DNA of 64,000 bases from Bradyrhizobium lupini. GTDB taxonomy: Bacteria > Pseudomonadota > Alphaproteobacteria > Rhizobiales > Xanthobacteraceae. Made by a program: the position numbers and the translations under genes. Within the stretch, counting starts at the first letter, position 1, and the number at the start of each line of letters is the position of its first letter. The notes beneath the pieces were generated by a model. That model was not told where the DNA came from, searched no databases, and was given only the letters and a program-made list of their open reading frames with translations. This document shows, piece after piece, positions 1-64,000 of this stretch. The stretch is from contig NZ_CP162553.1 in assembly GCF_040939785.1 (NCBI RefSeq), positions 4,855,001 through 4,919,000 of the forward strand, read 5' to 3'.

Positions 1-151
1 CAGGCGGGCGTCTCGAACCATGCAGGCCGCAGTTTGGCCGCGAAATCTGGCGAAGCGCATTCCAGCCATGGGCGTTTGGCGGTGGATCGGTCGCCGCGCG
101 CATCGTAACTAGCTTGTCGCGGCAATCTGCCGCGCCCGTCGGGATGCTCCA
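1..151. other. Left edge, no complete gene
   Basis: No complete gene is seen. One plus-strand frame stays open from base 2 to a TAG at 110-112 and could be the last 36 codons of a gene that starts outside the window. It is rich in Arg and Trp and I do not recognise it. The rest is the short leader of the MFS gene that starts at 152. Confidence 0.3.
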
Positions 152-1402
152 GTGAACAAGCCTGTCGTCGTCTCAGAGGAAACACTGACGGAGCCCGTCC
201 TCGTCAGCGACGTCGCACCCGGCGCCAAAAGTGCCGCGGGGCCGGCCTATGTCGTGCTGGCCGGCATCAGCTTCTCGCACTTCCTCAACGACACCATGCA
301 GTCGCTGATCGCTTCGGTGTATCCGATCCTGAAGGACACCTACGCGCTCGACTTCGCGCAGATCGGCATGATCACGCTGGCCTTCCAGTTCACGGCCTCG
401 CTGCTCCAGCCGGTGGTCGGCCACTACACCGACAAGAAGGCGCAGCCCTATTCGCTGTCGATCGGCATGGCCTCGACCTTCTTCGGTCTGTTGCTGCTCA
501 GTGCCGCCCACCAATATCTGGTCATCCTCGTCGCCGCCGCTCTGGTCGGCCTCGGCTCGGCGGTGTTTCACCCGGAGTCGGCGCGCATCGCGCGGCTCGC
601 CTCCGGCGGCCGTTACGGTTTTGCGCAATCGGTGTTCCAGCTCGGCGGCAGTTTTGGCACCTCGATGGGACCGGTGCTCGCCGCGCTCATCGTCGTGCCG
701 TTCGGGCAGGGCAGCATCGCCTGGTTCTCCTCGATCGCCTTCCTCGCGATCCTCATCCTCTGGCGCATCGGCCGCTGGTACGAACCGCAGATCAAGGCGA
801 AGAAGGCGGTGGTGGATCAAGCCCATCCCGACGCGCCGAATTCGCGTCGCGTCGTCGTTGCGCTCCTCGTGCTGGTCGCGCTGCTGTTCTCGAAGCAGCT
901 CTACGTCTCGAGCCTGTCGAGCTACTACATCTTCTATCTGATCGACCGCTTCGGCGTATCGACGCAAGCCGCGCAGATGTATCTCTTCATTTTCCTCGCA
1001 GCGAACGCGGTCGGCGCTTTTCTCGGTGGTCCCCTGGGCGATCGCTTCGGCCGCAAGATCGTGATCTGGATCTCGATCCTGGGGGCGCTGCCGTTCACGC
1101 TGGCGCTGCCCTATGCCGGGCTCTATGCGAGCGCGGTGCTGTCCGTGCTCATCGGCCTGATCATCTCCTCGACGACGTCGTCGATCATCGTGTTCGCGCA
1201 GGAGCTGGTACCGCACCGCTTCGGCATGATCTCCGGCGTATTCTTCGGTGTCGCCTTCGGCATCGGCGGCCTGGGCGCCGCCGTGCTCGGCAAGCTCGCC
1301 GACCACACCTCGATCGCGTTCGTCTATCAGGTCTGCGCCTATCTGCCGGCGATCGGCCTGCTTGCGGTATTCCTGCCCAAGCTGCCGCGGCACGCGCGTT
1401 AA
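152..1402 (+). CDS. MFS transporter, fosmidomycin-resistance (Fsr) type
   Basis: A 416-residue inner-membrane permease of the major facilitator superfamily, presumably a proton-driven exporter. After a soluble tail of about 30 residues it has roughly twelve hydrophobic segments. The first helix carries SHFLNDTMQSL and a QPVVGHYTDK stretch follows, both typical of the Fsr (fosmidomycin resistance) subgroup. GDRFGRK near residue 295 is the second-half copy of the MFS loop motif. The start is GTG at 152; the ATG at 144 is out of frame. The real substrate cannot be read from the sequence. Transcribed alone, with about 235 bases to the next gene. Confidence 0.85.
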   Translation: MNKPVVVSEETLTEPVLVSDVAPGAKSAAGPAYVVLAGISFSHFLNDTMQSLIASVYPILKDTYALDFAQIGMITLAFQFTASLLQPVVGHYTDKKAQPYSLSIGMASTFFGLLLLSAAHQYLVILVAAALVGLGSAVFHPESARIARLASGGRYGFAQSVFQLGGSFGTSMGPVLAALIVVPFGQGSIAWFSSIAFLAILILWRIGRWYEPQIKAKKAVVDQAHPDAPNSRRVVVALLVLVALLFSKQLYVSSLSSYYIFYLIDRFGVSTQAAQMYLFIFLAANAVGAFLGGPLGDRFGRKIVIWISILGALPFTLALPYAGLYASAVLSVLIGLIISSTTSSIIVFAQELVPHRFGMISGVFFGVAFGIGGLGAAVLGKLADHTSIAFVYQVCAYLPAIGLLAVFLPKLPRHAR

Positions 1403-1637
1403 CATATTCTGACTTGCTGCAACGCGGCTTCATACATCGTTAGGAAATGCGGCGACGGCGTCGCATTTGGCGCTGCATTTTTGCAACGCTCGCGACGCCC
1501 GCGCGTGCGAGTTGAGAAAAAATCAACCTTAAAAATTAGGGTTAAGTGGCGCTTAAGCATTTGCTGGCATCGTCCGGGCCGTGAGTTTCCAGAACGTGAG
1601 GCGCCGTATTGCCTCACCGGCCAAAAGGACGAAGCCA

Positions 1638-2477
1638 ATGCGTAGCGTTAAGTCTCTCCTTGCCGCGGGTGCGGCAACCCTGATCTCCTCGATGGCGTTC
1701 GCCGCCGACATGCCGATCGCGGCGCCCCCTCCGATGTACGCGCCCCCGGCTCCGCCCGCCGACTTCGGTGGCTGGTACCTGCGCGGCGACGTCGGCATGA
1801 CCAACCAGAGCGCCAAGCGCATCGACGGCGCGGTAGCGCCTGGGTTTACTAAAACGACGGAGGGGCTTGGCTTCGACTCGTCACCGCTGTTCGACCTCGG
1901 CGTCGGCTATCGCTTCAACAACTGGTTTCGCACCGACGTGATCGGCCAATACCGGGGCAAGGCCAACCTGCACGGTGCTGATAACGTCATTGGGCCGGGC
2001 TTCGTTGGCTCGGACAATTATAGCGGCAGCAAGTCGGAGTGGGTCGTCATGGCCAACGCCTATGTCGATCTCGGCACCTGGTGGTGCATCACGCCGTTCA
2101 TCGGCGCCGGTGTCGGCGGCTCCTACAACAAAATTAGCGGTTTCCGTGACGACGGCGTTGCATATCTCGCCGCGCTGACCCCGACCCCGAGCGCCAGCGT
2201 CGCCTACTTCGCCGACAGCGGAAAGTGGAACCTGGCTTGGGCCGCACACGCCGGTCTCGCTTACAAGGTCAACCCCGGCTTCACGGTCGAACTGGCCTAC
2301 AGCTACATGAACCTCGGCGATGCTGCGCCCGGCAACTACCGCTTGTTCGACAACAGCGCCTCGGGTCCGTCCACAATCAAGATCAAGGAGCTCACCTCGC
2401 ATGACGTCAAGCTCGGCGTGCGCTGGGATCTCAACAGCCCGCCGGCCTACATGCCGCCGCTCGTCACCAAGGGCTGA
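1638..2477 (+). CDS. Outer-membrane beta-barrel protein, Omp25/RopB-like
   Basis: A 279-residue outer-membrane protein. Residues 1-22 form a signal peptide ending MAFA before ADMP, followed by a Pro/Ala-rich linker and an 8-stranded-barrel-like pattern (GWYLRGDVG, VGYRFNNWFR, CITPFIGAGVGG, VELAYSYMNLGD, HDVKLGVRWDL). The family (OmpA-like or porin-opacity barrels) is abundant in Bradyrhizobium. I chose ATG 1638 because it starts the signal peptide and has AAAAGGA just upstream; an upstream in-frame start would add 19 charged residues before it. The 235-base leader contains an AT-richer stretch, a likely promoter. A strong terminator follows. Confidence 0.85.
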   Translation: MRSVKSLLAAGAATLISSMAFAADMPIAAPPPMYAPPAPPADFGGWYLRGDVGMTNQSAKRIDGAVAPGFTKTTEGLGFDSSPLFDLGVGYRFNNWFRTDVIGQYRGKANLHGADNVIGPGFVGSDNYSGSKSEWVVMANAYVDLGTWWCITPFIGAGVGGSYNKISGFRDDGVAYLAALTPTPSASVAYFADSGKWNLAWAAHAGLAYKVNPGFTVELAYSYMNLGDAAPGNYRLFDNSASGPSTIKIKELTSHDVKLGVRWDLNSPPAYMPPLVTKG

Positions 2478-2507
2478 TCGTCAGCCTGATCGGTTAGGAC
2501 TTCTTAA

Positions 2508-2534
2508 CGGCGCGGGATCATCCCGCGCCGTTTT
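2508..2534 (+). terminator. Rho-independent terminator after the first barrel gene
   Basis: CGGCGCGGGA and TCCCGCGCCG form a perfect 10-bp stem closed by a three-base loop (2508-2530), followed by TTTT. It lies 30 bases after the stop of the gene ending at 2477. Confidence 0.85.
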
Positions 2535-2644
2535 GCTTTGCGTATTTTTCATGGCGGGCGGCGACGAAAGCCTCCTACGCAACCATTGGTTAAGGTTAAC
2601 GAGCCATGATCACGAGTGAAAGTTCGAGTTCGATGGAGTGTTCG

Positions 2645-3523
2645 ATGCGTAGGCTTTTGTTGGCGGCGGCGATGTTGGGGACGGTCTCCGCGGCGCACGC
2701 GGCCGATCTCTCCGATCTTCCCATCCTCCGAGGTAGCTTCACCGACGGGCTGTCAAAGACGTCCCACAATTGGGACGGTTTTTATGTTGGCGGCCAGTTC
2801 GGGTTTGCCACGACCGATGTTGATTTCAGTCATGCTCCGAAGACGATGACCGACTTCATGCTTCGCAACAGCATCCTTGAGGCGCCAGTCGGCGGCTGGT
2901 CGCTGCTGCCGAGTAACCACGTGCAGTCGACCGGGTTTGGCGCCTATGTCGGCCGCAATTGGCAGCTCTACGATGCAGTGTTCGGCGTCGAGGCCAATTA
3001 CAGCTACATGAAGAATATATCGAGCTCGGCAAGTGATTCCATGACACGCATTCTCGACGGTGAGACGGCGCCAACGGGCCATACCTATACCTACGTCACT
3101 TCACTCGGTGGTGGTGCTGCGCTAAAGCTGAAGGATTACGCCACCTTCCGCGGTCGGGTCGGTTGGGACGGCGGCGACTTCATGCCCTATGCCTTCGCCG
3201 GTCTGGCGATTGGGCGCGCTGAAGTTTCGCGATTCGCGACCGTGTCCTACATCAAGCATGACGACTATGACGAGTCGATTGTCCTGGGCGGTGTTACGGC
3301 GACGATCCATCGACAGGTCACGATTGACACGGGTACGTTTAACAAGACTGAGCTGCGCACCAACAGCTTCATGTATGGATGGACGGCCGGTATCGGTGTC
3401 GAGTACGCGATCTGCAACAACATCCTGGTTCGCGGCGAATGGGAGCATGTCGGCTTCTCGGACGTGAAGGACATCACTGTCGGCCTGAATAACTTCCGCG
3501 TCGGCATTGGCTACCAGTTCTGA
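2645..3523 (+). CDS. Outer-membrane beta-barrel protein
   Basis: A 292-residue protein with a signal peptide (residues 1-19, ending AAHA before ADLSDLP). The barrel domain begins WDGFYVGGQFGFAT and ends VRGEWEHVGFSD...FRVGIGYQF, a C-terminal aromatic as expected for insertion by the BAM machinery. It is of the same general class as its upstream neighbour but clearly diverged from it. The start at 2645 is supported by GGAG six bases upstream; an ATG at 2633 is in frame but would precede the signal peptide with polar residues. It has its own leader, as a terminator separates the two genes. Precise role unknown. Confidence 0.8.
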   Translation: MRRLLLAAAMLGTVSAAHAADLSDLPILRGSFTDGLSKTSHNWDGFYVGGQFGFATTDVDFSHAPKTMTDFMLRNSILEAPVGGWSLLPSNHVQSTGFGAYVGRNWQLYDAVFGVEANYSYMKNISSSASDSMTRILDGETAPTGHTYTYVTSLGGGAALKLKDYATFRGRVGWDGGDFMPYAFAGLAIGRAEVSRFATVSYIKHDDYDESIVLGGVTATIHRQVTIDTGTFNKTELRTNSFMYGWTAGIGVEYAICNNILVRGEWEHVGFSDVKDITVGLNNFRVGIGYQF

Positions 3524-3591
3524 GTCGCCCGCTTTCTGTTGACAGGTTCCTTCCGTCCTGATGCTCTGTCGCCGAATGCGCGGGGGCACCG

Positions 3592-4182
3592 ATGCGGATC
3601 TACGGCGATAGCAATTCCGGCAATTGTCTGAAGGTGAAGTGGGTCTGCGACAAGCTCGCGGTGCTCTACGAGTGGATCGAGATCGACACCCGCAAGGGCG
3701 AGACCCGTACGCCGCAATTCCTCCAGATGAACGGTGCCGGCCAGGTGCCCACCGTCGCTTTCGACGACGGTCGCACGCTGGCGCAGTCCAATGCCATCAT
3801 CCGCTATCTCGCGCGCGACAGTGCGCTCATTCCGGGCGACGCCTTCACTGCCGCCAAGATGGACGAATGGCTGTTCTGGGAACAATACAGCCACGAGCCC
3901 TATATCGCGGTGTGCCGCTTCCAGCTCGTCTATCTCGGCAAGGACGCCTCCGAGCTCGATCCTGAAAAGGTCAAGCGCGGCTACGCGGCGCTCGATCGCA
4001 TGGAGCAGCATCTGGCGGCAAACCGCTTCTTCGCCGGTGATGACGTTTCGCTTGCCGACGTCTCGCTGCTTGCCTATACGCGCGTCGCGCATGAAGGCGG
4101 CTTCGATCTCGGTCGCTATGCCGCCATCCGCCGCTGGATCGGCGAAGCCGAGACCTTTCTCGGGATACCCAAGGTGCGTTAG
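3592..4182 (+). CDS. Glutathione S-transferase family protein
   Basis: A 196-residue cytosolic GST-like protein. The N-terminal thioredoxin-like half (residues 1-75) contains RIYGDSNSGNCLKVKW, with Ser or Cys candidates at the catalytic position, the cis-Pro in GAGQVPTV, and the glutathione-binding AQSNAIIRYLA. The alpha-helical C-terminal half has the usual DVSLADVSLLAY motif. Length is normal. The substrate cannot be inferred. The GNAT gene begins 25 bases downstream on the same strand, so the two may be co-transcribed. Confidence 0.85.
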   Translation: MRIYGDSNSGNCLKVKWVCDKLAVLYEWIEIDTRKGETRTPQFLQMNGAGQVPTVAFDDGRTLAQSNAIIRYLARDSALIPGDAFTAAKMDEWLFWEQYSHEPYIAVCRFQLVYLGKDASELDPEKVKRGYAALDRMEQHLAANRFFAGDDVSLADVSLLAYTRVAHEGGFDLGRYAAIRRWIGEAETFLGIPKVR

Positions 4183-4207
4183 GCGCGCTTGAGGCAGGAG
4201 TAACTTT

Positions 4208-4672
4208 ATGAACGCCCAATCTGTCTCCATTCGTCCCGCGCGCCGCGAAGATGTTGCTGCGATCGTGACGATGCTCGCCGACGATCATCTCGGGAGCGCA
4301 CGCGAGCGCGTGGAAGACCCGTTGCATGCGTCCTATTACGAGGCATTCGCGCGGGTCGAGCGCGATCAAAATATCCAGCTTGTGGTTGTCGAGAATGAGG
4401 GCAGGGTGGTCGGCTGCCTGCAGCTCGCGATCCTGCCGGGTCTCAGCTCGCAAGGCGGCTTGCGCGGTCTGCTCGAAGACGTCCGCGTCGCTTCCGATTG
4501 CCGCAGCCGCGGCATCGGCGAGCAATTGGTGCAATGGGCGGTGACGGAAGCGAAAGCGCGCGGTTGCAATCTCGTCGAACTGCTGACGCATCAGACGCGA
4601 ACAGATGCGCAGCGCTTCTACAAGCGGCTTGGGTTCACGGCGAGTCACGTCGGCATGACTGTCCGCTTTTGA
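4208..4672 (+). CDS. GNAT family N-acetyltransferase
   Basis: A 154-residue single-domain acetyltransferase. The acetyl-CoA-binding segment is visible as VRVASDCRSRGIGEQLVQ (Q/RxxGxG/A type) near residues 92-110, followed by AKARGCNLVELLTHQ and a C-terminal AQRFYKRLGF strand-helix typical of GNAT proteins. AGGAG sits about eight bases before the ATG. It follows the GST gene at 25 bases. The acceptor substrate is unknown. Confidence 0.85.
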   Translation: MNAQSVSIRPARREDVAAIVTMLADDHLGSARERVEDPLHASYYEAFARVERDQNIQLVVVENEGRVVGCLQLAILPGLSSQGGLRGLLEDVRVASDCRSRGIGEQLVQWAVTEAKARGCNLVELLTHQTRTDAQRFYKRLGFTASHVGMTVRF

Positions 4673-4828
4673 CGCAGCACGCTATGAGCCTTGCGCGATC
4701 AGCGAAATCGGATCGCGCGTACGTTCATATTAAGAGCTGATAAACCACCGTCACGGCGTTCACGTTGGTGAAGGAACGAACGGTGCTACGGGACGTCGAA
4801 ACCGGGCTCGATCGGTTCGGGGATTTCG

Positions 4829-5035
4829 ATGACAAGCTATTCGATGATCAAGGTCGGCAACGGCTACGTCGTGCAGGCCAATGACAAATGCATTTTGAAA
4901 GTCGGCAGCCGCCGCCGCGCCGCGCAATTGATCAGCGATGCCACGGGCTTGCTGAACGCGCTGGCGGTGGTCGATTCCCCCAAGATCGCACCGGAGGCGC
5001 CATCACCCGCGCGTGAACCGCCGGAACTTCCTTGA
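4829..5035 (+). CDS. Small conserved-looking hypothetical protein
   Basis: A 68-residue protein that I do not recognise. Residues 1-45 look folded and basic (MIKVGNGYVVQANDKCIL, then a GSRRRAAQLISDA helix). The tail is Pro/Glu-rich. The ATG is preceded by GGGGATTT, a plausible ribosome site. It lies alone between the GNAT gene and the serC leader, in the same orientation as both. Codon use matches the neighbours, which supports its being real. Confidence 0.5.
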   Translation: MTSYSMIKVGNGYVVQANDKCILKVGSRRRAAQLISDATGLLNALAVVDSPKIAPEAPSPAREPPELP

Positions 5036-5067
5036 CTGGTCTTCCCGATTCCCGTATCAGCCGCGGC

Positions 5068-5112
5068 GGGACACCTCCCCCCAACGGGAGGCTTACTATC
5101 TGGAAGGGTAGA
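5068..5112 (+). ncRNA. serC leader RNA motif
   Basis: Two consecutive hairpins occupy the bases just before serC. The first has a CCTCCC/GGGAGG stem. The second, CTATC/GGTAG, has a loop and 3' side that contain GGAAGGG, the serC ribosome-binding site. This matches what I know of the alphaproteobacterial serC motif, an RNA structure found only upstream of serC genes whose ligand, if any, is undetermined. Folding of the second hairpin would hide the ribosome site, so translational control is the natural inference. Confidence 0.65.
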
Positions 5113-5114
5113 CG

Positions 5115-6287
5115 ATGACTGTAGCGAAGCCCGCTTCGCGGCCGAACGTGCCGCATTTTTCCTCCGGCCCCTGCGCCAAGCGCCCCGGATGGAATGCCCA
5201 AAATCTCAAGGACGCAGCGCTCGGCCGTTCGCATCGCGCGAAGGTCGGCAAGACCAAGCTCAAGCTCGCGATCGATTTGACGCGCGAAGTGCTCGAAGTG
5301 CCCGCTGATTATCGCATCGGCATCGTGCCAGCCTCCGATACCGGCGCGGTCGAGATGGCGCTGTGGTCGATGCTGGGTGCGCGGCCCGTCACCACGCTCG
5401 CCTGGGAATCCTTTGGCGAGGGCTGGGTCAGCGACATCGTCAAGGAATTGAAGCTCAAGGATGTCACCAAGCTCAACGCGGCTTACGGTGAGATCCCCGA
5501 CCTCTCCAAGGTCGATCCGAAGTCCGACGTCGTCTTCACCTGGAACGGCACCACCTCGGGCGTGCGCGTGCCGAACGCCGACTGGATCAGCGCGACCCGC
5601 GAAGGCCTGACCATCTGCGACGCCACCTCGGCCGCGTTCGCGCAACCCCTCGACTGGGCCAAGCTCGACGTCGTCACCTTCTCCTGGCAGAAGGCGCTCG
5701 GCGGCGAAGCCGCGCATGGCATGCTGATCCTGTCGCCCCGCGCGGTGGAGCGGCTCGAAACCTACAAGCCGGCCTGGCCGCTGCCGAAGATTTTCCGCAT
5801 GACCAAGGGCGGCAAGATCAACGAAGGCATTTTCGTCGGCGAGACCATCAACACGCCGTCGATGCTCTGCGTCGAGGATTATCTCGACGCACTGAACTGG
5901 GCCAAGTCGATCGGCGGCCTGAAGGCGTTGATCGCGCGCGCCGACGCCAACACCAAGGTGCTCGCCGACTGGAAGGCTAAGACGCCCTGGATCGACTTCC
6001 TCGCCAAGGACGCCGCAATCCGCTCCAACACTTCGGTGTGCCTGAAGTTCACCGATCCCGCGATCACCTCACTCTCCGAGGACGCGCAGGCCGAGTTCAG
6101 CAAGAAGCTGGTGGCGCTGGTCGAGAAAGAGGGCGCGGGCTACGACTTCGCCTACTATCGCGATGCGCCCGCCGGCCTGCGTATCTGGTGCGGCGCCACC
6201 GTCGAGGCCAGTGATGTCGCGCTGCTGACCCAGTGGATCGACTGGGCCTTCGCCGAGACCAAGGCCGCGCTCGCCAAGGCGGCGTAG
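5115..6287 (+). CDS. serC: Phosphoserine aminotransferase
   Basis: A 390-residue PLP enzyme that converts 3-phosphohydroxypyruvate and glutamate to phosphoserine and 2-oxoglutarate, the second step of serine synthesis; it also serves pyridoxal phosphate synthesis in many bacteria. It is the alphaproteobacterial/archaeal form, with [12 protein letters not shown] at the N-terminus. The Schiff-base lysine is K193 in [11 protein letters not shown], and the aspartate that contacts the PLP ring nitrogen is likely D169. It lies directly behind a serC leader RNA and 213 bases before serA, the enzyme of the preceding step, with a palindromic repeat in between. Confidence 0.95.
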
Positions 6288-6293
6288 TTTTTA

Positions 6294-6420
6294 CCTCTCC
6301 CCGTTCTTACGGGGAGAGGTCGGGTCGCGCAGCGATCCGGGTGAGGGGCTCTCTCCGCGAGCACCTCGCCTGTGGCTGCCCCCTCACCCCGACCCTCTCC
6401 CCGTAAGAACGGGGAGAGGG
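6294..6420. repeat. Palindromic interspersed repeat, CTCTCCCCGT type
   Basis: The hairpin unit CTCTCCCCGTTCTTACGGGGAGAG at 6295-6318 recurs in inverted orientation at 6395-6418, and the GGTCGGG/CCCGACC and GTGAGGGG/CCCCTCAC arms between them also pair. The whole forms one long inverted repeat between serC and serA. A single unit of the same family is at 31903-31948. Such units are dispersed in Bradyrhizobium and Rhodopseudomonas genomes. It could attenuate read-through from serC to serA or protect mRNA ends. Confidence 0.8.
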
Positions 6421-6500
6421 AGAGCAAAGAGCTTCCGAGCAATTCCCCATTCCGGCCCTCAGGCCGATCTCCCTCTAGGGACGGCGAAGGACACATCTCC

Positions 6501-8090
6501 ATGACCAAACCCAAAGTTCTCATTTCCGACGCGCTCTCTCCCGCTGCCGTGCAGATCTTCAAAGACCGCGGCGTCGAGGTCGACTTCCAGCCCAATCTCG
6601 GCAAGGACAAGGACAAGCTCGCCGAGATCATCGGCAATTACGACGGCCTCGCGATCCGCTCCGCGACCAAGGCGACCGCGAAGATCCTCGAGAAGGCGAC
6701 CAACCTCAAGGTGATCGGCCGCGCCGGCATCGGCGTCGACAACGTCGAGATTCCTGCCGCCACGGCCAAGGGTATCATCGTGATGAACACGCCGTTCGGC
6801 AATTCGATCACGACCGCCGAGCACGCCATCACCCTGATGCTGGCGCTGGCGCGCGAGATTCCGCAGGCGGACGCTTCGACCCAGGCCGGCAAGTGGGAGA
6901 AGAACCGCTTCATGGGCGTCGAGATCACCGGCAAGGTGCTCGGAGTCGTCGGCTGCGGCAACATCGGCTCGATCGTCGCCGACCGCGCGCTCGGCCTGCG
7001 CATGAAGGTGATCGCGTTCGATCCGTTCCTGTCGCCGGAGCGCGCCAGGGACATCGGCGTCGAGAAGGTCGAGCTCGACGACCTCTTCAAGCGCGCCGAC
7101 TTCATCACCCTGCACACCCCGCTCACCGAGAAGACCAGGAACATCATCGACGCAGCCGCGATCGCCAAGATGAAGAAGGGCGTGCGCCTGATCAACTGCG
7201 CCCGCGGCGGTCTCGTCGACGAGCAGGCCGTGGTCAACGCTTTGAATTCCAAGCACATCGCCGGCGCCGCTTTCGACGTCTTTGTCGAGGAGCCCGCCAC
7301 CGCGAATGTGCTGTTCGGTCATCCCAACGTGATCTGCACGCCGCATCTCGGCGCGTCCACCACCGAGGCGCAGGAGAACGTCGCGCTCCAGGTTGCCGAG
7401 CAGATGTCGGATTACCTGCTCACCGGCGCGATCTCGAATGCCGTCAACTTCCCCTCGATCACGGCGGAAGAGGCGCCGAAGCTGAAGCCGTTCATCGCGC
7501 TCGCTGAAAAGCTCGGTTCGTTCGCGGGACAGCTCACCGAGAGCGGCATCCTCAAGGTCGAGATCACCTATGAGGGCCACGTGGCCGAGATGAAGATCAA
7601 GGCGATCACCTCCGCCGTGCTGTCGGGCCTGCTGCGGCCGATGCTGGGTGAGGTCAACGTCGTCTCCGCGCCCGTCGTCGCCAAGGAGCGCGGCATGGTG
7701 GTGGACGAGATCGTCCGCGCCGCCCAGAGTGACTATGAAAGCCTGATCACCGTCACCGTCACCACCGAGCGGCAGGAGCGGTCGGTCTCGGGCACGGTCT
7801 ATGCCGACGGCAAGCCGCGCCTGGTCGACATCAAGGGCATCCGCGTCGACGCTGAATTTGGCAAGTCGATGATCTACGTGACCAACGAGGACAAGCCGGG
7901 TTTCATAGGCAAGTTCGCGAGCCTGCTCGGCGATGCCAAGATCAACATCGCGACCTTCCATCTTGGCCGCGTTGCGCCGGGCTCCGATGCCATCGCGCTG
8001 ATCGAGGTCGACGGCGCGGTGCCGGCCGATCTGCTTGCCAAGGTGCAGGCTCTGCCGCAGGTCAAGCAGGTCAAGGCGCTGACGTTCTGA
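6501..8090 (+). CDS. serA: D-3-phosphoglycerate dehydrogenase
   Basis: A 529-residue NAD enzyme that oxidises 3-phosphoglycerate to 3-phosphohydroxypyruvate, the committed step of serine synthesis. The substrate domain comes first. The Rossmann motif GCGNIG is at 151-156, with catalytic Arg235 (NCARGG), Glu264 (VEEP) and His282 (TPHLGAST). An intervening domain (about 315-450) leads to a C-terminal ACT domain (about 455-525, NEDKPGFIGKFASLL), the usual serine-feedback site. This is the long form. ATG 6501 starts the family sequence with GAAGGA upstream; a 43-residue in-frame extension is just the palindromic repeat read as protein. Confidence 0.95.
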   Translation: MTKPKVLISDALSPAAVQIFKDRGVEVDFQPNLGKDKDKLAEIIGNYDGLAIRSATKATAKILEKATNLKVIGRAGIGVDNVEIPAATAKGIIVMNTPFGNSITTAEHAITLMLALAREIPQADASTQAGKWEKNRFMGVEITGKVLGVVGCGNIGSIVADRALGLRMKVIAFDPFLSPERARDIGVEKVELDDLFKRADFITLHTPLTEKTRNIIDAAAIAKMKKGVRLINCARGGLVDEQAVVNALNSKHIAGAAFDVFVEEPATANVLFGHPNVICTPHLGASTTEAQENVALQVAEQMSDYLLTGAISNAVNFPSITAEEAPKLKPFIALAEKLGSFAGQLTESGILKVEITYEGHVAEMKIKAITSAVLSGLLRPMLGEVNVVSAPVVAKERGMVVDEIVRAAQSDYESLITVTVTTERQERSVSGTVYADGKPRLVDIKGIRVDAEFGKSMIYVTNEDKPGFIGKFASLLGDAKINIATFHLGRVAPGSDAIALIEVDGAVPADLLAKVQALPQVKQVKALTF

Positions 8091-8118
8091 TCCGCCGACA
8101 TATTCCGACCCGCGGAAC

Positions 8119-8150
8119 AACGCCGCCCTCTCGCGAGGGCGGCGTTTTTA
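8119..8150 (+). terminator. Rho-independent terminator after serA
   Basis: AACGCCGCCCTC and GAGGGCGGCGTT pair around a short TCGC loop and run into TTTTTAT. It is 28 bases after the serA stop. Confidence 0.9.
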
Positions 8151-8241
8151 TTTCTCCCGCGACCGCCGGACATTGTGTACCAATGGCGCCGAGAAACCTC
8201 GACCGATGCTCCGGTCAAAATCGTTCGAAAGGGAGAAAACA

Positions 8242-9414
8242 ATGCGTGAAGCCGTCATCGTTTCCTATGCACGCACGGGCCTCGCGAAATCCGGCCGCGG
8301 CGGGTTCAACATCACCCCGCCGATGTCGCTCGCGGCCCACGCCATTCACCACGCAGTCGACCGCGCCGGCGTCGAGAAGGACTATGTCGAGGATTGCTAT
8401 CTCGGCAATTGCGCTCATGGCGCGCCGAACATCGGCCGCCAGGCCGCGCTGCTGGCGGGAATGCCGAAATCGACCGGGGGCGTCTCGGTGAACCGGTTCT
8501 GCTCGTCCGGTCTCCAGACCATCGCGATGGCCGCCAACTCGATCCGCTCGGACGGTTCCGACTGCATCGTCGCAGGCGGCGTCGAGAGCATCTCGATGCC
8601 GGGCGGCGGCACGCCGAAGGAATCGATCGATCCCGAACTGCTCAAGACGGCACCGGCGATCTTCATGGCGATGATTGACACCGCCGATATCGTCGCCGAG
8701 CGCTACAATCTCAGCCGTGAATATCAGGACGAGTATTCGCTGGAGTCGCAGCGCCGCATGGCCGCCGCGCAGCAGGCCGGCAAGTTCAAGGACGAGATCG
8801 TCCCGATGAAGACTAAGATGAAGGTGGTCGACAAGGCGACCAAGGCCGAGTCGATCGTCGATTACGTCGTCGACCGCGACGAGTGCAACCGGCCCGAGAC
8901 CACGCTGGAAGGTCTCGCCAAGCTCGAGCCCGTCAGGGGCCCCGGCAAGTTCGTCACGGCCGGCAACGCCAGCCAGCTGTCGGACGGTGCTGCGGCCGTG
9001 GTGCTGATGGAAGCCAAGGACGCGGAGAAGCGCGGCCTCAATCCCATGGGCCGCTTCGTCGCCTGGGCGGCGGCGGGTTGCGAACCGGACGAGATGGGCA
9101 TCGGCCCGATCTTTGCCGTGCCGAAGCTGTTGAAGCGTCACGGTCTGAAGATCGACGACATCGATCTCTGGGAGCTCAACGAAGCCTTCGCCAGCCAGTG
9201 TCTCTATTCGCGCGACAAGCTCGGCATCGATCCCGCCAAGTACAATGTCAACGGCGGCTCGATCGCGATCGGCCATCCGTTCGGCATGACCGGCGCGCGG
9301 CTCACCGGCCACATCCTCCAGGAAGGCAAGCGCCGCAAGGCGAAGTGGGGCGTCGTGACGATGTGCATCGGCGGCGGCCAGGGCGGCGCGGGACTGTTCG
9401 AAATCTACAGCTGA
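8242..9414 (+). CDS. Acetyl-CoA C-acyltransferase (thiolase)
   Basis: A 390-residue thiolase that either condenses two acetyl-CoA or cleaves 3-ketoacyl-CoA. The acylated nucleophile is Cys87 (NRFCSSGLQT). His345 in [13 protein letters not shown] and Cys375 in [11 protein letters not shown] complete the active site. Start at 8242 has GGGAG upstream. Its neighbours give no hint whether it works in beta-oxidation or polyhydroxybutyrate synthesis, though a phasin gene lies 10 kb away. Unusual: from about codon 342 to beyond the stop, the gene is duplicated at 14178-14378, which suggests that its 3' end was rebuilt by an inserted element. Confidence 0.93.
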   Translation: MREAVIVSYARTGLAKSGRGGFNITPPMSLAAHAIHHAVDRAGVEKDYVEDCYLGNCAHGAPNIGRQAALLAGMPKSTGGVSVNRFCSSGLQTIAMAANSIRSDGSDCIVAGGVESISMPGGGTPKESIDPELLKTAPAIFMAMIDTADIVAERYNLSREYQDEYSLESQRRMAAAQQAGKFKDEIVPMKTKMKVVDKATKAESIVDYVVDRDECNRPETTLEGLAKLEPVRGPGKFVTAGNASQLSDGAAAVVLMEAKDAEKRGLNPMGRFVAWAAAGCEPDEMGIGPIFAVPKLLKRHGLKIDDIDLWELNEAFASQCLYSRDKLGIDPAKYNVNGGSIAIGHPFGMTGARLTGHILQEGKRRKAKWGVVTMCIGGGQGGAGLFEIYS

Positions 9415-9466
9415 GATCGAGCCTCATGAATGCGGAAGGCACGGCGTCGCAAGCGTCGTGCCTTTT
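9266..9466 (+). repeat. Left copy of the 201-bp direct repeat (attL-like)
   Basis: This stretch covers the last 49 codons of the thiolase gene, its stop and its terminator. It recurs at 14178-14378 at a constant offset of 4912 bases. I count three substitutions (AGGAAGG/AGGAGGG, CTCATG/CTCGTG, GCGTCG/GCGCCG) and no indels. The match begins sharply inside the gene and ends in the terminator T-run. This is the layout expected when an element integrates into a gene and supplies a replacement 3' end. Confidence 0.85.
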
Positions 9467-9467
9467 T
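9438..9467 (+). terminator. Rho-independent terminator of the thiolase gene
   Basis: GGCACGGCG and CGTCGTGCC pair around TCGCAAG (one G-T pair) and end in TTTTT. The duplicate at 14350-14378 has the compensating change GCGCCGTGCC, making a perfect stem. Confidence 0.85.
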
Positions 9468-9501
9468 GTTTGAGCACCAGGTCAGGCGTGTACTCTTTGG
9501 G

Positions 9502-10452
9502 TCACCGGTTTTGTGGGATGAAGCGGCTGAAGGATGGTAGTCTAAGACAAAGCTTGATGATGAGGGGAAGCGCGAGGACCGGGATGACGCACGCAGCGAC
9601 ATAACCTTCCGCCAGCGACGGCAGACCGAAGCTCGCCGCTGCCCACACGAGCGTGACGTTGCGGTTTCCGCTCACGAGACCGATGGTACCGGCGGTTTGC
9701 CACCCCAGCCTCGCGAACGTCACGGCAGCGAGGACGCACAGACCGAAATTGAACACGATCGCCGCGGCGAGCATCACGTCGAAACGCAGGGCGTTGCTGG
9801 TCCATTGCGCCCGTATGCCTTGCGAGGTGGCAAGCCCCACGATCATGAGCCCGACAACGGCGATCCCGGTGGCGGCGCTTTGATCGGGCAGAACGGGAAT
9901 CACATGACGACGAAACCTCATGGCTAAGAAGGCCACCAGGCCTGCAGCGCCGATAATGCTGAAGAGCCGGATTGCCAGCCCGCCCATGTCGAATGCAATT
10001 CCAAGCCCGAGCACCGTGGCAAAACTCGGAATCGAGATCGGCGTGAGCAAGGTCAGTGCGATGGAAACGAGCAGTGCAAGACGTGGTCGCAAACCGAGCA
10101 TTCCGGCGATCGCAGCGGCGCTTCCGACCGGCGGCGCCAGCAGTGAAAGCAGAACGCCGGCCCGCAGCGCAGGATCAAGCGGAGCAAAGGACAGCAGAAT
10201 CGCAGCAGCGAATGGCAGCACCAGGCCAACCCAGGCAAGTACCACGCCCATCAGGAGCGGACGAATGCTGGCTTCAGAGGGGGCAAGACCCGCCGTAAGA
10301 AACGAGCCCAGCGTCAGAAGAAATGCCGAAAAAGGCAAAAGATCGTAGCCGAGATGAGCGAAGGGAGTGATCATCAGCCCTGCGCAAAGCGAGATCACCA
10401 GGAGCATAGGTCCTTGTCCGCCAAGCGTGGACAATATCCGGCCAACGTACAT
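9502..10452 (-). CDS. BASS-like (bile acid:Na+ symporter superfamily) membrane transporter
   Basis: A 316-residue protein with about nine or ten hydrophobic segments filling its whole length. The segment LVSGNRNVTLVWAAASFG near the C-terminus resembles the SGNRN-type conserved helix break of bile-acid:sodium and arsenite-efflux symporters, and the LLAPPVGSAAA break near residue 105 fits the inverted-repeat partner. Inner membrane; substrate unknown. It is the last gene of a minus-strand run behind four tiny membrane proteins, with a 75-base gap to the nearest. The assignment is at fold-family level. Confidence 0.6.
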   Translation of the reverse strand: MYVGRILSTLGGQGPMLLVISLCAGLMITPFAHLGYDLLPFSAFLLTLGSFLTAGLAPSEASIRPLLMGVVLAWVGLVLPFAAAILLSFAPLDPALRAGVLLSLLAPPVGSAAAIAGMLGLRPRLALLVSIALTLLTPISIPSFATVLGLGIAFDMGGLAIRLFSIIGAAGLVAFLAMRFRRHVIPVLPDQSAATGIAVVGLMIVGLATSQGIRAQWTSNALRFDVMLAAAIVFNFGLCVLAAVTFARLGWQTAGTIGLVSGNRNVTLVWAAASFGLPSLAEGYVAACVIPVLALPLIIKLCLRLPSFSRFIPQNR

Positions 10453-10527
10453 CTCAGCTCCTCAGGACTTGCGCATCGACGACGATGCGTCTTCAGATTT
10501 CAGTCATGTCGGCCACCATTGCGAACG

Positions 10528-10680
10528 TCAGAAGAATCCGGCGCTCAAATCCAGGCCGTAGGTTCGTGAGAGCACGAACACAAAGGCGCACGCTGCGCAT
10601 AACAGGAGGGCGTGCTTCGCCAATTCGGCACCGATGACCGAGAGGACCGTGCGGGAAATCGTGCGTATGATTGCTGGCAA
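10528..10680 (-). CDS. Small single-span membrane protein (50 aa, TTG start)
   Basis: A 50-residue protein starting at a TTG that has AGGAGG with ideal spacing. It begins PAIIRTISRTVLSVIG and has a hydrophobic segment HALLLCAACAFVFVLS (about residues 24-39), ending LDLSAGFF. No homologue comes to mind. It is one of four tiny membrane proteins in a row, upstream of the BASS-like gene. The strong ribosome site and the shared layout with its neighbours argue that it is real. Confidence 0.55.
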   Translation of the reverse strand: MPAIIRTISRTVLSVIGAELAKHALLLCAACAFVFVLSRTYGLDLSAGFF

Positions 10681-10730
10681 TGTTGCCTCCTGGTTTTCAA
10701 ATCCCATGAACCGGCTGCATGTGGCGGCCG

Positions 10731-10937
10731 TCAGTCGGTGTGCGAAGCGAGGATCAGGGGCGGATCACCTCGCTCGGTCGACGCGCGCTGAATGAGGATC
10801 GCGCCGATCACGTGAACGAGGCCGAATCCCAGCAGAACGAGGATCATCAGGCGCGTCTCGCCGCCTGTTCGCTTTCTGTCGTGCGATGCTGGAGATCTGG
10901 CCCGAATTGGAGACGCAGCACGGTTGTGATTGTTCAC
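10731..10937 (-). CDS. Small single-span membrane protein (68 aa)
   Basis: A 68-residue protein with a basic N-terminal third (RARSPASHDRKR) and one transmembrane helix LMILVLLGFGLVHVIGAIL, followed by an acidic tail. I prefer the GTG at 10937, five bases after AGGA; an ATG four codons further upstream (10949) is the alternative. The positive-inside rule places the N-terminus in the cytoplasm. Not recognised. Confidence 0.45.
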   Translation of the reverse strand: MNNHNRAASPIRARSPASHDRKRTGGETRLMILVLLGFGLVHVIGAILIQRASTERGDPPLILASHTD

Positions 10938-10977
10938 GATTGTCCTCATATGCTTTGCTGTCGCTCGTCCCGATCGC

Positions 10978-11205
10978 CTACGGCGCCGACGGGTTCGAAA
11001 TGTAGTGGGTAACGAAATCGTCGGAGGCCAGGTTGGCTTGGCGCTCTCGGGGCGCCTTGCTCATTGCCGCGAAGGCAATCACCAGCGCCAGGAGCGAGCC
11101 ATAGAAGGCGACCACTCCAAGTCTCCACATCGCAACCAATCGCTGTTCTTGATCGGACGCGAGAAACCTCTGCGATTGTCTTCCCTGCTGTGCGATGTCG
11201 GTCAA
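10978..11205 (-). CDS. Small single-span membrane protein (75 aa, TTG start)
   Basis: A 75-residue protein with a TTG start preceded by AGGAGG at five bases. It has a polar N-terminal 27 residues, one hydrophobic segment (LGVVAFYGSLLALVIAFAAM, about 29-48), then a charged tail ending VTHYISNPSAP. It belongs to the same run as its three small neighbours. Not recognised. Confidence 0.5.
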   Translation of the reverse strand: MTDIAQQGRQSQRFLASDQEQRLVAMWRLGVVAFYGSLLALVIAFAAMSKAPRERQANLASDDFVTHYISNPSAP

Positions 11206-11247
11206 TGCGACCTCCTGTTTGATGGCTGTTGTGATGCCGGCGTGCGA

Positions 11248-11436
11248 TCAGTCGCCTCCGAAAAGGAGCGGTGCGACGGGCGGCGCCGACTGCGAAGCGG
11301 CCCTGAGTGTCGGGTGTGCAAAGGTCGTCAACGCTGCGTCGAATCCGGCGAGAACCACGAACAAGCCAACGACGATCATGATGAGGTGATGCGCGCGCAC
11401 GCTGACTTCCGGATGAAATTGCTCCGCGTCGATCAA
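11248..11436 (-). CDS. Small single-span membrane protein (62 aa)
   Basis: A 62-residue protein with a central helix LIMIVVGLFVVLAGFDAAL and a hydrophobic Pro-rich tail. The TTG start at 11436 has only a distant GAGATG upstream, so the start is uncertain. It would be the first gene of the minus-strand run and lies about 150 bases from the divergent regulator gene; the intergenic space probably carries both promoters. Confidence 0.4.
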   Translation of the reverse strand: MIDAEQFHPEVSVRAHHLIMIVVGLFVVLAGFDAALTTFAHPTLRAASQSAPPVAPLLFGGD

Positions 11437-11587
11437 CCAACCGGCATCTCGTCGCGATGCGATCTGAACCCACTGTCGTCGTCGCCGGCGTCACTCGGCC
11501 GTCACTGCAGCGTTAATATTGTTCGCTAAGGCGGCAATTCGTGTAGGATGTATATCCGTGAGCGCATCTGCTTATTTTTGAGGCGGA

Positions 11588-13591
11588 ATGACCGAAACTG
11601 CACCCGCGCCCAGCCCAAGTTTTACTCTCGCACTTCTTGGACGTTTTGAACTGATCGGGCCGGACGGTGCCGTCAGCTTACCGAACAAGAAGCTCGCGGG
11701 ATTGCTGGCCTATCTGGCCTGCACGGCACCTCAGCCTCAGCACCGCGAAAAACTCTCGACCTTGCTGTGGGGATCGCACTTCGAAGCGCAGGCGAAGCAA
11801 AACCTGCGACAGGCCCTGTTCAAGCTGCGTCAAGTTCTTGGTCAGAGTGCTCTCAGGAGTGACGGCGAATTCATTTCGTTGAATGCCGTTGTGATCACCT
11901 GCGATGTGCCGCAATTCGAGCGGCTTGTCAGAAAGGGCAGCCGTGACGCGCTGACCGCGGCGGCAGATCTCTATCGCGGGCGCCTCGTCGATGACATCGC
12001 GGTCAACGCTGAGGGCTGGAGCGAGTGGGTGGCCGGCGAACGCGAGCGGTTATCGGAGCTGGCTGTCGGCGCGATGGTAGCGCTCGGCGACCAGGAACTG
12101 TCCGACGGACGTGCCGGCGATGCCCTGCTCGCCGGCCAGCGCGCCAATGCACTCAACAGCATGCGCGAGGATGCGCACCGCCTGATCATGCGCGCGTTGT
12201 CCGCGGCCGGCCGCAACGCCGAGGCGCTCAAATATTATCAGGCCGTCGTTGCCTTTCTGAAGCAAGAGCTCGGCACCGCGCCCGATGCCACAACCAGCGC
12301 GCTGGCTGCGGAATTGCGCAAGGTCCAGGAGCAGAAGATCGTTCTGCCGGCAGCGGACCCGACGGCAGACCTTTCGCACCAGGCGGAGCACGTGTTCGGC
12401 AACGACAGGCCCTCCGTGGCGGTGCTTCCGTTCCGCAACATGGGTGATGAAACCGAACAGGACTACTTCGCCGATGGCGTCACTGCAGACATCATCACCG
12501 CTCTATCGCGCTTTCGCGAGCTGGTGGTGATCGCGGCCGGATCGTGCTTTGCCCTTCGGGACAAGGGAATGACCAGCCGGCAGATTGCGCAGCAACTCGG
12601 TGCGCAATACGTCCTGAGCGGTCATATTCGCAAGGCGGGCAACCGCATTCGCGTCTCGGCCGAGCTCACTCATACCGGAAGCGAGGCCCAGGTCTGGTCC
12701 AATCGCTACGATCGCCCCCTGGTCGACATCTTCGACCTGCAGGACGACGTCAGCAGCAGTGTTGCCGCAGTCGTCGATCCCGCCGTTCGTAGCGCCGAGA
12801 TCGAACGCGCACGCCGCAAGCCGCCAACTGATCTTTCGGCCTATGATCTGTATTTGCGCGGCCTTCATCATTTATGGGGCGGCACCCGCGAAGGTATCGT
12901 CAAGGCCATCGATCTGCTTCGGCGGTCTCTGAGCCTCGATCAGGAGCGAACGGCGACGCTGGCGGCGCTGGCTTGGGGACTCGTGATGGCTCCGCCGCTC
13001 GGCGCCAACATGTCTGCGGATGCCGCGTCCGAGGCGGTCGGTCTGGCGCGCCGCGCCGTCGAGCAGGATAGTGGGGACGCTTTCGCCCACGCTGTCTATG
13101 GCTTCACGCTGTTTGGGCCCGCCGGCGACAACGATCAGGGGCGCATTCACGCCAGCGAAGCCGCAAGGCTCAATCCGAGTTCGGCTTTCGCATGGGGTGT
13201 ACTCGGAATGATCGACAGCATGGGAGGCGATTATGCCAACGCACTCGCATGCCTGCATCGGTCTCTCGTCCTCAGCCCCGAGGACAGCATGCTCCATATG
13301 TGGATGACGGGATTGACCGCGTCCTACTTTGCCCTCGGGCAGTACGAGGAGGGCGTTGCCTGGGCGCGCAAGTCGGTTCGGCACAATCCGAGCAACGGCA
13401 CCGGACATCGCATGCTCGCGGCCAACCTGGTCGGGGTCGGCCGGCTGGAGGAAGCCCGCGAGGTCACCCGGGTTCGCGATGCGGCACAAAAAACGACGAT
13501 CCGCGATCTGCGCGCCATGCGCTTTTTCAAGCAGCACGAGGCGCTTGAACGCTACCTTTCGGCCCAGCAGATCGCCGGCGTGGCCGACTGA
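11588..13591 (+). CDS. SARP/BTAD-type regulator with TolB-like and TPR domains
   Basis: A 667-residue cytosolic regulator. Residues 10-100 form an OmpR-like winged helix (LALLGRFEL, then REKLSTLLWG and LRQALFKLRQVLG), followed by a bacterial transcriptional activation domain (about 100-250). From about 275 a FlgO/TolB-like segment (SVAVLPFRNMGDETEQDYFADG) follows, and from about 420 tetratricopeptide repeats run to the end. This architecture is common in Bradyrhizobium, often annotated as adenylate-cyclase-like. GAGGCGG precedes the ATG. Divergent from the small membrane-protein run, so it is a good candidate for controlling it. The TPR part would sense a protein or ligand. Confidence 0.8.
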   Translation: MTETAPAPSPSFTLALLGRFELIGPDGAVSLPNKKLAGLLAYLACTAPQPQHREKLSTLLWGSHFEAQAKQNLRQALFKLRQVLGQSALRSDGEFISLNAVVITCDVPQFERLVRKGSRDALTAAADLYRGRLVDDIAVNAEGWSEWVAGERERLSELAVGAMVALGDQELSDGRAGDALLAGQRANALNSMREDAHRLIMRALSAAGRNAEALKYYQAVVAFLKQELGTAPDATTSALAAELRKVQEQKIVLPAADPTADLSHQAEHVFGNDRPSVAVLPFRNMGDETEQDYFADGVTADIITALSRFRELVVIAAGSCFALRDKGMTSRQIAQQLGAQYVLSGHIRKAGNRIRVSAELTHTGSEAQVWSNRYDRPLVDIFDLQDDVSSSVAAVVDPAVRSAEIERARRKPPTDLSAYDLYLRGLHHLWGGTREGIVKAIDLLRRSLSLDQERTATLAALAWGLVMAPPLGANMSADAASEAVGLARRAVEQDSGDAFAHAVYGFTLFGPAGDNDQGRIHASEAARLNPSSAFAWGVLGMIDSMGGDYANALACLHRSLVLSPEDSMLHMWMTGLTASYFALGQYEEGVAWARKSVRHNPSNGTGHRMLAANLVGVGRLEEAREVTRVRDAAQKTTIRDLRAMRFFKQHEALERYLSAQQIAGVAD

Positions 13592-13594
13592 GCC

Positions 13595-14089
13595 TCAAGC
13601 GCCGAGTGCAACGAGCAGCGTGCGCACGGTCATGAAGACCAGGATGACCGAGCCGACGGTCCACAGCATTGCGCGAATGTCGTGAATTTGCCCGGTGAGA
13701 TAGGCGAGAAAATGCAGCAGGCGTGAGGCAACGTAGCCGTAGAGCAGGCATTGCGCGAGAAGCAGCGACGGCTTTGTGAGAACATAAAGAAAGCCCGCGG
13801 CCAGGAAATACGGCAGGCTCTCGAGATCGTTCATCTGGATCCGGCGGATCCGCTCCACATCTTCGTTGGGAAGAAGCTGCGCCGGATCGGGTGCGGGATT
13901 CAGTGGTGTCTTCTTGATGTCCTCCGGCGAACGGTAGCCGCCCTGGGCCCTCACCATCCGGACCACGGTGAGCCACGACATCGCCACGGCCTTGAGGATG
14001 ATCAAGCTGGCGGCAACGACATAGGTGGCGAAGAGGGGATCGTGAAGATTGATTCCGTCCAATTTGGTACCCCGCTCCGGCAGGGCCAT
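13595..14089 (-). CDS. MAPEG family membrane protein
   Basis: A 164-residue membrane protein with about four hydrophobic segments: YVVAASLIILKAVAMSW, then RIQMNDLESLPYFLAAGFLY, the ALCLLYGYVASR-like third helix, and a C-terminal helix. The R-x-x-x-N-D-x-E-x-x-P-x-F core is the MAPEG signature (membrane-associated proteins in eicosanoid and glutathione metabolism). The start at 14089 (MALPERG) is the most sensible; the open frame continues upstream into the duplicated thiolase end, which is not coding on this strand. Convergent with the regulator, three bases between stops. It is the last gene inside the putative island. Confidence 0.8.
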   Translation of the reverse strand: MALPERGTKLDGINLHDPLFATYVVAASLIILKAVAMSWLTVVRMVRAQGGYRSPEDIKKTPLNPAPDPAQLLPNEDVERIRRIQMNDLESLPYFLAAGFLYVLTKPSLLLAQCLLYGYVASRLLHFLAYLTGQIHDIRAMLWTVGSVILVFMTVRTLLVALGA

Positions 14090-14177
14090 ACTACATGTCC
14101 GAGCGGGTTGCGCCACTACGTAAAGGCAGCCGCCAGTCCAGTCCCAGCCTGATCTCGCCTTATGCCTTCGCCAGCGC

Positions 14178-14378
14178 CGATCGGCCATCCGTTCGGCATG
14201 ACCGGCGCGCGGCTCACCGGCCACATCCTCCAGGAGGGCAAGCGCCGCAAGGCGAAGTGGGGCGTCGTGACGATGTGCATCGGCGGCGGCCAGGGCGGCG
14301 CGGGACTGTTCGAAATCTACAGCTGAGATCGAGCCTCGTGAATGCGGAAGGCACGGCGTCGCAAGCGCCGTGCCTTTT
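14178..14378 (+). repeat. Right copy of the 201-bp direct repeat (attR-like), orphan thiolase 3' end
   Basis: This repeats 9266-9466 with three substitutions. It contains the last 49 codons of a thiolase ([10 protein letters not shown] through [10 protein letters not shown]), its stop at 14324-14326 and the terminator hairpin at 14350-14374, but no thiolase start or body precedes it. It is therefore a gene remnant and cannot make a working enzyme. To its right lies the AI-2E permease gene, probably the original downstream neighbour of the thiolase gene. Confidence 0.85.
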
Positions 14379-14416
14379 GCTTTCTGGCGTGTGCTTGGGG
14401 ATACGCCCGCGGCAAC

Positions 14417-15586
14417 TCAACCGTTCTTCTCGGGCGCGACAGGTCGGAACACCCACTCGCGCCAGACCACCAGCAACGCCGACATGATCACCGGGCCGAG
14501 AAACAAGCCCAGAAGGCCGAAGGCAGCCAAGCCTCCGAAGATCCCGACGAACGCGAACAGAAACGGCAGCCGCGCGGAGTCGCCGACCAGGGTCGGCCAG
14601 ACGAAATGATCGCCGGCCAACATGACGATCGCGCCCCAGAAGAAGACGCCCGCGGCTGCGAAGCCGCTGCCTCCGCCAGAGACCAGCACCACCGCCGCAG
14701 CGGTGAAAGCGAGCCAGGCGCCGAACGGAAGCATGGCGAAGGCCGTGGTCAATATCGTGAATACGATGGCATGCGGCACGCCCGCGACGAAATAGGCCAC
14801 GCCGATCAATAATCCCTCGCCTGCGGCGACCAGCACCGTACCGTTCACGGTGCCGCGGATCGCATCGACCATTTGCTCGGCGAGACCCTCTCCCGCCTCA
14901 CCGAAAAGCCGATCGCAGGTTTCCAGCACGCGGTCCGAGATCGACCGGCCGTTGCGCAGCAAGACGAACAAGGCGATCAGCGAAAAGAACAGAAGAAACA
15001 GGCGATGAAGCAGCTGTCCGCCGAACGTTCGAAACAGTTCCGATGCGTTGTCTGCGTTGACGCTTTTCAGCCATGCGGTCGCGGCTTTGGGATCGGAAAG
15101 ATTGCTGCGCCACCACTGCTCGATGCTCTCTGCGGCGATCGGAAGGCGGGCGAGCCAATCAGGCACTTCGATCCCGCTCTCTCCGGCCTGTTTCATCCAG
15201 CCCACGAGCAGATCGCCTTGCTGCGCGATCTGATAGACGGCAAGCGACATCGGCGTAAACAGGATGAGGGCGACGACGAGCGTGAAGACCAGCGGGGCCA
15301 GGCTGGAGCGGCCGGAGGTCACGCGTGCCGCAAACTTGGTGTAGAGCGGCCACAGGCTGGTTGCGAGTATCGCGGCCCAGATCACTGCGGGCAGAAAGCC
15401 CGCCGCCGTCCACAACGCGAGTGCGACCAGCGCAAGGGCAAGCACGACCCGTGCGTTCATGCGCGCGCCCGCGCCGGTAGGCAGCGGCTTTCGCTCAGTC
15501 GTGGTCGGGCCGCCCTCGCTCCGCGCCGCCTCGCTCCGCTTGGGCGGACGCTGCTTCGATGCCACGGATTTCGCTCGTTCGGTCAT
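14417..15586 (-). CDS. AI-2E family transporter (PerM/YdiK-like)
   Basis: A 389-residue inner-membrane permease. After a basic, Pro-rich N-terminal tail of about 45 residues come paired helices (VVLALALVALALWTAAGFLPAV...), a long soluble stretch (about 125-215), then a helix cluster with GEGLLIGVAYFVAGVPHA and a final FLGPVIMSALLVVWREW, the usual end of the AI-2E/UPF0118 family. Despite the family name, most members do not transport autoinducer-2, and the substrate is unknown here. Convergent with the terminator of the duplicated thiolase end. Confidence 0.85.
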   Translation of the reverse strand: MTERAKSVASKQRPPKRSEAARSEGGPTTTERKPLPTGAGARMNARVVLALALVALALWTAAGFLPAVIWAAILATSLWPLYTKFAARVTSGRSSLAPLVFTLVVALILFTPMSLAVYQIAQQGDLLVGWMKQAGESGIEVPDWLARLPIAAESIEQWWRSNLSDPKAATAWLKSVNADNASELFRTFGGQLLHRLFLLFFSLIALFVLLRNGRSISDRVLETCDRLFGEAGEGLAEQMVDAIRGTVNGTVLVAAGEGLLIGVAYFVAGVPHAIVFTILTTAFAMLPFGAWLAFTAAAVVLVSGGGSGFAAAGVFFWGAIVMLAGDHFVWPTLVGDSARLPFLFAFVGIFGGLAAFGLLGLFLGPVIMSALLVVWREWVFRPVAPEKNG

Positions 15587-15771
15587 TTGAAGTCGCTGGG
15601 TGCGGGAGCTGCAGTGTCGAACTGATCAGCAGGAGAAACGCTGGGTCCAGGCTTCAAGCCGCAACGAGGGGCTTCGGTTCCGCTCGGGAAGAAGTCGCAA
15701 TGGCGCCCTTCGCGGGGCGCGGCTCGGCCGAAGCCGCCCGTGCACCGCGGGCAGGAAATCGCGTTCGCCGC

Positions 15772-18700
15772 TTACGCCTGCGCCAGTGCCGGTGCGAACA
15801 CCACCTCGATCAGCGAGCCGGAGTTCGCCGCGCTCTTGATGTTGAAGCGGGCGCGGTTGGCTTCGACCAGGGCCTTGGTCAGCGACAAGCTCAGCGCCGA
15901 ACTGTCTTCGGCGTCGCCGGGCGGCGGCGTGCGGAACGGCTCCATCGCGGCGGCGACTTCGCGCTCGCTGAGGCCGTGACCGGTGTCGCGGATGCGAAGT
16001 GCGACCTCGCCGCGGTCGGTGAGCGCGGTCGAGACGATGACCTGGCCGCCGGCGCTGGCGAGCCGGATCGAGTTCGAGATCAGGTTCATGGTGATCTGCC
16101 GCATCGCGCGCGCATCCGCGCTCACCTGCGGCAGGGCATGGCCGAGCGAGGTGCGGATGATGATGCGCTCGCGATTGGCCTGCGGCTGCATCACGACCAC
16201 GCAGGCCTCGACCAGATCATTGAGGTTGAGGTTGGCGAAGTTGAGGTCGAGCTTGCCGGTCTCGATCCGCGACAGCTCGAGCAGGTCGTCGATGATGGCG
16301 ATGACGCGCTCGCCGGAGGCGCGGATGTCCTTCATGTACTCGCCGTAGCGCTCGTTGCCGAGCGTGCCGAAGCGTTCCGAGATCATCACCTCCGAAAAGC
16401 CGATGATGGCGTTGAGCGGCGTGCGGATCTCGTGGCTGATCCGCGCCAGCATGTCCGCCTTGGCATTGGCCGCGCCGTCGACCAGACGTCGCACCTGCGT
16501 CAGCTCGCTCTCGCCCTGCTTGCTGTGCGAGAGGTCGCGGAACACGGCGAAGAAGTTCGGGCCGTCGGGCCGGGTGCGGCCCATGATCATCGCGAGCGGA
16601 ATGACGCCGCCCTTCTTCTCGCGCCCCAGCACCTCGCGGCCGTGGTCGAGCAGGCTCGCGATGTCCTGGCTCTTGAGGTTTTCCAGATAGTCGATCACGA
16701 CATGCTGGCTCTCCGGCGCGAACAGCGTCACCAGATTCTGCTGCATCAGCGTCTCGCCGTCATAGCCGAACAGCGCCTCGGCGCTGCGGTTGCAGGCGTG
16801 GATGTTGCCTTCGGCATCGAACATCACGATGCCCTCGGCCGTGGTGTCGAGGATCGCGGCGAGATCTTCCGCGGCCGCCTCGCCGGCGTCGGGCTCCGGC
16901 GCGGTGGGGAAGGTCTCGGGGACAATGGTCTCGGCGGTGACGGTCTCGGCGATGACGGGCGCAGCGGGCGCTGCCTGCGGCAGCGCGCAGATCAGCGCAT
17001 GCGCGCTCTCGCCGTCCCAGTCGATCGCGTGCAGATGCGCCTCGGTGGTCGGCAGCGGCGCTTCGCCATTGGCGAGCGTCGCGCTGATCGTGACCGGCGT
17101 GCCGGCTTGCGACGTGCTGCTGGCCGCGGACACGCCGGGCTCGACATAGAGTGCATCTAGCCCGCCGGCGTTCTCAAGTGCGCTCAGGCTGGCATAGCCC
17201 ATGCGCGCGAGAAACGCGGGGTTGGCGTAGAGCAGGCGGTCGAGCCGATAGATCAGGATGCCGGTCGGCAGCAGGTCGAGCAGCGCGCGGTCGCGCGGGC
17301 TGTGGCCGTGCGCGGGCGGCGCGGGCGCGGTCAGCCATTCGGCCGGCGCGTGCGGCGTCTCAGGCTCGGGCTCCGGCGTCGGCGCCTCAGGCGTGATCTC
17401 GGCATCCGGCGGCTCGGACGATGCCGCGATGGTTTCCTTGTCGCGTTCGAGGCGCTCGGACAATTGGCGGGCGAGCTCGTTGAACGCGCTGTTCTCGACC
17501 GGCGTCAGCGTCGGCGATCGCGTGTCGCCGGGCGCTCGGAACGGCAGGACATTGGGAGGCGTTTCCACTGGCGTTTCCGGATCGGTTGGATGTGAATTCG
17601 CGTCGGTTGTGGGGTCGGTCAGTTCGGCTTCAGGCGCGGGCTCAGGTGCGGGCGGCTCGATCGGCGGAGGCGGCGGCTCTGGCTCAGGCTCCGGCTCGAT
17701 CACATCGGCGGACAGGCTTTGCGGCGCCGCCGGTTCGGCCAAAAGCTCAAAACGCCTGAGCGCATCGAGCCGGTTGAGGCCGTCGAGATCGCGGCAGACG
17801 CCAAATCCCCTGAAGCCCGCGAAATTGCGCTCGCCGTCATAAACCGGAAGTCCGGCAAGCTCGACCGGCAGATGCTCGCCGCCATCGGCCGGCCAGTTCA
17901 CGGTGATCCCGGCCCAGGTGTCCTTGCTGGCAAGCGCCTGCGCCACGCGGCCTTCAGGGTCGAGCGCGAAGGCGTCGGCGATCTCGCGCCAGGGGCGGTC
18001 GAAGCCGGCGGCCGTGCGCGGCCCGATCAGGTGGATGAATTCGTCGGAGAGAAGCACAAAGCGGCCCTCTGCATCCACCTTCCAGAGGAAGCGCAGCGGA
18101 TGCTGACGCGGTGCGGGCGGCTCTTCGTGGCCCGACGGCGGCTCGACCATGCCGGTTACGGTCGGCGCGGCCTGCGGCGACACCATGGCTTCGGCCGAGT
18201 TTTCAACCGGAGTCTTCGGTTCGACCTCGGCGCGCGCTTCGGCCGCTTGCTCGACGGCTTGCTGGATCGAGACGATCTCGGTCGCCGGCTCGCTTGCAGG
18301 CGGTTCGTGCGCGATCGTTGCTTGCGGCGCGTCGACCGGCTCGGCGAAGGCGTCGAACAGCGCGATCTCTGATGGCGCCTCGTGCGACGGCGCGGCTTGC
18401 ACATCCTGCGGCACGGCGGCTGGAGCAGCGGGCGGCGCAGCCTCATGCTGAGCGATGTCTTCTCGGGCGATCTCTTCGCGCGCGACCTCTTCAGCGGCCT
18501 CGGGTTCGACCTCATCAGTCCCAGCCGCCGCCTGCTGCACGGCAGGCTCGATCAGCGCGACCAGGCCGACATCGGCCCCGCTGCCGACCCGCTGCAGCAC
18601 CATCTGGCCGATGCCGATCGGCGTCTCGGCGCGGCCCTGGCGAAGCGCATCGCTGCGCGCCTGCTCGAGGCCCCCTCGGTGAGATCGCGGAAGCCGAGCA

Positions 18701-19187
18701 GGGTGCGGGCCGTTTCGCTGGCGCCGACGAACAGTCCGTCGGGCGCGAACGCCGCCATCGGCGTCTTGGCGCCGTCGACCAGACGAAGCAGCCGCTCGAC
18801 CAGCGGCATGGTGCGCAAGCCGGGGTCCATCGCCGTGACGAGCACAGCGCGGCCGCCATCGGCGAAGTCGAGCCGGGCGCAGGCGCAGGTCATCAGCGTG
18901 CCGAGCCGCGCGCCGAAGCCGCGCAGCCGTTCGAGCCGGATCGCGCCGTTCGGAGGCAGCCGGCCGGCAAGCCGGATGATCTGGCGGCGGTGGCCGTCGG
19001 TGGGCCCGAAAATCCTGTCCGCCAGCGCCGTGGCATTGGCCGCGCCGAACAGCCTTGCCCCGACCGGATTGGCCCAGAGCACGCGCGTGCCGTCGATCGA
19101 CCAGAGCCAGGCGGGCAGCGGCGAGGTCGCGTGCACGGCCAGCCGGGGATCGCCCACGCCTCGCAACTGGAAATCCGAACTCGTCAT
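15772..19187 (-). pseudogene. PAS-domain sensor histidine kinase, frame broken by one base
   Basis: A protein of about 1138 residues if repaired. The N-terminal frame (from ATG 19187, MTSSDFQLRGVGDP) has PAS-like segments as far as LLGFRDLTE. The reading frame must then shift near the run of five C on the plus strand at 18671-18675 to continue as LEQARSDALRQGRAETPIG. A long Pro/Glu/Ala-rich linker and further PAS domains follow (AEGIVMFDAEGNIHACN), then the HisKA H-box SHEIRTPLNAIIGF and an ATPase domain (N-box NLISNSIR, G-box DTGHGLSE). It resembles PdhS/PleC-type kinases that control CtrA-dependent cell-cycle pathways in Rhizobiales. A sequencing error is as likely as real decay. Confidence 0.75.
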
Positions 19188-19409
19188 CCGACCGGCTTCG
19201 CGTCCCGCTTGTGCGCATCAGGCTGCCGGGAATGACAGCCTTAAGAAAGGGTTAGTATCGCCCGCAGGGCCGGGCAGGTCCACGGCCGAAGCCTAGCCGC
19301 CAAGGCCTAAAGCCGCGATAACCTTAATGTCCCTGACCCCGCAAGCCGTAGCCCGTTCGCATCCCCATCCTTCGAGATCCCCGCGTCCGCAGATACCCAT
19401 GCCGCCCAG

Positions 19410-19454
19410 CCTCATCCTGAGGAGACCGCGCAGCGGTCGTCTCGAAGGACGAGG
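19410..19454. repeat. Palindromic interspersed repeat, CCTCATCCTGAGG type
   Basis: CCTCATCCTGAGGAG and CTCGAAGGACGAGG flank the inner stem GACCGC/GCGGTC, giving a long hairpin. This unit, in the form CATCCTTCGAGACG...CCTCAGGATGAGG, is among the most frequent short repeats in Bradyrhizobium and relatives. Confidence 0.7.
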
Positions 19455-19556
19455 CGCGCGCTCAGGCACCACCTGATTACCTCAACCACCGGTTCCCGAT
19501 CCCGGGAACCTCATCCTCCCCGCGATTAAATTTGCGCAATGCACCCCAAAACCCGT

Positions 19557-19576
19557 TGCGTTGCACAATGTTGACA
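19557..19576 (+). promoter_or_regulatory. Candidate PhaR/AniA site and -35 box upstream of the phasin gene
   Basis: TGCGTTGCACAA (19557-19568) fits the TGCRNYGCASMA motif described for the polyhydroxybutyrate regulator AniA/PhaR in rhizobia. A related palindrome TTGCGCAA lies at 19532-19539. A perfect -35-like TTGACA follows at 19571-19576, although no good -10 is visible 17 bases further on. PhaR binding here would repress the phasin gene until polymer accumulates. Confidence 0.5.
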
Positions 19577-19713
19577 TCTTAGGCAGGCATGGTCTCCGCG
19601 CTGGGCGAGCCATCATTCGTTTTGTGTTTCCAGTCTTCGCACCCGTCACCCGGTTGGCCGGCGGGCGCGCCTGAAGGCTCACTCCGTTTTTTCATTAGTG
19701 TGAGGGACAAAGC

Positions 19714-20145
19714 ATGACAGGTACGACTGATCCATTCTCCGCCTCCGTCATTCCGTTCGAGGTTCCGGAGCAGATGCGTGCGTTCGCCGAAAAGGGCGTG
19801 TCGCAGGCCCGCGAGAACTACGCCAAGTTCAAGGACGCCGCCGAGACCCACAACGGCACCGTCGAGGCCGTGTTCGCGTCCGCCCACAAGGGCGTCAGCG
19901 AATACACCGCCAAGCTGATGGAGTTCGCGAAGGCCAACACCAAGGCCCATCTCGACTTCACCCAGGAGCTGTTCAGCGTGAAGGCGCCGCAGGATGCGTT
20001 CGCGCTGTGGACCAACCATTCCAAGGCGCAGCTCGAAACCTTCCAGGCCCAGGCCCGGGAGCTCGCCGAGATCACCCAGCGCGCGGCCACTGCCGCCGCC
20101 GAGCCGATCAAGGCCTCTGCCGCGAAGCTCTACCCCGCCGCCTGA
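19714..20145 (+). CDS. phaP: Phasin
   Basis: A 143-residue helical protein with a phasin_2-type core: PFEVPEQMRAFAEKGVSQARENY near the start, then FKDAAETHNGTVEAVF and LDFTQELFSVKAPQDAF, with amphipathic helices to the Ala-rich C-terminus. Phasins coat polyhydroxybutyrate granules in the cytoplasm and limit their size. GAGGG precedes the ATG. It is transcribed alone, with its own terminator and a candidate PhaR operator upstream. Rhizobia often have several phasins, so the paralogue number is not assigned. Confidence 0.9.
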   Translation: MTGTTDPFSASVIPFEVPEQMRAFAEKGVSQARENYAKFKDAAETHNGTVEAVFASAHKGVSEYTAKLMEFAKANTKAHLDFTQELFSVKAPQDAFALWTNHSKAQLETFQAQARELAEITQRAATAAAEPIKASAAKLYPAA

Positions 20146-20169
20146 TCTGGCGCGGCCGTCTCAATTAAG

Positions 20170-20194
20170 AAACCCGGGCCTAGAGCCCGGGTTT
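20170..20194 (+). terminator. Rho-independent terminator after the phasin gene
   Basis: AACCCGGGC and GCCCGGGTT form a perfect 9-bp stem with a short loop, followed by TTTTG. It starts 25 bases after the stop. Confidence 0.9.
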
Positions 20195-20338
20195 TGCTTT
20201 GGAAATAACCTCGTTTGCGGGACGTTTTGAGGGTGTTGCGGCCTTGCCAAAAACGCCCGTTGCACCTAGTTTCCGCCCCGTCCAGCCCCCTCGGTGACCG
20301 GCCCTATCAAGGGCGCCCCTCGGGCGGCTCGCAAGGAT

Positions 20339-20415
20339 GCAGTTGTAGCTCAGTTGGTTAGAGCGCCTGTCTGTGGAACAGGAGGTCGGTGGTTCGAGCC
20401 CACCCAACTGTACCA
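20339..20415 (+). tRNA. tRNA-His (GTG anticodon)
   Basis: A full cloverleaf of 77 bases with an encoded CCA. The acceptor GCAGTTG pairs with CAACTGT (last pair G1-U72), the D arm contains AGCTCAGTTGGTTAGAGC, the anticodon stem CCTGT/ACAGG encloses CTGTGGA with anticodon GTG at 20373-20375, and the T arm loop is TTCGAGC. The discriminator is A73 and the base before G1 is T, so the otherwise universal G-1 is not encoded. This is the divergent tRNA-His type known from many alphaproteobacteria. A less GC-rich accessory patch begins right after its 3' end. Confidence 0.95.
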
Positions 20416-20688
20416 GCGGCGCGGACGGCCCTCATTGTCAGAATCTCATTGATAGACACTTCTATTTGCGTCGTCTGAGAGGGCGAAACATGTCAGCGCA
20501 AGTGGAATGTACACTGAATCTCCAAAATTTCCCCTTGCATAACTGCGCCTCCTGCGCGTCTCTCCCGTCCCAAATAAACTCCCGCGTGTACCATTCTCGA
20601 AATCACCCGCGGGGAAGAGCTGTGGCCATCGACCTTCATCCAAACGCAAAAGCTAGAAATTGCGGAGATTGTCGCGCGTGCGCTCCCG

Positions 20689-21948
20689 TTGATCGAGATG
20701 GATCACGGCAAATTCCTTAGACGAGCATCAGGAGGCGTCATGTTGCTTTTAATGGCGGACGAGGCGCTGCCTCAACGTGGGCCGATCCACGACGCCCTGC
20801 TGGCGTATGTCGACGACTATCCATTGGTCGAGTTCATCTTGGACACGCTCGCGATCGAGCTACAAAGCGCCGAATATGAGAAAGAGCCGGCTCGAAAGAA
20901 ACTAGTTGAAGTCGCTGGCTATGAAAATTCCGCTGCGGTCACAGCGCGGCTTATTGGTCAATTTGAAACTCTACCCAACCAATACAGGACAACGTGCCCG
21001 TTACCGAAGGCGCTATGGGGATGTCTGCCCGACGAGAGAAATCAATGGACGTTCGAGACGACTTCCTCACGCTTGGTGCGTACCTCGAAAGACTTGTCTG
21101 ATTTACTTCCGCTGCACGTGCAGGAAGATGCGGACAAAGCGCAGCGCTTCGGAGGCGGGTTACTGTCTTCGCTTCTTACGGGGCCGCTGACTTGGGAAGA
21201 AAATGCAGTGCACATCCAGCGGGACGTCGAAGGATTTATTGGTCCGTATGGAGGTTCAGCCCCTGACCTAGAGGCGCGTCGATTTATACGCTCCGTCTGC
21301 GGTCTCGGCCTTGCGCTACGGCTCTTTCAAGTCAACTCAAGTTATCCGGTTTACCCTCCGAAATATGGCTACTTCGTCCATCGCAAGGATAACGAAGGGA
21401 ATTGGCGAGCGGAGCGAAAACTGGAGCTCGACGATAGGATAAGCTGGGGCCTCGAAAAACTCGAAATGGGCGACTTAGTCAACACGCCAGAAAAACGAGT
21501 TCATTGGTGTCCGCGTATCCTAGAGGAAATGGCTCAGGTCATCGCGGCGGGCAAACGCGCCGAGCCAATAATGCTTGCGTCGCAATGGTATTTTGACAGC
21601 GCAACAGGCTCAGATCCACTTCTGCCCTTTATCCAAGCCATGGTGGTCCTGGAAATTTTGCTCGGAGACAAAGCTGCCTCAAAAGAAATTGGGCTCAATG
21701 AGCTACTTCGAAACAGATGTGCGTACTTGATCGGATCAAGCCAAGAGGAGCGTGAGGATCTCTATAAAACGTTCAGCGACATTTATGATGTTCGATCCCA
21801 GATAGTCCACCGGGGTAAGCATCGCTTGAATGCTCACGAGCGCACGCTTCTCAGCCGCTTACGTTCAATGTGTCGCCGCGTGATTCAAAAAGAGGTTGAC
21901 TTGTTACGAGCGGACAAAAAGAAGGACGTTCCTGCACAGGCGTCCTAG
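20689..21948 (+). CDS. HEPN-domain (Apea-like) hypothetical protein
   Basis: A 419-residue cytosolic protein of unlike composition to its surroundings. The C-terminal quarter has a helical HEPN-like pattern: FIQAMVVLEILLGDK, then LNELLRNRCAYLIG, ending in the R-x4-H motif R369-SQIV-H374 followed by RGK. HEPN proteins with this motif are often metal-independent RNases used in toxin-antitoxin and phage-defence systems. The first 300 residues are unassigned. TTG 20689 or ATG 20698 are possible starts, neither with a good ribosome site. The same frame stays open back to about 20575 and reads like natural protein, so the 5' end may be lost or mis-assigned. Confidence 0.6.
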   Translation: MIEMDHGKFLRRASGGVMLLLMADEALPQRGPIHDALLAYVDDYPLVEFILDTLAIELQSAEYEKEPARKKLVEVAGYENSAAVTARLIGQFETLPNQYRTTCPLPKALWGCLPDERNQWTFETTSSRLVRTSKDLSDLLPLHVQEDADKAQRFGGGLLSSLLTGPLTWEENAVHIQRDVEGFIGPYGGSAPDLEARRFIRSVCGLGLALRLFQVNSSYPVYPPKYGYFVHRKDNEGNWRAERKLELDDRISWGLEKLEMGDLVNTPEKRVHWCPRILEEMAQVIAAGKRAEPIMLASQWYFDSATGSDPLLPFIQAMVVLEILLGDKAASKEIGLNELLRNRCAYLIGSSQEEREDLYKTFSDIYDVRSQIVHRGKHRLNAHERTLLSRLRSMCRRVIQKEVDLLRADKKKDVPAQAS

Positions 21949-22159
21949 GATCCGCGTGGTGGATAATCGCACGAGCCGGACGCGGTCTGGAAGTCCCCGG
22001 TAATCTCGAAGCTCTCCTCCGGGAAAAGAATAGAGCGATCGCCTAGGCACTTGCATAGAATGCCCGAAAATACAGCCCAACTAGATGGCATCACGCGATT
22101 CTTAAGCAGGATTGATGATCGCGCACCTGACTAAATCATGATGCCTCAACCTTAAACGG

Positions 22160-23044
22160 CTAACAGAGATTTAGATCGAATTGGCTTTTCGCAAATTGCT
22201 TAAATTCATCCATCGTTTCCGCTGGCAGCTTACGGCATGGTTCCGTATCTCCAGCAATCATAACGAACCCAACTTTGCCTGCAACGTAGTAGATACCAAC
22301 TCCGCGCTTCCCTGAATTGGATGCTAAGAGCGAATAGCCCGCCTTTCCCTCTGCCTGCGTAATACTCGCTTCGTGCGTCTGTAGGTATTCCAGCTTACGA
22401 GAGATTCTCGCGTCCACGACTCGGATGATATTCCCGGCAATCGCGCCGATTCCCTCACCTCGTCGCTGCTCCACCAGCGCTTGAAGCGCCAATCCGATTT
22501 CTACGAATTCTACTAGTCCTGCACTGTTCACGATGGATTCGATTGTTGTTGTGCCGTCTAAGTGCACTGTCGTCTGCTGTTTCGGGCCGACGTATGGCTT
22601 CTTCAGCTCTAAAAGTCTCCTATATTGGGCAGGGTCGCCAATATAGGCTCGTTCAACATATTTGAGGACGCCGTCTGTGATGTGTGCAAGGCGTTTGCGA
22701 TCACCATCAATCCGGAGCACGAGAAACTCACAGTCTGGTGGATCGCTTTTTTTTGAGGCTAAGAGTTCGGCGTGACGCTCAGCCAGTCGGGTCGCCGGGT
22801 CGAATTTTGCGTTCTGCACGAGTTCTTGTGCAAGCTGGCCAATCAGTGTGAGTGCCGCATCAGCTGCATTTGATGATGCAAACGCAACGGCCGTGTTATC
22901 GTCGATGATCTGTATCTTTAGGCCGTGAAACTCGCCACTCACTGGCCCGATCGGATTACCTTTCACCTCCAATAGAGGAGTTAAAAGAGTCTCCCCCACT
23001 AGAAAGCCGATTTCTTCATTCGCATAGCCCACGATCAACGTCAT
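22160..23044 (-). CDS. Proteasome/HslV-like (Ntn-hydrolase fold) hypothetical protein
   Basis: A 294-residue protein whose start resembles proteasome beta subunits: MTLIVGYANEEIGFLVGET gives Thr as first residue after Met removal, Glu at the position of Asp17, and K-IQIIDDNTAVAFASS...DA like the KxxxIDDxIAVAxAG...DA core. A later RLAHITDG...RAYIGDP matches the middle strands. No processing propeptide is needed if Met is removed. ATG 23044 is the start; upstream codons in this frame belong to an AEC transporter remnant. The C-terminal 120 residues are unassigned. It is convergent with the HEPN gene and less GC-rich than the core genes. Fold assignment is an inference from pattern. Confidence 0.5.
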   Translation of the reverse strand: MTLIVGYANEEIGFLVGETLLTPLLEVKGNPIGPVSGEFHGLKIQIIDDNTAVAFASSNAADAALTLIGQLAQELVQNAKFDPATRLAERHAELLASKKSDPPDCEFLVLRIDGDRKRLAHITDGVLKYVERAYIGDPAQYRRLLELKKPYVGPKQQTTVHLDGTTTIESIVNSAGLVEFVEIGLALQALVEQRRGEGIGAIAGNIIRVVDARISRKLEYLQTHEASITQAEGKAGYSLLASNSGKRGVGIYYVAGKVGFVMIAGDTEPCRKLPAETMDEFKQFAKSQFDLNLC

Positions 23045-23092
23045 GAATTCCGTCCTATAGAAATGAAGGAAGCAAAAGCAAATTATCCGGTT

Positions 23093-23203
23093 TGCGGCGA
23101 CAGCACGATCCAGGCCGGCCGCGACCTGAGCCAAACCGAGCAGCTTGGCTAGCACGAACGCAGCCGCCGGCATCGCCGGCAGTTCTAACGCGCATATCAC
23201 GGA
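23093..23203 (-). pseudogene. Remnant of an AEC transporter gene (inner segment)
   Basis: Read on the minus strand this gives SVICALELPAMPAAAFVLAK and then LLGLAQVAAG. It aligns with the segment MSALKLLAMPAAAFALARML of the intact AEC gene at 26347-27285 (DNA 26488-26605). No start or remaining gene body is present. It lies directly upstream of the Ntn-like gene. Confidence 0.6.
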
Positions 23204-23255
23204 TGCCCGGGCGTCTATCCCTGCGCGAGGACGATACAATCCAACCTCATCCCCC

Positions 23256-23660
23256 TCAGGAGATCATCGCCTTGATCTGTGCAGTGTCCGCAAATTCAAT
23301 CAGCTCGACGATCTTGCCGTCCTGAAATCTGAACAGGTCCAGGATCTCGGTGCTGGAAGCCTGCCCGGTCGGGCGGTGTCGAACGACGACGCGGGAATGA
23401 ACGGCGACGCGATCTCCGTCGACCAGCTCGGCCAGGATTTGGCGACCTTCGAAGCCGAATTCCTCAATCAATCTACTGAAGGCCCCACGCAGGGTCGGGT
23501 GCCCCTGCATACTCCCTGTCAGTTCGAGGGCGCTCTTGTCGCCCATCAGGGTGAACAGACCTTCGGGATGAAAGGCTGTCACCAAGCCCTCGGCGTCACC
23601 GCCGTCGCGTGCGGCGTAAGCGCGTCTGATCAATGCCAGCATCTCTTCACGCTGTCCCAT
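23256..23660 (-). CDS. SnoaL/NTF2-like protein
   Basis: A 134-residue cone-shaped-fold protein of the nuclear transport factor 2 superfamily. It opens with a helix of the usual kind (EMLALIRRAYAARDGGDAEGLVTAFHPEG has the AxDxxxLxxxxxxD-type spacing), then strands VAVHSRVVVRHRPTGQ and EILDLFRFQDGKIVELIEFAD. Members are small ligand-binding proteins or isomerases and are often annotated as ketosteroid isomerase-related. The function is not predictable. It lies between the two AEC remnants. Confidence 0.8.
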   Translation of the reverse strand: MGQREEMLALIRRAYAARDGGDAEGLVTAFHPEGLFTLMGDKSALELTGSMQGHPTLRGAFSRLIEEFGFEGRQILAELVDGDRVAVHSRVVVRHRPTGQASSTEILDLFRFQDGKIVELIEFADTAQIKAMIS

Positions 23661-23878
23661 GTCACCCTCCCTGCAGGACGTATCGGTGCAGCCTATCGAC
23701 CTTTGCGTGTAAACGCAAAATCATCGAGATGAGGGGGAGGGCTCAGCACGCCACGAAGCAGGGGCGTTCGCTTTCGTTCCCCGATTTCAGGAGAAAACGG
23801 CGTGGGGCCACGCCGAACCTTTTCACGACCTTGGGTGTTTGTGTTGCGGCAGGACTGACAACGCTGAGGAGCTGAGAC

Positions 23879-23953
23879 ATGAACGGTATTATCTATCTGG
23901 TCGGACTCGTCGTCGTGATTGGTGTGGTGCTCTCGTTCCTGGGCCTGCGCTGA
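23879..23953 (+). CDS. Hydrophobic 24-residue peptide
   Basis: MNGIIYLVGLVVVIGVVLSF followed by LGLR and a stop. The ATG is preceded by GAGGAG at good spacing. The peptide is one transmembrane helix with a basic C-terminus. I believe near-identical micro-peptides recur in Rhizobiales, but cannot confirm it here. It is in the same orientation as tenA, about 200 bases upstream of it. Confidence 0.5.
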   Translation: MNGIIYLVGLVVVIGVVLSFLGLR

Positions 23954-24149
23954 TTGGGTATTTGGGCATTGGTGCGGCGCACTCTCCAGCATTACGGTGA
24001 CAGTGCACAAAGCTCTCGACGCGGGGAGTGTCCGCAACGCCGCTCAAAGCCAGTATTTGTGCGCGGTCACCGTAGCTCCTCGGTCGGCAATGCGCTATCG
24101 GTAGCGAACCAAAGACGTTTACCGACAAGCAAGCCGGGCAAAAAAGATC

Positions 24150-24824
24150 GTGAGCTTCTTCGAGCGTCTCAAGACAGCAGCATCCGTTGAGTGGCGGGCT
24201 TACACCGAGCATCCCTTCACGAACGGATTGGCAGACGGCTCGCTCCCCGAAGCGGCGTTTCGTCACTATCTCGTTCAAGACTACTTGTTCCTCATCGAGT
24301 TCGCTCGCGCCTACGCGCTCGCGGTCTACAAGTCGCCCCGACTTGCCGACATGCGTGAAGCCGCCGCCGGCCTGTCGGCGATCCTCGATGTCGAGATGAA
24401 CCTGCATGTGAAGCTCTGCGCCGATTGGGGTCTGTCCCCGGCCGACCTTGAACAGGCCCCGCCGGCGGCCGAGATGCTGGCCTATACACGCTACGTGCTC
24501 GACGCGGGAATGCGCGGCGATCTGCTGGCACTCAAGGTGGCGCTTGCCCCCTGCGTGATCGGGTACGCGGAGATCGCAACGCGGCTCGCCTCGCTACCCC
24601 TCGCGCACGCCGCGACGAACGCCTATCGCGTCTGGATCGCCGAGTACGCCGGCGCGCCGTACCAGGAGGTCGCTGCCAAGGCGCGGGCGCATATGGAGCA
24701 TCTGGCCGATCTCTACGCCACGCCGGCGCGCGAGGCAGAGCTGATGGCGATCTTCAAGGAAGCCACCCGACTCGAGGCAGACTTCTGGGAGATGGCCTGG
24801 CGCGCGGGCCAGCGCGTTCAATAA
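24150..24824 (+). CDS. tenA: TenA family aminopyrimidine aminohydrolase
   Basis: A 224-residue all-helical thiaminase-II-type protein. TenA hydrolyses aminopyrimidine products of thiamin breakdown so that the pyrimidine can be salvaged. Visible marks are the FRHYLVQDYLFLIEFARAYA segment (about 40-58) with the substrate-contacting Asp and Tyr, catalytic Cys in ALAPCVIGYAEI (about 135), and YRVWIAEYAG with the conserved Glu region. It starts with GTG. I see no thiamin riboswitch in the 200 bases upstream, so it is probably not under TPP control. Its right neighbour is an AEC remnant on the other strand. Confidence 0.9.
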   Translation: MSFFERLKTAASVEWRAYTEHPFTNGLADGSLPEAAFRHYLVQDYLFLIEFARAYALAVYKSPRLADMREAAAGLSAILDVEMNLHVKLCADWGLSPADLEQAPPAAEMLAYTRYVLDAGMRGDLLALKVALAPCVIGYAEIATRLASLPLAHAATNAYRVWIAEYAGAPYQEVAAKARAHMEHLADLYATPAREAELMAIFKEATRLEADFWEMAWRAGQRVQ

Positions 24825-24825
24825 C

Positions 24826-24931
24826 TCTTTCGGCCGGCCAGCAGCGTGCCCGGCGCCACCGCAACCGACACCGGGTTCACCCGCCGCTGATACTGCACCG
24901 CGAAGATGTACGTATTCGCGCAGGTCGGCAC
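24826..24931 (-). pseudogene. Remnant of an AEC transporter gene (C-terminal segment)
   Basis: The minus strand reads ANTYIFAVQYQRRVNPVSVA followed by VAPGTLLAG, matching ANAYIFAVQYQRLVNPVSGA...GTLLAA at the C-terminus of the intact AEC gene (DNA 26390-26490). The nucleotide match is high over about 100 bases. The copy then diverges and stops early. It corresponds to the part of the gene adjacent to the other remnant at 23093-23203, but the two pieces are in the wrong order for one interrupted copy. Confidence 0.65.
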
Positions 24932-25038
24932 CTGCAGTGGCTCGAGCGCGCATCCCGCCAGGATGCTCGGCTTCTCGCCCCCTCGAAGCACGAAGCCACA
25001 GCTCCGTCGGGAAATCAGTCTGCCAGCTACCCGCCCCA

Positions 25039-26109
25039 TCACGGCGTCGGGGCGACCACATCCTTGAAGTCAGACAAAGCGCGAATGGCTGCCGTTCTGT
25101 TCAACACAAATCGCTTCACTTCCTCTTGCTGGCTCGAACTCAAATCCGTCCAGTGATGTTTTTCAGTTGGGAAGCTGATCAGAAGGCCTTCGCTGCGGTG
25201 CTGTGCGACTTGGACAGGAACGACGTCATCAGGTGTGTCGACGAGATACTGGTCTGACGGATGATTTTCGGCTTTGAGTGTTCCGGATTGCACCTGATTG
25301 GATACCTCGGGAATACCCAACGAGAAACCGAGCGCCTTCAGATCGAAGACCAATGAGCCGGGATGAGTATCGACGCTGACGAACTGGAGAAAGCTGGTCT
25401 GCGACTTGGTCACGCCGGTTTTAAGATGACCGTGAACGACCCGCACGAGCTGGCCTTCCGATCCGTTGATCCAGTCGTCGAAGTCCATGAGCGGTGTCGT
25501 GAACACGACCGGCTTGCCCACTTGCGCATCCCGCAATTGTTTGGGATCGAACTTGTCGAAGCTCACGGGCGACACCTTGGGCACCTTCTTGAACATGCCG
25601 GCTCCGATGGTCAGATCACCGCCGATAATCGGCCCAAAAAGCGAAAGTTCGCGCCCTGTACTCAAGTTCTTGATCTTCACGCGGAGCAAGCTCGATTTGA
25701 CGCCGATACCCGAGGCACCAAAGAGCGCTGCAATTTTCATCTCCCAGAAGGTGCTCGGCGCATAAACAAGCCGAGGCGGACGGTGCACCTTCTTGTAACC
25801 GCCCGTACCTGTCCAAACCAGGTCGACCATGAGGACGACACTGCGATCGATGGCGGCGTTATCTTCGCCGGCCGTCGGAAACGGTTCCGTGCTCCCGACT
25901 GCCTTTTGGCCAAGCGCGACGGGCAATCCCGGCAGCTGCATTTTGACGATGGGATCGACCTGGTCGAAGATCGTTTTCGCCCTGAATTCCGACAGGCGCT
26001 GATTCAGTGCGGACGCCGCCGCCTTCGTGCGGGCACCTCTCCAGCGTCGGCTGGCGTGACCAACGCATGTGATGCGGACCGAAACCGTCCCATCTTTGGG
26101 AATGCCCAT
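25039..26109 (-). CDS. OmpA-domain-like hypothetical protein
   Basis: A 356-residue protein. Its first 95 residues follow the OmpA C-terminal (peptidoglycan-binding) pattern: VSVRITCVGHAS, NQRLSEFRAKTIFDQV, a Gly-containing stretch, then EDNAAIDRSVVLMVDL in place of the usual NRRVxI end. No signal peptide is visible, which is odd for a periplasmic domain. The remaining 260 residues (for example LSLFGPIIGGDLTIGAGMF) are unassigned. GGAG lies upstream of ATG 26109. It sits alone in the accessory patch, less GC-rich than the operon to its right. Confidence 0.5.
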   Translation of the reverse strand: MGIPKDGTVSVRITCVGHASRRWRGARTKAAASALNQRLSEFRAKTIFDQVDPIVKMQLPGLPVALGQKAVGSTEPFPTAGEDNAAIDRSVVLMVDLVWTGTGGYKKVHRPPRLVYAPSTFWEMKIAALFGASGIGVKSSLLRVKIKNLSTGRELSLFGPIIGGDLTIGAGMFKKVPKVSPVSFDKFDPKQLRDAQVGKPVVFTTPLMDFDDWINGSEGQLVRVVHGHLKTGVTKSQTSFLQFVSVDTHPGSLVFDLKALGFSLGIPEVSNQVQSGTLKAENHPSDQYLVDTPDDVVPVQVAQHRSEGLLISFPTEKHHWTDLSSSQQEEVKRFVLNRTAAIRALSDFKDVVAPTP

Positions 26110-26346
26110 GGAACTGCTCCTTTATTGCAGATCTCTTTTTGGTCAGTTGAGCGTTTCGACCGGTTCAATGCGCCGAAATGGATTTATCACGCGTGTGCTG
26201 TCAGGGGTTCCACGCAGATCACACAGCTTTGGACAGCGACGACAAGGTGTCGCCACGAACGCTGATATGCGGATTGCGTTCGATGCCAACAGCTGGATGA
26301 CATCAAAGAAGTTTTGCTCCAAGCGAGTTATCGCGCACAGCCTGCC

Positions 26347-27285
26347 TCACCTCGCCACCACCCACACCACCACCGGCAACGTCACAGCCGCCAGCAGCGT
26401 GCCCAGCGCCACCGCGCCCGATACCGGGTTCACCAGCCGCTGATACTGTACCGCGAAGATATACGCATTGGCGCCGGTCGGCATCGCCGCAAACAGCACG
26501 ACGACGCCGGCCGCGAGTGGCGGCAGGTCGAGCATCCTTGCCAGCGCGAAGGCGGCCGCCGGCATCGCCAGCAGTTTGAGCGCGCTCATCACGACCACGC
26601 TCAACATCTCGCCCTTGACCTCGAACCTGAACAGATTGATGCCGAGCGCGATCAGCGCCGCCGGCGATCCCGCCTGCGCCAGCAGCTCAACGGTCCGGTC
26701 GACGACGGGATGCAGGCCGAGGCCGGTGAGGCGCCAGACGAGGCCGAAGCCGATCGCGAGCATGATCGGGTTGCGGGCGAGATCGCGCAGCACCGGCAGG
26801 ATCAGCGACGCGGCAGAGGCGGTCTGCTTGCGGTCGACCAGCTCCATCTGCAGCGTGCCGCAGAGCCAGAGCAGCGGCGTGTTCACCGACAGGATCAGCG
26901 CCATCGGGCCTGCCGCCTCATTGCCGAGCGCCGAGAGCGTCAGGGGAATGCCGAGCATCACGATGTTGCCGTAGACCGAGCCGATCGCGAACACGACGCC
27001 GTCCTCGCGGTCCTCGCGCCGCTGCCGCAGCAGCGCCGAGAGCAGGAGCGCCGCGATCCAGGTCAGCGCGAGCGCGCCGTAATAGGCGCCCCACATCCGC
27101 CACGGGCTGACGCCGGAAAATTCCGAGACGACGATGGTGCGGAACAGCAGCGCGGGAATCGCGATGCTGAAGGCGAATTCGCTGATGCCCTTGTGCGCGG
27201 TCTCCGAGACGAAGCGAAACAGCACCGCGGCATAGCCGGCCGCGATCAGCGCAAACACCGGCGCGACGATCAGCACCGTGGTCAT
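26347..27285 (-). CDS. AEC family transporter (auxin efflux carrier/MdcF-like)
   Basis: A 312-residue inner-membrane carrier with about ten helices. It opens VLIVAPVFALIAAGYAAVLF, has the mid-protein break, and ends GANAYIFAVQYQ...NPVSGAVALGTLLA, the conserved end of the auxin-efflux-carrier family. Bacterial members move malonate, malate and other dicarboxylates. It is the third gene of a minus-strand operon after a CoA-transferase and a CoA-ester lyase (six bases from the latter), so it probably imports the dicarboxylate that they degrade. Two decayed partial copies lie to its left. Confidence 0.85.
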   Translation of the reverse strand: MTTVLIVAPVFALIAAGYAAVLFRFVSETAHKGISEFAFSIAIPALLFRTIVVSEFSGVSPWRMWGAYYGALALTWIAALLLSALLRQRREDREDGVVFAIGSVYGNIVMLGIPLTLSALGNEAAGPMALILSVNTPLLWLCGTLQMELVDRKQTASAASLILPVLRDLARNPIMLAIGFGLVWRLTGLGLHPVVDRTVELLAQAGSPAALIALGINLFRFEVKGEMLSVVVMSALKLLAMPAAAFALARMLDLPPLAAGVVVLFAAMPTGANAYIFAVQYQRLVNPVSGAVALGTLLAAVTLPVVVWVVAR

Positions 27286-27291
27286 GCGCCG

Positions 27292-28221
27292 CTACGACCC
27301 CATCTCGATGATCCGGCGCGCCATCCGCACATTGGCATAGTCGATCATCTTGCCGTCGAGCGTCACCGCGCCCTGGCCCTGCGCCTCGGCGTGCTCCATG
27401 GCCGCGACCACCCGCCGCGCGTGCGCGAGCTCGGTGTCGGACGGGACGAACGCCCGCAGCGTCGGCTCGATCTGGTCGGGATGGATCACCTGCTTGCCGT
27501 CAAAACCCATCGCAGCCGCCTTGAGCGCGCTGCTTTCCGTCAGTCTGCCATCCCGGAACGCGCCGCACGGACCGTCGATGGCGCGCAGGCCGAACGCGCG
27601 CGCGGCCACCAGCAGGCGCATCATCGGATAGGCGAACAGGTCGAGCGGCGCGGAGGCATAGCCGCTCTGGGCGGAGCCGACGTGGCGGTAGCCGTCCGGC
27701 GATGCGCCGATTTCCGAGGAGCGGGCGCCGATCGACGCCGCGAAATCGCCGACACCGAGATGAAGGGCCGCGACGCTGTCGTGCGCGGCGGCGAGCGCGT
27801 CGACATTGACGAGACCCAGCGCGGTCTCGATCAGCAGTTCGAGCGCAACAGGCGAGGGGCGATCGGGCGCGGCCGCACGCAGCTGATCGGCAATGGCGGC
27901 GATGTCGCTCGGGCGCTCCGCCTTCGGCACGATCACCGAGTCCAGCCGGGGCAGTGCGGCGAGCTTGCGGATTTCCTGCGCGATGAAGGGGCTGTCGACG
28001 GCGTTGAGCCTGACCGCGACGACCTTGTTGCCCCAATCCAGCGAGGACAGCGCCCGCGCAGCTTCCTCCAGCGCCGCGCTCTTCTCGGAGGGCGGCACGG
28101 CGTCCTCGAGGTCCATGAACACCGCATCCGCGGCCGAGGCAGCCGCCTTGGCGACGAGACGGGAGCGATGCGCGGGAACGGCCAGATAGACCCGCGTCGG
28201 CCGCTGAGGCGCCATCGTCAT
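27292..28221 (-). CDS. HpcH/HpaI aldolase/citrate lyase family CoA-ester lyase
   Basis: A 309-residue TIM-barrel enzyme of the CitE/malyl-CoA lyase family. Visible are ADAVFMDLEDAVPPSEK (metal and CoA site, about 31-47), VRLN, ELLIETALGLVNVD with the catalytic Glu (about 128), LGVGDFAASIG and GKQVIHPDQIEP near the C-terminus. Such enzymes cleave CoA esters of hydroxy-dicarboxylic acids (malyl-, citramalyl- or 3-hydroxyacyl types) to acetyl-CoA or pyruvate-type products. Its start overlaps the stop of the CoA-transferase gene by four bases, so the two are translationally coupled. Confidence 0.88.
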   Translation of the reverse strand: MTMAPQRPTRVYLAVPAHRSRLVAKAAASAADAVFMDLEDAVPPSEKSAALEEAARALSSLDWGNKVVAVRLNAVDSPFIAQEIRKLAALPRLDSVIVPKAERPSDIAAIADQLRAAAPDRPSPVALELLIETALGLVNVDALAAAHDSVAALHLGVGDFAASIGARSSEIGASPDGYRHVGSAQSGYASAPLDLFAYPMMRLLVAARAFGLRAIDGPCGAFRDGRLTESSALKAAAMGFDGKQVIHPDQIEPTLRAFVPSDTELAHARRVVAAMEHAEAQGQGAVTLDGKMIDYANVRMARRIIEMGS

Positions 28222-29384
28222 GTTTCCTTTGCGAGACCGAGCTCGCTGAGGATGGATTGGTTGTGCTGCCCGACGTCAGGCACCGGATCCATCCGCGGCG
28301 ACAGGCCCGGAATGGTGAGAGCCGGCAGGAAGCTCATCACCGGGCCGCAACGAGTGCCCACCGTTTGCACCCGGGAGCGGGCGCGGAGCTGCTCGTGCTC
28401 CAGGAACGCCTCGACCGAATTCAGATGCGCGTTGGCGATCGAGGCCTCGTCGAGCAGCCGCAGCACCTCGTCACTGGTCATCGCTGCAAAACGCTGCTCG
28501 ATATGGACCTGCAGATCGTCTCTGTTCTGCATGCGCAGCGGATTGCTGCGGAAGCGGGGGTGGTCGGCAAGGGCCGCCTCGCCAAGCACGACGGCGCACA
28601 GCGATCGCCATTCCCGGTCGTTCTGGATGCCGAAGAAAATCGTGTTGCCGTCTCCGACGCGGAACGGGCCATACGGCGCTATCGTTGCGTGCCTTGCCCC
28701 GGTTCGCGGCAGCGGCCGGCCCGTACTCTGCGTGTAGAAGGCGGGATGGCTCATCCAGTCCGTGATGGAATCGAACAGCGAGGCCTGGAAGGCGGTGCCC
28801 TTGCCGGTGCGCTCGCGGCGATACAGCGCCATCAGCACGCCGTTGAGGATGTACATGCCGGTGGCGATATCGACCACCGAAAGCCCGACCTTGGCAGGCT
28901 CCGCCTCGGTGCCGTTGATGGCGAGGACGCCGGCCTCGCACTGCACCAGGAGATCGTAAGCCTTCTTGTCGCTGTAGGGACCGCCCGCGCCATAGCCCGA
29001 CACGTCGCAGGCGATGATCCGGGGAAACTTCCGCAGGAGCGAAGCGGCATCGAGGCCCAGCCGCTCCGCCGCACCGGGCGCCAGGTTCTGGATGAAGACG
29101 TCGGCCTGCGGCAGCAGGGCCTCGAGCACCTTCTGGCCATCAGGGCTCTTGATGTCGATGGCGAGGCTTTCCTTCGACCTGTTGGTCCAGACGAACTGGC
29201 TCGACATCCCGTTCATCACGTGATCGTAGTCGCGGCAGAAATCGCCATCGCCCGGCCGCTCGATCTTGATGACGCGCGCGCCCCAGTCCGCAAGATGCCG
29301 GCTGGCCAGAGGAGCCGCGATCGCCTGCTCGAGCGAGACCACCGTCACGCCCGACAGCGGCAGCTCCGCCTCATGTCGCTCCAT
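28218..29384 (-). CDS. CaiB/BaiF family (class III) CoA-transferase
   Basis: A 388-residue enzyme that moves CoA between carboxylic acids through an aspartyl-CoA intermediate. Marks are LSGVTVVSLEQAIAAP, the RHLADWGARVIKIERPGDGD segment, the NRSKESLAIDIKSP region, and the nucleophile region YDLLVQCEAG (Asp of KAYD, about residue 155). I chose ATG 29384, with GGAG upstream, because family members start here; an ATG at 29468-29471 preceded by AGGAG is in frame and would add about 28 residues. First gene of the three-gene operon; it would activate the acid that the lyase cleaves. Confidence 0.88.
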   Translation of the reverse strand: MERHEAELPLSGVTVVSLEQAIAAPLASRHLADWGARVIKIERPGDGDFCRDYDHVMNGMSSQFVWTNRSKESLAIDIKSPDGQKVLEALLPQADVFIQNLAPGAAERLGLDAASLLRKFPRIIACDVSGYGAGGPYSDKKAYDLLVQCEAGVLAINGTEAEPAKVGLSVVDIATGMYILNGVLMALYRRERTGKGTAFQASLFDSITDWMSHPAFYTQSTGRPLPRTGARHATIAPYGPFRVGDGNTIFFGIQNDREWRSLCAVVLGEAALADHPRFRSNPLRMQNRDDLQVHIEQRFAAMTSDEVLRLLDEASIANAHLNSVEAFLEHEQLRARSRVQTVGTRCGPVMSFLPALTIPGLSPRMDPVPDVGQHNQSILSELGLAKET

Positions 29385-29707
29385 GCAATCGTCTCCGCTC
29401 CCGCTCACGCTTTTGTCCAGCGCAGGAGACAAGCCGACCACCCCACGCACGTTCTGTGATGATGGCATCATGCTCCTGTTTTGCCCGACGAGTCAAATCT
29501 ATTTCGTAAAATCCGCAAAAATGCGATCCGCAAAGTTCAATCGCCACATGGACTTGGCTACTGTGCATGGGGTTGTTTTCGCGGTTTTTGTTTTTGGGGG
29601 TCCCTGTTGCCGAGACCGCACACGTCCCGCCTTTCGCATCTCCCCTCGGTTGCCAACGAACCCCCGTTCACCCACTATCGCCTCCGACTCGACATTTGGG
29701 GGGATCG
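29385..29707. other. Divergent intergenic region with a short direct repeat
   Basis: No gene is seen. It separates the CoA-transferase operon (minus) from the secreted Cys protein (plus). ATCCGCAAA occurs twice, at 29511-29519 and 29526-29534, 15 bases apart in the same orientation. That is roughly one and a half helix turns and suggests a regulator site about 130 bases before the operon start. Confidence 0.45.
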
Positions 29708-30082
29708 ATGCCGGCGTTCCGCTTTAAGAAATCCGTGAAGACATACACGGCTGCCGCGATCACGGGGATCGCCCTGGCCGTCCTGATCCAGCCGGGTGAA
29801 GGCTTTGCCTACTCCCAGGAGGAGCAGCAGGCCTGCACGCCGGATGCGATGCGGCTGTGCGGCGAGTTCGTTCCGAACGTCGACGCCATCACCGCCTGCA
29901 TGATCCAGAAGAAGTCGCAGCTCTCGCCGCAGTGCCGGGCCTTCTTCCGGCCTGGACCGGAGCCGGGCATGGCGGCCGCGCCCCGCGCCGGCAAGCCGAC
30001 CAGCATCGCGCCCAGGAGCTCGGCCCGGACGGCGAAGAAGAGCACCAAGCCGGCCAAGAAGAAGAAAGCCAGCGAAGGCTGA
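29708..30082 (+). CDS. Secreted Cys-rich, Lys-tailed protein
   Basis: A 124-residue protein with a basic N-terminus and hydrophobic stretch (AAAITGIALAVLIQPGEGFA, about 15-34), a probable signal peptide. The mature part has four Cys: ACTPDAMRLCGEF, ACMIQKKSQLS and QCRAFF, a cysteine-rich-repeat pattern. The tail is a run of Lys, Ser, Thr and Ala (TAKKSTKPAKKKKASEG). I know this layout as a recurrent Bradyrhizobium family without known function. ATG 29708 follows GGGGGGATC; an in-frame start further upstream would put an unrelated Pro-rich stretch before the signal peptide. Confidence 0.65.
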   Translation: MPAFRFKKSVKTYTAAAITGIALAVLIQPGEGFAYSQEEQQACTPDAMRLCGEFVPNVDAITACMIQKKSQLSPQCRAFFRPGPEPGMAAAPRAGKPTSIAPRSSARTAKKSTKPAKKKKASEG

Positions 30083-30541
30083 GCGCGGGCGCCGCGTTCC
30101 CTTTTTGAAACTCGATCATGCCCGGGCCACAGCGCGCAGTGCGTTTGAAGTCCCGGGCATTTGCGTGTCGCGGCCCTCGTTCGCTCGCCCCTTGAGTCAA
30201 ACTGACCCAGGCATCAGCCCCACACCAGCCACCGGACTCCTTTGTTCGCCTCCGCGTGCGGACGCTTGCGATAAGGCGGGATGGAAACGGCTAGCGAAAC
30301 GGATTGCGCGGCGAGGTTGCATTCCGCTTCGTCCTGCCAAGGCTGCTCAAAAAACGCACGATTGCTGGCGCGAAAGGTGTTGCGATGCAGCTCGCAGCCG
30401 TCGTCGCACGCAGTAGTGTGACTCAAAAGCCAACGCGCTTTGTTATTTCATGGCGCCAGCATAACTTATGATAAATTTTTCTTTCCCGAATCACCGCGGT
30501 GATTCATTTTCGCCGCCTGGGGTCAATCTGGAGGCAGAGGT
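30083..30541. other. Intergenic region upstream of the ParA-like gene
   Basis: No gene is convincing in these 459 bases. The last 100 are AT-rich (ATAACTTATGATAAATTTTTC) and contain a perfect palindrome at 30488-30505. The earlier part has no recognisable repeat. Confidence 0.5.
30488..30505. promoter_or_regulatory. Perfect 18-bp palindrome upstream of the ParA-like gene
   Basis: GAATCACCGCGGTGATTC is its own reverse complement over all 18 bases. It lies 36 bases before the ATG at 30542 and just downstream of the AT-rich promoter-like stretch, where a repressor or an autoregulating partition-type protein would bind. Confidence 0.55.
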
Positions 30542-31219
30542 ATGAACGTTATTGTTTTTGCATCGCGTAAAGGTGGCTCAGGCAAGAGTACCCTGGCCGC
30601 GCATCTCGCCGCGCAGATCAAGGCGACCAAGCCGATCCTGCTCGTCGATGCCGATCCGCAAGGCTCGCTCACGCTGTGGCACAAGCTGCGTGGCACCAAC
30701 GAGCCGCCGATCAAGTCCGCGGTGAACTCGGTCAGCGGCATCGTCTCCGCGGCCAAGCGCGACGGTTATGAATGGGTGTTGATCGACACGCCGCCAAACC
30801 TGTCGGCCGTCGTCGACGACGCCATCCGCAATGCCACCATGGTGGTGATTCCTGCCCGTCCCGGCGTGTTCGACGTCAACGCGGTGCAGGAAACCATCCA
30901 GATGTGCCGTGCGGCGCGCAAGCCCTACGCGGTCGTGCTCAACGGTGCGCCGGCGCGCCGCGACGAGTCCGAAAGCCCGATCGTCACCATCGCCCGCGAG
31001 GCGTTGGCGAAGTTCCGTGCTCCGGTGTGGGGCGGCCAGATCACCAACCGTTCGGATCTGCTGATGGCGCTGAGCCACGGCGAGGGCGCGCGGGAATATC
31101 AGGCCGAGAGCCGTGCGGCGCAGGAAATCGCAAGGCTGTGGGCGGCGATCGAACGTTCGGTGAAGGCTATTCGCGGCACGGCGTCGGCGTCCGGCGCAAT
31201 GCACAAGCAGGCGGCGTAA
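30542..31219 (+). CDS. ParA-like P-loop ATPase, orphan
   Basis: A 225-residue ParA/MinD-superfamily ATPase. The deviant Walker A is KGGSGKST (residues 10-17), with VDADPQGSLTLW and Walker B VLIDTPPN following, and a ParA-type C-terminus. These proteins position DNA or protein cargo on the nucleoid by ATP-driven dimerisation. No parB or parS-like partner is adjacent, so it is probably a cargo-specific or orphan ParA and not the chromosome-partition ParA, which normally sits next to parB. GGAGG precedes the ATG. A terminator follows. Confidence 0.85.
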   Translation: MNVIVFASRKGGSGKSTLAAHLAAQIKATKPILLVDADPQGSLTLWHKLRGTNEPPIKSAVNSVSGIVSAAKRDGYEWVLIDTPPNLSAVVDDAIRNATMVVIPARPGVFDVNAVQETIQMCRAARKPYAVVLNGAPARRDESESPIVTIAREALAKFRAPVWGGQITNRSDLLMALSHGEGAREYQAESRAAQEIARLWAAIERSVKAIRGTASASGAMHKQAA

Positions 31220-31244
31220 TTTTCATAAATCCATTCCCCGGACG

Positions 31245-31279
31245 AAAAACGCGCGGACCTCCGCGCGTTTTGCGTTTTT
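31245..31279 (+). terminator. Rho-independent terminator after the ParA-like gene
   Basis: AAACGCGCGGA and TCCGCGCGTTT pair around a two-base loop and continue as TTGCGTTTTT. It lies about 26 bases after the stop. Confidence 0.85.
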
Positions 31280-31350
31280 CGGGCGAGCACGATCCGGAAA
31301 AGTGTGAAGCGGTTTTCCGATAAGATCGTGCTCAAGAAAGTGGATGGAAG

Positions 31351-31497
31351 TTACGCCACCATCAGCATGTAGAACACGATCACCGGCGACAGAGTGAGGA
31401 TCACCGACCAGATGCCGGCGGCCCAGAGAATGTCCTCGGTGGTAAAGCCCTGCTGTCCAGCGTCGTAATGCGACGCCATCTCGTTATGACTATTCAC
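31351..31497 (-). CDS. Micro membrane protein, copy 1 (48 aa)
   Basis: On the minus strand a GTG at 31497, five bases after GGGGG, opens a 48-residue protein. An ATG six codons later (31479) is the alternative start. The soluble part is SHYDAGQQGFTTEDILWAAG, followed by one helix WSVILTLSPVIVFYMLMVA. The helix pattern L-x-x-x-P-V-x-V-F matches that of the next micro gene at 31627-31773, so the two appear to be paralogues. Function unknown. Confidence 0.5.
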   Translation of the reverse strand: MNSHNEMASHYDAGQQGFTTEDILWAAGIWSVILTLSPVIVFYMLMVA

Positions 31498-31626
31498 AAA
31501 CGCCCCCGCGATTTCTTCGCTTATGGGCATGAACGCTACACGGGATATTTTAAAATTCCGGGTCGCAGTTTCGCGCGCTTTTGAACACAGCTGCTACCAC
31601 GAGTTAACCATCGCGGCGCGCTGGCA

Positions 31627-31773
31627 TCACGCCAGCCAGACTCGAAACACCAGCACCGGCATCAGGCCGAGCATCACCGCCCAGAAGCCGAACGACGACA
31701 CCACCACAATTCCCCGCAAGAAATCAGCCGACGCGAACATGTCTGCCGCCGTCGGGCGGATGCGTTGCCCCAT
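31627..31773 (-). CDS. Micro membrane protein, copy 2 (48 aa)
   Basis: A 48-residue protein starting MGQRIRPTAADMFASADFL, with one membrane helix GIVVVSSFGFWAVMLGLMPV and the ending LVFRVWLA. GGGGGA lies seven bases upstream of the ATG at 31773. It shares the helix layout (W-x-V-x-L-x-L-x-P-V-x-V-F) with the micro gene to its left, 129 bases away in the same orientation. Function unknown. Confidence 0.5.
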   Translation of the reverse strand: MGQRIRPTAADMFASADFLRGIVVVSSFGFWAVMLGLMPVLVFRVWLA

Positions 31774-31902
31774 GATCATTCCCCCATTTGAAAAGACTTT
31801 GAATGAAGACGATAGGCGCGATTGCGTAAACGAGCCGTGGATGCGCCATGCGGCAGCAGCGAAGGCCGTTGGGGCGGGGTTAACCACGCGCACGCTCTAT
31901 CA

Positions 31903-31948
31903 CACCCTCTCCCCGTTCTTACGGGGAGAGGGTGGGGTGAGGGGCTAT
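31903..31948. repeat. Palindromic interspersed repeat, CTCTCCCCGT type (single unit)
   Basis: The unit CTCTCCCCGTTCTTACGGGGAGAG at 31907-31930, flanked by CACC and GGTG, is identical to that at 6295-6318. It lies directly after the stop of the DapA-family gene and may end its transcript. Confidence 0.8.
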
Positions 31949-31951
31949 CAG

Positions 31952-32860
31952 CTACGCCGCGACTTGCATCCGCCGTTCGATCTCGCGGTCGAGCTGGACT
32001 GCGAGTTCGCTGCCGATCTCGACCATCGGCAGGCGCACTTCGGGGCTGTCGATCAAACCCGTGCGCCACAGCCAGTATTTTGCCGGCGCGGGACTGGGCT
32101 CGGTGAACAACAGGCGCGTCAGGTCCGCGACCTCCTGCCAGCGCGCCAGCGCTGCATCGTGATTGCCGCGCTTCAGCTCGGCATGGACAGCCGCGAACGT
32201 CGCGGTCTCGAGATGGGCTGACAGCACGATGCCGCCATCGGCGCCGTCGCTGAGCGCCTCGAAATAATTCGCATCCTCGCCGGTCAGCACGCGAAAGTCC
32301 GCAGGCCTGTCGCGCAGCAGCGCGATGGATTGCTCGCGGCTTGCGCCGCAATCCTTCAGGCCGATGATGTTCGGATGCCCGGCAAGCCGCAGCAGCGTCT
32401 GGTTGGTGATGTTGACCGAGGTGCGATAGGGGATGTTGTAGAGCGCGAGCGGCCAGGCGGCGTGATCGGCGAGCGCCTCGAAATGCGCCAGAAGGCCGCG
32501 CTGCGAGGGCCGCACATAATACGGGCTCGCGATCAGATAACCGTCGATCGGCCAGTCCGCGGTCTCGTCGAGACGCTCCTTCAGCCGCGAGGTGTCCGCG
32601 CCTGAAAGTCCGAGGCAGATCGGAAGCTTGCTGTGGCCGGTGGTCAGCTCGTCGCGCACGATGGCGACGAGGCGTTCGAGTTCGGCTTCGCGCAGCGTCA
32701 TGCCTTCACCGGAGGTCGCCCCCAGGATGAAGCCGTCGACGGCCTGCCCGCTGTAATGCCGTGTCAGCCGGCGCAGCGACCTCTCGTCGAGAGCGCCGTC
32801 GCGAAACGGCGTTATCAGCGGCAGCCAGAGCCCGTGCAATTGTTCCTGTAGTCCGGTCAT
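31952..32860 (-). CDS. DapA-family (dihydrodipicolinate synthase-like) lyase
   Basis: A 302-residue class I aldolase-type TIM barrel. It has LWLPLITPFRDGALDE, GATSGEGMTL (the GTTGE-type carboxylate site), the proton-relay Tyr in ALYNIPYRTSV, and the Schiff-base Lys in IIGLKDCGAS (about 168). These define the DapA/NAL superfamily; substrate could be aspartate semialdehyde with pyruvate or another 2-keto acid. The single-copy position and lack of lysine-pathway neighbours make a true dapA uncertain. ATG 32860 has GGAG upstream. A rho-independent hairpin lies 45 bases before the start on the same strand. Confidence 0.85.
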   Translation of the reverse strand: MTGLQEQLHGLWLPLITPFRDGALDERSLRRLTRHYSGQAVDGFILGATSGEGMTLREAELERLVAIVRDELTTGHSKLPICLGLSGADTSRLKERLDETADWPIDGYLIASPYYVRPSQRGLLAHFEALADHAAWPLALYNIPYRTSVNITNQTLLRLAGHPNIIGLKDCGASREQSIALLRDRPADFRVLTGEDANYFEALSDGADGGIVLSAHLETATFAAVHAELKRGNHDAALARWQEVADLTRLLFTEPSPAPAKYWLWRTGLIDSPEVRLPMVEIGSELAVQLDREIERRMQVAA

Positions 32861-32904
32861 GTTCCATCTCCTTCTCGGGAAAAATCCTGAGACGGGGCAC
32901 ATGA

Positions 32905-32931
32905 AAAAAACCCCGTCCAGGCGGCGGGGTT
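32905..32931 (-). terminator. Terminator-like hairpin in the leader of the DapA-family gene
   Basis: Minus strand: ACCCCGCCGCCTGGACGGGGT followed by seven T. It is 45 bases upstream of the gene start on the same strand. No gene ends just before it, so it may be a leader attenuator or the end of a short RNA. Confidence 0.6.
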
Positions 32932-32984
32932 TTCGAAGTTTCGGCTCGCGATGACGAAGGCTGTTAGCGCGCGCAAAAATCCGA

Positions 32985-33008
32985 GGTCCCCAGATGGGGG
33001 CCTTTTTT
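32985..33008 (+). terminator. Plus-strand terminator-like hairpin without a gene
   Basis: GGTCCCCAGATGGGGGCC (one G-T pair) followed by TTTTTT. The genes on either side are both on the minus strand, so a plus-strand transcript ending here would be an undescribed small RNA starting within the preceding 120 bases. Confidence 0.5.
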
Positions 33009-33117
33009 CGAGGCGACTGCCTGCGAAGAGATTGCGCACGACTTCGTGATCATTCGCAAATGATGCGGGGTAAGCATGGAACTGTCAATACACGCGGAGG
33101 GCGATGGCCGGATTTGC

Positions 33118-33147
33118 CAAAAAAAGCCGGGCTCGATCGAGCCCGGC
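33118..33147 (-). terminator. Terminator of the trxB-LysR transcript
   Basis: Minus strand: AAGCCGGGCTCG and CGAGCCCGGCTT form a stem followed by seven T. It is about 175 bases after the LysR stop. Confidence 0.8.
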
Positions 33148-33322
33148 TTAAGGTATTGGCCACGTGAGGCCGACACAATCACCTTCCAAGAGGGATTACT
33201 GAACTCCCGCGCCACTGGAGGAGGGGGACAAATGCGCAACGCGAAGGCTCAGCGTAGAAACATTATGGGCTAGCCTCGCGCCATGCATCAAGCGTCCAAG
33301 CCGCATGTCAGACATGCGGAAA

Positions 33323-34246
33323 TCAGGACGGCCAGCGCTGCGCTTTGCTCACCACGAAGTCGCGGAACACTTGCACGCGCGCGACCGTCTTCAGCTCTTC
33401 CGGATAAACAAAATACGTATCGAGCTGGATCGAATCCGATTCGCCGAACAGCTGCACGAGGCGGCTCTGTTCTTCGATCAGATAGTCCGGCAGCGCCGCG
33501 ATGCCGAGGCCCTGCTGACAGGCGCGGACGAGGCCGAGAATGTTGTTGACCCTGAAATAGGCTTCGCGCGGACCCGAGCCGTTGCGCCCCGCTTCGACCA
33601 GCCAGTTGCGGTTCTGAAGATGCGGGGCGAAGTTGCCGTCAGAGAGCGTGATGATGCGGTGGGAGTCGAGCTCCTCCAGCGTGCGCGGCGTGCCGAAGCG
33701 CTTGATGTAATCAGGCGAGCAATAGGCGTGGAAGCCCATCGCGAACAGCTTGCGCTGAATGAGATCCGGCTGCGTCGGCTTGCGGGTGCGGATCGCGACG
33801 TCGGCCTCCCGCATCGACAGGTCGAGCTCCTCGTCGGTGACGATCAGCGAGATCCGGATTTCCGGATAGAGCGCGGTGAATTCGCCGAGCCTGGGGATCA
33901 GCCAGTTGATGCCGACGCCGGGCGTGGTGGTGATCTTGAGATCGCCACTCGGCCGCTCGCGGCTGTCGGTCAGTTTCGCGCGCGCCGCCTGCAGCTGCAT
34001 GAAGACGTCATGGGCGGTGCGGAACAGGAGGTCGCCCTGTTCGGTGAGGATCAGGCCGCGGGCGTGGCGGTGGAACAGCGAGACCGAGAGCTCCTGCTCC
34101 AGTGCCGAGACCTGGCGTGACACCGCCGATTGCGACAGGCCGAGCTGCTCGCCCGCGTGCGTGAAGCTGCCCGCTTCCGCCGCGGCGTGAAACACCTTCA
34201 GCTTGTCCCAGTCCATATCCGTAAATCCGTCGCGTGTTCTTGCCAT
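33323..34246 (-). CDS. LysR family transcriptional regulator
   Basis: A 307-residue regulator with the N-terminal winged helix (residues 14-72; LKVFHAAAEAGSFTHAGEQL and SQSAVSRQVSALEQEL) and the type-2 periplasmic-binding effector domain (about 100-300; GLGIAALPDYLI). It starts five bases after the trxB stop on the same strand, so both are likely one transcript. That layout, unlike a divergent LysR gene, gives no clue to its target. A terminator lies downstream. Confidence 0.9.
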   Translation of the reverse strand: MARTRDGFTDMDWDKLKVFHAAAEAGSFTHAGEQLGLSQSAVSRQVSALEQELSVSLFHRHARGLILTEQGDLLFRTAHDVFMQLQAARAKLTDSRERPSGDLKITTTPGVGINWLIPRLGEFTALYPEIRISLIVTDEELDLSMREADVAIRTRKPTQPDLIQRKLFAMGFHAYCSPDYIKRFGTPRTLEELDSHRIITLSDGNFAPHLQNRNWLVEAGRNGSGPREAYFRVNNILGLVRACQQGLGIAALPDYLIEEQSRLVQLFGESDSIQLDTYFVYPEELKTVARVQVFRDFVVSKAQRWPS

Positions 34247-34251
34247 GATGT

Positions 34252-35217
34252 CTATTCCGCTGCCGCGCGCTCGCTGGCGCGCAGGGCCAAAAATCGTTCC
34301 GCCTCGAGCGCCGCCATGCAGCCGAGGCCGGCCGCCGTGACCGCCTGACGATAGGTCTCGTCGGCGACGTCGCCGGCGGCGAACAGGCCGGGGACCGAGG
34401 TCGCGGTCGAGTTCGGGGCGACCTCGACATAGCCCGACGGTTTCAGCTTGACCTGCCCAGCCACGAGCTCGGTCGCCGGGGCATGCCCGATGGCGATGAA
34501 GACGCCGTCGGTCGGCACATCGGTCAACGCGCCGGACTTGACGTTCTTCAGTCGCACATGGGTGACCTTGTTCGGGTTCTCGGTGCCGCAGATCTCGTCG
34601 ACGGCTGAGTCCCAGACCACCTTGATCTTCGGGTGCTTGAACAGACGCTCCTGCAGGATGCGTTCGGCGCGGAAGTGATCGCGACGATGCACGATGGTGA
34701 CCTGCGAGGCATGGTTGGTGAGATACAGGGCTTCTTCGACCGCGGTATTGCCGCCGCCGACCACCACGACTTGCTTGTTGCGGTAGAAGAAGCCGTCACA
34801 GGTGGCACAGGCCGACACGCCGCCGCCCTGGAATTTCGCTTCGGACGGCAGCCCGAGCCAGCGCGCCTGGGCGCCGGTGGCGAGGATCACGGTGTCGGCG
34901 AGATAGACGTCACCGCTATCGCAGGTGAGGCGAAAGGGTCGCTGCGAGGTGTCGAGCTTCGTCACCAGATCGGTCTTGATCTGGGTGCCCACATGCAGCG
35001 CCTGCTTCTCCATCTGCTCCATCAGCCAGGGGCCCTGGATCACGTCGGCGAAGCCGGGATAGTTCTCGACGTCGGTGGTGATGGTGAGCTGGCCGCCTGC
35101 CTGGATGCCCTGGATCAGGATCGGCTCGAGCATCGCGCGCGCGGCGTAGATCGCCGCCGTGTAGCCTGCGGGGCCGGAGCCGATGATGACGACCTTTGCA
35201 TGGACAGCGGCGGACAT
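34252..35217 (-). CDS. trxB: Thioredoxin reductase (NADPH)
   Basis: A 321-residue FAD flavoprotein that reduces thioredoxin with NADPH. The FAD motif GSGPAGYT is at 13-20, the redox-active pair Cys137-Cys140 in SACATCDGFF, the NADPH motif GGGNTAVEEA (about 160), and the C-terminal FAD segment PGLFAAGDVADETYRQA. Length and motifs are those of the low-molecular-weight bacterial enzyme. It is divergent from the Lrp/AsnC gene, and the shared 264-base space holds Lrp-type half-sites. Confidence 0.95.
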   Translation of the reverse strand: MSAAVHAKVVIIGSGPAGYTAAIYAARAMLEPILIQGIQAGGQLTITTDVENYPGFADVIQGPWLMEQMEKQALHVGTQIKTDLVTKLDTSQRPFRLTCDSGDVYLADTVILATGAQARWLGLPSEAKFQGGGVSACATCDGFFYRNKQVVVVGGGNTAVEEALYLTNHASQVTIVHRRDHFRAERILQERLFKHPKIKVVWDSAVDEICGTENPNKVTHVRLKNVKSGALTDVPTDGVFIAIGHAPATELVAGQVKLKPSGYVEVAPNSTATSVPGLFAAGDVADETYRQAVTAAGLGCMAALEAERFLALRASERAAAE

Positions 35218-35325
35218 TTCGACAGATGCCTTTCACGGGGGACTGCAGCGCGGGCGCGGAACGTGCCGGGAGGCCTCGCGGAGGCGCTGAAATATCAGAG
35301 GTAATCTAAGCCTTCTGGTGAGCTA

Positions 35326-35407
35326 TGCAAGAATTGCATTCCCTATCGGCGGATTTTTCCAACAGGGAACAAAAGTCGATTGCGCTGCACGCGCAATAAA
35401 ATTGCGC
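35326..35407. promoter_or_regulatory. Cluster of Lrp/AsnC-like half-sites between trxB and the Lrp-type gene
   Basis: TGCAAGAATTGCA (35326-35338) is a palindrome. TTGCGC (35380-35385), GCGCAA (35391-35396) and TTGCGC (35402-35407) form two overlapping inverted repeats, the second being GCGCAATAAAATTGCGC. All share the core GCAA/TTGC. Spacing suits a multimeric Lrp-type protein controlling its own gene and trxB. Confidence 0.5.
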
Positions 35408-35481
35408 CGGTCGTGCGGTCTGGGCTATGAGGATTGCGACAAAGCCACCGATACCGCCGCAAGACCAGGAGTTCCAATCAC

Positions 35482-35961
35482 GTGTCGCGGAACCTAGACG
35501 AGATCGACCTGAAGATTCTCACCGAGATTCAGGCCGACGGTCGAATCACGAATGTCGAGCTGGCCAAGCGCGTCGGCATTTCGCCCCCGCCCTGCCTGCG
35601 CCGCGTGCGGGCGCTGGAGGAGGAGGGGTATATCCACGGCTATCGCGGGCTTCTGGATGCACGCAAGCTCGGCTTCGACGTCACGGTGTTTGCCGCAGTG
35701 CACCTCTCCAGCCAGGCGGAGGCCGATTTGCGCGCCTTCGAGGAGTTCGTCCGCGCCGAGCCGCTGGTGCGCGAGTGCTGGATGCTGTCGGGCGAAGTCG
35801 ATTTCATCCTGAAATGCGTCGCACCCGACATGGCCACCTTCCAGGATTTCGTCACCCACCTGACCGCCGCCCCGCACGTCCGCAACGTGCGGACCTCGCT
35901 GGTGCTGCACAATTCGAAATACGAGGCGGCCGTGCCGCTCGACGTGAGAGGAAGAAGGTAG
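35482..35961 (+). CDS. Lrp/AsnC family transcriptional regulator
   Basis: A 159-residue feast/famine regulator. The helix-turn-helix is at about 5-50 (LDEIDLKILTEIQADGRIT, VELAKRVGISPPPCLRRV), the RAM ligand and oligomerisation domain at about 65-140 (ECWMLSGEVDFILKCVAPDM). The GTG at 35482 gives the normal family N-terminus (VSRNLDEIDL) with AGGAG upstream. It probably binds the half-site cluster in its own upstream region and may respond to an amino acid. The adjacency to trxB is frequent in Rhizobiales as far as I recall. Confidence 0.9.
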   Translation: MSRNLDEIDLKILTEIQADGRITNVELAKRVGISPPPCLRRVRALEEEGYIHGYRGLLDARKLGFDVTVFAAVHLSSQAEADLRAFEEFVRAEPLVRECWMLSGEVDFILKCVAPDMATFQDFVTHLTAAPHVRNVRTSLVLHNSKYEAAVPLDVRGRR

Positions 35962-36026
35962 TTCGTCCTCTCCCCGCAGGCGGAGCGAGGTGGAGTAAGC
36001 CGCACCCCCTCGGCAACACTAGATAC

Positions 36027-36053
36027 AAAAGGCCGCGCATCGCGCGGCCTTTT
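36027..36053. terminator. Bidirectional terminator between the Lrp-type gene and greA
   Basis: AAAAGGCCGCGC ATC GCGCGGCCTTTT is symmetric with A and T runs on both sides, so it can end both convergent transcripts. Confidence 0.85.
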
Positions 36054-36077
36054 CAAATCACGCGCGACGGCAAATCG

Positions 36078-36551
36078 TTACCGCCACTCCACCTTGGTGA
36101 TCTCATAAGCCTTGGCGCCGCCGGGTGCGTTGACCTCCACTGTTGAGCCCTTCTTCTTGCCGATCAGCGCGCGCGCGAGCGGCGAGGTGATGGAGATGCG
36201 GCCCTTCTTGGCGTCGGCCTCGACCTCGCCGACGATCTGCCACACCGTCTTCTTTTCGGTGTCCTCGTCGACCAGTGTCACGGTCGCGCCGAACTTGATG
36301 GTGTCGCCGGACAGCTTCGAGATGTCGATGATGTCGGCGCGCGCCAGCTTGTCCTCGAGCTCGGCGATGCGGCCTTCATTGTGGGACTGCTCTTCCTTCG
36401 CGGCGTGGTATTCCGCGTTCTCCGAAAGGTCTCCGTGCGAGCGCGCCTCGGCGATATGCTCGATGATCCGCGGACGGTCCTCCGACTGGCGCTTCTTCAG
36501 TTCTTCCCCGAGCGCGGCAAAGCCGCCCGCTGTCATCGGTACCTTTTCCAT
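36078..36551 (-). CDS. greA: Transcription elongation factor GreA
   Basis: A 157-residue factor that enters the RNA polymerase secondary channel and stimulates cleavage of backtracked RNA. The N-terminal coiled coil (residues 10-75) carries the acidic tip [11 protein letters not shown] that reaches the active site; the C-terminal FKBP-like domain has [14 protein letters not shown] and [14 protein letters not shown]. Length is typical. It is downstream of carB in the same orientation, about 210 bases away. Confidence 0.95.
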
Positions 36552-36763
36552 CTCTTCTCTCGTCCTTCGGTCGCGCGCGCCCTGAAAAGTCAGCGCGCAC
36601 GCAACTTGATTCGTCAGTCTGTCCGGGGGCTCAACGCGCGTGCCGCCGAACGTTCATATGGGCTTGGCACCGGAACAGAACAACCATATGGCCGGACAGT
36701 TCCTCCGGCCATAGTGGCTTCACCGCCAATCACTTAACAGAAGGTTGGGCCTTCCGCTCGCGA

Positions 36764-40228
<3,465 letters not shown>

Positions 40229-40371
40229 CAACTCTCGCCGAAGTGGAATCTGGGCACAAAAAGGGCGCGCCTGCTGCGCGTCCCTTTGGCCGAGAGCGCG
40301 GTGGTCCCCCCTCGCGCGCGGGGTGGGTCTTAGACCAGTTTTCGGGGCGGCGAAACCCCGAAAAACGCCCA

Positions 40372-41540
40372 TCAACCGGCAATTTTGATCGGTTTTGGCC
40401 GGGCCTGCCAACCGCGGGCGAGATGGACCAGAAGAGCGGCCGAAACGCTCAATCCGCCGACCCAGCCGAGATCGGCGGGGCTCCACGCCGCAAGCACGGC
40501 GCCGCCCAAGGCACCGCCGATCGCAAAGCCGAGATACATGGCCGAGGCGTTGAGCGAGAGCGCGATCATCGAGGCCTGTGGCTCGATCCGGATGATGCTG
40601 GCGACCTGGGCCGGGTAGAACGCCCATCCCGAGATGCCCCAGAGGAAGATCGCACCTAGCACCGCGTAATGCGCCTGTTCCGGCATCAGCTTCAGGACCA
40701 GCGAATGCAGGATCAGCGCGCTGGCCATGCCGGCAAGTCCGAGACCTGCTGTGGCGAGCGTGCCGAGCCGGTCGGCCAGGACGCCACCGAACATGTTCCC
40801 GATCGCGGCGGCGCCGCCGAACACCAGCAGCGCGAGGCTGATCTGCGACGCATCGAATCCAAGGCCGCGCAGCGGGACCGCGAAATAGGTGAAGACGGTG
40901 AAGCCACCGAGCGCCCATAAAATCGTGATCAGAAGCGCCGTCAGGACATTGCGGTGACGCGCCACTGCCAGCCGATCGCTGAGCGAGGCCGTGTTGCGTG
41001 GCAGGCCGCGGGGCAGACCGAGCAGGAGGCCGGCGAGCGCAACGGCACCGATCAGGGCGACCATGGCAAGGTCGCGCGCCAGCCGAGCAGGCTGCCGACG
41101 AGATTGCCGAGGGGAACGCCGATGACGGTCGCAACCGTGAGGCCCGAGGTAACCAGCGCCACCGCGCGGCCGCGTCGCTCCGGCGCGGCGACGGCCACGG
41201 ATACGGCCAGCGCGGTCGGCATGCACAGCCCGGAGCCCAGCGCCATCAGCATGCGCGAGGCCAGCAGCAGGGCGTAATTCGACGCCACCATCGCCGCGAG
41301 GTTTCCGGCGATGAAGGTCGATAGCGCCAAGGCCAGCACGGTGCGGCGGTCGATATTGTTCAGTGTCACCGCCAAGATCGGCGAGCCGACCGCATAGGTG
41401 AGGGCGTAGGCTGTGACCAACTGCCCGGCGGCGGGGACGGAAATCGCCAGGTCCGTGGCGATCGACGGCAAAAGCCCAGCAATGACAAAGCCTTCCGTGC
41501 CGATCGCAAAGGCTCCCAAGGCCAACCAGAATACGCTCAT
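40372..41540 (-). pseudogene. MFS transporter (arabinose-efflux type), frame broken by one base
   Basis: The first half (from ATG 41540, MSVFWLALGAFAIGTEGFVI, six helices to [10 protein letters not shown]) and the second half ([13 protein letters not shown]... to the stop at 40372, six helices) are in different frames. Adding one A to the AA at 41068-41069 on the plus strand would give WRATFAMVAL, the expected sequence. It is a drug- or sugar-efflux-type MFS protein of about 389 residues when repaired. It is divergent from an ArsR-type regulator with twin operators between them. Either a recent pseudogene or a sequencing error. Confidence 0.8.
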
Positions 41541-41555
41541 CGGAGAAATCCCTAT

Positions 41556-41621
41556 GTTCAACGTTTATTGAACTATTGATGGGACCGGGTCAGGAGTCAA
41601 TTGGTTCAAGAACTATTGAAC
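41556..41621. promoter_or_regulatory. Twin palindromic operators GTTCAA-N6-TTGAAC
   Basis: GTTCAACGTTTATTGAAC at 41556-41573 and GTTCAAGAACTATTGAAC at 41604-41621 share identical 6-base arms and spacing, 48 bases apart. One overlaps the start region of the MFS gene, the other lies 32 bases before the ArsR-type gene. A homodimeric winged-helix repressor encoded by that gene is the natural ligand. Confidence 0.75.
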
Positions 41622-41652
41622 ATCCAGGTCATTTCGCTATGCTCTTCGGACG

Positions 41653-42024
41653 ATGAGCCGCACCCCACCCCACCCCACCCGCGAGCAGATCGAACTGCCG
41701 ATGGTTCTGGATTGCCTGAGCGATCCGATCAGATTGGCGATCGTGTACCAGCTCGCGCAGCAGGAACGTGTCAGCGGCGAGCTGTGCTGTGGCGATTTCA
41801 ACGGGCTCAGCGGCAAGTCGAATCTTGCCTATCACTTCGCCAAGCTGCGCGAATGCGGCCTGATGCAGACCCGCGTCGCCGGCACCAACCGCTTCGTGCG
41901 CCTGCGCCGCGACGATCTGGACGCACGCTTTCCGGGCCTGCTCGATGCTGTCATCACCTCCGCGGCAAAAGATGCCGACCGGCTGCGGCTTGTGTCGGAA
42001 TGTGAAGTGGTTGAGGCTGATTGA
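41653..42024 (+). CDS. ArsR-type winged-helix transcriptional regulator
   Basis: A 123-residue DNA-binding protein. The wHTH is at about 15-85: LDCLSDPIRLAIVYQLAQ, then LSGKSNLAYHFAKLRECGL as recognition helix, and the wing TRVAGTNRFVRLR. Two Cys in GELCCGDF could sense metal or oxidant, but the family has many non-metal members. Divergent from the MFS gene, with two identical-arm palindromes between; it probably represses both until the exporter substrate is present. Confidence 0.85.
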   Translation: MSRTPPHPTREQIELPMVLDCLSDPIRLAIVYQLAQQERVSGELCCGDFNGLSGKSNLAYHFAKLRECGLMQTRVAGTNRFVRLRRDDLDARFPGLLDAVITSAAKDADRLRLVSECEVVEAD

Positions 42025-42078
42025 GGATTGGGCGGCCAGTCCCTCTACGCTTGCCCTTCGCTCCAGCTACGCCGGACA

Positions 42079-42140
42079 CGCTTAGCCCCCTTCGGGCCTC
42101 GCGTGGCTGCGCCACGCGTAGCCCCGTGAGGGGCGAAGCG
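42079..42140. repeat. Nested hairpin next to the tRNA-like gene
   Basis: Outer arms CGCTTAGCCCC and GGGGCGAAGCG (one mismatch) enclose an inner perfect stem GCGTGGC TGC GCCACGC. On the minus strand it begins right after the CCA of the tRNA-like gene, so it may be its terminator or a palindromic repeat inserted there. Confidence 0.55.
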
Positions 42141-42216
42141 TGGAGACCCGGCCTGGATTTGAACCAGGATAAAGAGCGATGCATCGCCCTCGCGTAGACA
42201 CTTCCGCCACCGGGCC
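42141..42216 (-). tRNA. Aberrant tRNA-like gene, Cys-type GCA anticodon
   Basis: A 76-base cloverleaf on the minus strand with an encoded CCA. The acceptor GGCCCGG/CCGGGTC (G2-U71), U8, a three-pair D stem GCG/CGC, and T arm CCTGG TTCAAAT CCAGG are all sound. The anticodon arm is AGGGC/GCTCT with an 8-base loop GATGCATC, or a 6-base loop ATGCAT if G-C closes; neither is the normal seven. U-GCA in the loop plus discriminator U73 point to cysteine. The D loop lacks the GG pair (GTGTCT), so the usual G19-C56 contact is absent. It could be a pseudo-tRNA or a specialised tRNA. Confidence 0.6.
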
Positions 42217-42288
42217 GCGGCGATCATTACCGATCGGGGTGCGACAAGCCACCTCAGGCAGACGTTATGCTTAACGGATCCACCAAGC

Positions 42289-42990
42289 TCAACGGACCAG
42301 CGGCGGCCGCGCGACGAACGTCATGCGCCAGCTATTGTGGCCGATATTGCGGTGAGCACGCTGGACCGCGAAGCCGACTCCCTTGAGCGTGGCGGTGATC
42401 TCCTCCTCACTGTAGCGCTGTAACCCGATGCGCGTTCGCAGCTGACGGTAATCCGACAGTGCGGTGCTGATCAGCCCGATCAGTGCATCTTTCAAAAAGC
42501 CGTGACGCAGGCCGAAGCTGAGCAGCGCCGTAACGTCCCTGAACATGCCGACATTGGGCTGGAGGATATCGCCCAGCACGAGCTTGCCCGAGGGCTTCAG
42601 GATACGGGAGAAGTTGAGGAGCGCGGCGTCGAGCTCGTCCGGCGTCATGTATTGCGCGACCGAGTTCATCACGACGAGATCGATCGACTGCTCCTGCATC
42701 TTGCGGACGTCGTCGAGCGAGCGGACGCGGATTTTCGTGTTCGGGGCAAACCGCGCGATCAACCGGCCGCGTACGCCGGGCGCAGGCTCGGCGAGGATCA
42801 GCTTGCCGCAGGCCGCCGCGACCTGGCTCGCCGACAGCGCCTCGCCGCAGGCATAGTCGAGCACGGTCGCCTCGGGCGAAGAGATGTAGCCGATGATGTC
42901 CCGCGCGATGATCTGGAAGTGCAAGTCGCGATGCAGCTTGCTGACATAGATCGTGTGCGTCGAGTCGTAATAATCGATCCAATCGTCCAT
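42289..42990 (-). CDS. SAM-dependent class I methyltransferase
   Basis: A 233-residue methyltransferase. Motif I is VLDYACGEALSASQ (about 43-56), followed by LILAEPAP (acidic residue for the ribose), DLVVMNSVAQYM (motif II) and LNFSRILKPSGKLVLGDIL (motif III/post). The first 40 residues (DWIDYYDSTHTIYVSKLHRD) are typical of bacterial lipid- or glycan-biosynthesis methyltransferases, but the substrate is not evident. Alone on its strand between the tRNA-like gene and the divergent dps gene. Confidence 0.8.
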   Translation of the reverse strand: MDDWIDYYDSTHTIYVSKLHRDLHFQIIARDIIGYISSPEATVLDYACGEALSASQVAAACGKLILAEPAPGVRGRLIARFAPNTKIRVRSLDDVRKMQEQSIDLVVMNSVAQYMTPDELDAALLNFSRILKPSGKLVLGDILQPNVGMFRDVTALLSFGLRHGFLKDALIGLISTALSDYRQLRTRIGLQRYSEEEITATLKGVGFAVQRAHRNIGHNSWRMTFVARPPLVR

Positions 42991-43103
42991 GGTCGTCGAG
43001 GGCCCCGGCCAAACGGTTCCGTTGCAGGAACCGGCGCTGCCCGCCTGCGTTAGGGGTGCGGCGGCGCGCCGTCAATGTCTGCGTCCTAACAGGAAGGTTT
43101 CCC

Positions 43104-43628
43104 GTGAGCAAAGCTCCACAAAAGGTCTCGCCCGACCTCGACACGCCCACCGATCTGTCGTCCCAGGCGGTCAACAAGGTTTCGGAGGCACTCAACGTGC
43201 TTCTGGCCGACGCGTTCGCGCTGTATCTGAAGACCAAGAATTTCCACTGGCACATCAGCGGCCGGCATTTCCGCGACTATCATCTGCTGCTCGACGAGCA
43301 GTCCGACCAGATCTTCGCCACCACCGACCAGCTCGCCGAGCGCGTCCGCAAGATCGGCGGCACCACGCTGAAATCGATCGGGCAGATCGCCAAGCTCCAG
43401 ACCATCAAGGACAACAACGAAGACTATGTCCCGCCGCGCGAGATGCTGCGCGAGCTGATGCAGGACAACAAGCATGTCGCCGCCGCAATGCGCAAGGCGC
43501 ACGAGGTCTGCGACGACGCCGGCGACGTCGCCAGCGCCAGCATCCTCGAGAACTTCATCGACGAGACCGAGCGCCGCACCTGGTTCCTGTTCGAAGCCAC
43601 AAGACAGGAAGGCGCGAACGAGGCGTAG
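43104..43628 (+). CDS. dps: Dps family DNA-protection ferritin
   Basis: A 174-residue Dps/bacterioferritin-like protein that forms dodecamers, oxidises iron with hydrogen peroxide and shields DNA. The ferroxidase site at the dimer interface is visible in FHWHISGRHFRDYHLLLDEQ (His, Asp, Glu). GTG 43104, six bases after AGGAAGG, is chosen; an in-frame upstream ATG at 43056 lacks a ribosome site. The N-terminus is basic and Ser/Thr-rich, as in DNA-binding Dps forms. I see no OxyR or Fur box that I would defend. Confidence 0.92.
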   Translation: MSKAPQKVSPDLDTPTDLSSQAVNKVSEALNVLLADAFALYLKTKNFHWHISGRHFRDYHLLLDEQSDQIFATTDQLAERVRKIGGTTLKSIGQIAKLQTIKDNNEDYVPPREMLRELMQDNKHVAAAMRKAHEVCDDAGDVASASILENFIDETERRTWFLFEATRQEGANEA

Positions 43629-43640
43629 GGGCACACTGTC

Positions 43641-43736
43641 GTAGGGTGGCCAAAGGCGCGCTCTTCGCGCGCCGTGCCCACTATCTCTCCGCAGTTCAAA
43701 CTGTTTGGTGGGCAGGCTTCGCTTTGCCCACCCTAC
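43641..43736. repeat. Palindromic interspersed repeat, GTAGGGTGG type
   Basis: GTAGGGTGG at the left end and CCACCCTAC at the right end pair, with internal stems GGCGCGC/GCGCGCC and GGCAAAGC-type arms. This GTAGGGTGGGCAAAG...CTTTGCCCACCCTAC unit is common in Bradyrhizobium intergenic DNA. It lies between dps and the cupin gene, where two transcripts converge. Confidence 0.75.
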
Positions 43737-43752
43737 TGCACCGTCTTTGTAG

Positions 43753-44274
43753 CTACCGCCACAACCGCATCAACGCCCCGTTCTTGCCCGTCACCGGATC
43801 GGCCGGCGGCCGCGCGACGTTTGGAATCGTCTTCAGCGCCTTGGCGTGGTTCTCCGGTGTTGCGCGGGTGACCTCCATCTTCGCGCCCGGCGGATAGGCG
43901 CCGATCACGCAGAAATCCGCGCTGGCCTTGATGCGTTGGTGACCTGTGCCGGCGGGCAGGATCGCGACGTCGCCGGCCTTGATCTCCAGCTCCTGGCCGT
44001 GGTCGCCGCCGAAGCGGACGCGCGCGCTGCCACGCGCAACGCCGAGCACCTCGTGCACCGTTGCGTGATAATGCAGATAATCGAACACGCCATTGCGCCA
44101 CGTGCCGCCCCAGCCGTTCGCTTCGAACAAGCGTTCGATCGTCTCTTCCGGCTGTCTGGAATCGAGCTTCACCGCGGCCTGGTAGACCAGGAAGGGGAGG
44201 ATATTGTTGGGCACGAGCCCGTCATCCTCAAATACGATGGCGAGCGGCTCGGCATTGTCGCGGACGACAGACAT
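43753..44274 (-). CDS. Cupin-domain protein
   Basis: A 173-residue protein with one cupin barrel. Motif 1 is about HYHATVHEVLGVARGSARVRFG (two His and a Glu, metal ligands) and motif 2 is GDVAILPAGTGHQRI (third His). The Pro-rich C-terminus KMEVTRATPENHAKAL is like that of a common uncharacterised Rhizobiales cupin family. ATG 44274 has GGAG upstream. Possibly a metal-dependent dioxygenase or isomerase; no partner genes suggest which. Confidence 0.8.
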   Translation of the reverse strand: MSVVRDNAEPLAIVFEDDGLVPNNILPFLVYQAAVKLDSRQPEETIERLFEANGWGGTWRNGVFDYLHYHATVHEVLGVARGSARVRFGGDHGQELEIKAGDVAILPAGTGHQRIKASADFCVIGAYPPGAKMEVTRATPENHAKALKTIPNVARPPADPVTGKNGALMRLWR

Positions 44275-44380
44275 AAGAGGCTCCTGCGTGAGCGTAGCAG
44301 TGATCAACGAAGGGAGTTAAGCGGCGTTCCTCGTTCCGCTGTCATTCCGGATTCGCGCTGCGCTGCGCCCGGAACGACAA

Positions 44381-44404
44381 GAGCCCGGGCGAAGGCCCGG
44401 GCTC
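44381..44404 (-). terminator. Hairpin after carA
   Basis: GAGCCCGGGC GAAG GCCCGGGCTC is a perfect 10-bp stem 36 bases after the carA stop. On the carA strand it is followed only by TTGT, so termination may be partly Rho-dependent. An adjoining GTCATTCCGG...CGGAACGAC arm (44341-44378) is another dispersed palindrome. Confidence 0.6.
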
Positions 44405-44439
44405 GATGTCGTCAAAGCAGTTGCAGGAGAGCGCGCGCC

Positions 44440-45630
44440 CTACACGCTCTTGTTCTGCCGCATCAGATCGGCAAAGCGCTGGAACAGATAGTGCGAGTCG
44501 CGCGGACCCGGTGAGGCCTCGGGGTGGTACTGCACCGAGAACACCGGCTTGCCGTCGAGCTGGATGCCGCAATTGGAGCCGTCGAACAGCGAGATGTGGG
44601 TCTGCGTCGCGCCCGTCGGCAGGGTGCTCTCGTCGACGGCAAAGCCGTGGTTCATCGAGGTGATCTCGACCTTGCCGGTGGTCTCGTCCTTCACGGGATG
44701 ATTGGCGCCGTGATGGCCCTGGTGCATCTTCTTGGTCTTGGCGCCGACGGCGAGGCCGAGCATCTGATGGCCAAGGCAAATTCCGAATGTCGGCGTGCCC
44801 GACTTGATCACGTCCTGGATCACGGGCACGGCATATTTGCCGGTCGCGGCCGGATCGCCGGGACCGTTCGACAGGAACACGCCATCCGGCTTCATCGCCA
44901 GGATATCCTCGGACGACGTCGTTGCCGGCACCACCGTTACCTTGCAGCCGACGCCGGCGAGCAGGCGCAGAATGTTGCGCTTGATGCCGTAATCGATGGC
45001 GACCACGTTGAACTCAGGCTTGTCCTGGCGGCCAAAGCCCTTGTCCCAGAGCCAGGGCGTCTCGTCCCAGGTGAAGCGCTGGCCTGAGGTGACCATTGGC
45101 ACCAGGTCCATGCCCTCGAGGCCGGGCCATTCGCGCGCTTCTTCCTTCAAGCCGTGCAGGTCGAACTCGCCGTCCCTGGCGTGCGCGATTACGGCGTTGG
45201 GCATGCCCTTGTTGCGGATCAGCGCGGTCAGCGCGCGGGTGTCGATGCCGGAGAGGCCGATGATGCCGCGCGCCTTCAGCCACTGGTCGAGGTGCTTGGT
45301 GGCGCGATAGTTCGAGGGATCGGTGATCGCGGTGCGCAGGATCACGCCGCGCGCGCCGGGCGTCGCGGCCATGTTCACCGTCTCGATGTCGTCGTCGTTA
45401 GTGCCGACATTGCCGATATGCGGGAAGGTGAAGGTGATGAGCTGGCCGGCATAAGAGGGATCGGTGAGGATCTCCTCATAGCCGGTCATCGCGGTGTTGA
45501 AGCAGACCTCGCCGACGGCTTGGCCTTCGGCGCCGAGGCCAAAGCCTTCGAGCACCGTGCCGTCGGCAAGCACCAACAGCGCGGTCGGTTTGTGGTCCGG
45601 CCAAGCGTGATCGTTATCATGTTGTGTCAT
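44440..45630 (-). CDS. carA: Carbamoyl-phosphate synthase small subunit
   Basis: A 396-residue glutamine amidotransferase subunit that supplies ammonia to CarB. The N-terminal CPSase domain (about 15-150) is followed by the class I GATase domain with the nucleophile Cys285 in FGICLGHQML and His in QYHPEASPGP (about 371). Standard length. It is separated from carB by five genes and two RNA-like elements on the same chromosome strand. It is divergent from the alpha/beta hydrolase gene. Confidence 0.95.
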   Translation of the reverse strand: MTQHDNDHAWPDHKPTALLVLADGTVLEGFGLGAEGQAVGEVCFNTAMTGYEEILTDPSYAGQLITFTFPHIGNVGTNDDDIETVNMAATPGARGVILRTAITDPSNYRATKHLDQWLKARGIIGLSGIDTRALTALIRNKGMPNAVIAHARDGEFDLHGLKEEAREWPGLEGMDLVPMVTSGQRFTWDETPWLWDKGFGRQDKPEFNVVAIDYGIKRNILRLLAGVGCKVTVVPATTSSEDILAMKPDGVFLSNGPGDPAATGKYAVPVIQDVIKSGTPTFGICLGHQMLGLAVGAKTKKMHQGHHGANHPVKDETTGKVEITSMNHGFAVDESTLPTGATQTHISLFDGSNCGIQLDGKPVFSVQYHPEASPGPRDSHYLFQRFADLMRQNKSV

Positions 45631-45776
45631 GAGCCCGGTTCATAGTCCCCGCGGGCGCTGCCGTCAAAGCGGAGATGCGCCGATTCACATGCGTTTTTGC
45701 ATATTTGACAGGTCGGCTTGGGCCCCTAAGCTCCGCAGCATAATTTCCGGCAAATTCCGGGGCTCGGGAGGCAATA

Positions 45777-46505
45777 ATGGACCAGACGACGCCGATTCTG
45801 CTGGTTCCGGGATTAGCCTCCTCGGCCCGGATCTATGCACCGGTGATCCCGTCGCTGTGGCAGTTCGGCCCGGTGATGGTCGCCAACCATATTCGCGATG
45901 ACAGCATGGCGGCGATCGCCCGGCGGGTGCTGAGCGAGGCGCCGCCGCGCTTCGCGCTCGCCGGCCATTCCATGGGCGGCTACATCGCCCTCGAGATCAT
46001 GCGCCAGGCGCCCGAGCGGGTGGCCAGGCTCGCGCTGATCAACACTCAGGCGCGGCCCGACACGGAGGAGGCGACCGCACGCCGCCGCGGCCTGATGGAG
46101 CTGGCCCGGCGCGGGGAGCTGCGTGCCGCGCGCGAGGAGATGTTTCCCGAACTGGTGCATCCGTCGCGCCGCGACGATGCAGGCATTCGCCAGCTCGTAC
46201 ACGAGCAGGGCGATGACGTCGGCGTCGAAGGCTATCTGCGGCAGCAGACCGCGATCATCGCGCGGGTGGATTCACGGCCGACGCTTGCGACGATCAAATG
46301 CCCGACATTGGTGCTGACGGGCGATCAGGACAACACGATTCCCAACGCATTCTCGAAGGAGATGGCGGAGGGCATTGCCGGCGCAAGGCTCGTCGTTCTG
46401 GAGAATTGCGGACACCTGCCGCAACCGGAGCAGCCTGCGGCGACGGTGCGGGCGCTGGTCGAATGGCTGGGAACCCCGGTTGTCTCCGGGCTGCGAACGG
46501 CCTAG
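45777..46505 (+). CDS. Alpha/beta hydrolase
   Basis: A 242-residue alpha/beta-fold hydrolase. The nucleophile elbow is GHSMGGYIALE (Ser about 63), the acid is probably Asp in LTGDQDNTIP and the base His in ENCGHLPQPEQP. It lacks a signal peptide, so acts in the cytoplasm. Substrate unknown; esterases, haloperoxidases and ring-cleavage hydrolases share this layout. GGGAGG precedes the ATG. The YqeY-family gene follows after 33 bases. Confidence 0.85.
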   Translation: MDQTTPILLVPGLASSARIYAPVIPSLWQFGPVMVANHIRDDSMAAIARRVLSEAPPRFALAGHSMGGYIALEIMRQAPERVARLALINTQARPDTEEATARRRGLMELARRGELRAAREEMFPELVHPSRRDDAGIRQLVHEQGDDVGVEGYLRQQTAIIARVDSRPTLATIKCPTLVLTGDQDNTIPNAFSKEMAEGIAGARLVVLENCGHLPQPEQPAATVRALVEWLGTPVVSGLRTA

Positions 46506-46538
46506 ATCAGGCGTCGGATAGTCTAGGGGATCACGATC

Positions 46539-46994
46539 ATGCTGCGCGACGACATCAACAATGCGGTCAAGGAGGCCATGAAGGCCAAGGAAGAGCGCAA
46601 GCTGTCCACGCTGCGCATGGTCAACTCGACCATCAAGAACGCCGACATCGAGGCGCGCGGCAACGGCAAGCCGCCGCTCTCGGACGCGGACTTGCTCGGC
46701 GTGTTTCAGAAGATGATCAAGCAGCGCCAGGAATCGGTTGAGCTCTACGAGAAGGGCGGCCGTGCCGAACTCGCCGCGCAGGAGCGCGACGAGATCGCGG
46801 TGATCTCCGCGTACTTGCCGAAGCAGATGTCGGATGACGACGTCAAGAAGGTGATCTCGGACGCGATCGCCGAGACCGGCGCCGCCGGCATGAAGGACAT
46901 GGGCAAGGTGATCGCCGTGTTGAAGACCAAGTACGCCGGCCAGATGGATTTCGGCAAGGCCTCTGGTTTGGTGAAGGCTGCTCTGACGGGCTAG
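46539..46994 (+). CDS. GatB/YqeY domain-containing protein
   Basis: A 151-residue protein of the YqeY family: LRDDINNAVKEAMKAKEERK at the start, a helical bundle with IKQRQESVELYEKGGR, and the tail domain YLPKQMSDDDVKKVIS related to the C-terminal tRNA-binding part of GatB. It may bind tRNA; the exact role is unknown. In many alphaproteobacteria this gene sits between carA and dnaG-rpoD; here the same four landmarks occur in that order with about 14 kb of other genes inserted before dnaG. Confidence 0.9.
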   Translation: MLRDDINNAVKEAMKAKEERKLSTLRMVNSTIKNADIEARGNGKPPLSDADLLGVFQKMIKQRQESVELYEKGGRAELAAQERDEIAVISAYLPKQMSDDDVKKVISDAIAETGAAGMKDMGKVIAVLKTKYAGQMDFGKASGLVKAALTG

Positions 46995-47040
46995 GCGGCC
47001 GCGCCGAAGGTTTGCCAGGAGCTGACAGACTATCATCCTG

Positions 47041-47125
47041 GTCACGCCCGGCCTTGTGCCGGGCATCCACGTTCTTCAAAATGGAGAGAAAGAACGTGGA
47101 TGGCCGGGACGAGCCCGGCCATGAC
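47041..47125. repeat. Palindromic interspersed repeat, GCCGGGCATCCACGTTCTT type (copy 1)
   Basis: CCCGGCCTTGTGCCGGGCATCCACGTTCTT-type left arm pairs with the right arm AAGAACGTGGATGGCCGGGACGAGCCCGG around a short loop. It is the same family as the copy at 48308-48386; the two flank the epoxide hydrolase gene. Confidence 0.8.
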
Positions 47126-47154
47126 GAGAACCTCCGATGAGCAGGGCCTCTCCC

Positions 47155-48291
47155 ATGACCGCCATCAAGCCGTTCCGCATCGCCATCAGCGACGACGTCC
47201 TCACCGACCTCAAGTCGCGCCTCGCCCGCACGCGCTGGCCGGAGGCGGAGCTGGTCGATGATTGGAGCCAGGGCGCGCCGCTGGCATGGATCCAGGAAAT
47301 CTGCACCTATTGGGCTGATGGCTACGACTGGCGCGCGCGCGAAGCGAAACTCAACTGCTTCGAGCAGTTCACCACCGAGATCGACGGGCTCGACATCCAC
47401 TTCCTGCATGCGCGCTCGAAGGAGCCGTCGGCACTGCCGCTGATCATCACCCATGGCTGGCCCGGCTCGATCGTCGAATTCCAGAAGGTGATCGCGCCCT
47501 TGGTCGATCCTGTCGCGCATGGCGGCAATCCTGCCGATGCCTTCCACGTTGTCTGCCCGTCGCTGCCGGGCTTTGGCTTTTCCGGCAAACCCAAGACCAC
47601 CGGCTGGGGCGTCGATCGTATCGCCGCGACCTGGGCCCAGCTGATGGACCGGCTCGGCTATATCAGGTACGGCGCGCAGGGCGGCGACTGGGGCTCGGCA
47701 GTGACGACCTCGCTTGGCATGCAGGACGCCGAGCATTGCGCCGGCATCCACATCACGCTCGCCTTCAACGCCGCGCCGAAAGTCGAGGGCGAACCGACGC
47801 CGGAAGAGAAGCGCGCGCTCGCCGGCCTCCAGCATTACGTCGACCTCGACTCCGGCTATTCGAAGCAGCAATCGACGCGGCCGCAGACACTCGGCTACGG
47901 CTTGACGGATTCGGCGAGCGGGCAGGCGGCCTGGATTCTGGAAAAATTCTGGGCCTGGACCGATTGCAACGGTCATCCCGAGAACATCTTCACCAAGGAC
48001 GAGCTGCTCGACAACGTCATGCTCTACTGGGCGACGGAGACCGCGACCTCGTCGGCGCGGCTCTATTGGGAAAGCTTTGGCAAGCGCCGGACCACGCCGG
48101 TCGTCAAGGTGCCGACGGGCGTGGCTGTCTTTCCCAGGGAGATCATCACGCCGGTGCGGCGCTGGATGGAGCCGAACTTCCGCAACATCACGCATTGGAG
48201 CGAGATGGAGAAGGGCGGCCATTTCGCCGCATTCGAGCAGCCGGAGCTGTATGTCGGCGAGGTCAGAAAGTTCTTCCGGACGGTGCGCTGA
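47155..48291 (+). CDS. Epoxide hydrolase (EHN-domain type)
   Basis: A 378-residue alpha/beta hydrolase of the microsomal-epoxide-hydrolase class. The N-terminal EHN domain (about 5-110: FRIAISDDVLTDLKSRLART) precedes the catalytic core with oxyanion motif HGWPGS, nucleophile Asp in GGDWGSAV (about 170), and base His in KGGHFAAFEQPE near the C-terminus. It adds water to epoxides; natural substrate unknown. No signal peptide. ATG 47155 has AGGG upstream; an ATG six codons earlier is equally possible. It is enclosed by two copies of one palindromic repeat family. Confidence 0.88.
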   Translation: MTAIKPFRIAISDDVLTDLKSRLARTRWPEAELVDDWSQGAPLAWIQEICTYWADGYDWRAREAKLNCFEQFTTEIDGLDIHFLHARSKEPSALPLIITHGWPGSIVEFQKVIAPLVDPVAHGGNPADAFHVVCPSLPGFGFSGKPKTTGWGVDRIAATWAQLMDRLGYIRYGAQGGDWGSAVTTSLGMQDAEHCAGIHITLAFNAAPKVEGEPTPEEKRALAGLQHYVDLDSGYSKQQSTRPQTLGYGLTDSASGQAAWILEKFWAWTDCNGHPENIFTKDELLDNVMLYWATETATSSARLYWESFGKRRTTPVVKVPTGVAVFPREIITPVRRWMEPNFRNITHWSEMEKGGHFAAFEQPELYVGEVRKFFRTVR

Positions 48292-48307
48292 GACGCATTC
48301 TCCGTCA

Positions 48308-48386
48308 GGCCCGGACTTGTCCCGGGCATCCGCGCCCTTAAACTCAGGTCAAACAAGAACGTGGATGGCCGGGACAAGTCCGGTCA
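48308..48386. repeat. Palindromic interspersed repeat, GCCGGGCATCCACGTTCTT type (copy 2)
   Basis: Arms CCCGGACTTGTCCCGGGCATCC and GGATGGCCGGGACAAGTCCGG pair across a loop of about 35 bases. The repeat ends 24 bases before the acyl-CoA synthetase start and so lies within its leader. Confidence 0.8.
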
Positions 48387-48409
48387 GACGACGCTGCCGG
48401 GAAACGACC

Positions 48410-50020
48410 ATGCTCACCGAAGCCAGCACCTATGACGAACTCTACGGCAATTTCCGCTGGGAGATCCCGGCGCGCTTCAACCTGGCGGAGGCCTGCTGCG
48501 ATCGCCACGCCGACGGCACCGGCCGGCTGGCGCTGGTCTATCTCGATGAGAACGGCGCCATCACGCGCACATCCTTCGACGATGTCGCGGAGATGTCGCG
48601 CCGCTTCGCCAATGTGCTGAGGGCGGATGGCCTTGTCCGCGGCGACCGCGTCGCGGTGTTCCTGTCGCAGTCGCTGGAGCTGCCGATCGCGCACATGGCC
48701 GCGTTCCGTTCGGCGATGATCTCCATTCCGCTGTTCGCATTGTTCGGCGAAGACGCGCTGGAATTCCGCCTGTCGAACTCGCAAGCGAGGGCGATCGTCA
48801 CCGACGAGGGTGGCTGGGAGAAGCTTTCGAAGATTCGCGACCGTCTGCCGGAGCTGAAGAAGGTCTACATCGTTGGCGAACGAACGCCGGCGGGTACGAC
48901 ATCGTTCTGGAATTCGGTCAAGGCTGCATCGCCCGACTTCAGGCTGGTGGACACGTCTGCTGACGATCCCGCGCTGATCATCTACACCTCGGGCACGACG
49001 GGCAATCCGAAGGGCGCGCTGCACGCCCACCGCGTCGTGCTCGGACATCTCCCCAATGTCGAGATGTGCCACAACTTCCTGCCGCGCCCCGGCGATCTGA
49101 TGTGGACGCCGGCGGACTGGGCCTGGATCGGCGGCCTCATCAACGGCCTGTTCGCGTTCTGGTACCACGGCATTCCCCTGGTCGGTCACCGCGCGCGAAA
49201 GTTCGAGCCGCAAGCGGCGATGCAGATGATGGCCGATCTCGGCGTGCGTAATGTGTTCCTGCCGCCGACCGCGCTGAAGCTGATGCGGCAGGCCGGCGTG
49301 ACGCATTCCGGCATCAAGCTGCGCAGCATCTTTACCGGCGGCGAGTCCCTCGGCGGCGAGCTGCTCGGCTGGGTGCGCGAGACCTTCGGCGTCGACGCGC
49401 ACGAGGTGTTTGGCCAGACCGAATGCAATCTCGTGATCGGCAGCAACGCGAATCTGTTTCCGATCCGCCCCGGTTCGATGGGCAAGGCGACGCCGGGTTT
49501 CGACGTCCGCATCGTCAATGACAGAGGCGAGGAGCAGCCACGTGGCCAGCGCGGCATCATCGGGGTGCGCCAACCCTGTCCTTGCACGATGCTCGAATAC
49601 TGGCGCAATCCGGAGGCAACGTCGAAGAAATATGCCGGCGAGTTCCTGCTCACCGGCGATCTCGGGGTGCAGGACGAGGACGGTTACTTCTGGTACGTCA
49701 GCCGCGAGGACGACGTCATCACCACCGCCGGCTATCGTGTCGGCCCGTCCGAAATCGAGCACACGCTGATGAAGCACCCGGCGGTGGCGATGGCGGCGGT
49801 GGTCGGCATTCCCGATCCGATCCGCACTGAATCGATCAAGGCCTGGATCGTGCTGCGCCCGGGCTTTGCCGCCAGCGACGCACTCGCGCGCGAGATCCAG
49901 GAGTTCGTCAAGGTGCAACTCGCCGCCCACGAATACCCACGGTTCGTGGAGTTCGCGGAGACACTTCCAATGACCGCCACCGGAAAGGTGCTGCGGCGCG
50001 AGCTGCGGACGAGGGGTTAG
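48410..50020 (+). CDS. Acyl-CoA synthetase (AMP-forming)
   Basis: A 536-residue ANL-superfamily enzyme that activates a carboxylic acid to its CoA thioester through an acyl-adenylate. The P-loop motif is YTSGTTGNPKG (about 190), then FGQTECNLVIG (A5), TGDLGVQDEDGYFWYVSREDD (A7-A8) and the C-terminal Lys in TATGKVLRREL (A10). The ATG at 48410 matches the family start (ASTYDELYGNFRWEIPARFN). The closest families are medium-chain or benzoate-type acyl-CoA synthetases. A MarR gene begins nine bases after the stop, so the pair is probably an operon. Confidence 0.9.
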   Translation: MLTEASTYDELYGNFRWEIPARFNLAEACCDRHADGTGRLALVYLDENGAITRTSFDDVAEMSRRFANVLRADGLVRGDRVAVFLSQSLELPIAHMAAFRSAMISIPLFALFGEDALEFRLSNSQARAIVTDEGGWEKLSKIRDRLPELKKVYIVGERTPAGTTSFWNSVKAASPDFRLVDTSADDPALIIYTSGTTGNPKGALHAHRVVLGHLPNVEMCHNFLPRPGDLMWTPADWAWIGGLINGLFAFWYHGIPLVGHRARKFEPQAAMQMMADLGVRNVFLPPTALKLMRQAGVTHSGIKLRSIFTGGESLGGELLGWVRETFGVDAHEVFGQTECNLVIGSNANLFPIRPGSMGKATPGFDVRIVNDRGEEQPRGQRGIIGVRQPCPCTMLEYWRNPEATSKKYAGEFLLTGDLGVQDEDGYFWYVSREDDVITTAGYRVGPSEIEHTLMKHPAVAMAAVVGIPDPIRTESIKAWIVLRPGFAASDALAREIQEFVKVQLAAHEYPRFVEFAETLPMTATGKVLRRELRTRG

Positions 50021-50029
50021 CTTCCTGCA

Positions 50030-50497
50030 ATGGCAAAGACGTCTCAAGCCGCGGGGCTTCACCGCGCTTCACTTGCGAAGCTGAGCGAACTCGATGCGGC
50101 GCTGGAGCTCATGTATTACGGCTGGCGCGGCATGACACTCGAAGCCGACGCATATCTCGCCAAGCAAGGACTGTCGCGCCCGCACCATCGCATCCTCTAC
50201 GTGGTGGCGCGCCGGCCCGATATCGCGATCGGCTCGCTGATCGAGATCCTCGGCATTTCCAAGCAGGCCCTGAACCGGCCGCTCAATTTGTTGCTTGAGC
50301 GCAAGCTCCTGACCTCAAAACGCTCGCCCGAGCAGCATCGCTCGAAGCTGCTGCGCCTGACGGCCGCGGGGCAGCGCATCGAGCAGCGCGCATCGGACCA
50401 CGAGCGCAAGGTGCTGCGCGAGGCGTTCGATCGCGTCGGAGCGACAGGTGCGGCTGCGTGGATGGGCGTGATGGAGGCGATCGCCGACACCAACTGA
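50030..50497 (+). CDS. MarR family transcriptional regulator
   Basis: A 155-residue winged-helix regulator. The HTH lies at about 55-120: LSRPHHRILYVVARRPD, LGISKQALNRPLNLLLER and the wing LTSKRSPEQHRSKLLRLT. It is nine bases behind the acyl-CoA synthetase gene, and MarR proteins encoded with acyl-CoA synthetases often respond to the CoA thioester product. It probably represses its own operon; I do not see a clear operator, since the leader is occupied by a palindromic repeat. Confidence 0.88.
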   Translation: MAKTSQAAGLHRASLAKLSELDAALELMYYGWRGMTLEADAYLAKQGLSRPHHRILYVVARRPDIAIGSLIEILGISKQALNRPLNLLLERKLLTSKRSPEQHRSKLLRLTAAGQRIEQRASDHERKVLREAFDRVGATGAAAWMGVMEAIADTN

Positions 50498-50578
50498 CGA
50501 TTCCTGAAGTCAACATGGTTGACATGAGGAGCGGGCTTTGCCACTTTCCTGGCCAACGAGCCGTGGGAGGGCTCCGCC

Positions 50579-51022
50579 ATGCGTCTTTCGGATATCGTGC
50601 TGCTCCTCAACGCGCTCTGGTTCGGCGGCGCCTTCATCCAGTTCAGCATTGCGCAAGCCAATACACTGAAGATTCTCCTGCCGCGGGAAGAGCGCACCAA
50701 TCCGATCGCGCCGACATTGTCGGCCAGCGTGGCATTCCTTGGCGGCATCAATCTGCCGATCGGCCTTCTGTCGCTCTACCTTCTGGCAGCCCGTCCGGTC
50801 TTCTTCCAGCCGGTCGAAGCGCAGCTGGTGCTGTTCCTGTTCTTTGCCGCCTGCCATTTCAGCCAGTTCGCCTACAACCTTCCGGTCCTGCTGCGCGGAG
50901 GACGCGTCGGGGTCGCTTATTGGCCCGTGTTGAAAGGCCCGATGCTCAGGATCTTCGTCATCGACGCGGCCTTGTTCGTGGCCAATCTGGGTGCGGCGCT
51001 TCTCCTCGCGTCGCGCTCCTGA
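50579..51022 (+). CDS. Four-helix membrane protein of unknown function
   Basis: A 147-residue protein with four hydrophobic segments (about 5-27, 48-70, 78-98 and 118-143), starting MRLSDIVLLLNALWFGGAFI. I do not recognise a family. GGGAGG lies just before the ATG. It converges tail to tail with the hybrid kinase without a single base between the stop codons. Confidence 0.65.
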   Translation: MRLSDIVLLLNALWFGGAFIQFSIAQANTLKILLPREERTNPIAPTLSASVAFLGGINLPIGLLSLYLLAARPVFFQPVEAQLVLFLFFAACHFSQFAYNLPVLLRGGRVGVAYWPVLKGPMLRIFVIDAALFVANLGAALLLASRS

Positions 51023-53251
51023 CTACCGCGACGGCGTCGACAGCGCAGATCGCAGCATGGCGGCGAGGTCTCGCCGCCGGAACGGCTTGGTCAGGATGCG
51101 GGCATCGCCGATTGCGTCGGGCGCCGAGACCGGATTTTGGCTGTAGCCGGAGGTGAAGAGCACCTTGAGCCCGGGTCGCAGCTGGATTGCTTGCCGGGCA
51201 AGCTCCGGCCCGAACATGCCGCCGGGCATCACGACGTCGGTGAACAGCAGGTCGATATCCCCGGACTGGCGCAACAAGTCGAGCGCCGCCGGGCCGCTCG
51301 CGGCCGTGATGACGCGATAGCCGAGCGTCTTCAGCTCGCTTTCGACATAAGTCCGAACCATGTCGTTGTCTTCGACGACGAGAATGGTCTCGCTTCCTTC
51401 GCGCGTGACGATCCCTTCGGCGGGTGAGGCGTCCTCGTTTGGCGGTGTTGCCAGGCGGGGAAAGAACAGCCTGACGGTGCTGCCTTGTCTCGGTGCGGAC
51501 TGCATCTGCACCAGCCCGCCGGACTGCCGCACAAAACCGTAGACCATGCTCAGGCCGAGCCCGGTCCCCTTGCCGACCTCCTTGGTGGTGAAGAACGGCT
51601 CGAACGCCCGGCTCGCCACCTCGGCGGTCATGCCGCTGCCGGTGTCGATCACGGCCACCATGACATAGTCGCCTGGTCGCGGTTCGCCATTGATGTCCAA
51701 GTCGGATTCACCGAGCGAGACGTTGCGCGCCTCGATGGTCAGCCTGCCGCCCAACTGCATGACATCGCGCGCGTTGAGCACGAGATTGAGCAGCGCAGTC
51801 GTGAGCTGGCCGGGATCGACGCTGATCAACCACAGGTCCGGTGCGAGCGCGAAGGTGCATTCGATGTGCTCGCCCAAGGGGCGGCGCAACAAGTGCTCCA
51901 CCTCCTTAATCTTTTCGCCGATGTCGATGTCTCGCGGCCTCAGGGGCTGCTTGCGCGCGAAGGCGAGCAGGCTCCGCGTCAGGTCGGAGCCGCGTTCGGC
52001 AGCTGTCGCGATGTCGCCGGCGATCCGGTGCAACTCCTTGTTCCCCGCCAGCCTGTCGGCAAGGTGCTCCGAATTGCCGAGAATGACGGTGAGGAGATTG
52101 TTGAAGTCATGCGCCACACCGCCGGTGAGCTGACCCATGGCCTCCATCTTCTGGGATTGGCTGAGCTTCTGGTTGAGGTCCGCGATGGCCGCCCGTTGCT
52201 GCTCAAGCGATTCGGCAGTGTCGTTGAGCAGGGTCATCAATCCGCCCAGCTCGCCGCGCGGATGGGGAGGAGGAATTCGCGCGTTGAGATCGCCGAGCCC
52301 GAGTCTCTTCGCCATGTTGGCGAGCCGCCCGACCTGGCGCCCGACGCTCACGGTCGCGAGGATCCATACGCCGGCCAGCAGCAGCAGCAAGGCCACCGCG
52401 AGGATCGCCATATCCTCATAGAGCCGGCGATTCGCCGCCGCGACCAATCCGTCCTTGGACCGTCCGACCAGGATGTAGAGGCCGGCATCACGGATCGAAG
52501 GTGAGTGGGCGACGGCCCAGACCTGCGTGCGGCCGTCGCGATCGGTCACTTCCTGAAATGCCTTTTGATCGGGAGCCGTCGCGAAGCCGAGCAGGTCGGA
52601 TCCCGCGATCGACGCGCCCACGGGCGCGGTCCAGCCGGCTCCCGAGGGAGCGACGAGAACGGTGCCCTTGCCGTCGATGAGCAGAATATCCTTCTCGGCG
52701 AGCAGCCGCTTGTGGTGATACTCGGCGAATTTGCGCAGGTTGAACGAGGCAAGCAGCACCAGCTTCAGCGCGCCCGCCTCCGATCGCACCGGATATGCGA
52801 TCTGGAGCACCGATATTCCGGTCAGCCGGCCGAATACCGGCTCAACCACGACGTTGCGCGAGACCAGGGCCTGCTTGAAATAGGCGCGATCCCTCAGATC
52901 GAGGGTGCGGTTGGTCCGCAGCGAGTCGCAGAACAGGCTGCCGTCCGGATCGATGGTCAGGATTCCCGTGAACTGAGGGTATTCCTCGCGCACGTCCGAC
53001 AGAAACGCCGAGCACGCCGCCTTGTCGCGCGTGTCGAGGTCGCGCGCGCGGGCCAGACCATAGTGAAGCTGAGCGGTGCCCTGAATCTTCCCACCCAGAT
53101 CGCTCGCAATGTCGTCGGCCGAGGCCGACAGATTGGCCAGGGCGGCGTTGACTTCACTGCTCCGGTTCTGCACGAAACGCAGCCCGACGAGGCTCGCCGG
53201 CACCAGCATGGCCGCGATGACGAGTATCAGTAGTCGGGTACGCAAGCTCAT
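51023..53251 (-). CDS. Membrane-bound hybrid sensor histidine kinase
   Basis: A 742-residue sensor. A membrane helix at about 7-25 and another at 281-303 enclose a periplasmic Cache-like ligand domain (about 30-270). HAMP follows (about 304-357), then HisKA with His381 in GGVAHDFNNLLTV, HATPase_c (GSGMTAEVASRAFEPFFTTK, GKGTGLGLSMVYGFV), and a C-terminal receiver domain with phospho-acceptor Asp672 in LLFTDVVMPGG. The architecture fits chemical sensing of small organic molecules. No response regulator gene is adjacent, so the partner is elsewhere. Confidence 0.92.
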   Translation of the reverse strand: MSLRTRLLILVIAAMLVPASLVGLRFVQNRSSEVNAALANLSASADDIASDLGGKIQGTAQLHYGLARARDLDTRDKAACSAFLSDVREEYPQFTGILTIDPDGSLFCDSLRTNRTLDLRDRAYFKQALVSRNVVVEPVFGRLTGISVLQIAYPVRSEAGALKLVLLASFNLRKFAEYHHKRLLAEKDILLIDGKGTVLVAPSGAGWTAPVGASIAGSDLLGFATAPDQKAFQEVTDRDGRTQVWAVAHSPSIRDAGLYILVGRSKDGLVAAANRRLYEDMAILAVALLLLLAGVWILATVSVGRQVGRLANMAKRLGLGDLNARIPPPHPRGELGGLMTLLNDTAESLEQQRAAIADLNQKLSQSQKMEAMGQLTGGVAHDFNNLLTVILGNSEHLADRLAGNKELHRIAGDIATAAERGSDLTRSLLAFARKQPLRPRDIDIGEKIKEVEHLLRRPLGEHIECTFALAPDLWLISVDPGQLTTALLNLVLNARDVMQLGGRLTIEARNVSLGESDLDINGEPRPGDYVMVAVIDTGSGMTAEVASRAFEPFFTTKEVGKGTGLGLSMVYGFVRQSGGLVQMQSAPRQGSTVRLFFPRLATPPNEDASPAEGIVTREGSETILVVEDNDMVRTYVESELKTLGYRVITAASGPAALDLLRQSGDIDLLFTDVVMPGGMFGPELARQAIQLRPGLKVLFTSGYSQNPVSAPDAIGDARILTKPFRRRDLAAMLRSALSTPSR

Positions 53252-53561
53252 CGGTCGGACGGTCCATTCGAGTCATCGCGCTCGTTCAAAGACTCAATTT
53301 GCGGCACCACCCGCCGCTCAGTCCATAGGCATCGGGTCGAAAAAGTCCCCGACGGGGAAAGATTTCGAGCCGCGGGCAGGACGGATGAGCTTCCCGAAGG
53401 ACGCGCGCCGTCGGCGCGGTGGTTTTCCCGGGTCTGCGCCGGCGGCTTCGGGATACTGTCGTCCAGCCAACAACTCGCGCGTGCGCACCTGCCGCGGGGA
53501 CGCTAAGATCGAGTCAATCCGCGTGCGACGGAGATCGCGCCGGCGAACGAGGAGGAAGCTG
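53252..53561. other. Intergenic region between kinase and DUF2189 gene
   Basis: No gene, repeat or RNA structure that I can support in these 310 bases. The two divergent promoters should lie here. Confidence 0.5.
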
Positions 53562-54335
53562 ATGTCCATTTCGGGCAAGGTCGACCCGGTGGTGCGTCCC
53601 GTCGCGGCGACCGACATCGCCGAGGCGCTGGTCGAAGGCCTGCGGGATTTCCAGGCGCTGCCGCTTTACGGCCTCTGCTTCGGTACGCTCTACGCCGCCG
53701 GCGGCATCGCCATCATGCTGTGCTTCACTGCGTTCGGCATGGTCTATCTGGTCTATCCGCTGGCCGCCGGCTTCGCGCTGCTCGGGCCATTCGTGGCGAT
53801 CGGGCTCTATGAAGTCAGCCGCCGTCGCGAGCGCGGCGAGCCCGTCTCGCTCGGCGCGATCTGGTCGGCTGTGCGCGCGCGCAGCGAGATCGGCTGGATG
53901 GCCTTCGTCACGCTGTTCGTGTTCGTGGTCTGGATGTATCAGGTGCGGCTTCTGATCGCGCTGCTGCTTGGCCTGCATGCCTCGTTCTCGAGCCTGCAGG
54001 AGTTCATGACGGTGGTGCTGACCACGAACGAGGGCCTGCTGTTCCTCGGCATCGGCAACGCGGTCGGCGCGGTGCTGTCGCTGATCCTGTTTTCGCTGAC
54101 GGTCGTGTCGTTTCCGCTGCTGCTCGACCGCGAGGTCGATTTCGTCACGGCGATGGTGACAAGCGTGCGCGCGGTCGTGGCCAGCCCGCTGCCGATGATT
54201 GGCTGGGCCGCGGTGATCGTGATGGTCCTGATCGTCTCGGCGCTGCCGTATTTTCTGGGGCTGGTGGTGACGCTGCCCGTGCTCGGGCACGCGACCTGGC
54301 ATCTTTATCGGCGGATCGTGGTGCCGGTGGCGTAG
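53562..54335 (+). CDS. DUF2189 family membrane protein
   Basis: A 257-residue protein with about six membrane helices. DIAEALVEGLRDFQALPLYG followed by the first helix, and FALLGPFVAIGLYEVSRRRERGE after the second, are the conserved features of the DUF2189 family. LLLDREVDFVTAMVTSVRAV precedes the last pair of helices. Inner membrane; function unknown. ATG 53562 has GAGGAGG upstream. Confidence 0.85.
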   Translation: MSISGKVDPVVRPVAATDIAEALVEGLRDFQALPLYGLCFGTLYAAGGIAIMLCFTAFGMVYLVYPLAAGFALLGPFVAIGLYEVSRRRERGEPVSLGAIWSAVRARSEIGWMAFVTLFVFVVWMYQVRLLIALLLGLHASFSSLQEFMTVVLTTNEGLLFLGIGNAVGAVLSLILFSLTVVSFPLLLDREVDFVTAMVTSVRAVVASPLPMIGWAAVIVMVLIVSALPYFLGLVVTLPVLGHATWHLYRRIVVPVA

Positions 54336-54362
54336 CGGGAAGCCGGACGCAACGGCAGCGAG

Positions 54363-54554
54363 CTATTCGCCGGTTGCCAGCCGGCGTTCGCCGGATGAGG
54401 TCAGTTCGAGTTCGCCGAGGCGCCTGATTGCATAACCGAGGTTGGTCAGGCGCTCGCCGTGCGCTTGCGGGATTTCGCCTTGCGCCTTGCCCTTGCCGAT
54501 CTCGGCCAAGGACGCAAATTCATCGGCGCTGAGTGCAACGCTGCTGTCTCTCAT
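54363..54554 (-). CDS. Small wHTH-like protein coupled to transglutaminase
   Basis: A 63-residue soluble protein: MRDSSVALSADEFASLAEIG, a Lys/Gln-rich middle, then LTNLGYAIRRLGELELTSSG, which has the rhythm of a winged-helix C-terminal half. Its ATG overlaps the TGA of the transglutaminase-like gene (ATGA), indicating translational coupling. Specific function unknown. Confidence 0.6.
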   Translation of the reverse strand: MRDSSVALSADEFASLAEIGKGKAQGEIPQAHGERLTNLGYAIRRLGELELTSSGERRLATGE

Positions 54555-55360
54555 CAGGCAACCTCGTCGGTCCATACCTTGAAATTGACAAGGGTATTCG
54601 GACCGAAGGTTTGGGTGATCGGGACGTCCGCGGCATCGCGTCCTTGTGCGATCAACACGCGACCGATCCGCGGCGTGTTGTTGCGCGGATCGAACATGTG
54701 CCAGCTTCCGCCGAGATAAGCCTCAAACCAGCCGGCGAAATCTCCCACGGCCCAGGGCTTCGGCGTGCCGATGTCGCTGAGATAACCGGTGCAGTAACGC
54801 GCCGGGATGTTCATGCAGCGGCAGAACGCGATGGCAAGATGAGCATAGTCGCGGCACACGCCCTTGCCTTCGTCGTAGGCTTCCCGCGCCGTCTTGGTCG
54901 CGCGCGCGTGCTCATAGCCGAAGGCGATGTGACGATGAACGAAATCGCAGATGGCCTGGACCCGCGCCCAGCCGGGCGGCGTGTGCTCGAACAACTTCCA
55001 TGCGATATCCGACAGGCGATCGGTCTCGCAGTAGCGACTGCCGAGCAGATAGACGAGCGTGTCGGTCGGCAGCGCCTCGACGGCGTGCTGAGCCGCGTTC
55101 GGGAACACTGGATCGGGCAGGCCGCTGTCGCTCACGACGCCGTCGCCGGCAAGGCGAAAGGCGCCAGCCGGCGCCACGATGCGGCTGCACCAATTGCCGA
55201 AGAGGTCGCGATAGGGCGTGATCGGCACCGAGGGTCTGGTGGTCAGCAGGTCGGGCACGATGACATCGGAGGCGCGGGTGAAGTGCGTGCCCAGCACCAT
55301 GATCATAGGCGTGGGCTGCGGGAATTCGTACAGCATCTCAAACCCGACGCGGAGCTTCAT
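54554..55360 (-). CDS. Transglutaminase-like protein
   Basis: A 268-residue protein of the transglutaminase/protease-like superfamily with the N-terminal bacterial transglutaminase barrel (MLYEFPQPTPMIMVL). The catalytic Cys lies in GKGVCRDYAHLAIAFCRCM (about 169) and the Asp in WHMFDPRNN. Where most relatives have His-Ala-Trp it has FAGWFEAYLGG, so the general-base His is missing or replaced by a neighbour. It may be an inactive or altered protease. It is coupled to the small gene downstream; a canonical paralogue is at 58892. Confidence 0.85.
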   Translation of the reverse strand: MKLRVGFEMLYEFPQPTPMIMVLGTHFTRASDVIVPDLLTTRPSVPITPYRDLFGNWCSRIVAPAGAFRLAGDGVVSDSGLPDPVFPNAAQHAVEALPTDTLVYLLGSRYCETDRLSDIAWKLFEHTPPGWARVQAICDFVHRHIAFGYEHARATKTAREAYDEGKGVCRDYAHLAIAFCRCMNIPARYCTGYLSDIGTPKPWAVGDFAGWFEAYLGGSWHMFDPRNNTPRIGRVLIAQGRDAADVPITQTFGPNTLVNFKVWTDEVA

Positions 55361-55750
55361 ACGATTTTCCCTTGGCTAAGCTCGTAACATGGCTACGAAG
55401 CGGCCGATCACAAGGCTTTGACGGCTTATTCGGTCGCGGGCGGCAATTGGCGCCTCAAAAGTGCGGCACGGGCGAGAAAATGATAGCTAATTGCGGCGAT
55501 TGCGCGCACGGTGCGGGAATGTCGAAAGATCTGTCGTTTCTGCGCCTATGCAGCGCCACGACTATTCGCGCGACGTGAAGCGCCTCATTCCCTCGCAGCG
55601 GCGGAGCCGACTCGTAGCGACGTCGTAACAGCGGTCGTCGCGCATATTGCCCACTCCAGCGGTGAGTTGGACGCGGCAGGCGCGTGCCGCGGACACCTGA
55701 AGGTTTCACCGCGATCGATCATGAGATCGAACGCCAACCGAAAGCACCCG
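55361..55750. other. Intergenic region upstream of the small GWYAIKVSG protein
   Basis: No convincing gene in 390 bases. Two short plus-strand frames with TTG or ATG starts cross it but show no family features or ribosome sites. Confidence 0.45.
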
Positions 55751-55945
55751 ATGCAAACTCAACCGATGCAAGCTCTCTCGCCACGGCACGTCAAGACAGA
55801 AGAAGCGCTCCGGCTCGGCGTCGAGTCGGGCTGGTACGCGATCAAGGTCAGTGGGACCTTTGTCTCGGGCCCGCACGACTCGGAAGCGGATTGCAGTCGC
55901 AAGATCGACGAAATCAATCCGCCTCCGGTGAAGAAGAAGCGATGA
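55751..55945 (+). CDS. Small conserved-looking hypothetical protein
   Basis: A 64-residue protein. The recognisable core is ALRLGVESGWYAIKVSGTFV followed by SGPHDSEADC, and the tail is NPPPVKKKR. The open frame begins well upstream; ATG 55721 and ATG 55751 are both possible, neither with a good ribosome site. I have a weak memory of this core as a small rhizobial family of unknown function. Convergent with the SRPBCC genes. Confidence 0.4.
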   Translation: MQTQPMQALSPRHVKTEEALRLGVESGWYAIKVSGTFVSGPHDSEADCSRKIDEINPPPVKKKR

Positions 55946-55963
55946 CGACACGGAGTTCGCCCG

Positions 55964-56476
55964 CTACGGCGTCTTGATACCCATCGCCTTCAACGCTTCC
56001 AGCATCTGCGCCGGCGGCGCCATCTTGATCTGCGGCGCCTTGCCCGTTTCCAGCAGGCTCTTCAGCCCCGACAGGATTGCGGGCCAGCCGGTGCGGCCGC
56101 CGGAAAGGATGTCGTCGCTGAGCGGGCGGTCGTGGCGTTCGCTCACGGTGAGGCGGACGGCCTCGCCGGCTTGTTCAATCTCGTAAGTGACAAGCGTCGC
56201 GCCGAGCTTTGCGACGAGGTCGGGCCAGTTGACGTTCCACGTCACCGTCAGCTTGTTCGGCGGATCGTATTCGAACACATCGCCCGAAATGTGTTCCGAG
56301 CCATCAGGCGCGCGCACGACGAATTTGCCGCCGAGTCTTGGCTCCATCTCGACCGCAAAGCCGGAAAAATATTGGCGGCTGAACTCGGCGGAGGTCAGCG
56401 CCTCCCACACCTGGTCCGGCGTCGCGGCGATGTAAATCGTGTAGACGGTGAGCGGCTTGAACCGATCGAGGTTCAT
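55964..56476 (-). CDS. SRPBCC (AHSA1-type) family protein, second of operon
   Basis: A 170-residue START-like protein. TVYTIYIAATPDQVWEALTS and PRLGGKFVV..GDVFEYDPPNKLTVTW are the typical AHSA1 strands, and GWPAILSGLKSLLETGKAP the C-terminal helix. These proteins bind hydrophobic ligands in a deep pocket. The start overlaps the previous stop (ATGA), so the three genes ArsR-SRPBCC-SRPBCC form one coupled operon. The C-terminal helix is almost identical to that of its neighbour, which suggests tandem duplication. Confidence 0.88.
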   Translation of the reverse strand: MNLDRFKPLTVYTIYIAATPDQVWEALTSAEFSRQYFSGFAVEMEPRLGGKFVVRAPDGSEHISGDVFEYDPPNKLTVTWNVNWPDLVAKLGATLVTYEIEQAGEAVRLTVSERHDRPLSDDILSGGRTGWPAILSGLKSLLETGKAPQIKMAPPAQMLEALKAMGIKTP

Positions 56477-56943
56477 CTTGCATCGAATCCCTTGTTGAGG
56501 GCTGCGTGCGGAATGGCCAGCACCTTGCCGCTTTCCAGCAGGCTCTTGAGCCCGGACAGGATCGCCGGCCACCCGTTGGAAACGGCGCCGAAATATTTGC
56601 CGCCTTCGACGAAGCCGTCATGCAGCACCGTCAAACGCACGAGCGAGCCGAACGGTTCGATGGTAAAGACCACCCGCGAGATCGGCTCACCGCGCAGCTC
56701 CTCGTATTTTTGGTGCTTGAAGCTGTAAGACAGCCGCCGCGGCGGATCGGCTTCGAGGATCTCGCCGGAATCGGTGGTCTCGCCGTCCAGCAGCAGCGCG
56801 AAAGGGGAGCCGATTTTCCAGTCGGACCTGACCTCGGCGCCGAACCAGTATTGCTTGGTGAACTCGCTCGATGTCAGCGCCTCCCACAGCCTCGTTGGCG
56901 TTGTCTCGATGTAGGTGACATAGACGAATTGCGGCTTACTCAT
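56473..56943 (-). CDS. SRPBCC (AHSA1-type) family protein, first of operon
   Basis: A 156-residue START-like protein (KPQFVYVTYIETTPTRLWEA, EILEADPPRRLSYSFKH, GWPAILSGLKSLLESGKVL). It overlaps the ArsR-type gene by eight bases at its start and the second SRPBCC gene at its stop. ArsR-AHSA1 pairs are a widespread arrangement in which the regulator represses both genes; the ligand is normally unknown. Confidence 0.88.
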   Translation of the reverse strand: MSKPQFVYVTYIETTPTRLWEALTSSEFTKQYWFGAEVRSDWKIGSPFALLLDGETTDSGEILEADPPRRLSYSFKHQKYEELRGEPISRVVFTIEPFGSLVRLTVLHDGFVEGGKYFGAVSNGWPAILSGLKSLLESGKVLAIPHAALNKGFDAR

Positions 56944-57250
56944 CACGCTTCTCCAACTGGCGTTTCAACTCGCCGAGTGCGGCGAGCTTGCCGCGCTCGA
57001 ATTTCTTGATCCAGCGTTCGCCGATCTGATGGATCGGAACCGGATTGAGATAGTGCAGCTTCTCGCGGCCGTGCCTGATGCTCGTGACCAGATTGGCCTC
57101 TTCCAGAATGGCAAGGTGCTTGGTCACGGCCTGGCGCGTCATCGCGAGGCCTTCACAGAGTTCGTTCAGCGTCTGGCCGTTCCTGGCGTGAAGTCTGTCG
57201 AGCAGCGACCGTCGTGACGCATCGGCGAGCGCTTTGAAGACCTCATCCAT
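56936..57250 (-). CDS. ArsR family transcriptional regulator (SRPBCC-associated)
   Basis: A 104-residue winged-helix repressor: MDEVFKALADASRRSLLDRL, recognition helix MTRQAVTKHLAILEEANLV, wing SIRHGREKLHYLNPVPI. It lacks the metal-binding Cys of true ArsR and belongs to the subgroup always found with AHSA1-type proteins. ATG 57250 is preferred over a TTG six codons earlier. A palindrome at 57266-57279 sits just upstream and is the likely operator. Confidence 0.9.
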   Translation of the reverse strand: MDEVFKALADASRRSLLDRLHARNGQTLNELCEGLAMTRQAVTKHLAILEEANLVTSIRHGREKLHYLNPVPIHQIGERWIKKFERGKLAALGELKRQLEKRDE

Positions 57251-57265
57251 GGCGGCGATAATAGG

Positions 57266-57279
57266 CAACCAAATGATTG
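57266..57279. promoter_or_regulatory. Candidate operator of the ArsR-SRPBCC operon
   Basis: CAACCAAATGATTG is an imperfect palindrome (CAAYCA-AA-TGRTTG) ending 16 bases before the regulator ATG. It fits the CAAxCAxxTGxTTG-like sites expected for this ArsR subgroup. Confidence 0.5.
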
Positions 57280-57361
57280 CATGTCAAGCGCAAGGTCGTG
57301 ACTTCCGTTCCCGCCCTCGCCATGCATTAATGCCGCAAACCGCTCCCAGCGAGTCCTCCCC

Positions 57362-57982
57362 ATGATGTCTCTGCAAGCCTATCTCGCCTTCCTTGCCGCC
57401 TGCATCGCGCTCGCGCTGTTGCCGGGGCCGATCGTCACCCTCGTTATCGCCAACGGGCTGCGCCACGGCACGCGCGCGGCGCTGACCAATGTGGCCGGTG
57501 CGCAGGCCGGCCTCGCCATCGTCATCGGCATCGTCGCGGTCGGACTGACCTCGCTGATGGCGACCATGGGGTATTGGTTCGACTGGGTGCGCTTTGCCGG
57601 CGCCGCCTATCTGGTCTGGCTCGGCATCAAGCTGATCTGGGCGCCGGTCGAGGGCGTCAATGTGGATGAGCCGCCGGCGCCGCCGCGCGGCGGATTCTTC
57701 CTGCAAGGTTTCCTGGTGCTGCTGTCGAACCCGAAGGTGCTGGTGTTCTTCGGCGCCTTCATCCCGCAGTTCATGGACATGAACCGCGACCACTTCCCGC
57801 AGGTCGCGCTGCTGGGAGCCACCTTCATGGTCACTGCGGTGATGACGGACGCGCTCTACGCCATCGCCGCGGGGCGGGCCCGGAAGTTCTTCTCGGCTCG
57901 CCGCACCCGCATGATGTCGCGCATCTCCGGCGGCTTCATGATCGGCGGCGGCATCTGGCTGGCGCTGACCAGGGCGAAATAA
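57362..57982 (+). CDS. LysE/RhtB family amino-acid exporter
   Basis: A 206-residue inner-membrane exporter with six hydrophobic segments. The conserved LALLPGPIVTLVIANGLRHG near residue 20 and NPKVLVFFGAFIPQFM near 125 identify the RhtB branch, which exports neutral amino acids or homoserine lactones. Start at ATG 57362 or the next codon. Divergent from the ArsR-SRPBCC operon. Confidence 0.92.
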   Translation: MMSLQAYLAFLAACIALALLPGPIVTLVIANGLRHGTRAALTNVAGAQAGLAIVIGIVAVGLTSLMATMGYWFDWVRFAGAAYLVWLGIKLIWAPVEGVNVDEPPAPPRGGFFLQGFLVLLSNPKVLVFFGAFIPQFMDMNRDHFPQVALLGATFMVTAVMTDALYAIAAGRARKFFSARRTRMMSRISGGFMIGGGIWLALTRAK

Positions 57983-57993
57983 CCGCCGTCGGG

Positions 57994-58800
57994 CTAATCG
58001 ACCAGCCTTTCCGCCCGCAGTTCAACCTCGATCTCTGCAAAAATCCGCGCCAGCCGCTCGGCCCATTGTTGCTGGCCAGACTGGTCGGCGATCAGATCCT
58101 GGCGGATCTCAATGCCGGTATTGACGAGGCCGCGAGCTTCGCCGTGCACGGGGATGGTGTAGTCGGTGAGGTCGTTCACCGCATAGGGCTCGTTGTCGCC
58201 CACGACGAGATCGCTCTCGCTGCGGAGATGCCTGAGCAGCAGCTGCGGCAGCACGGTGTCGCGATTGTAGAGCGCGCCGATGTGCCAGGGACGCGCGACG
58301 CCGGCGTAAACGGGCGTGAAGCTGTGCAGCGACACCAGCACCGTCGGCCGCTTGTCGTGCACGCGGCGGTCGATCGCGGCATGGATATGCCGGTGATAGG
58401 GCTCGAAAATCTCGCGGCGGCGCGCTTTGCGCTCCTGCTCCGAAATTCCCTCGTTGCGCGGGATCGCGGTTGCTTCGGAAATCAGGGGAATCGAGCTCAC
58501 GGCGGCGGGCGGGCGGTTGCAGTCGATCACCAGCCGCGAATAGCGCTGGGCGATCAGATGTGCGCCCAGCATCTCTGCCAGCCGGTCGGCGACGCCCCCA
58601 ATGCCGATGTCCCAGGCGATATGCCGCGTCAGCTCGTTCTCGGCGACGCCAAGATCGCCAAGCGCAGCCGGCAGGACCCTTCCGTAGTGGTCCGAGGTGA
58701 GCAAAAAAGGCGATGTCCCTTGCGCATTCACCTCGTGCACCGGGGGGACGTCACCCTCGCTGAGGAGTTGATTGGTCGCCCCGATTGTGTCTAAAGCCAT
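57994..58800 (-). CDS. N-formylglutamate amidohydrolase
   Basis: A 268-residue zinc-dependent amidohydrolase family protein. Family marks are LLTSDHYGRVLPAALGDLGV (metal-binding His region), RHIAWDIGIGGVADRLAEML, RLVIDCNRPP and VLVSLHSFTPVYAG. In histidine breakdown such enzymes release formate from N-formylglutamate; no hut genes are near, so the role could be a related deformylase. Convergent with the LysE gene, divergent from the second transglutaminase. Confidence 0.88.
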   Translation of the reverse strand: MALDTIGATNQLLSEGDVPPVHEVNAQGTSPFLLTSDHYGRVLPAALGDLGVAENELTRHIAWDIGIGGVADRLAEMLGAHLIAQRYSRLVIDCNRPPAAVSSIPLISEATAIPRNEGISEQERKARRREIFEPYHRHIHAAIDRRVHDKRPTVLVSLHSFTPVYAGVARPWHIGALYNRDTVLPQLLLRHLRSESDLVVGDNEPYAVNDLTDYTIPVHGEARGLVNTGIEIRQDLIADQSGQQQWAERLARIFAEIEVELRAERLVD

Positions 58801-58891
58801 CCTGATTGCCTAATGAAACAGCAGTCACCCCGAAGAATCGGGCGGGATTGCTATAGATTGGTCCGCCCGACATCACCATGATTGCCTGACG

Positions 58892-59803
58892 ATGCCGTTG
58901 CTGACGATTCATCACAAGACCGAATATCGCTACACCCGCCCCGTGGCGTTCGGCGAACACAGGATCATGCTGCGGCCGCGCGACGGGCATGATCTGCGCG
59001 TGCTCGACTCCAGGCTCGAGATATCGCCCGAGCCGATGTCGCTGCACTGGATCCACGACGTGTTCGGCAATTCCGTCGCGATCGCGAATTTCGACGAGCG
59101 CGCGGACGCGCTGATCTTCGACTGGCACGTCACCGTCGAGCACAATCCGGTCGAGGAGTTCGCGCTGACGCCGGACGACTCGGCCTATTTCTATCCTTTC
59201 GCGTATGACGATGAGGAGTTTCCCGACCTCGTCCACTACATCACGCCGCAATATACCGATCCCGATGGCGAGATCGCGGAATGGGCGCGCGGCTTTCTCG
59301 ACGAGGACGCGCCGACGCCGACCTTCAAGATCCTGAGCGGCATGACCCACGGTATCCGCGAGCGGTTCAAGTACCGCAAGCGCCACGAGCTGGGCACGCA
59401 GCATCCGCTCGACACCTTGCAGTCCGGTAGCGGAACCTGCCGCGACTACGCTCTGTTCATGATCGAGGCGCTGCGTCATCTCGGAATCGCCGCACGATTC
59501 GTCTCCGGCTACATCTTCCTGCCGGAGGATATCGAGCAGCGCCATGTCGGCGGCGGTTCGACGCATGCCTGGGTCCAGGTCTACCTGCCCAGCGCGGGCT
59601 GGATCGAGTTCGATCCGACCAACGGCATCGTCGGCACCCGCGACCTCATCCGCGTCGCGGTCGCCCGCGATCCGCGCCAGGCAATCCCGCTGCACGGCGT
59701 CTATATCGGCCCTGCCGGCGCGTTCGACGCCATGGACGTGACCATCAGGGTGGTGTCGGACGAGCAATGCAGCGGCGAGACACTCGAGGCGGAGGTTTTG
59801 TAG
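58892..59803 (+). CDS. Transglutaminase-like cysteine protease family protein
   Basis: A 303-residue protein with the N-terminal bacterial transglutaminase barrel (LLTIHHKTEYRYTRPVAFGE) and the complete catalytic triad: Cys in GSGTCRDYALFM (about 188), His in STHAWVQVYLP (about 228) and Asp in WIEFDPTNG. Usually an amide-cleaving or crosslinking enzyme; in many bacteria this gene sits with alpha-E and circularly permuted ATP-grasp genes, which are not here. No signal peptide is visible. Confidence 0.9.
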   Translation: MPLLTIHHKTEYRYTRPVAFGEHRIMLRPRDGHDLRVLDSRLEISPEPMSLHWIHDVFGNSVAIANFDERADALIFDWHVTVEHNPVEEFALTPDDSAYFYPFAYDDEEFPDLVHYITPQYTDPDGEIAEWARGFLDEDAPTPTFKILSGMTHGIRERFKYRKRHELGTQHPLDTLQSGSGTCRDYALFMIEALRHLGIAARFVSGYIFLPEDIEQRHVGGGSTHAWVQVYLPSAGWIEFDPTNGIVGTRDLIRVAVARDPRQAIPLHGVYIGPAGAFDAMDVTIRVVSDEQCSGETLEAEVL

Positions 59804-59848
59804 ATCCGCTGCGATTTGCACGCTGCCGATTGATGGTTATAGAAGGCC

Positions 59849-60247
59849 ATGACCTCCAATCGTCTCTTCGTCTACGGCACGCTGATGCGCGGCTTCGACC
59901 ATCCGATGGCGCGGTTGCTTGCGGGCCACGCGGATTTTCTGGGTGAAGCGACCTGCCGCGGCCGGCTCGTTCTGGTGAAGCATTATCCGGGGCTGCTGCT
60001 CTCCGATGTGCCGTCCGACCGCGTCCACGGCGAACTCTTTCACCTGCGCGTGCCCGACGAACTCTTGCGCGAGCTCGACATGTACGAGGCCTGCGGCGAG
60101 GGCTTTCCGGAGCCGACCGAATATCTGCGCCAGCTGGTCGACGTGACAGGTGCAGACGGGGTGACGGCACCGGCCTGGACTTACATCTACAACTGGCCCG
60201 TCACCGATCTGCCGCGCATCGAATCCGGCCGCTTTCTTGGGCTCTAG
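59849..60247 (+). CDS. Gamma-glutamylcyclotransferase-like (AIG2) protein
   Basis: A 132-residue protein opening LFVYGTLMRGFDHPMARLL, the YGTL substrate-binding signature, with the catalytic Glu probably in ELDMYEACGEG. AIG2/GGCT proteins turn gamma-glutamyl amines or dipeptides into 5-oxoproline; bacterial targets are mostly unknown. Its stop and that of the chlorite-dismutase-like gene interlock in CTAG. Confidence 0.85.
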   Translation: MTSNRLFVYGTLMRGFDHPMARLLAGHADFLGEATCRGRLVLVKHYPGLLLSDVPSDRVHGELFHLRVPDELLRELDMYEACGEGFPEPTEYLRQLVDVTGADGVTAPAWTYIYNWPVTDLPRIESGRFLGL

Positions 60248-60807
60248 CCCGACAGCACTTCCTTCACTGCGCGCACGTCGACCTCGCGCTCGACATAGCT
60301 CCACTCCTCGGTTCGCCTGAGCATCGCGACCAGCTCCTCGAACAGCGAGGCGTGCGCAGGCGCGAATTCGAACCAGGTCAGGAAGTCGAAGGGCCCGCCG
60401 AGGTCGCGGCAATGATAGAGCTGCCGCGCAATCGCAGGCAGGAAGCGCAGGCTGTTCGCGATGTGATGCGACTTGTCCTCGAAGATCCTGCGGCGCTCTT
60501 CCTGGGTCAGATCCCACCAGGCCTGCGACTTGCGGATCGGGATCAGCGCCCCACTGGTTGCTTCCAGCCGGCCGAGGCCGGCCTGCACGGAAGTGAGATG
60601 CTGCTTCTCCGGGCGCTCGGTGTAGCGCAAGCTGCTCGCGACACCGACCAGGCGCCAGGCATTGCGCGAGGGCACCAGCGGCAACGCGATGGCCTCGCTG
60701 TCGGTGACCGACAGCGTTGGCATGAAGGCGAGGGGCTCGCCCGTCACCGGCGAAATCGAGGTGATGCGCCAACCCCCGCTCTGGCCGCCTCGGAAGGTCC
60801 TGAACAT
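60244..60807 (-). CDS. Chlorite dismutase family protein
   Basis: A 187-residue protein of the dimeric-type chlorite dismutase/heme-peroxidase-like fold: KSQAWWDLTQEERRRIFEDK, then ARQLYHCRDLGGPFDFLTWF and EEWSYVEREVDVR, matching the family C-terminal half, including the HxxCRDLG region where heme-binding members have the proximal His. True chlorite detoxification is uncertain. ATG 60807 is chosen; a TTG at 60843 preceded by GGAAAG is the alternative and adds 12 residues. Divergent from dnaG. Confidence 0.75.
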   Translation of the reverse strand: MFRTFRGGQSGGWRITSISPVTGEPLAFMPTLSVTDSEAIALPLVPSRNAWRLVGVASSLRYTERPEKQHLTSVQAGLGRLEATSGALIPIRKSQAWWDLTQEERRRIFEDKSHHIANSLRFLPAIARQLYHCRDLGGPFDFLTWFEFAPAHASLFEELVAMLRRTEEWSYVEREVDVRAVKEVLSG

Positions 60808-60968
60808 GGCCCCCATGGAAGCGTGGAACCGGGGCGGGTTCAAGCTTTCCGTCGAATCTTCGACCTGTGAATAGCCGGGAGAAGCCCTAAGTGCATCGTA
60901 TTTCCCGGGGGCATCCTTATATGCCTATTCGTTGGCAAAACGCCCGACTCACCCCAGAAATCAACCTG

Positions 60969-62981
60969 ATGCGCTTCACGCCCCAATTCCTCGACGAGCT
61001 TCGGGCCCGGCTTTCGGTCTCCGAAGTCGTGGGCAAGCGCGTCAAACTGAAGAAGGCGGGGCGAGAGTGGAAGGGGCTGTCGCCGTTCCAGCAGGAAAAG
61101 ACGCCGTCCTTCTACGTCAACGACCAGAAGGGCTTTTACCACGACTTCTCCTCCGGCAAGCACGGCGACATCATCAGCTTCATGATGGAGACCGACGGCC
61201 TGCCGTTCGCGGAGGCCGTGGAGCGGCTCGCCAATATGGCGGGCCTGCCGCTGCCAGCGGTGACACCGGATGCGGCGCGTCAGGAGCAGCGGCGCCGCTC
61301 GCTGCATGACGTCATGGATCTCGCCGCCAAGTTCTTTGCCGAGACGCTGGCCTCTCGCGTCGGCGCCAAGGCGCGCGGCTATCTCGCCGACCGCGCGATC
61401 TCGCCGGCGACGCAATTGCAGTTTCGGCTGGGCTATGCGCCACCTGATCGCTTTGCGCTGAAAGAGCATCTCGGCAAGCTCGGCGTCTCCGTCGACGACA
61501 TGGTCGAAACCGGCATGCTGGTGGCCGGCAACGACATCCCGGTGCCCTATGATCGCTTCCGCGATCGCGTGATGTTTCCGATCACGGATCTGCGCGGCCG
61601 CGTCATCGCCTTCGGCGGGCGCGCGCTGGAGAAGGACGTTCCGGCCAAGTACCTGAACTCGCCGGAGACGCCGCTCTTCCACAAGGGCGACAATCTGTAC
61701 AACCACCAGACCGCGCGCAAAGCCACCCATGACGGCAGCCCCCTCATCGTGGTCGAAGGCTATGTCGACGTCATCGCCATGGTCACCGCGGGCTTTGCCG
61801 GCAGCGTGGCGCCACTCGGCACCGCGCTCACTGAAAACCAGCTCGCGCTGCTCTGGAAAATGGCGGACGAGCCGATCCTCTGCTTCGACGGCGACCGCGC
61901 CGGCCAGAAAGCCGCTTATCGTGCCGCGGATCTCGCCTTACCCTTCCTCGCGCCCGGCAAGAGTCTGCGCTTCGCCCTGCTGCCGGAAGGGCAGGACCCC
62001 GACGACCTCGTGCGCTCCGGCGGTCGCGGCGCGATCGAGGAGGTGATCGCGGCGGCGCGTCCGCTCGCCGAGATGATCTGGTCGCGCGAGCTCGAAGGCG
62101 GCAATTTCGCCACTCCCGAGCGCCGCGCCGCGCTGGAGGCGCGCATCAAGGAGCTCTCCAACGGCATCCGCGACGAGGTGGTGCGGCGCTATTATCGGCA
62201 GGATCTTGCCGAGCGGCTCCAGCGTGCCTTTGCCCCCGAAGGCGGGCGCGGCGGCTTTGGCGCCGGCCGTGGCAATTTCCGCCCCGGGCCCGGCGGTCGC
62301 CAGTTCCAGCCCCGCGGTGGGGGAGGCGCGAATCGATTCGGCGGTCAGGGATTTGGTGGCCGCCGCGGCCCGCCCGGCCCGATCCAGCTGCCCTCCGGGC
62401 CCTATCAGGCGGCGAGCGCGCAGCTGGCGGCAAGCCCGATCATGCGCGGCCAACGCAGCGCCATCTCCCGCCGGGAGGCCCTGATCCTGCAAATCCTGAT
62501 CAACCACCCCTGGCTCCTCCACGATCATCTCGAGGAAGTCGCGGCCCTGGAGCTGGCCCATCCCGAGGTCCATAAGCTCCGGGCCGGCATCATCGCCGCC
62601 TTCGCCAACGACCATCACCATTCGCCGGACCCCGGCGAGCTCGCCGAGAAGATGCGCAGCGACCTCGAGAAGGGTGGATTTTCTCAGGCCCTTCAAAGGG
62701 TTGAGGGCGGCATCACGACCGCGGCGGTGTGGGGCGCCCGCGAGGGCGCCGCACGGGACGACGTTCTCTCCACCTGGCATCAGCTGGTCGCCTTGCATCG
62801 GCAGTACCATTCACTACTTAGAGAGCTGAAAGACGCCGAGCTGGCCTTGGGGGAAGATCCCAGCGAGGCCAACATGGCGTGGCTGCGCGACGTCAAGGCT
62901 CGGATAGGCGAAGTCGACGGCACCGAGGCCCTGATCGAGGGTTTTGGCGAGCTGTCGGGCCGGTTCCAGAAGAGCGTGTGA
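60969..62981 (+). CDS. dnaG: DNA primase
   Basis: A 670-residue primase that makes RNA primers at the replication fork. The N-terminal CHC2 fold is recognisable (WKGLSPFQQEKTPSFYV...FYHDFSSGKHGD) but all four zinc ligands are replaced (S38, Q41, D59, S62 in place of Cys, His, Cys, Cys). The TOPRIM catalytic core follows (VVEGYVDVIAM, FDGDRAGQKAAY). A Gly/Arg/Pro-rich linker (about 445-505) leads to the C-terminal DnaB-binding helices. ATG 60969 starts the family sequence; upstream in-frame codons are not conserved-looking. rpoD follows on the same strand. Confidence 0.95.
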   Translation: MRFTPQFLDELRARLSVSEVVGKRVKLKKAGREWKGLSPFQQEKTPSFYVNDQKGFYHDFSSGKHGDIISFMMETDGLPFAEAVERLANMAGLPLPAVTPDAARQEQRRRSLHDVMDLAAKFFAETLASRVGAKARGYLADRAISPATQLQFRLGYAPPDRFALKEHLGKLGVSVDDMVETGMLVAGNDIPVPYDRFRDRVMFPITDLRGRVIAFGGRALEKDVPAKYLNSPETPLFHKGDNLYNHQTARKATHDGSPLIVVEGYVDVIAMVTAGFAGSVAPLGTALTENQLALLWKMADEPILCFDGDRAGQKAAYRAADLALPFLAPGKSLRFALLPEGQDPDDLVRSGGRGAIEEVIAAARPLAEMIWSRELEGGNFATPERRAALEARIKELSNGIRDEVVRRYYRQDLAERLQRAFAPEGGRGGFGAGRGNFRPGPGGRQFQPRGGGGANRFGGQGFGGRRGPPGPIQLPSGPYQAASAQLAASPIMRGQRSAISRREALILQILINHPWLLHDHLEEVAALELAHPEVHKLRAGIIAAFANDHHHSPDPGELAEKMRSDLEKGGFSQALQRVEGGITTAAVWGAREGAARDDVLSTWHQLVALHRQYHSLLRELKDAELALGEDPSEANMAWLRDVKARIGEVDGTEALIEGFGELSGRFQKSV

Positions 62982-63358
62982 TGAAAGAATCATGCGGACG
63001 GCCGGGACCGGAACCGCTAAAAGACTCGCCAAATCCGAGGTTTGGCGGCAAAAACAGGGTTAATCGAGGCTTAACGGTCTTGTAGCACTTTGGCCACCAG
63101 GCGGCCGCAGGCAGAACAGACGCGTCAGGAATGAATCCGCGCAATTGCTGTTGGCACTACACCTGCATCCGCTGCGACAAAGAGGCTCTACGAAGCGTTA
63201 GGCAAATCCGGCGAGTGAAAGGTCGGGGGTGGCGACAAGAGGTCCGCGCCGCCCTTTCCGTGTCGAGATCTGACGAAGCGAGAGCATCGAGCAACAGGTT
63301 CAAGTGATTTCACGCGGGCGCGGCGAACGTCTGTGTGAAACGCGTTTAGGAGCAATGG
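62982..63358 (+). other. dnaG-rpoD intergenic region
   Basis: No gene in 377 bases. A hairpin CGCCAAA/TTTGGCG lies at 63027-63047 without a T-run and could be a weak dnaG terminator. The remainder should hold rpoD promoters; no element is clear enough to mark. Confidence 0.5.
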
Positions 63359-64000
63359 ATGGCCACCAAGGCAAAGACGCTGCAGGCGAAGGACAAGGAA
63401 AAAGACGACAAGGCAGCGGACGCGCCGGAGAAGGACTCCCAGGACGCGCCCTCGCCGTTGCTCGATCTGTCCGACGCGGCCGTGAAGAAGATGATCAAGC
63501 AGGCCAAGAAGCGCGGCTTCGTGACCTTCGATCAGCTCAACGAAGTTTTGCCGTCCGACCAGACCTCTCCCGAGCAGATCGAGGACATCATGTCCATGCT
63601 CTCGGACATGGGCATCAACGTCACCGAAGCCGACGATAGCGAAGGCGAGGAGGACAAGGACGAGGGCGGCGAGGACGAGACCGACAACGAGCTCGTCGAA
63701 GTCACCCAGAAGGCCGTCACCGAGGTCAAGAAGAGCGAGCCGGGCGAGCGCACCGACGATCCCGTGCGCATGTATCTGCGCGAGATGGGCACCGTCGAGC
63801 TGCTGTCGCGCGAAGGCGAAATTGCGATTGCGAAGCGCATCGAGGCCGGCCGGGAGGCGATGATCGCAGGGCTGTGCGAAAGCCCGCTGACCTTCCAGGC
63901 CATCATCATCTGGCGCGACGAGCTCAACGAAGGAAAGATCTTCCTTCGTGACATCATCGATCTCGAAGCCACCTATGCTGGGCCCGACGCCAAGGCCGGC
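63359..64000 (+). CDS. rpoD: RNA polymerase primary sigma factor RpoD (5' part, runs off the window)
   Basis: The first 214 codons are present. Residues 1-40 are a Lys/Asp-rich tail. Region 1.1 follows (VKKMIKQAKKRGFVTFDQLN, then an acidic stretch EGEEDKDEGGEDETDNE), and region 1.2 DPVRMYLREMGTVELLSREGEIAIAKRIE identifies the primary sigma factor. ATG 63359 has AGGAG upstream; an ATG four bases earlier is in another frame. The position directly after dnaG is the classic macromolecular-synthesis layout. Confidence 0.95.
   Translation, partial: MATKAKTLQAKDKEKDDKAADAPEKDSQDAPSPLLDLSDAAVKKMIKQAKKRGFVTFDQLNEVLPSDQTSPEQIEDIMSMLSDMGINVTEADDSEGEEDKDEGGEDETDNELVEVTQKAVTEVKKSEPGERTDDPVRMYLREMGTVELLSREGEIAIAKRIEAGREAMIAGLCESPLTFQAIIIWRDELNEGKIFLRDIIDLEATYAGPDAKAG

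What the first reader, a model, noticed from the sequence alone, without database searches (positions are those of the whole stretch)
9266..14378. Thiolase 3' end duplicated around a 4.7-kb segment: an integrated island with a rebuilt gene end
Bases 9266-9466 and 14178-14378 match at a constant offset of 4912, with 3 mismatches in 201 and no indels. The match starts inside the thiolase gene and ends at its terminator. The intact gene is on the left and an orphan 3' end on the right. This is the pattern of elements that integrate into protein genes and supply a replacement 3' end (the e14 prophage in icd is a known case). No integrase is visible, so this would be a minimal or decayed element, or one mobilised in trans. 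A protein-gene attachment site in a thiolase would be unusual.
Basis: partly seen in the sequence, partly recalled or inferred. Interest (0 to 1): 0.85.

Follow-up and report, generated by a model that had tools for sequence, protein, structure and literature searches.

The report
Two cassette versions joined in tandem
A short duplicated end of a thiolase gene in this bacterial genome is the scar of a sloppy DNA join that placed two alternative versions of a variable gene slot side by side, not the footprint of an integrating element.

Summary
The repeat is real: 9266-9466 and 14178-14378 differ at 3 of 201 bases. The 4.7 kb between the copies is a gained segment: in five relatives the thiolase terminator runs straight into the AI-2E permease (G209, G151, G201, G130, G202). 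The mechanism is not that of an integrative element. The bases just before the right copy (14160-14179) are the 3' end, stop codon included, of the PdhS-like kinase gene that lies beyond the permease. The right junction thus joins 'kinase 3' end' to 'thiolase 3' part' with a 2-bp overlap. The locus holds two versions of one slot in tandem: thiolase-module-(kinase end), then (thiolase end)-permease-kinase. This junction is in 3 of 265 genus genomes. The slot is highly variable: 115 to 10,542 bp between thiolase and kinase in 74 relatives; no recombinase was found among the ORFs tested. Likeliest cause: import of the module version with one homologous and one illegitimate join; rival: tandem duplication, then a swap of one filling. 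A known kind of event, unusually well preserved.

The parts
8242..9414 (+). intact thiolase (acetyl-CoA acyltransferase) gene, left conserved flank of the slot
   Evidence: Pfam Thiolase_N and Thiolase_C; TIGR01930 413 bits, cut-off 241
9266..9466 (+). left copy of the repeat: thiolase 3' end plus terminator
9490..14127 (.). gene module (span that aligns with copies elsewhere; these begin at 9488-9510 where the left gene is present and end at 14067-14127)
9502..10452 (-). 316-aa membrane-protein-like ORF of the module, no family found
   Evidence: conserved at 83-88% in four other genomes
11588..13591 (+). 667-aa regulator: BTAD domain and TPRs
   Evidence: Pfam BTAD 2.2e-27
13595..14089 (-). 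MAPEG-family membrane protein (the mechanical ORF runs to 14224, into the repeat; start at 14089 is my choice)
   Evidence: Pfam MAPEG 2.8e-25 on the longer ORF
14160..14179 (-). scar: last 20 nt of a kinase gene (stop codon TTA on the + strand at 14160-14162); the last 2 bases are shared with the thiolase copy
   Evidence: about 12 preceding bases resemble kinase downstream flanks of G009 and G236
14178..14378 (+). right copy of the repeat: orphan thiolase 3' end plus terminator
14417..15586 (-). AI-2E family transporter, the other filling of the slot
   Evidence: Pfam AI-2E_transport 1.1e-32
15772..19218 (-). PdhS-like histidine kinase, right conserved flank of the slot
   Evidence: NCBIfam PdhS 565.7 bits, E 2e-169, but below that model's cut-off of 2000

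Best explanation
The interval between the thiolase and the PdhS-like kinase is a variable slot whose fillings differ between strains and are probably exchanged by recombination in the conserved flanks. Here a piece from a strain with thiolase-module-kinase was added to a strain with thiolase-permease-kinase instead of replacing the permease. One side was joined by homology at the thiolase. The other side was joined illegitimately: the donor's kinase 3' end was fused, with a 2-bp overlap, to the recipient's thiolase 3' part. The module and the permease now lie in tandem, with a stray kinase end and an orphan thiolase end between them. The route may be homology-facilitated illegitimate recombination of a linear piece, or end-joining of the piece into a circle followed by one crossover in the thiolase end. 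Shown: both repeat copies, the kinase-end scar, slots that are empty or filled otherwise, the same junction in two other genomes. Inferred: donor and recipient roles and the route. Inferred on few sites: later gene conversion between the copies in the window lineage. Predicted, not shown: recombination between the copies would delete 4912 bp and restore thiolase-permease.
For: Kinase 3' end abuts the thiolase copy with 2-bp overlap: 21 of 21 in G227 and 20 of 22 in G137 against their own kinase ends. For the window the 18-mer at 14160 scores a mean of 13.35 of 18 against kinase ends of 75 sites; among 150 other window 18-mers starting with TTA the best is the true kinase end at 15772 (13.32) and the next 10.93; 156 reverse-strand controls reach 10.65. 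Direct thiolase-permease slots in G209, G151, G201, G130, G202 and a module-next-to-kinase slot without permease in G234. Bases after the left terminator resemble permease-less G127 and G054, those after the right terminator resemble permease-bearing G209 and G151. Slot contents vary over 75 sites. No recombinase found. Duplication of a gene end by one crossover of an end-joined molecule has been seen by experiment with lacZ in E. coli (PMC3240628, passages).
Against: No genome with the exact donor arrangement (thiolase-module-short spacer-kinase) was found; G234 has other genes left of the module and a different spacer before the kinase. In the passages read, HFIR usually shows 3-10 bp of microhomology and a deletion, here 2 bp and a duplication. 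The three junction genomes do not group in trees of the flanks (AU p 0.47 upstream, 0.10 in the kinase; 22% and 0% of bootstrap trees with one origin), so inheritance from one event is not shown by the trees. The module is no more alike between the three genomes than the flanks at most places. The scar is only about 20-32 nt long.
Confidence: 0.6

Rival explanations
1. Tandem duplication first: in one ancestor the stretch from the thiolase 3' part to the kinase 3' end was duplicated within the strain with a 2-bp-overlap join; later, ordinary homologous exchange replaced the filling of one of the two copies, so that one carries the module and the other the permease.
For: The kinase-end/thiolase-end junction is exactly that of a tandem duplication; fillings vary so much that swapping seems common.
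Against: Needs two steps; no genome with the junction and the same filling on both sides was seen: 3 of 265 have the junction, and in all three it separates module and permease.
Confidence: 0.3
2. Integrative element: a minimal or decayed element that integrates into the thiolase gene by site-specific recombination and supplies a replacement 3' end.
For: Repeat of a gene 3' end through its terminator on both sides of an insert; empty sites exist.
Against: Kinase-gene end at the border; no recombinase found; module lies at unrelated places in other genomes and in this slot in G234 without the repeat; copies 28 of 201 apart in G227.
Confidence: 0.04
3. The right copy is the remnant of a complete second thiolase gene that was mostly deleted.
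For: Partial gene copies often arise so (general knowledge).
Against: The copy begins at the same base in three genomes, straight after a kinase-gene end, and 3 of 201 differences in the window and 0 of 81 in G137 mark it as this very gene.
Confidence: 0.03
4. Assembly artefact.
For: None beyond the repeat itself.
Against: Same junction in three separate genomes with their own substitutions; G000 and G137 are listed with one contig each, G227 with about 120.
Confidence: 0.01

Closest known systems
Homology-facilitated illegitimate recombination (HFIR), reported in S. pneumoniae, A. baylyi, P. stutzeri and E. coli (PMC3240628; passages read)
   Same: Foreign DNA gained with a homologous join on one side and a short-overlap illegitimate join on the other; no integrase.
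   Different: Those passages report usually 3-10 bp microhomology and a deletion; here 2 bp and a duplication. Route of entry unknown here.
Duplication of part of lacZ by a single crossover of the incoming plasmid in E. coli conjugation (PMC3240628; passages read)
   Same: Direct repeat of a gene end on both sides of the added DNA, without site-specific recombinase.
   Different: Laboratory plasmid; here a chromosomal gene module whose far end is a piece of the neighbouring kinase gene.
Effector-immunity and Rhs arrays built by module addition, proposed to use HFIR (Vibrio T6SS; PMC5361080; passages read)
   Same: Modules added next to older ones between conserved flanks, leaving orphan gene ends, without an integrase.
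   Different: There toxin-immunity genes at a variable 3' region; here a regulator, MAPEG and membrane-protein module beside a permease.
Replacement flexible genomic islands (PMC4033161; abstract and outline seen)
   Same: Variable contents between conserved flanks, exchange ascribed to homologous recombination.
   Different: There replacement; here, at one site, addition.
Merodiploids and tandem duplications by transformation in S. pneumoniae (PMC3784515; passages read)
   Same: Two versions of a region in tandem after DNA uptake.
   Different: There about 100-900 kb, paired through existing repeats; here under 5 kb with a 2-bp overlap.
e14 prophage in icd and like elements (recalled; one search gave a listing only)
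   Same: Gene 3' end repeated around an insert.
   Different: No recombinase found, kinase-gene scar at the border, module at unrelated places elsewhere.

Membership tests
Integrative element with replacement gene end (e14 type) | gene 3' end repeated at both borders | tested here: met
   3 of 201 differences
Integrative element with replacement gene end (e14 type) | site-specific recombinase in the element | tested here: not met
   no such family in the insert ORFs scanned
Integrative element with replacement gene end (e14 type) | element ends at the attachment site with element DNA next to the repeat | tested here: not met
   the DNA next to the right copy is the 3' end of the chromosomal kinase gene
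Integrative element with replacement gene end (e14 type) | excision as a circle | not testable with these tools
   needs an experiment
HFIR / illegitimate addition | foreign DNA relative to close relatives | tested here: met
   five relatives have thiolase followed directly by the permease; module in 4 of 75 sites
HFIR / illegitimate addition | one join within homologous sequence | tested here: inconclusive
   the thiolase is continuous and about 96-98% like relatives; no import breakpoint could be placed
HFIR / illegitimate addition | other join illegitimate, with short overlap | tested here: met
   kinase end and thiolase end overlap by 2 bp in G227 and G137, same junction sequence in the window
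HFIR / illegitimate addition | typical 3-10 bp microhomology and linked deletion | tested here: not met
   2 bp and a duplication; the norm is from passages of PMC3240628
Tandem duplication followed by swap | junction of downstream end to upstream start | tested here: met
Tandem duplication followed by swap | relatives with the junction and equal fillings | tested here: not met
   3 of 265 genomes have the junction, each with module and permease
Replacement flexible genomic island / variable slot | conserved flanks with different contents among strains | tested here: met
   74 relative sites, 115-10,542 bp, several recurring fillings

The most novel reading that the evidence does not exclude
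The thiolase-kinase slot is a genus-wide, recombinase-free cassette-exchange site, and in the window lineage the accidental 201-bp repeat, kept alike by gene conversion, has made the module a RecA-reversible cassette that can drop out cleanly and restore thiolase-permease.
Probability: 0.15. Interest if true: 0.5.

Novelty: new member of a known kind. Interest (0 to 1): 0.33.

Why it matters
It is a natural case, readable to the base, of how a variable slot can gain genes by addition instead of replacement without any mobile element in sight. It also shows that a gene 3' end repeated around an insert is not enough to call an integrative element: the bases beside the repeat have to be checked against the far flank.

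Tried and rejected
Integrative-element reading: given 0.04 because of the kinase-end scar and lack of a recombinase in the ORFs tested. Second full thiolase: set aside. Assembly error: set aside. Plasmid carriage of the module: blastn of 9490-14127 against 72,556 plasmid records matched 68 records, none covering 80% of the query; the 10 rows shown cover 7-10% at 65-68% identity, at the regulator gene; one record lies in the 80-90% band and was not looked at. Family of the 9502-10452 protein: no Pfam or NCBIfam match, and PDB hits only to antibody chains at E 0.03 or worse, taken as chance. Trees: the three junction genomes are not resolved as one clade. Identity along the locus gave no clear import breakpoint. 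Copies of the module elsewhere in the own genome: none beyond short matches at the regulator gene. Two further pattern hits (G041, G272, one mismatch) carry none of the eight genes searched and are unrelated. The 15-bp match in G058 was judged chance. In one search the row for G000 was read out of register and is void; one search repeats it. In one search one of 150 controls reached the G137 value; the top control value there, 13.32, equals that of the true kinase end.

Literature: four searches. The Bradyrhizobium search listed 7 papers, none with a title on this subject; none was read. No claim is made that this locus is absent from print.

Survey limits: 94 thiolase loci from 94 genomes were fetched, roughly in order of match score, plus chosen cases, out of 265 genus genomes; it is not a random sample. 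74 had the kinase end in reach; the other 20 (contig ends or other surroundings) were dropped from the interval counts. The lists of matches were capped.

Full report
Observation. The repeat is as described: 9266-9466 against 14178-14378, 3 differences in 201 and no indel, with background identity on either side. The insert holds a membrane-protein-like ORF without a family (9502-10452, -), short ORFs without families, a BTAD/TPR regulator (11588-13591, +) and a MAPEG protein (13595-14089, -). Right of the second copy lie an AI-2E transporter (14417-15586, -) and a PdhS-like kinase (15772-19218, -; below the model's cut-off).

Is the segment extra? Yes. A search of 265 genus genomes with 13595-14500 and a fetch of chosen sites showed thiolase-terminator-permease without interruption in G209 and G151 (about 97% identical upstream, 91-93% downstream) and in the more distant G201, G130 and G202. 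In G127 and G054, also about 95-97% identical upstream, the thiolase is followed after about 140 bp by the kinase end, with no permease.

The scar. The sequence directly before the right copy is not module sequence: module copies in other genomes stop aligning at 14067-14127. From 14160 to 14179 the window reads like the kinase gene's 3' end, beginning with the stop codon (TTA on this strand). In G227 21 of 21 bases match its own kinase end and overlap the thiolase copy by 2 bp; in G137 20 of 22 match, again with a 2-bp overlap. The window's own kinase end has diverged and did not reach the threshold of that search, so a direct control was used. The 18-mer at 14160 has a mean of 13.35 matches of 18 against the kinase ends of 75 sites (74 relatives and the window). 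Of 150 other window 18-mers that begin with TTA, the best is the true kinase end at 15772 (13.32) and the next 10.93; 156 such 18-mers of the other strand reach 10.65. The dozen bases before it resemble the kinase downstream flanks of G236 and G009; the best-scoring flank in that comparison was G137's own. The right junction is therefore a kinase 3' end fused to a thiolase 3' part.

What this means. Left to right the locus is: thiolase, module, end of kinase | end of thiolase, permease, kinase. These are two versions of one slot in tandem. The few bases after each terminator agree with this: left copy like permease-less G127 and G054, right copy like permease-bearing G209 and G151. G234 has the module next to the kinase without a permease, after a monooxygenase, an MCP and other genes. 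So a module-next-to-kinase version exists, though with another spacer and with its regulator ORF shortened.

The slot. In 74 relative sites with both flanks in reach, the distance from thiolase to kinase stop runs from 115 to 10,542 bp, median 1,844. Counting the window (75 sites), 19 are under 500 bp and hold none of the queried genes, 15 hold other DNA, and 41 hold monooxygenase, MCP, module or permease genes, singly or together and always in that order. The permease is in 12 of 75 and is always last, beside the kinase; the module is in 4 of 75. Of 36 ORFs of at least 110 aa listed in 11 chosen intervals, 20, from 10 of them, were scanned with Pfam: none was a recombinase or transposase, and four had no family. 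A self-search for extra thiolase or kinase ends in the 74 sites and the window gave thiolase-end hits in the window, G227, G137, G063 (59 bp of the terminator region, 85%) and G058 (15 bp), and kinase-end hits in G227 and G137 only.

The module elsewhere. Six relatives carry it at other places. G109, G060 and G201 share long flanks with each other, G022 and G276 share others, and G058 shares neither; in G060 and G276 the membrane-protein gene was not found. In G201 the slot itself is thiolase-permease, so module and slot are independent there. This is ordinary chromosomal residence and not the behaviour of one element with one target.

History. The junction is in 3 of 265 genomes (G000, G137, G227); two other pattern hits, in G041 and G272, have one mismatch and lie at unrelated loci. 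Trees of the flanks do not resolve the three as a clade, and do not clearly reject it (AU p 0.47 and 0.10; one origin in 22% and 0% of bootstrap trees). Descent with loss in the others, or spread of the whole arrangement by recombination, are both open. In G137 146 bp of the window, 14259-14404, covering the rest of the right copy, are missing. The copies differ by 3 of 201 in the window, 0 of 81 in G137 and 28 in G227. At 9279 both window copies share a base otherwise seen, among the 11 sequences compared, only in G227's right copy, which suggests conversion from right to left in the window lineage. This rests on few sites, and replacement of the left end in G227 is an alternative.

Mechanism. 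Two routes fit. One is import from a strain with the other filling, with one homologous and one illegitimate join: HFIR, or an end-joined circle entering by one crossover, as in the lacZ duplications of PMC3240628 (passages). The other is tandem duplication followed by exchange of one filling. The first is one step and is preferred at about 2:1. Against a textbook HFIR event: the overlap is 2 bp, where 3-10 bp is usual, and there is a duplication, not a deletion. Vibrio T6SS and Rhs arrays are a published parallel for modules added without an integrase (PMC5361080, passages).

Verdict. Observation confirmed; 'gained segment' right; 'integrative element with a rebuilt gene end' not supported. 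A known kind of event, resolved to the base, in an unusually variable slot.

Noticed in passing
6294-6319 and 6394-6419: Perfect 26-bp inverted repeat, 74 nt apart, between the genes at 5115-6287 and 6372-8090; similar sequence occurs at other places in stretches of G003, G066 and G127, so perhaps a dispersed palindromic repeat.
   Followed up: no
19408-19467: A 60-bp stretch that recurs inverted several kb away in fetched stretches of G021 and G130 (about 87%), perhaps a dispersed repeat.
   Followed up: no
42141-42216: ARAGORN reports a tRNA-like gene with an incomplete anticodon, possibly a decayed tRNA gene or a false call.
   Followed up: no
L138 (G063), from the thiolase stop to about 760 bp downstream: A second copy (59 bp, 85%) of the thiolase terminator region lies some 700 bp downstream, after a small ORF; possibly a second, older event of gene-end duplication in the same slot.
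   Followed up: partly
L083 (G234) 12836-14982: The module copy in G234 aligns to the regulator gene only from window 11978 on; its ORF there is listed at 499 aa against 667 in the window, so the 5' part seems deleted.
   Followed up: no
8242-19218 and related loci: Recurring fillings of the slot in relatives are an FAD monooxygenase and a methyl-accepting chemotaxis protein in constant order with the permease last; this looks like a genus-wide variable spot beside a PdhS-like kinase.
   Followed up: partly
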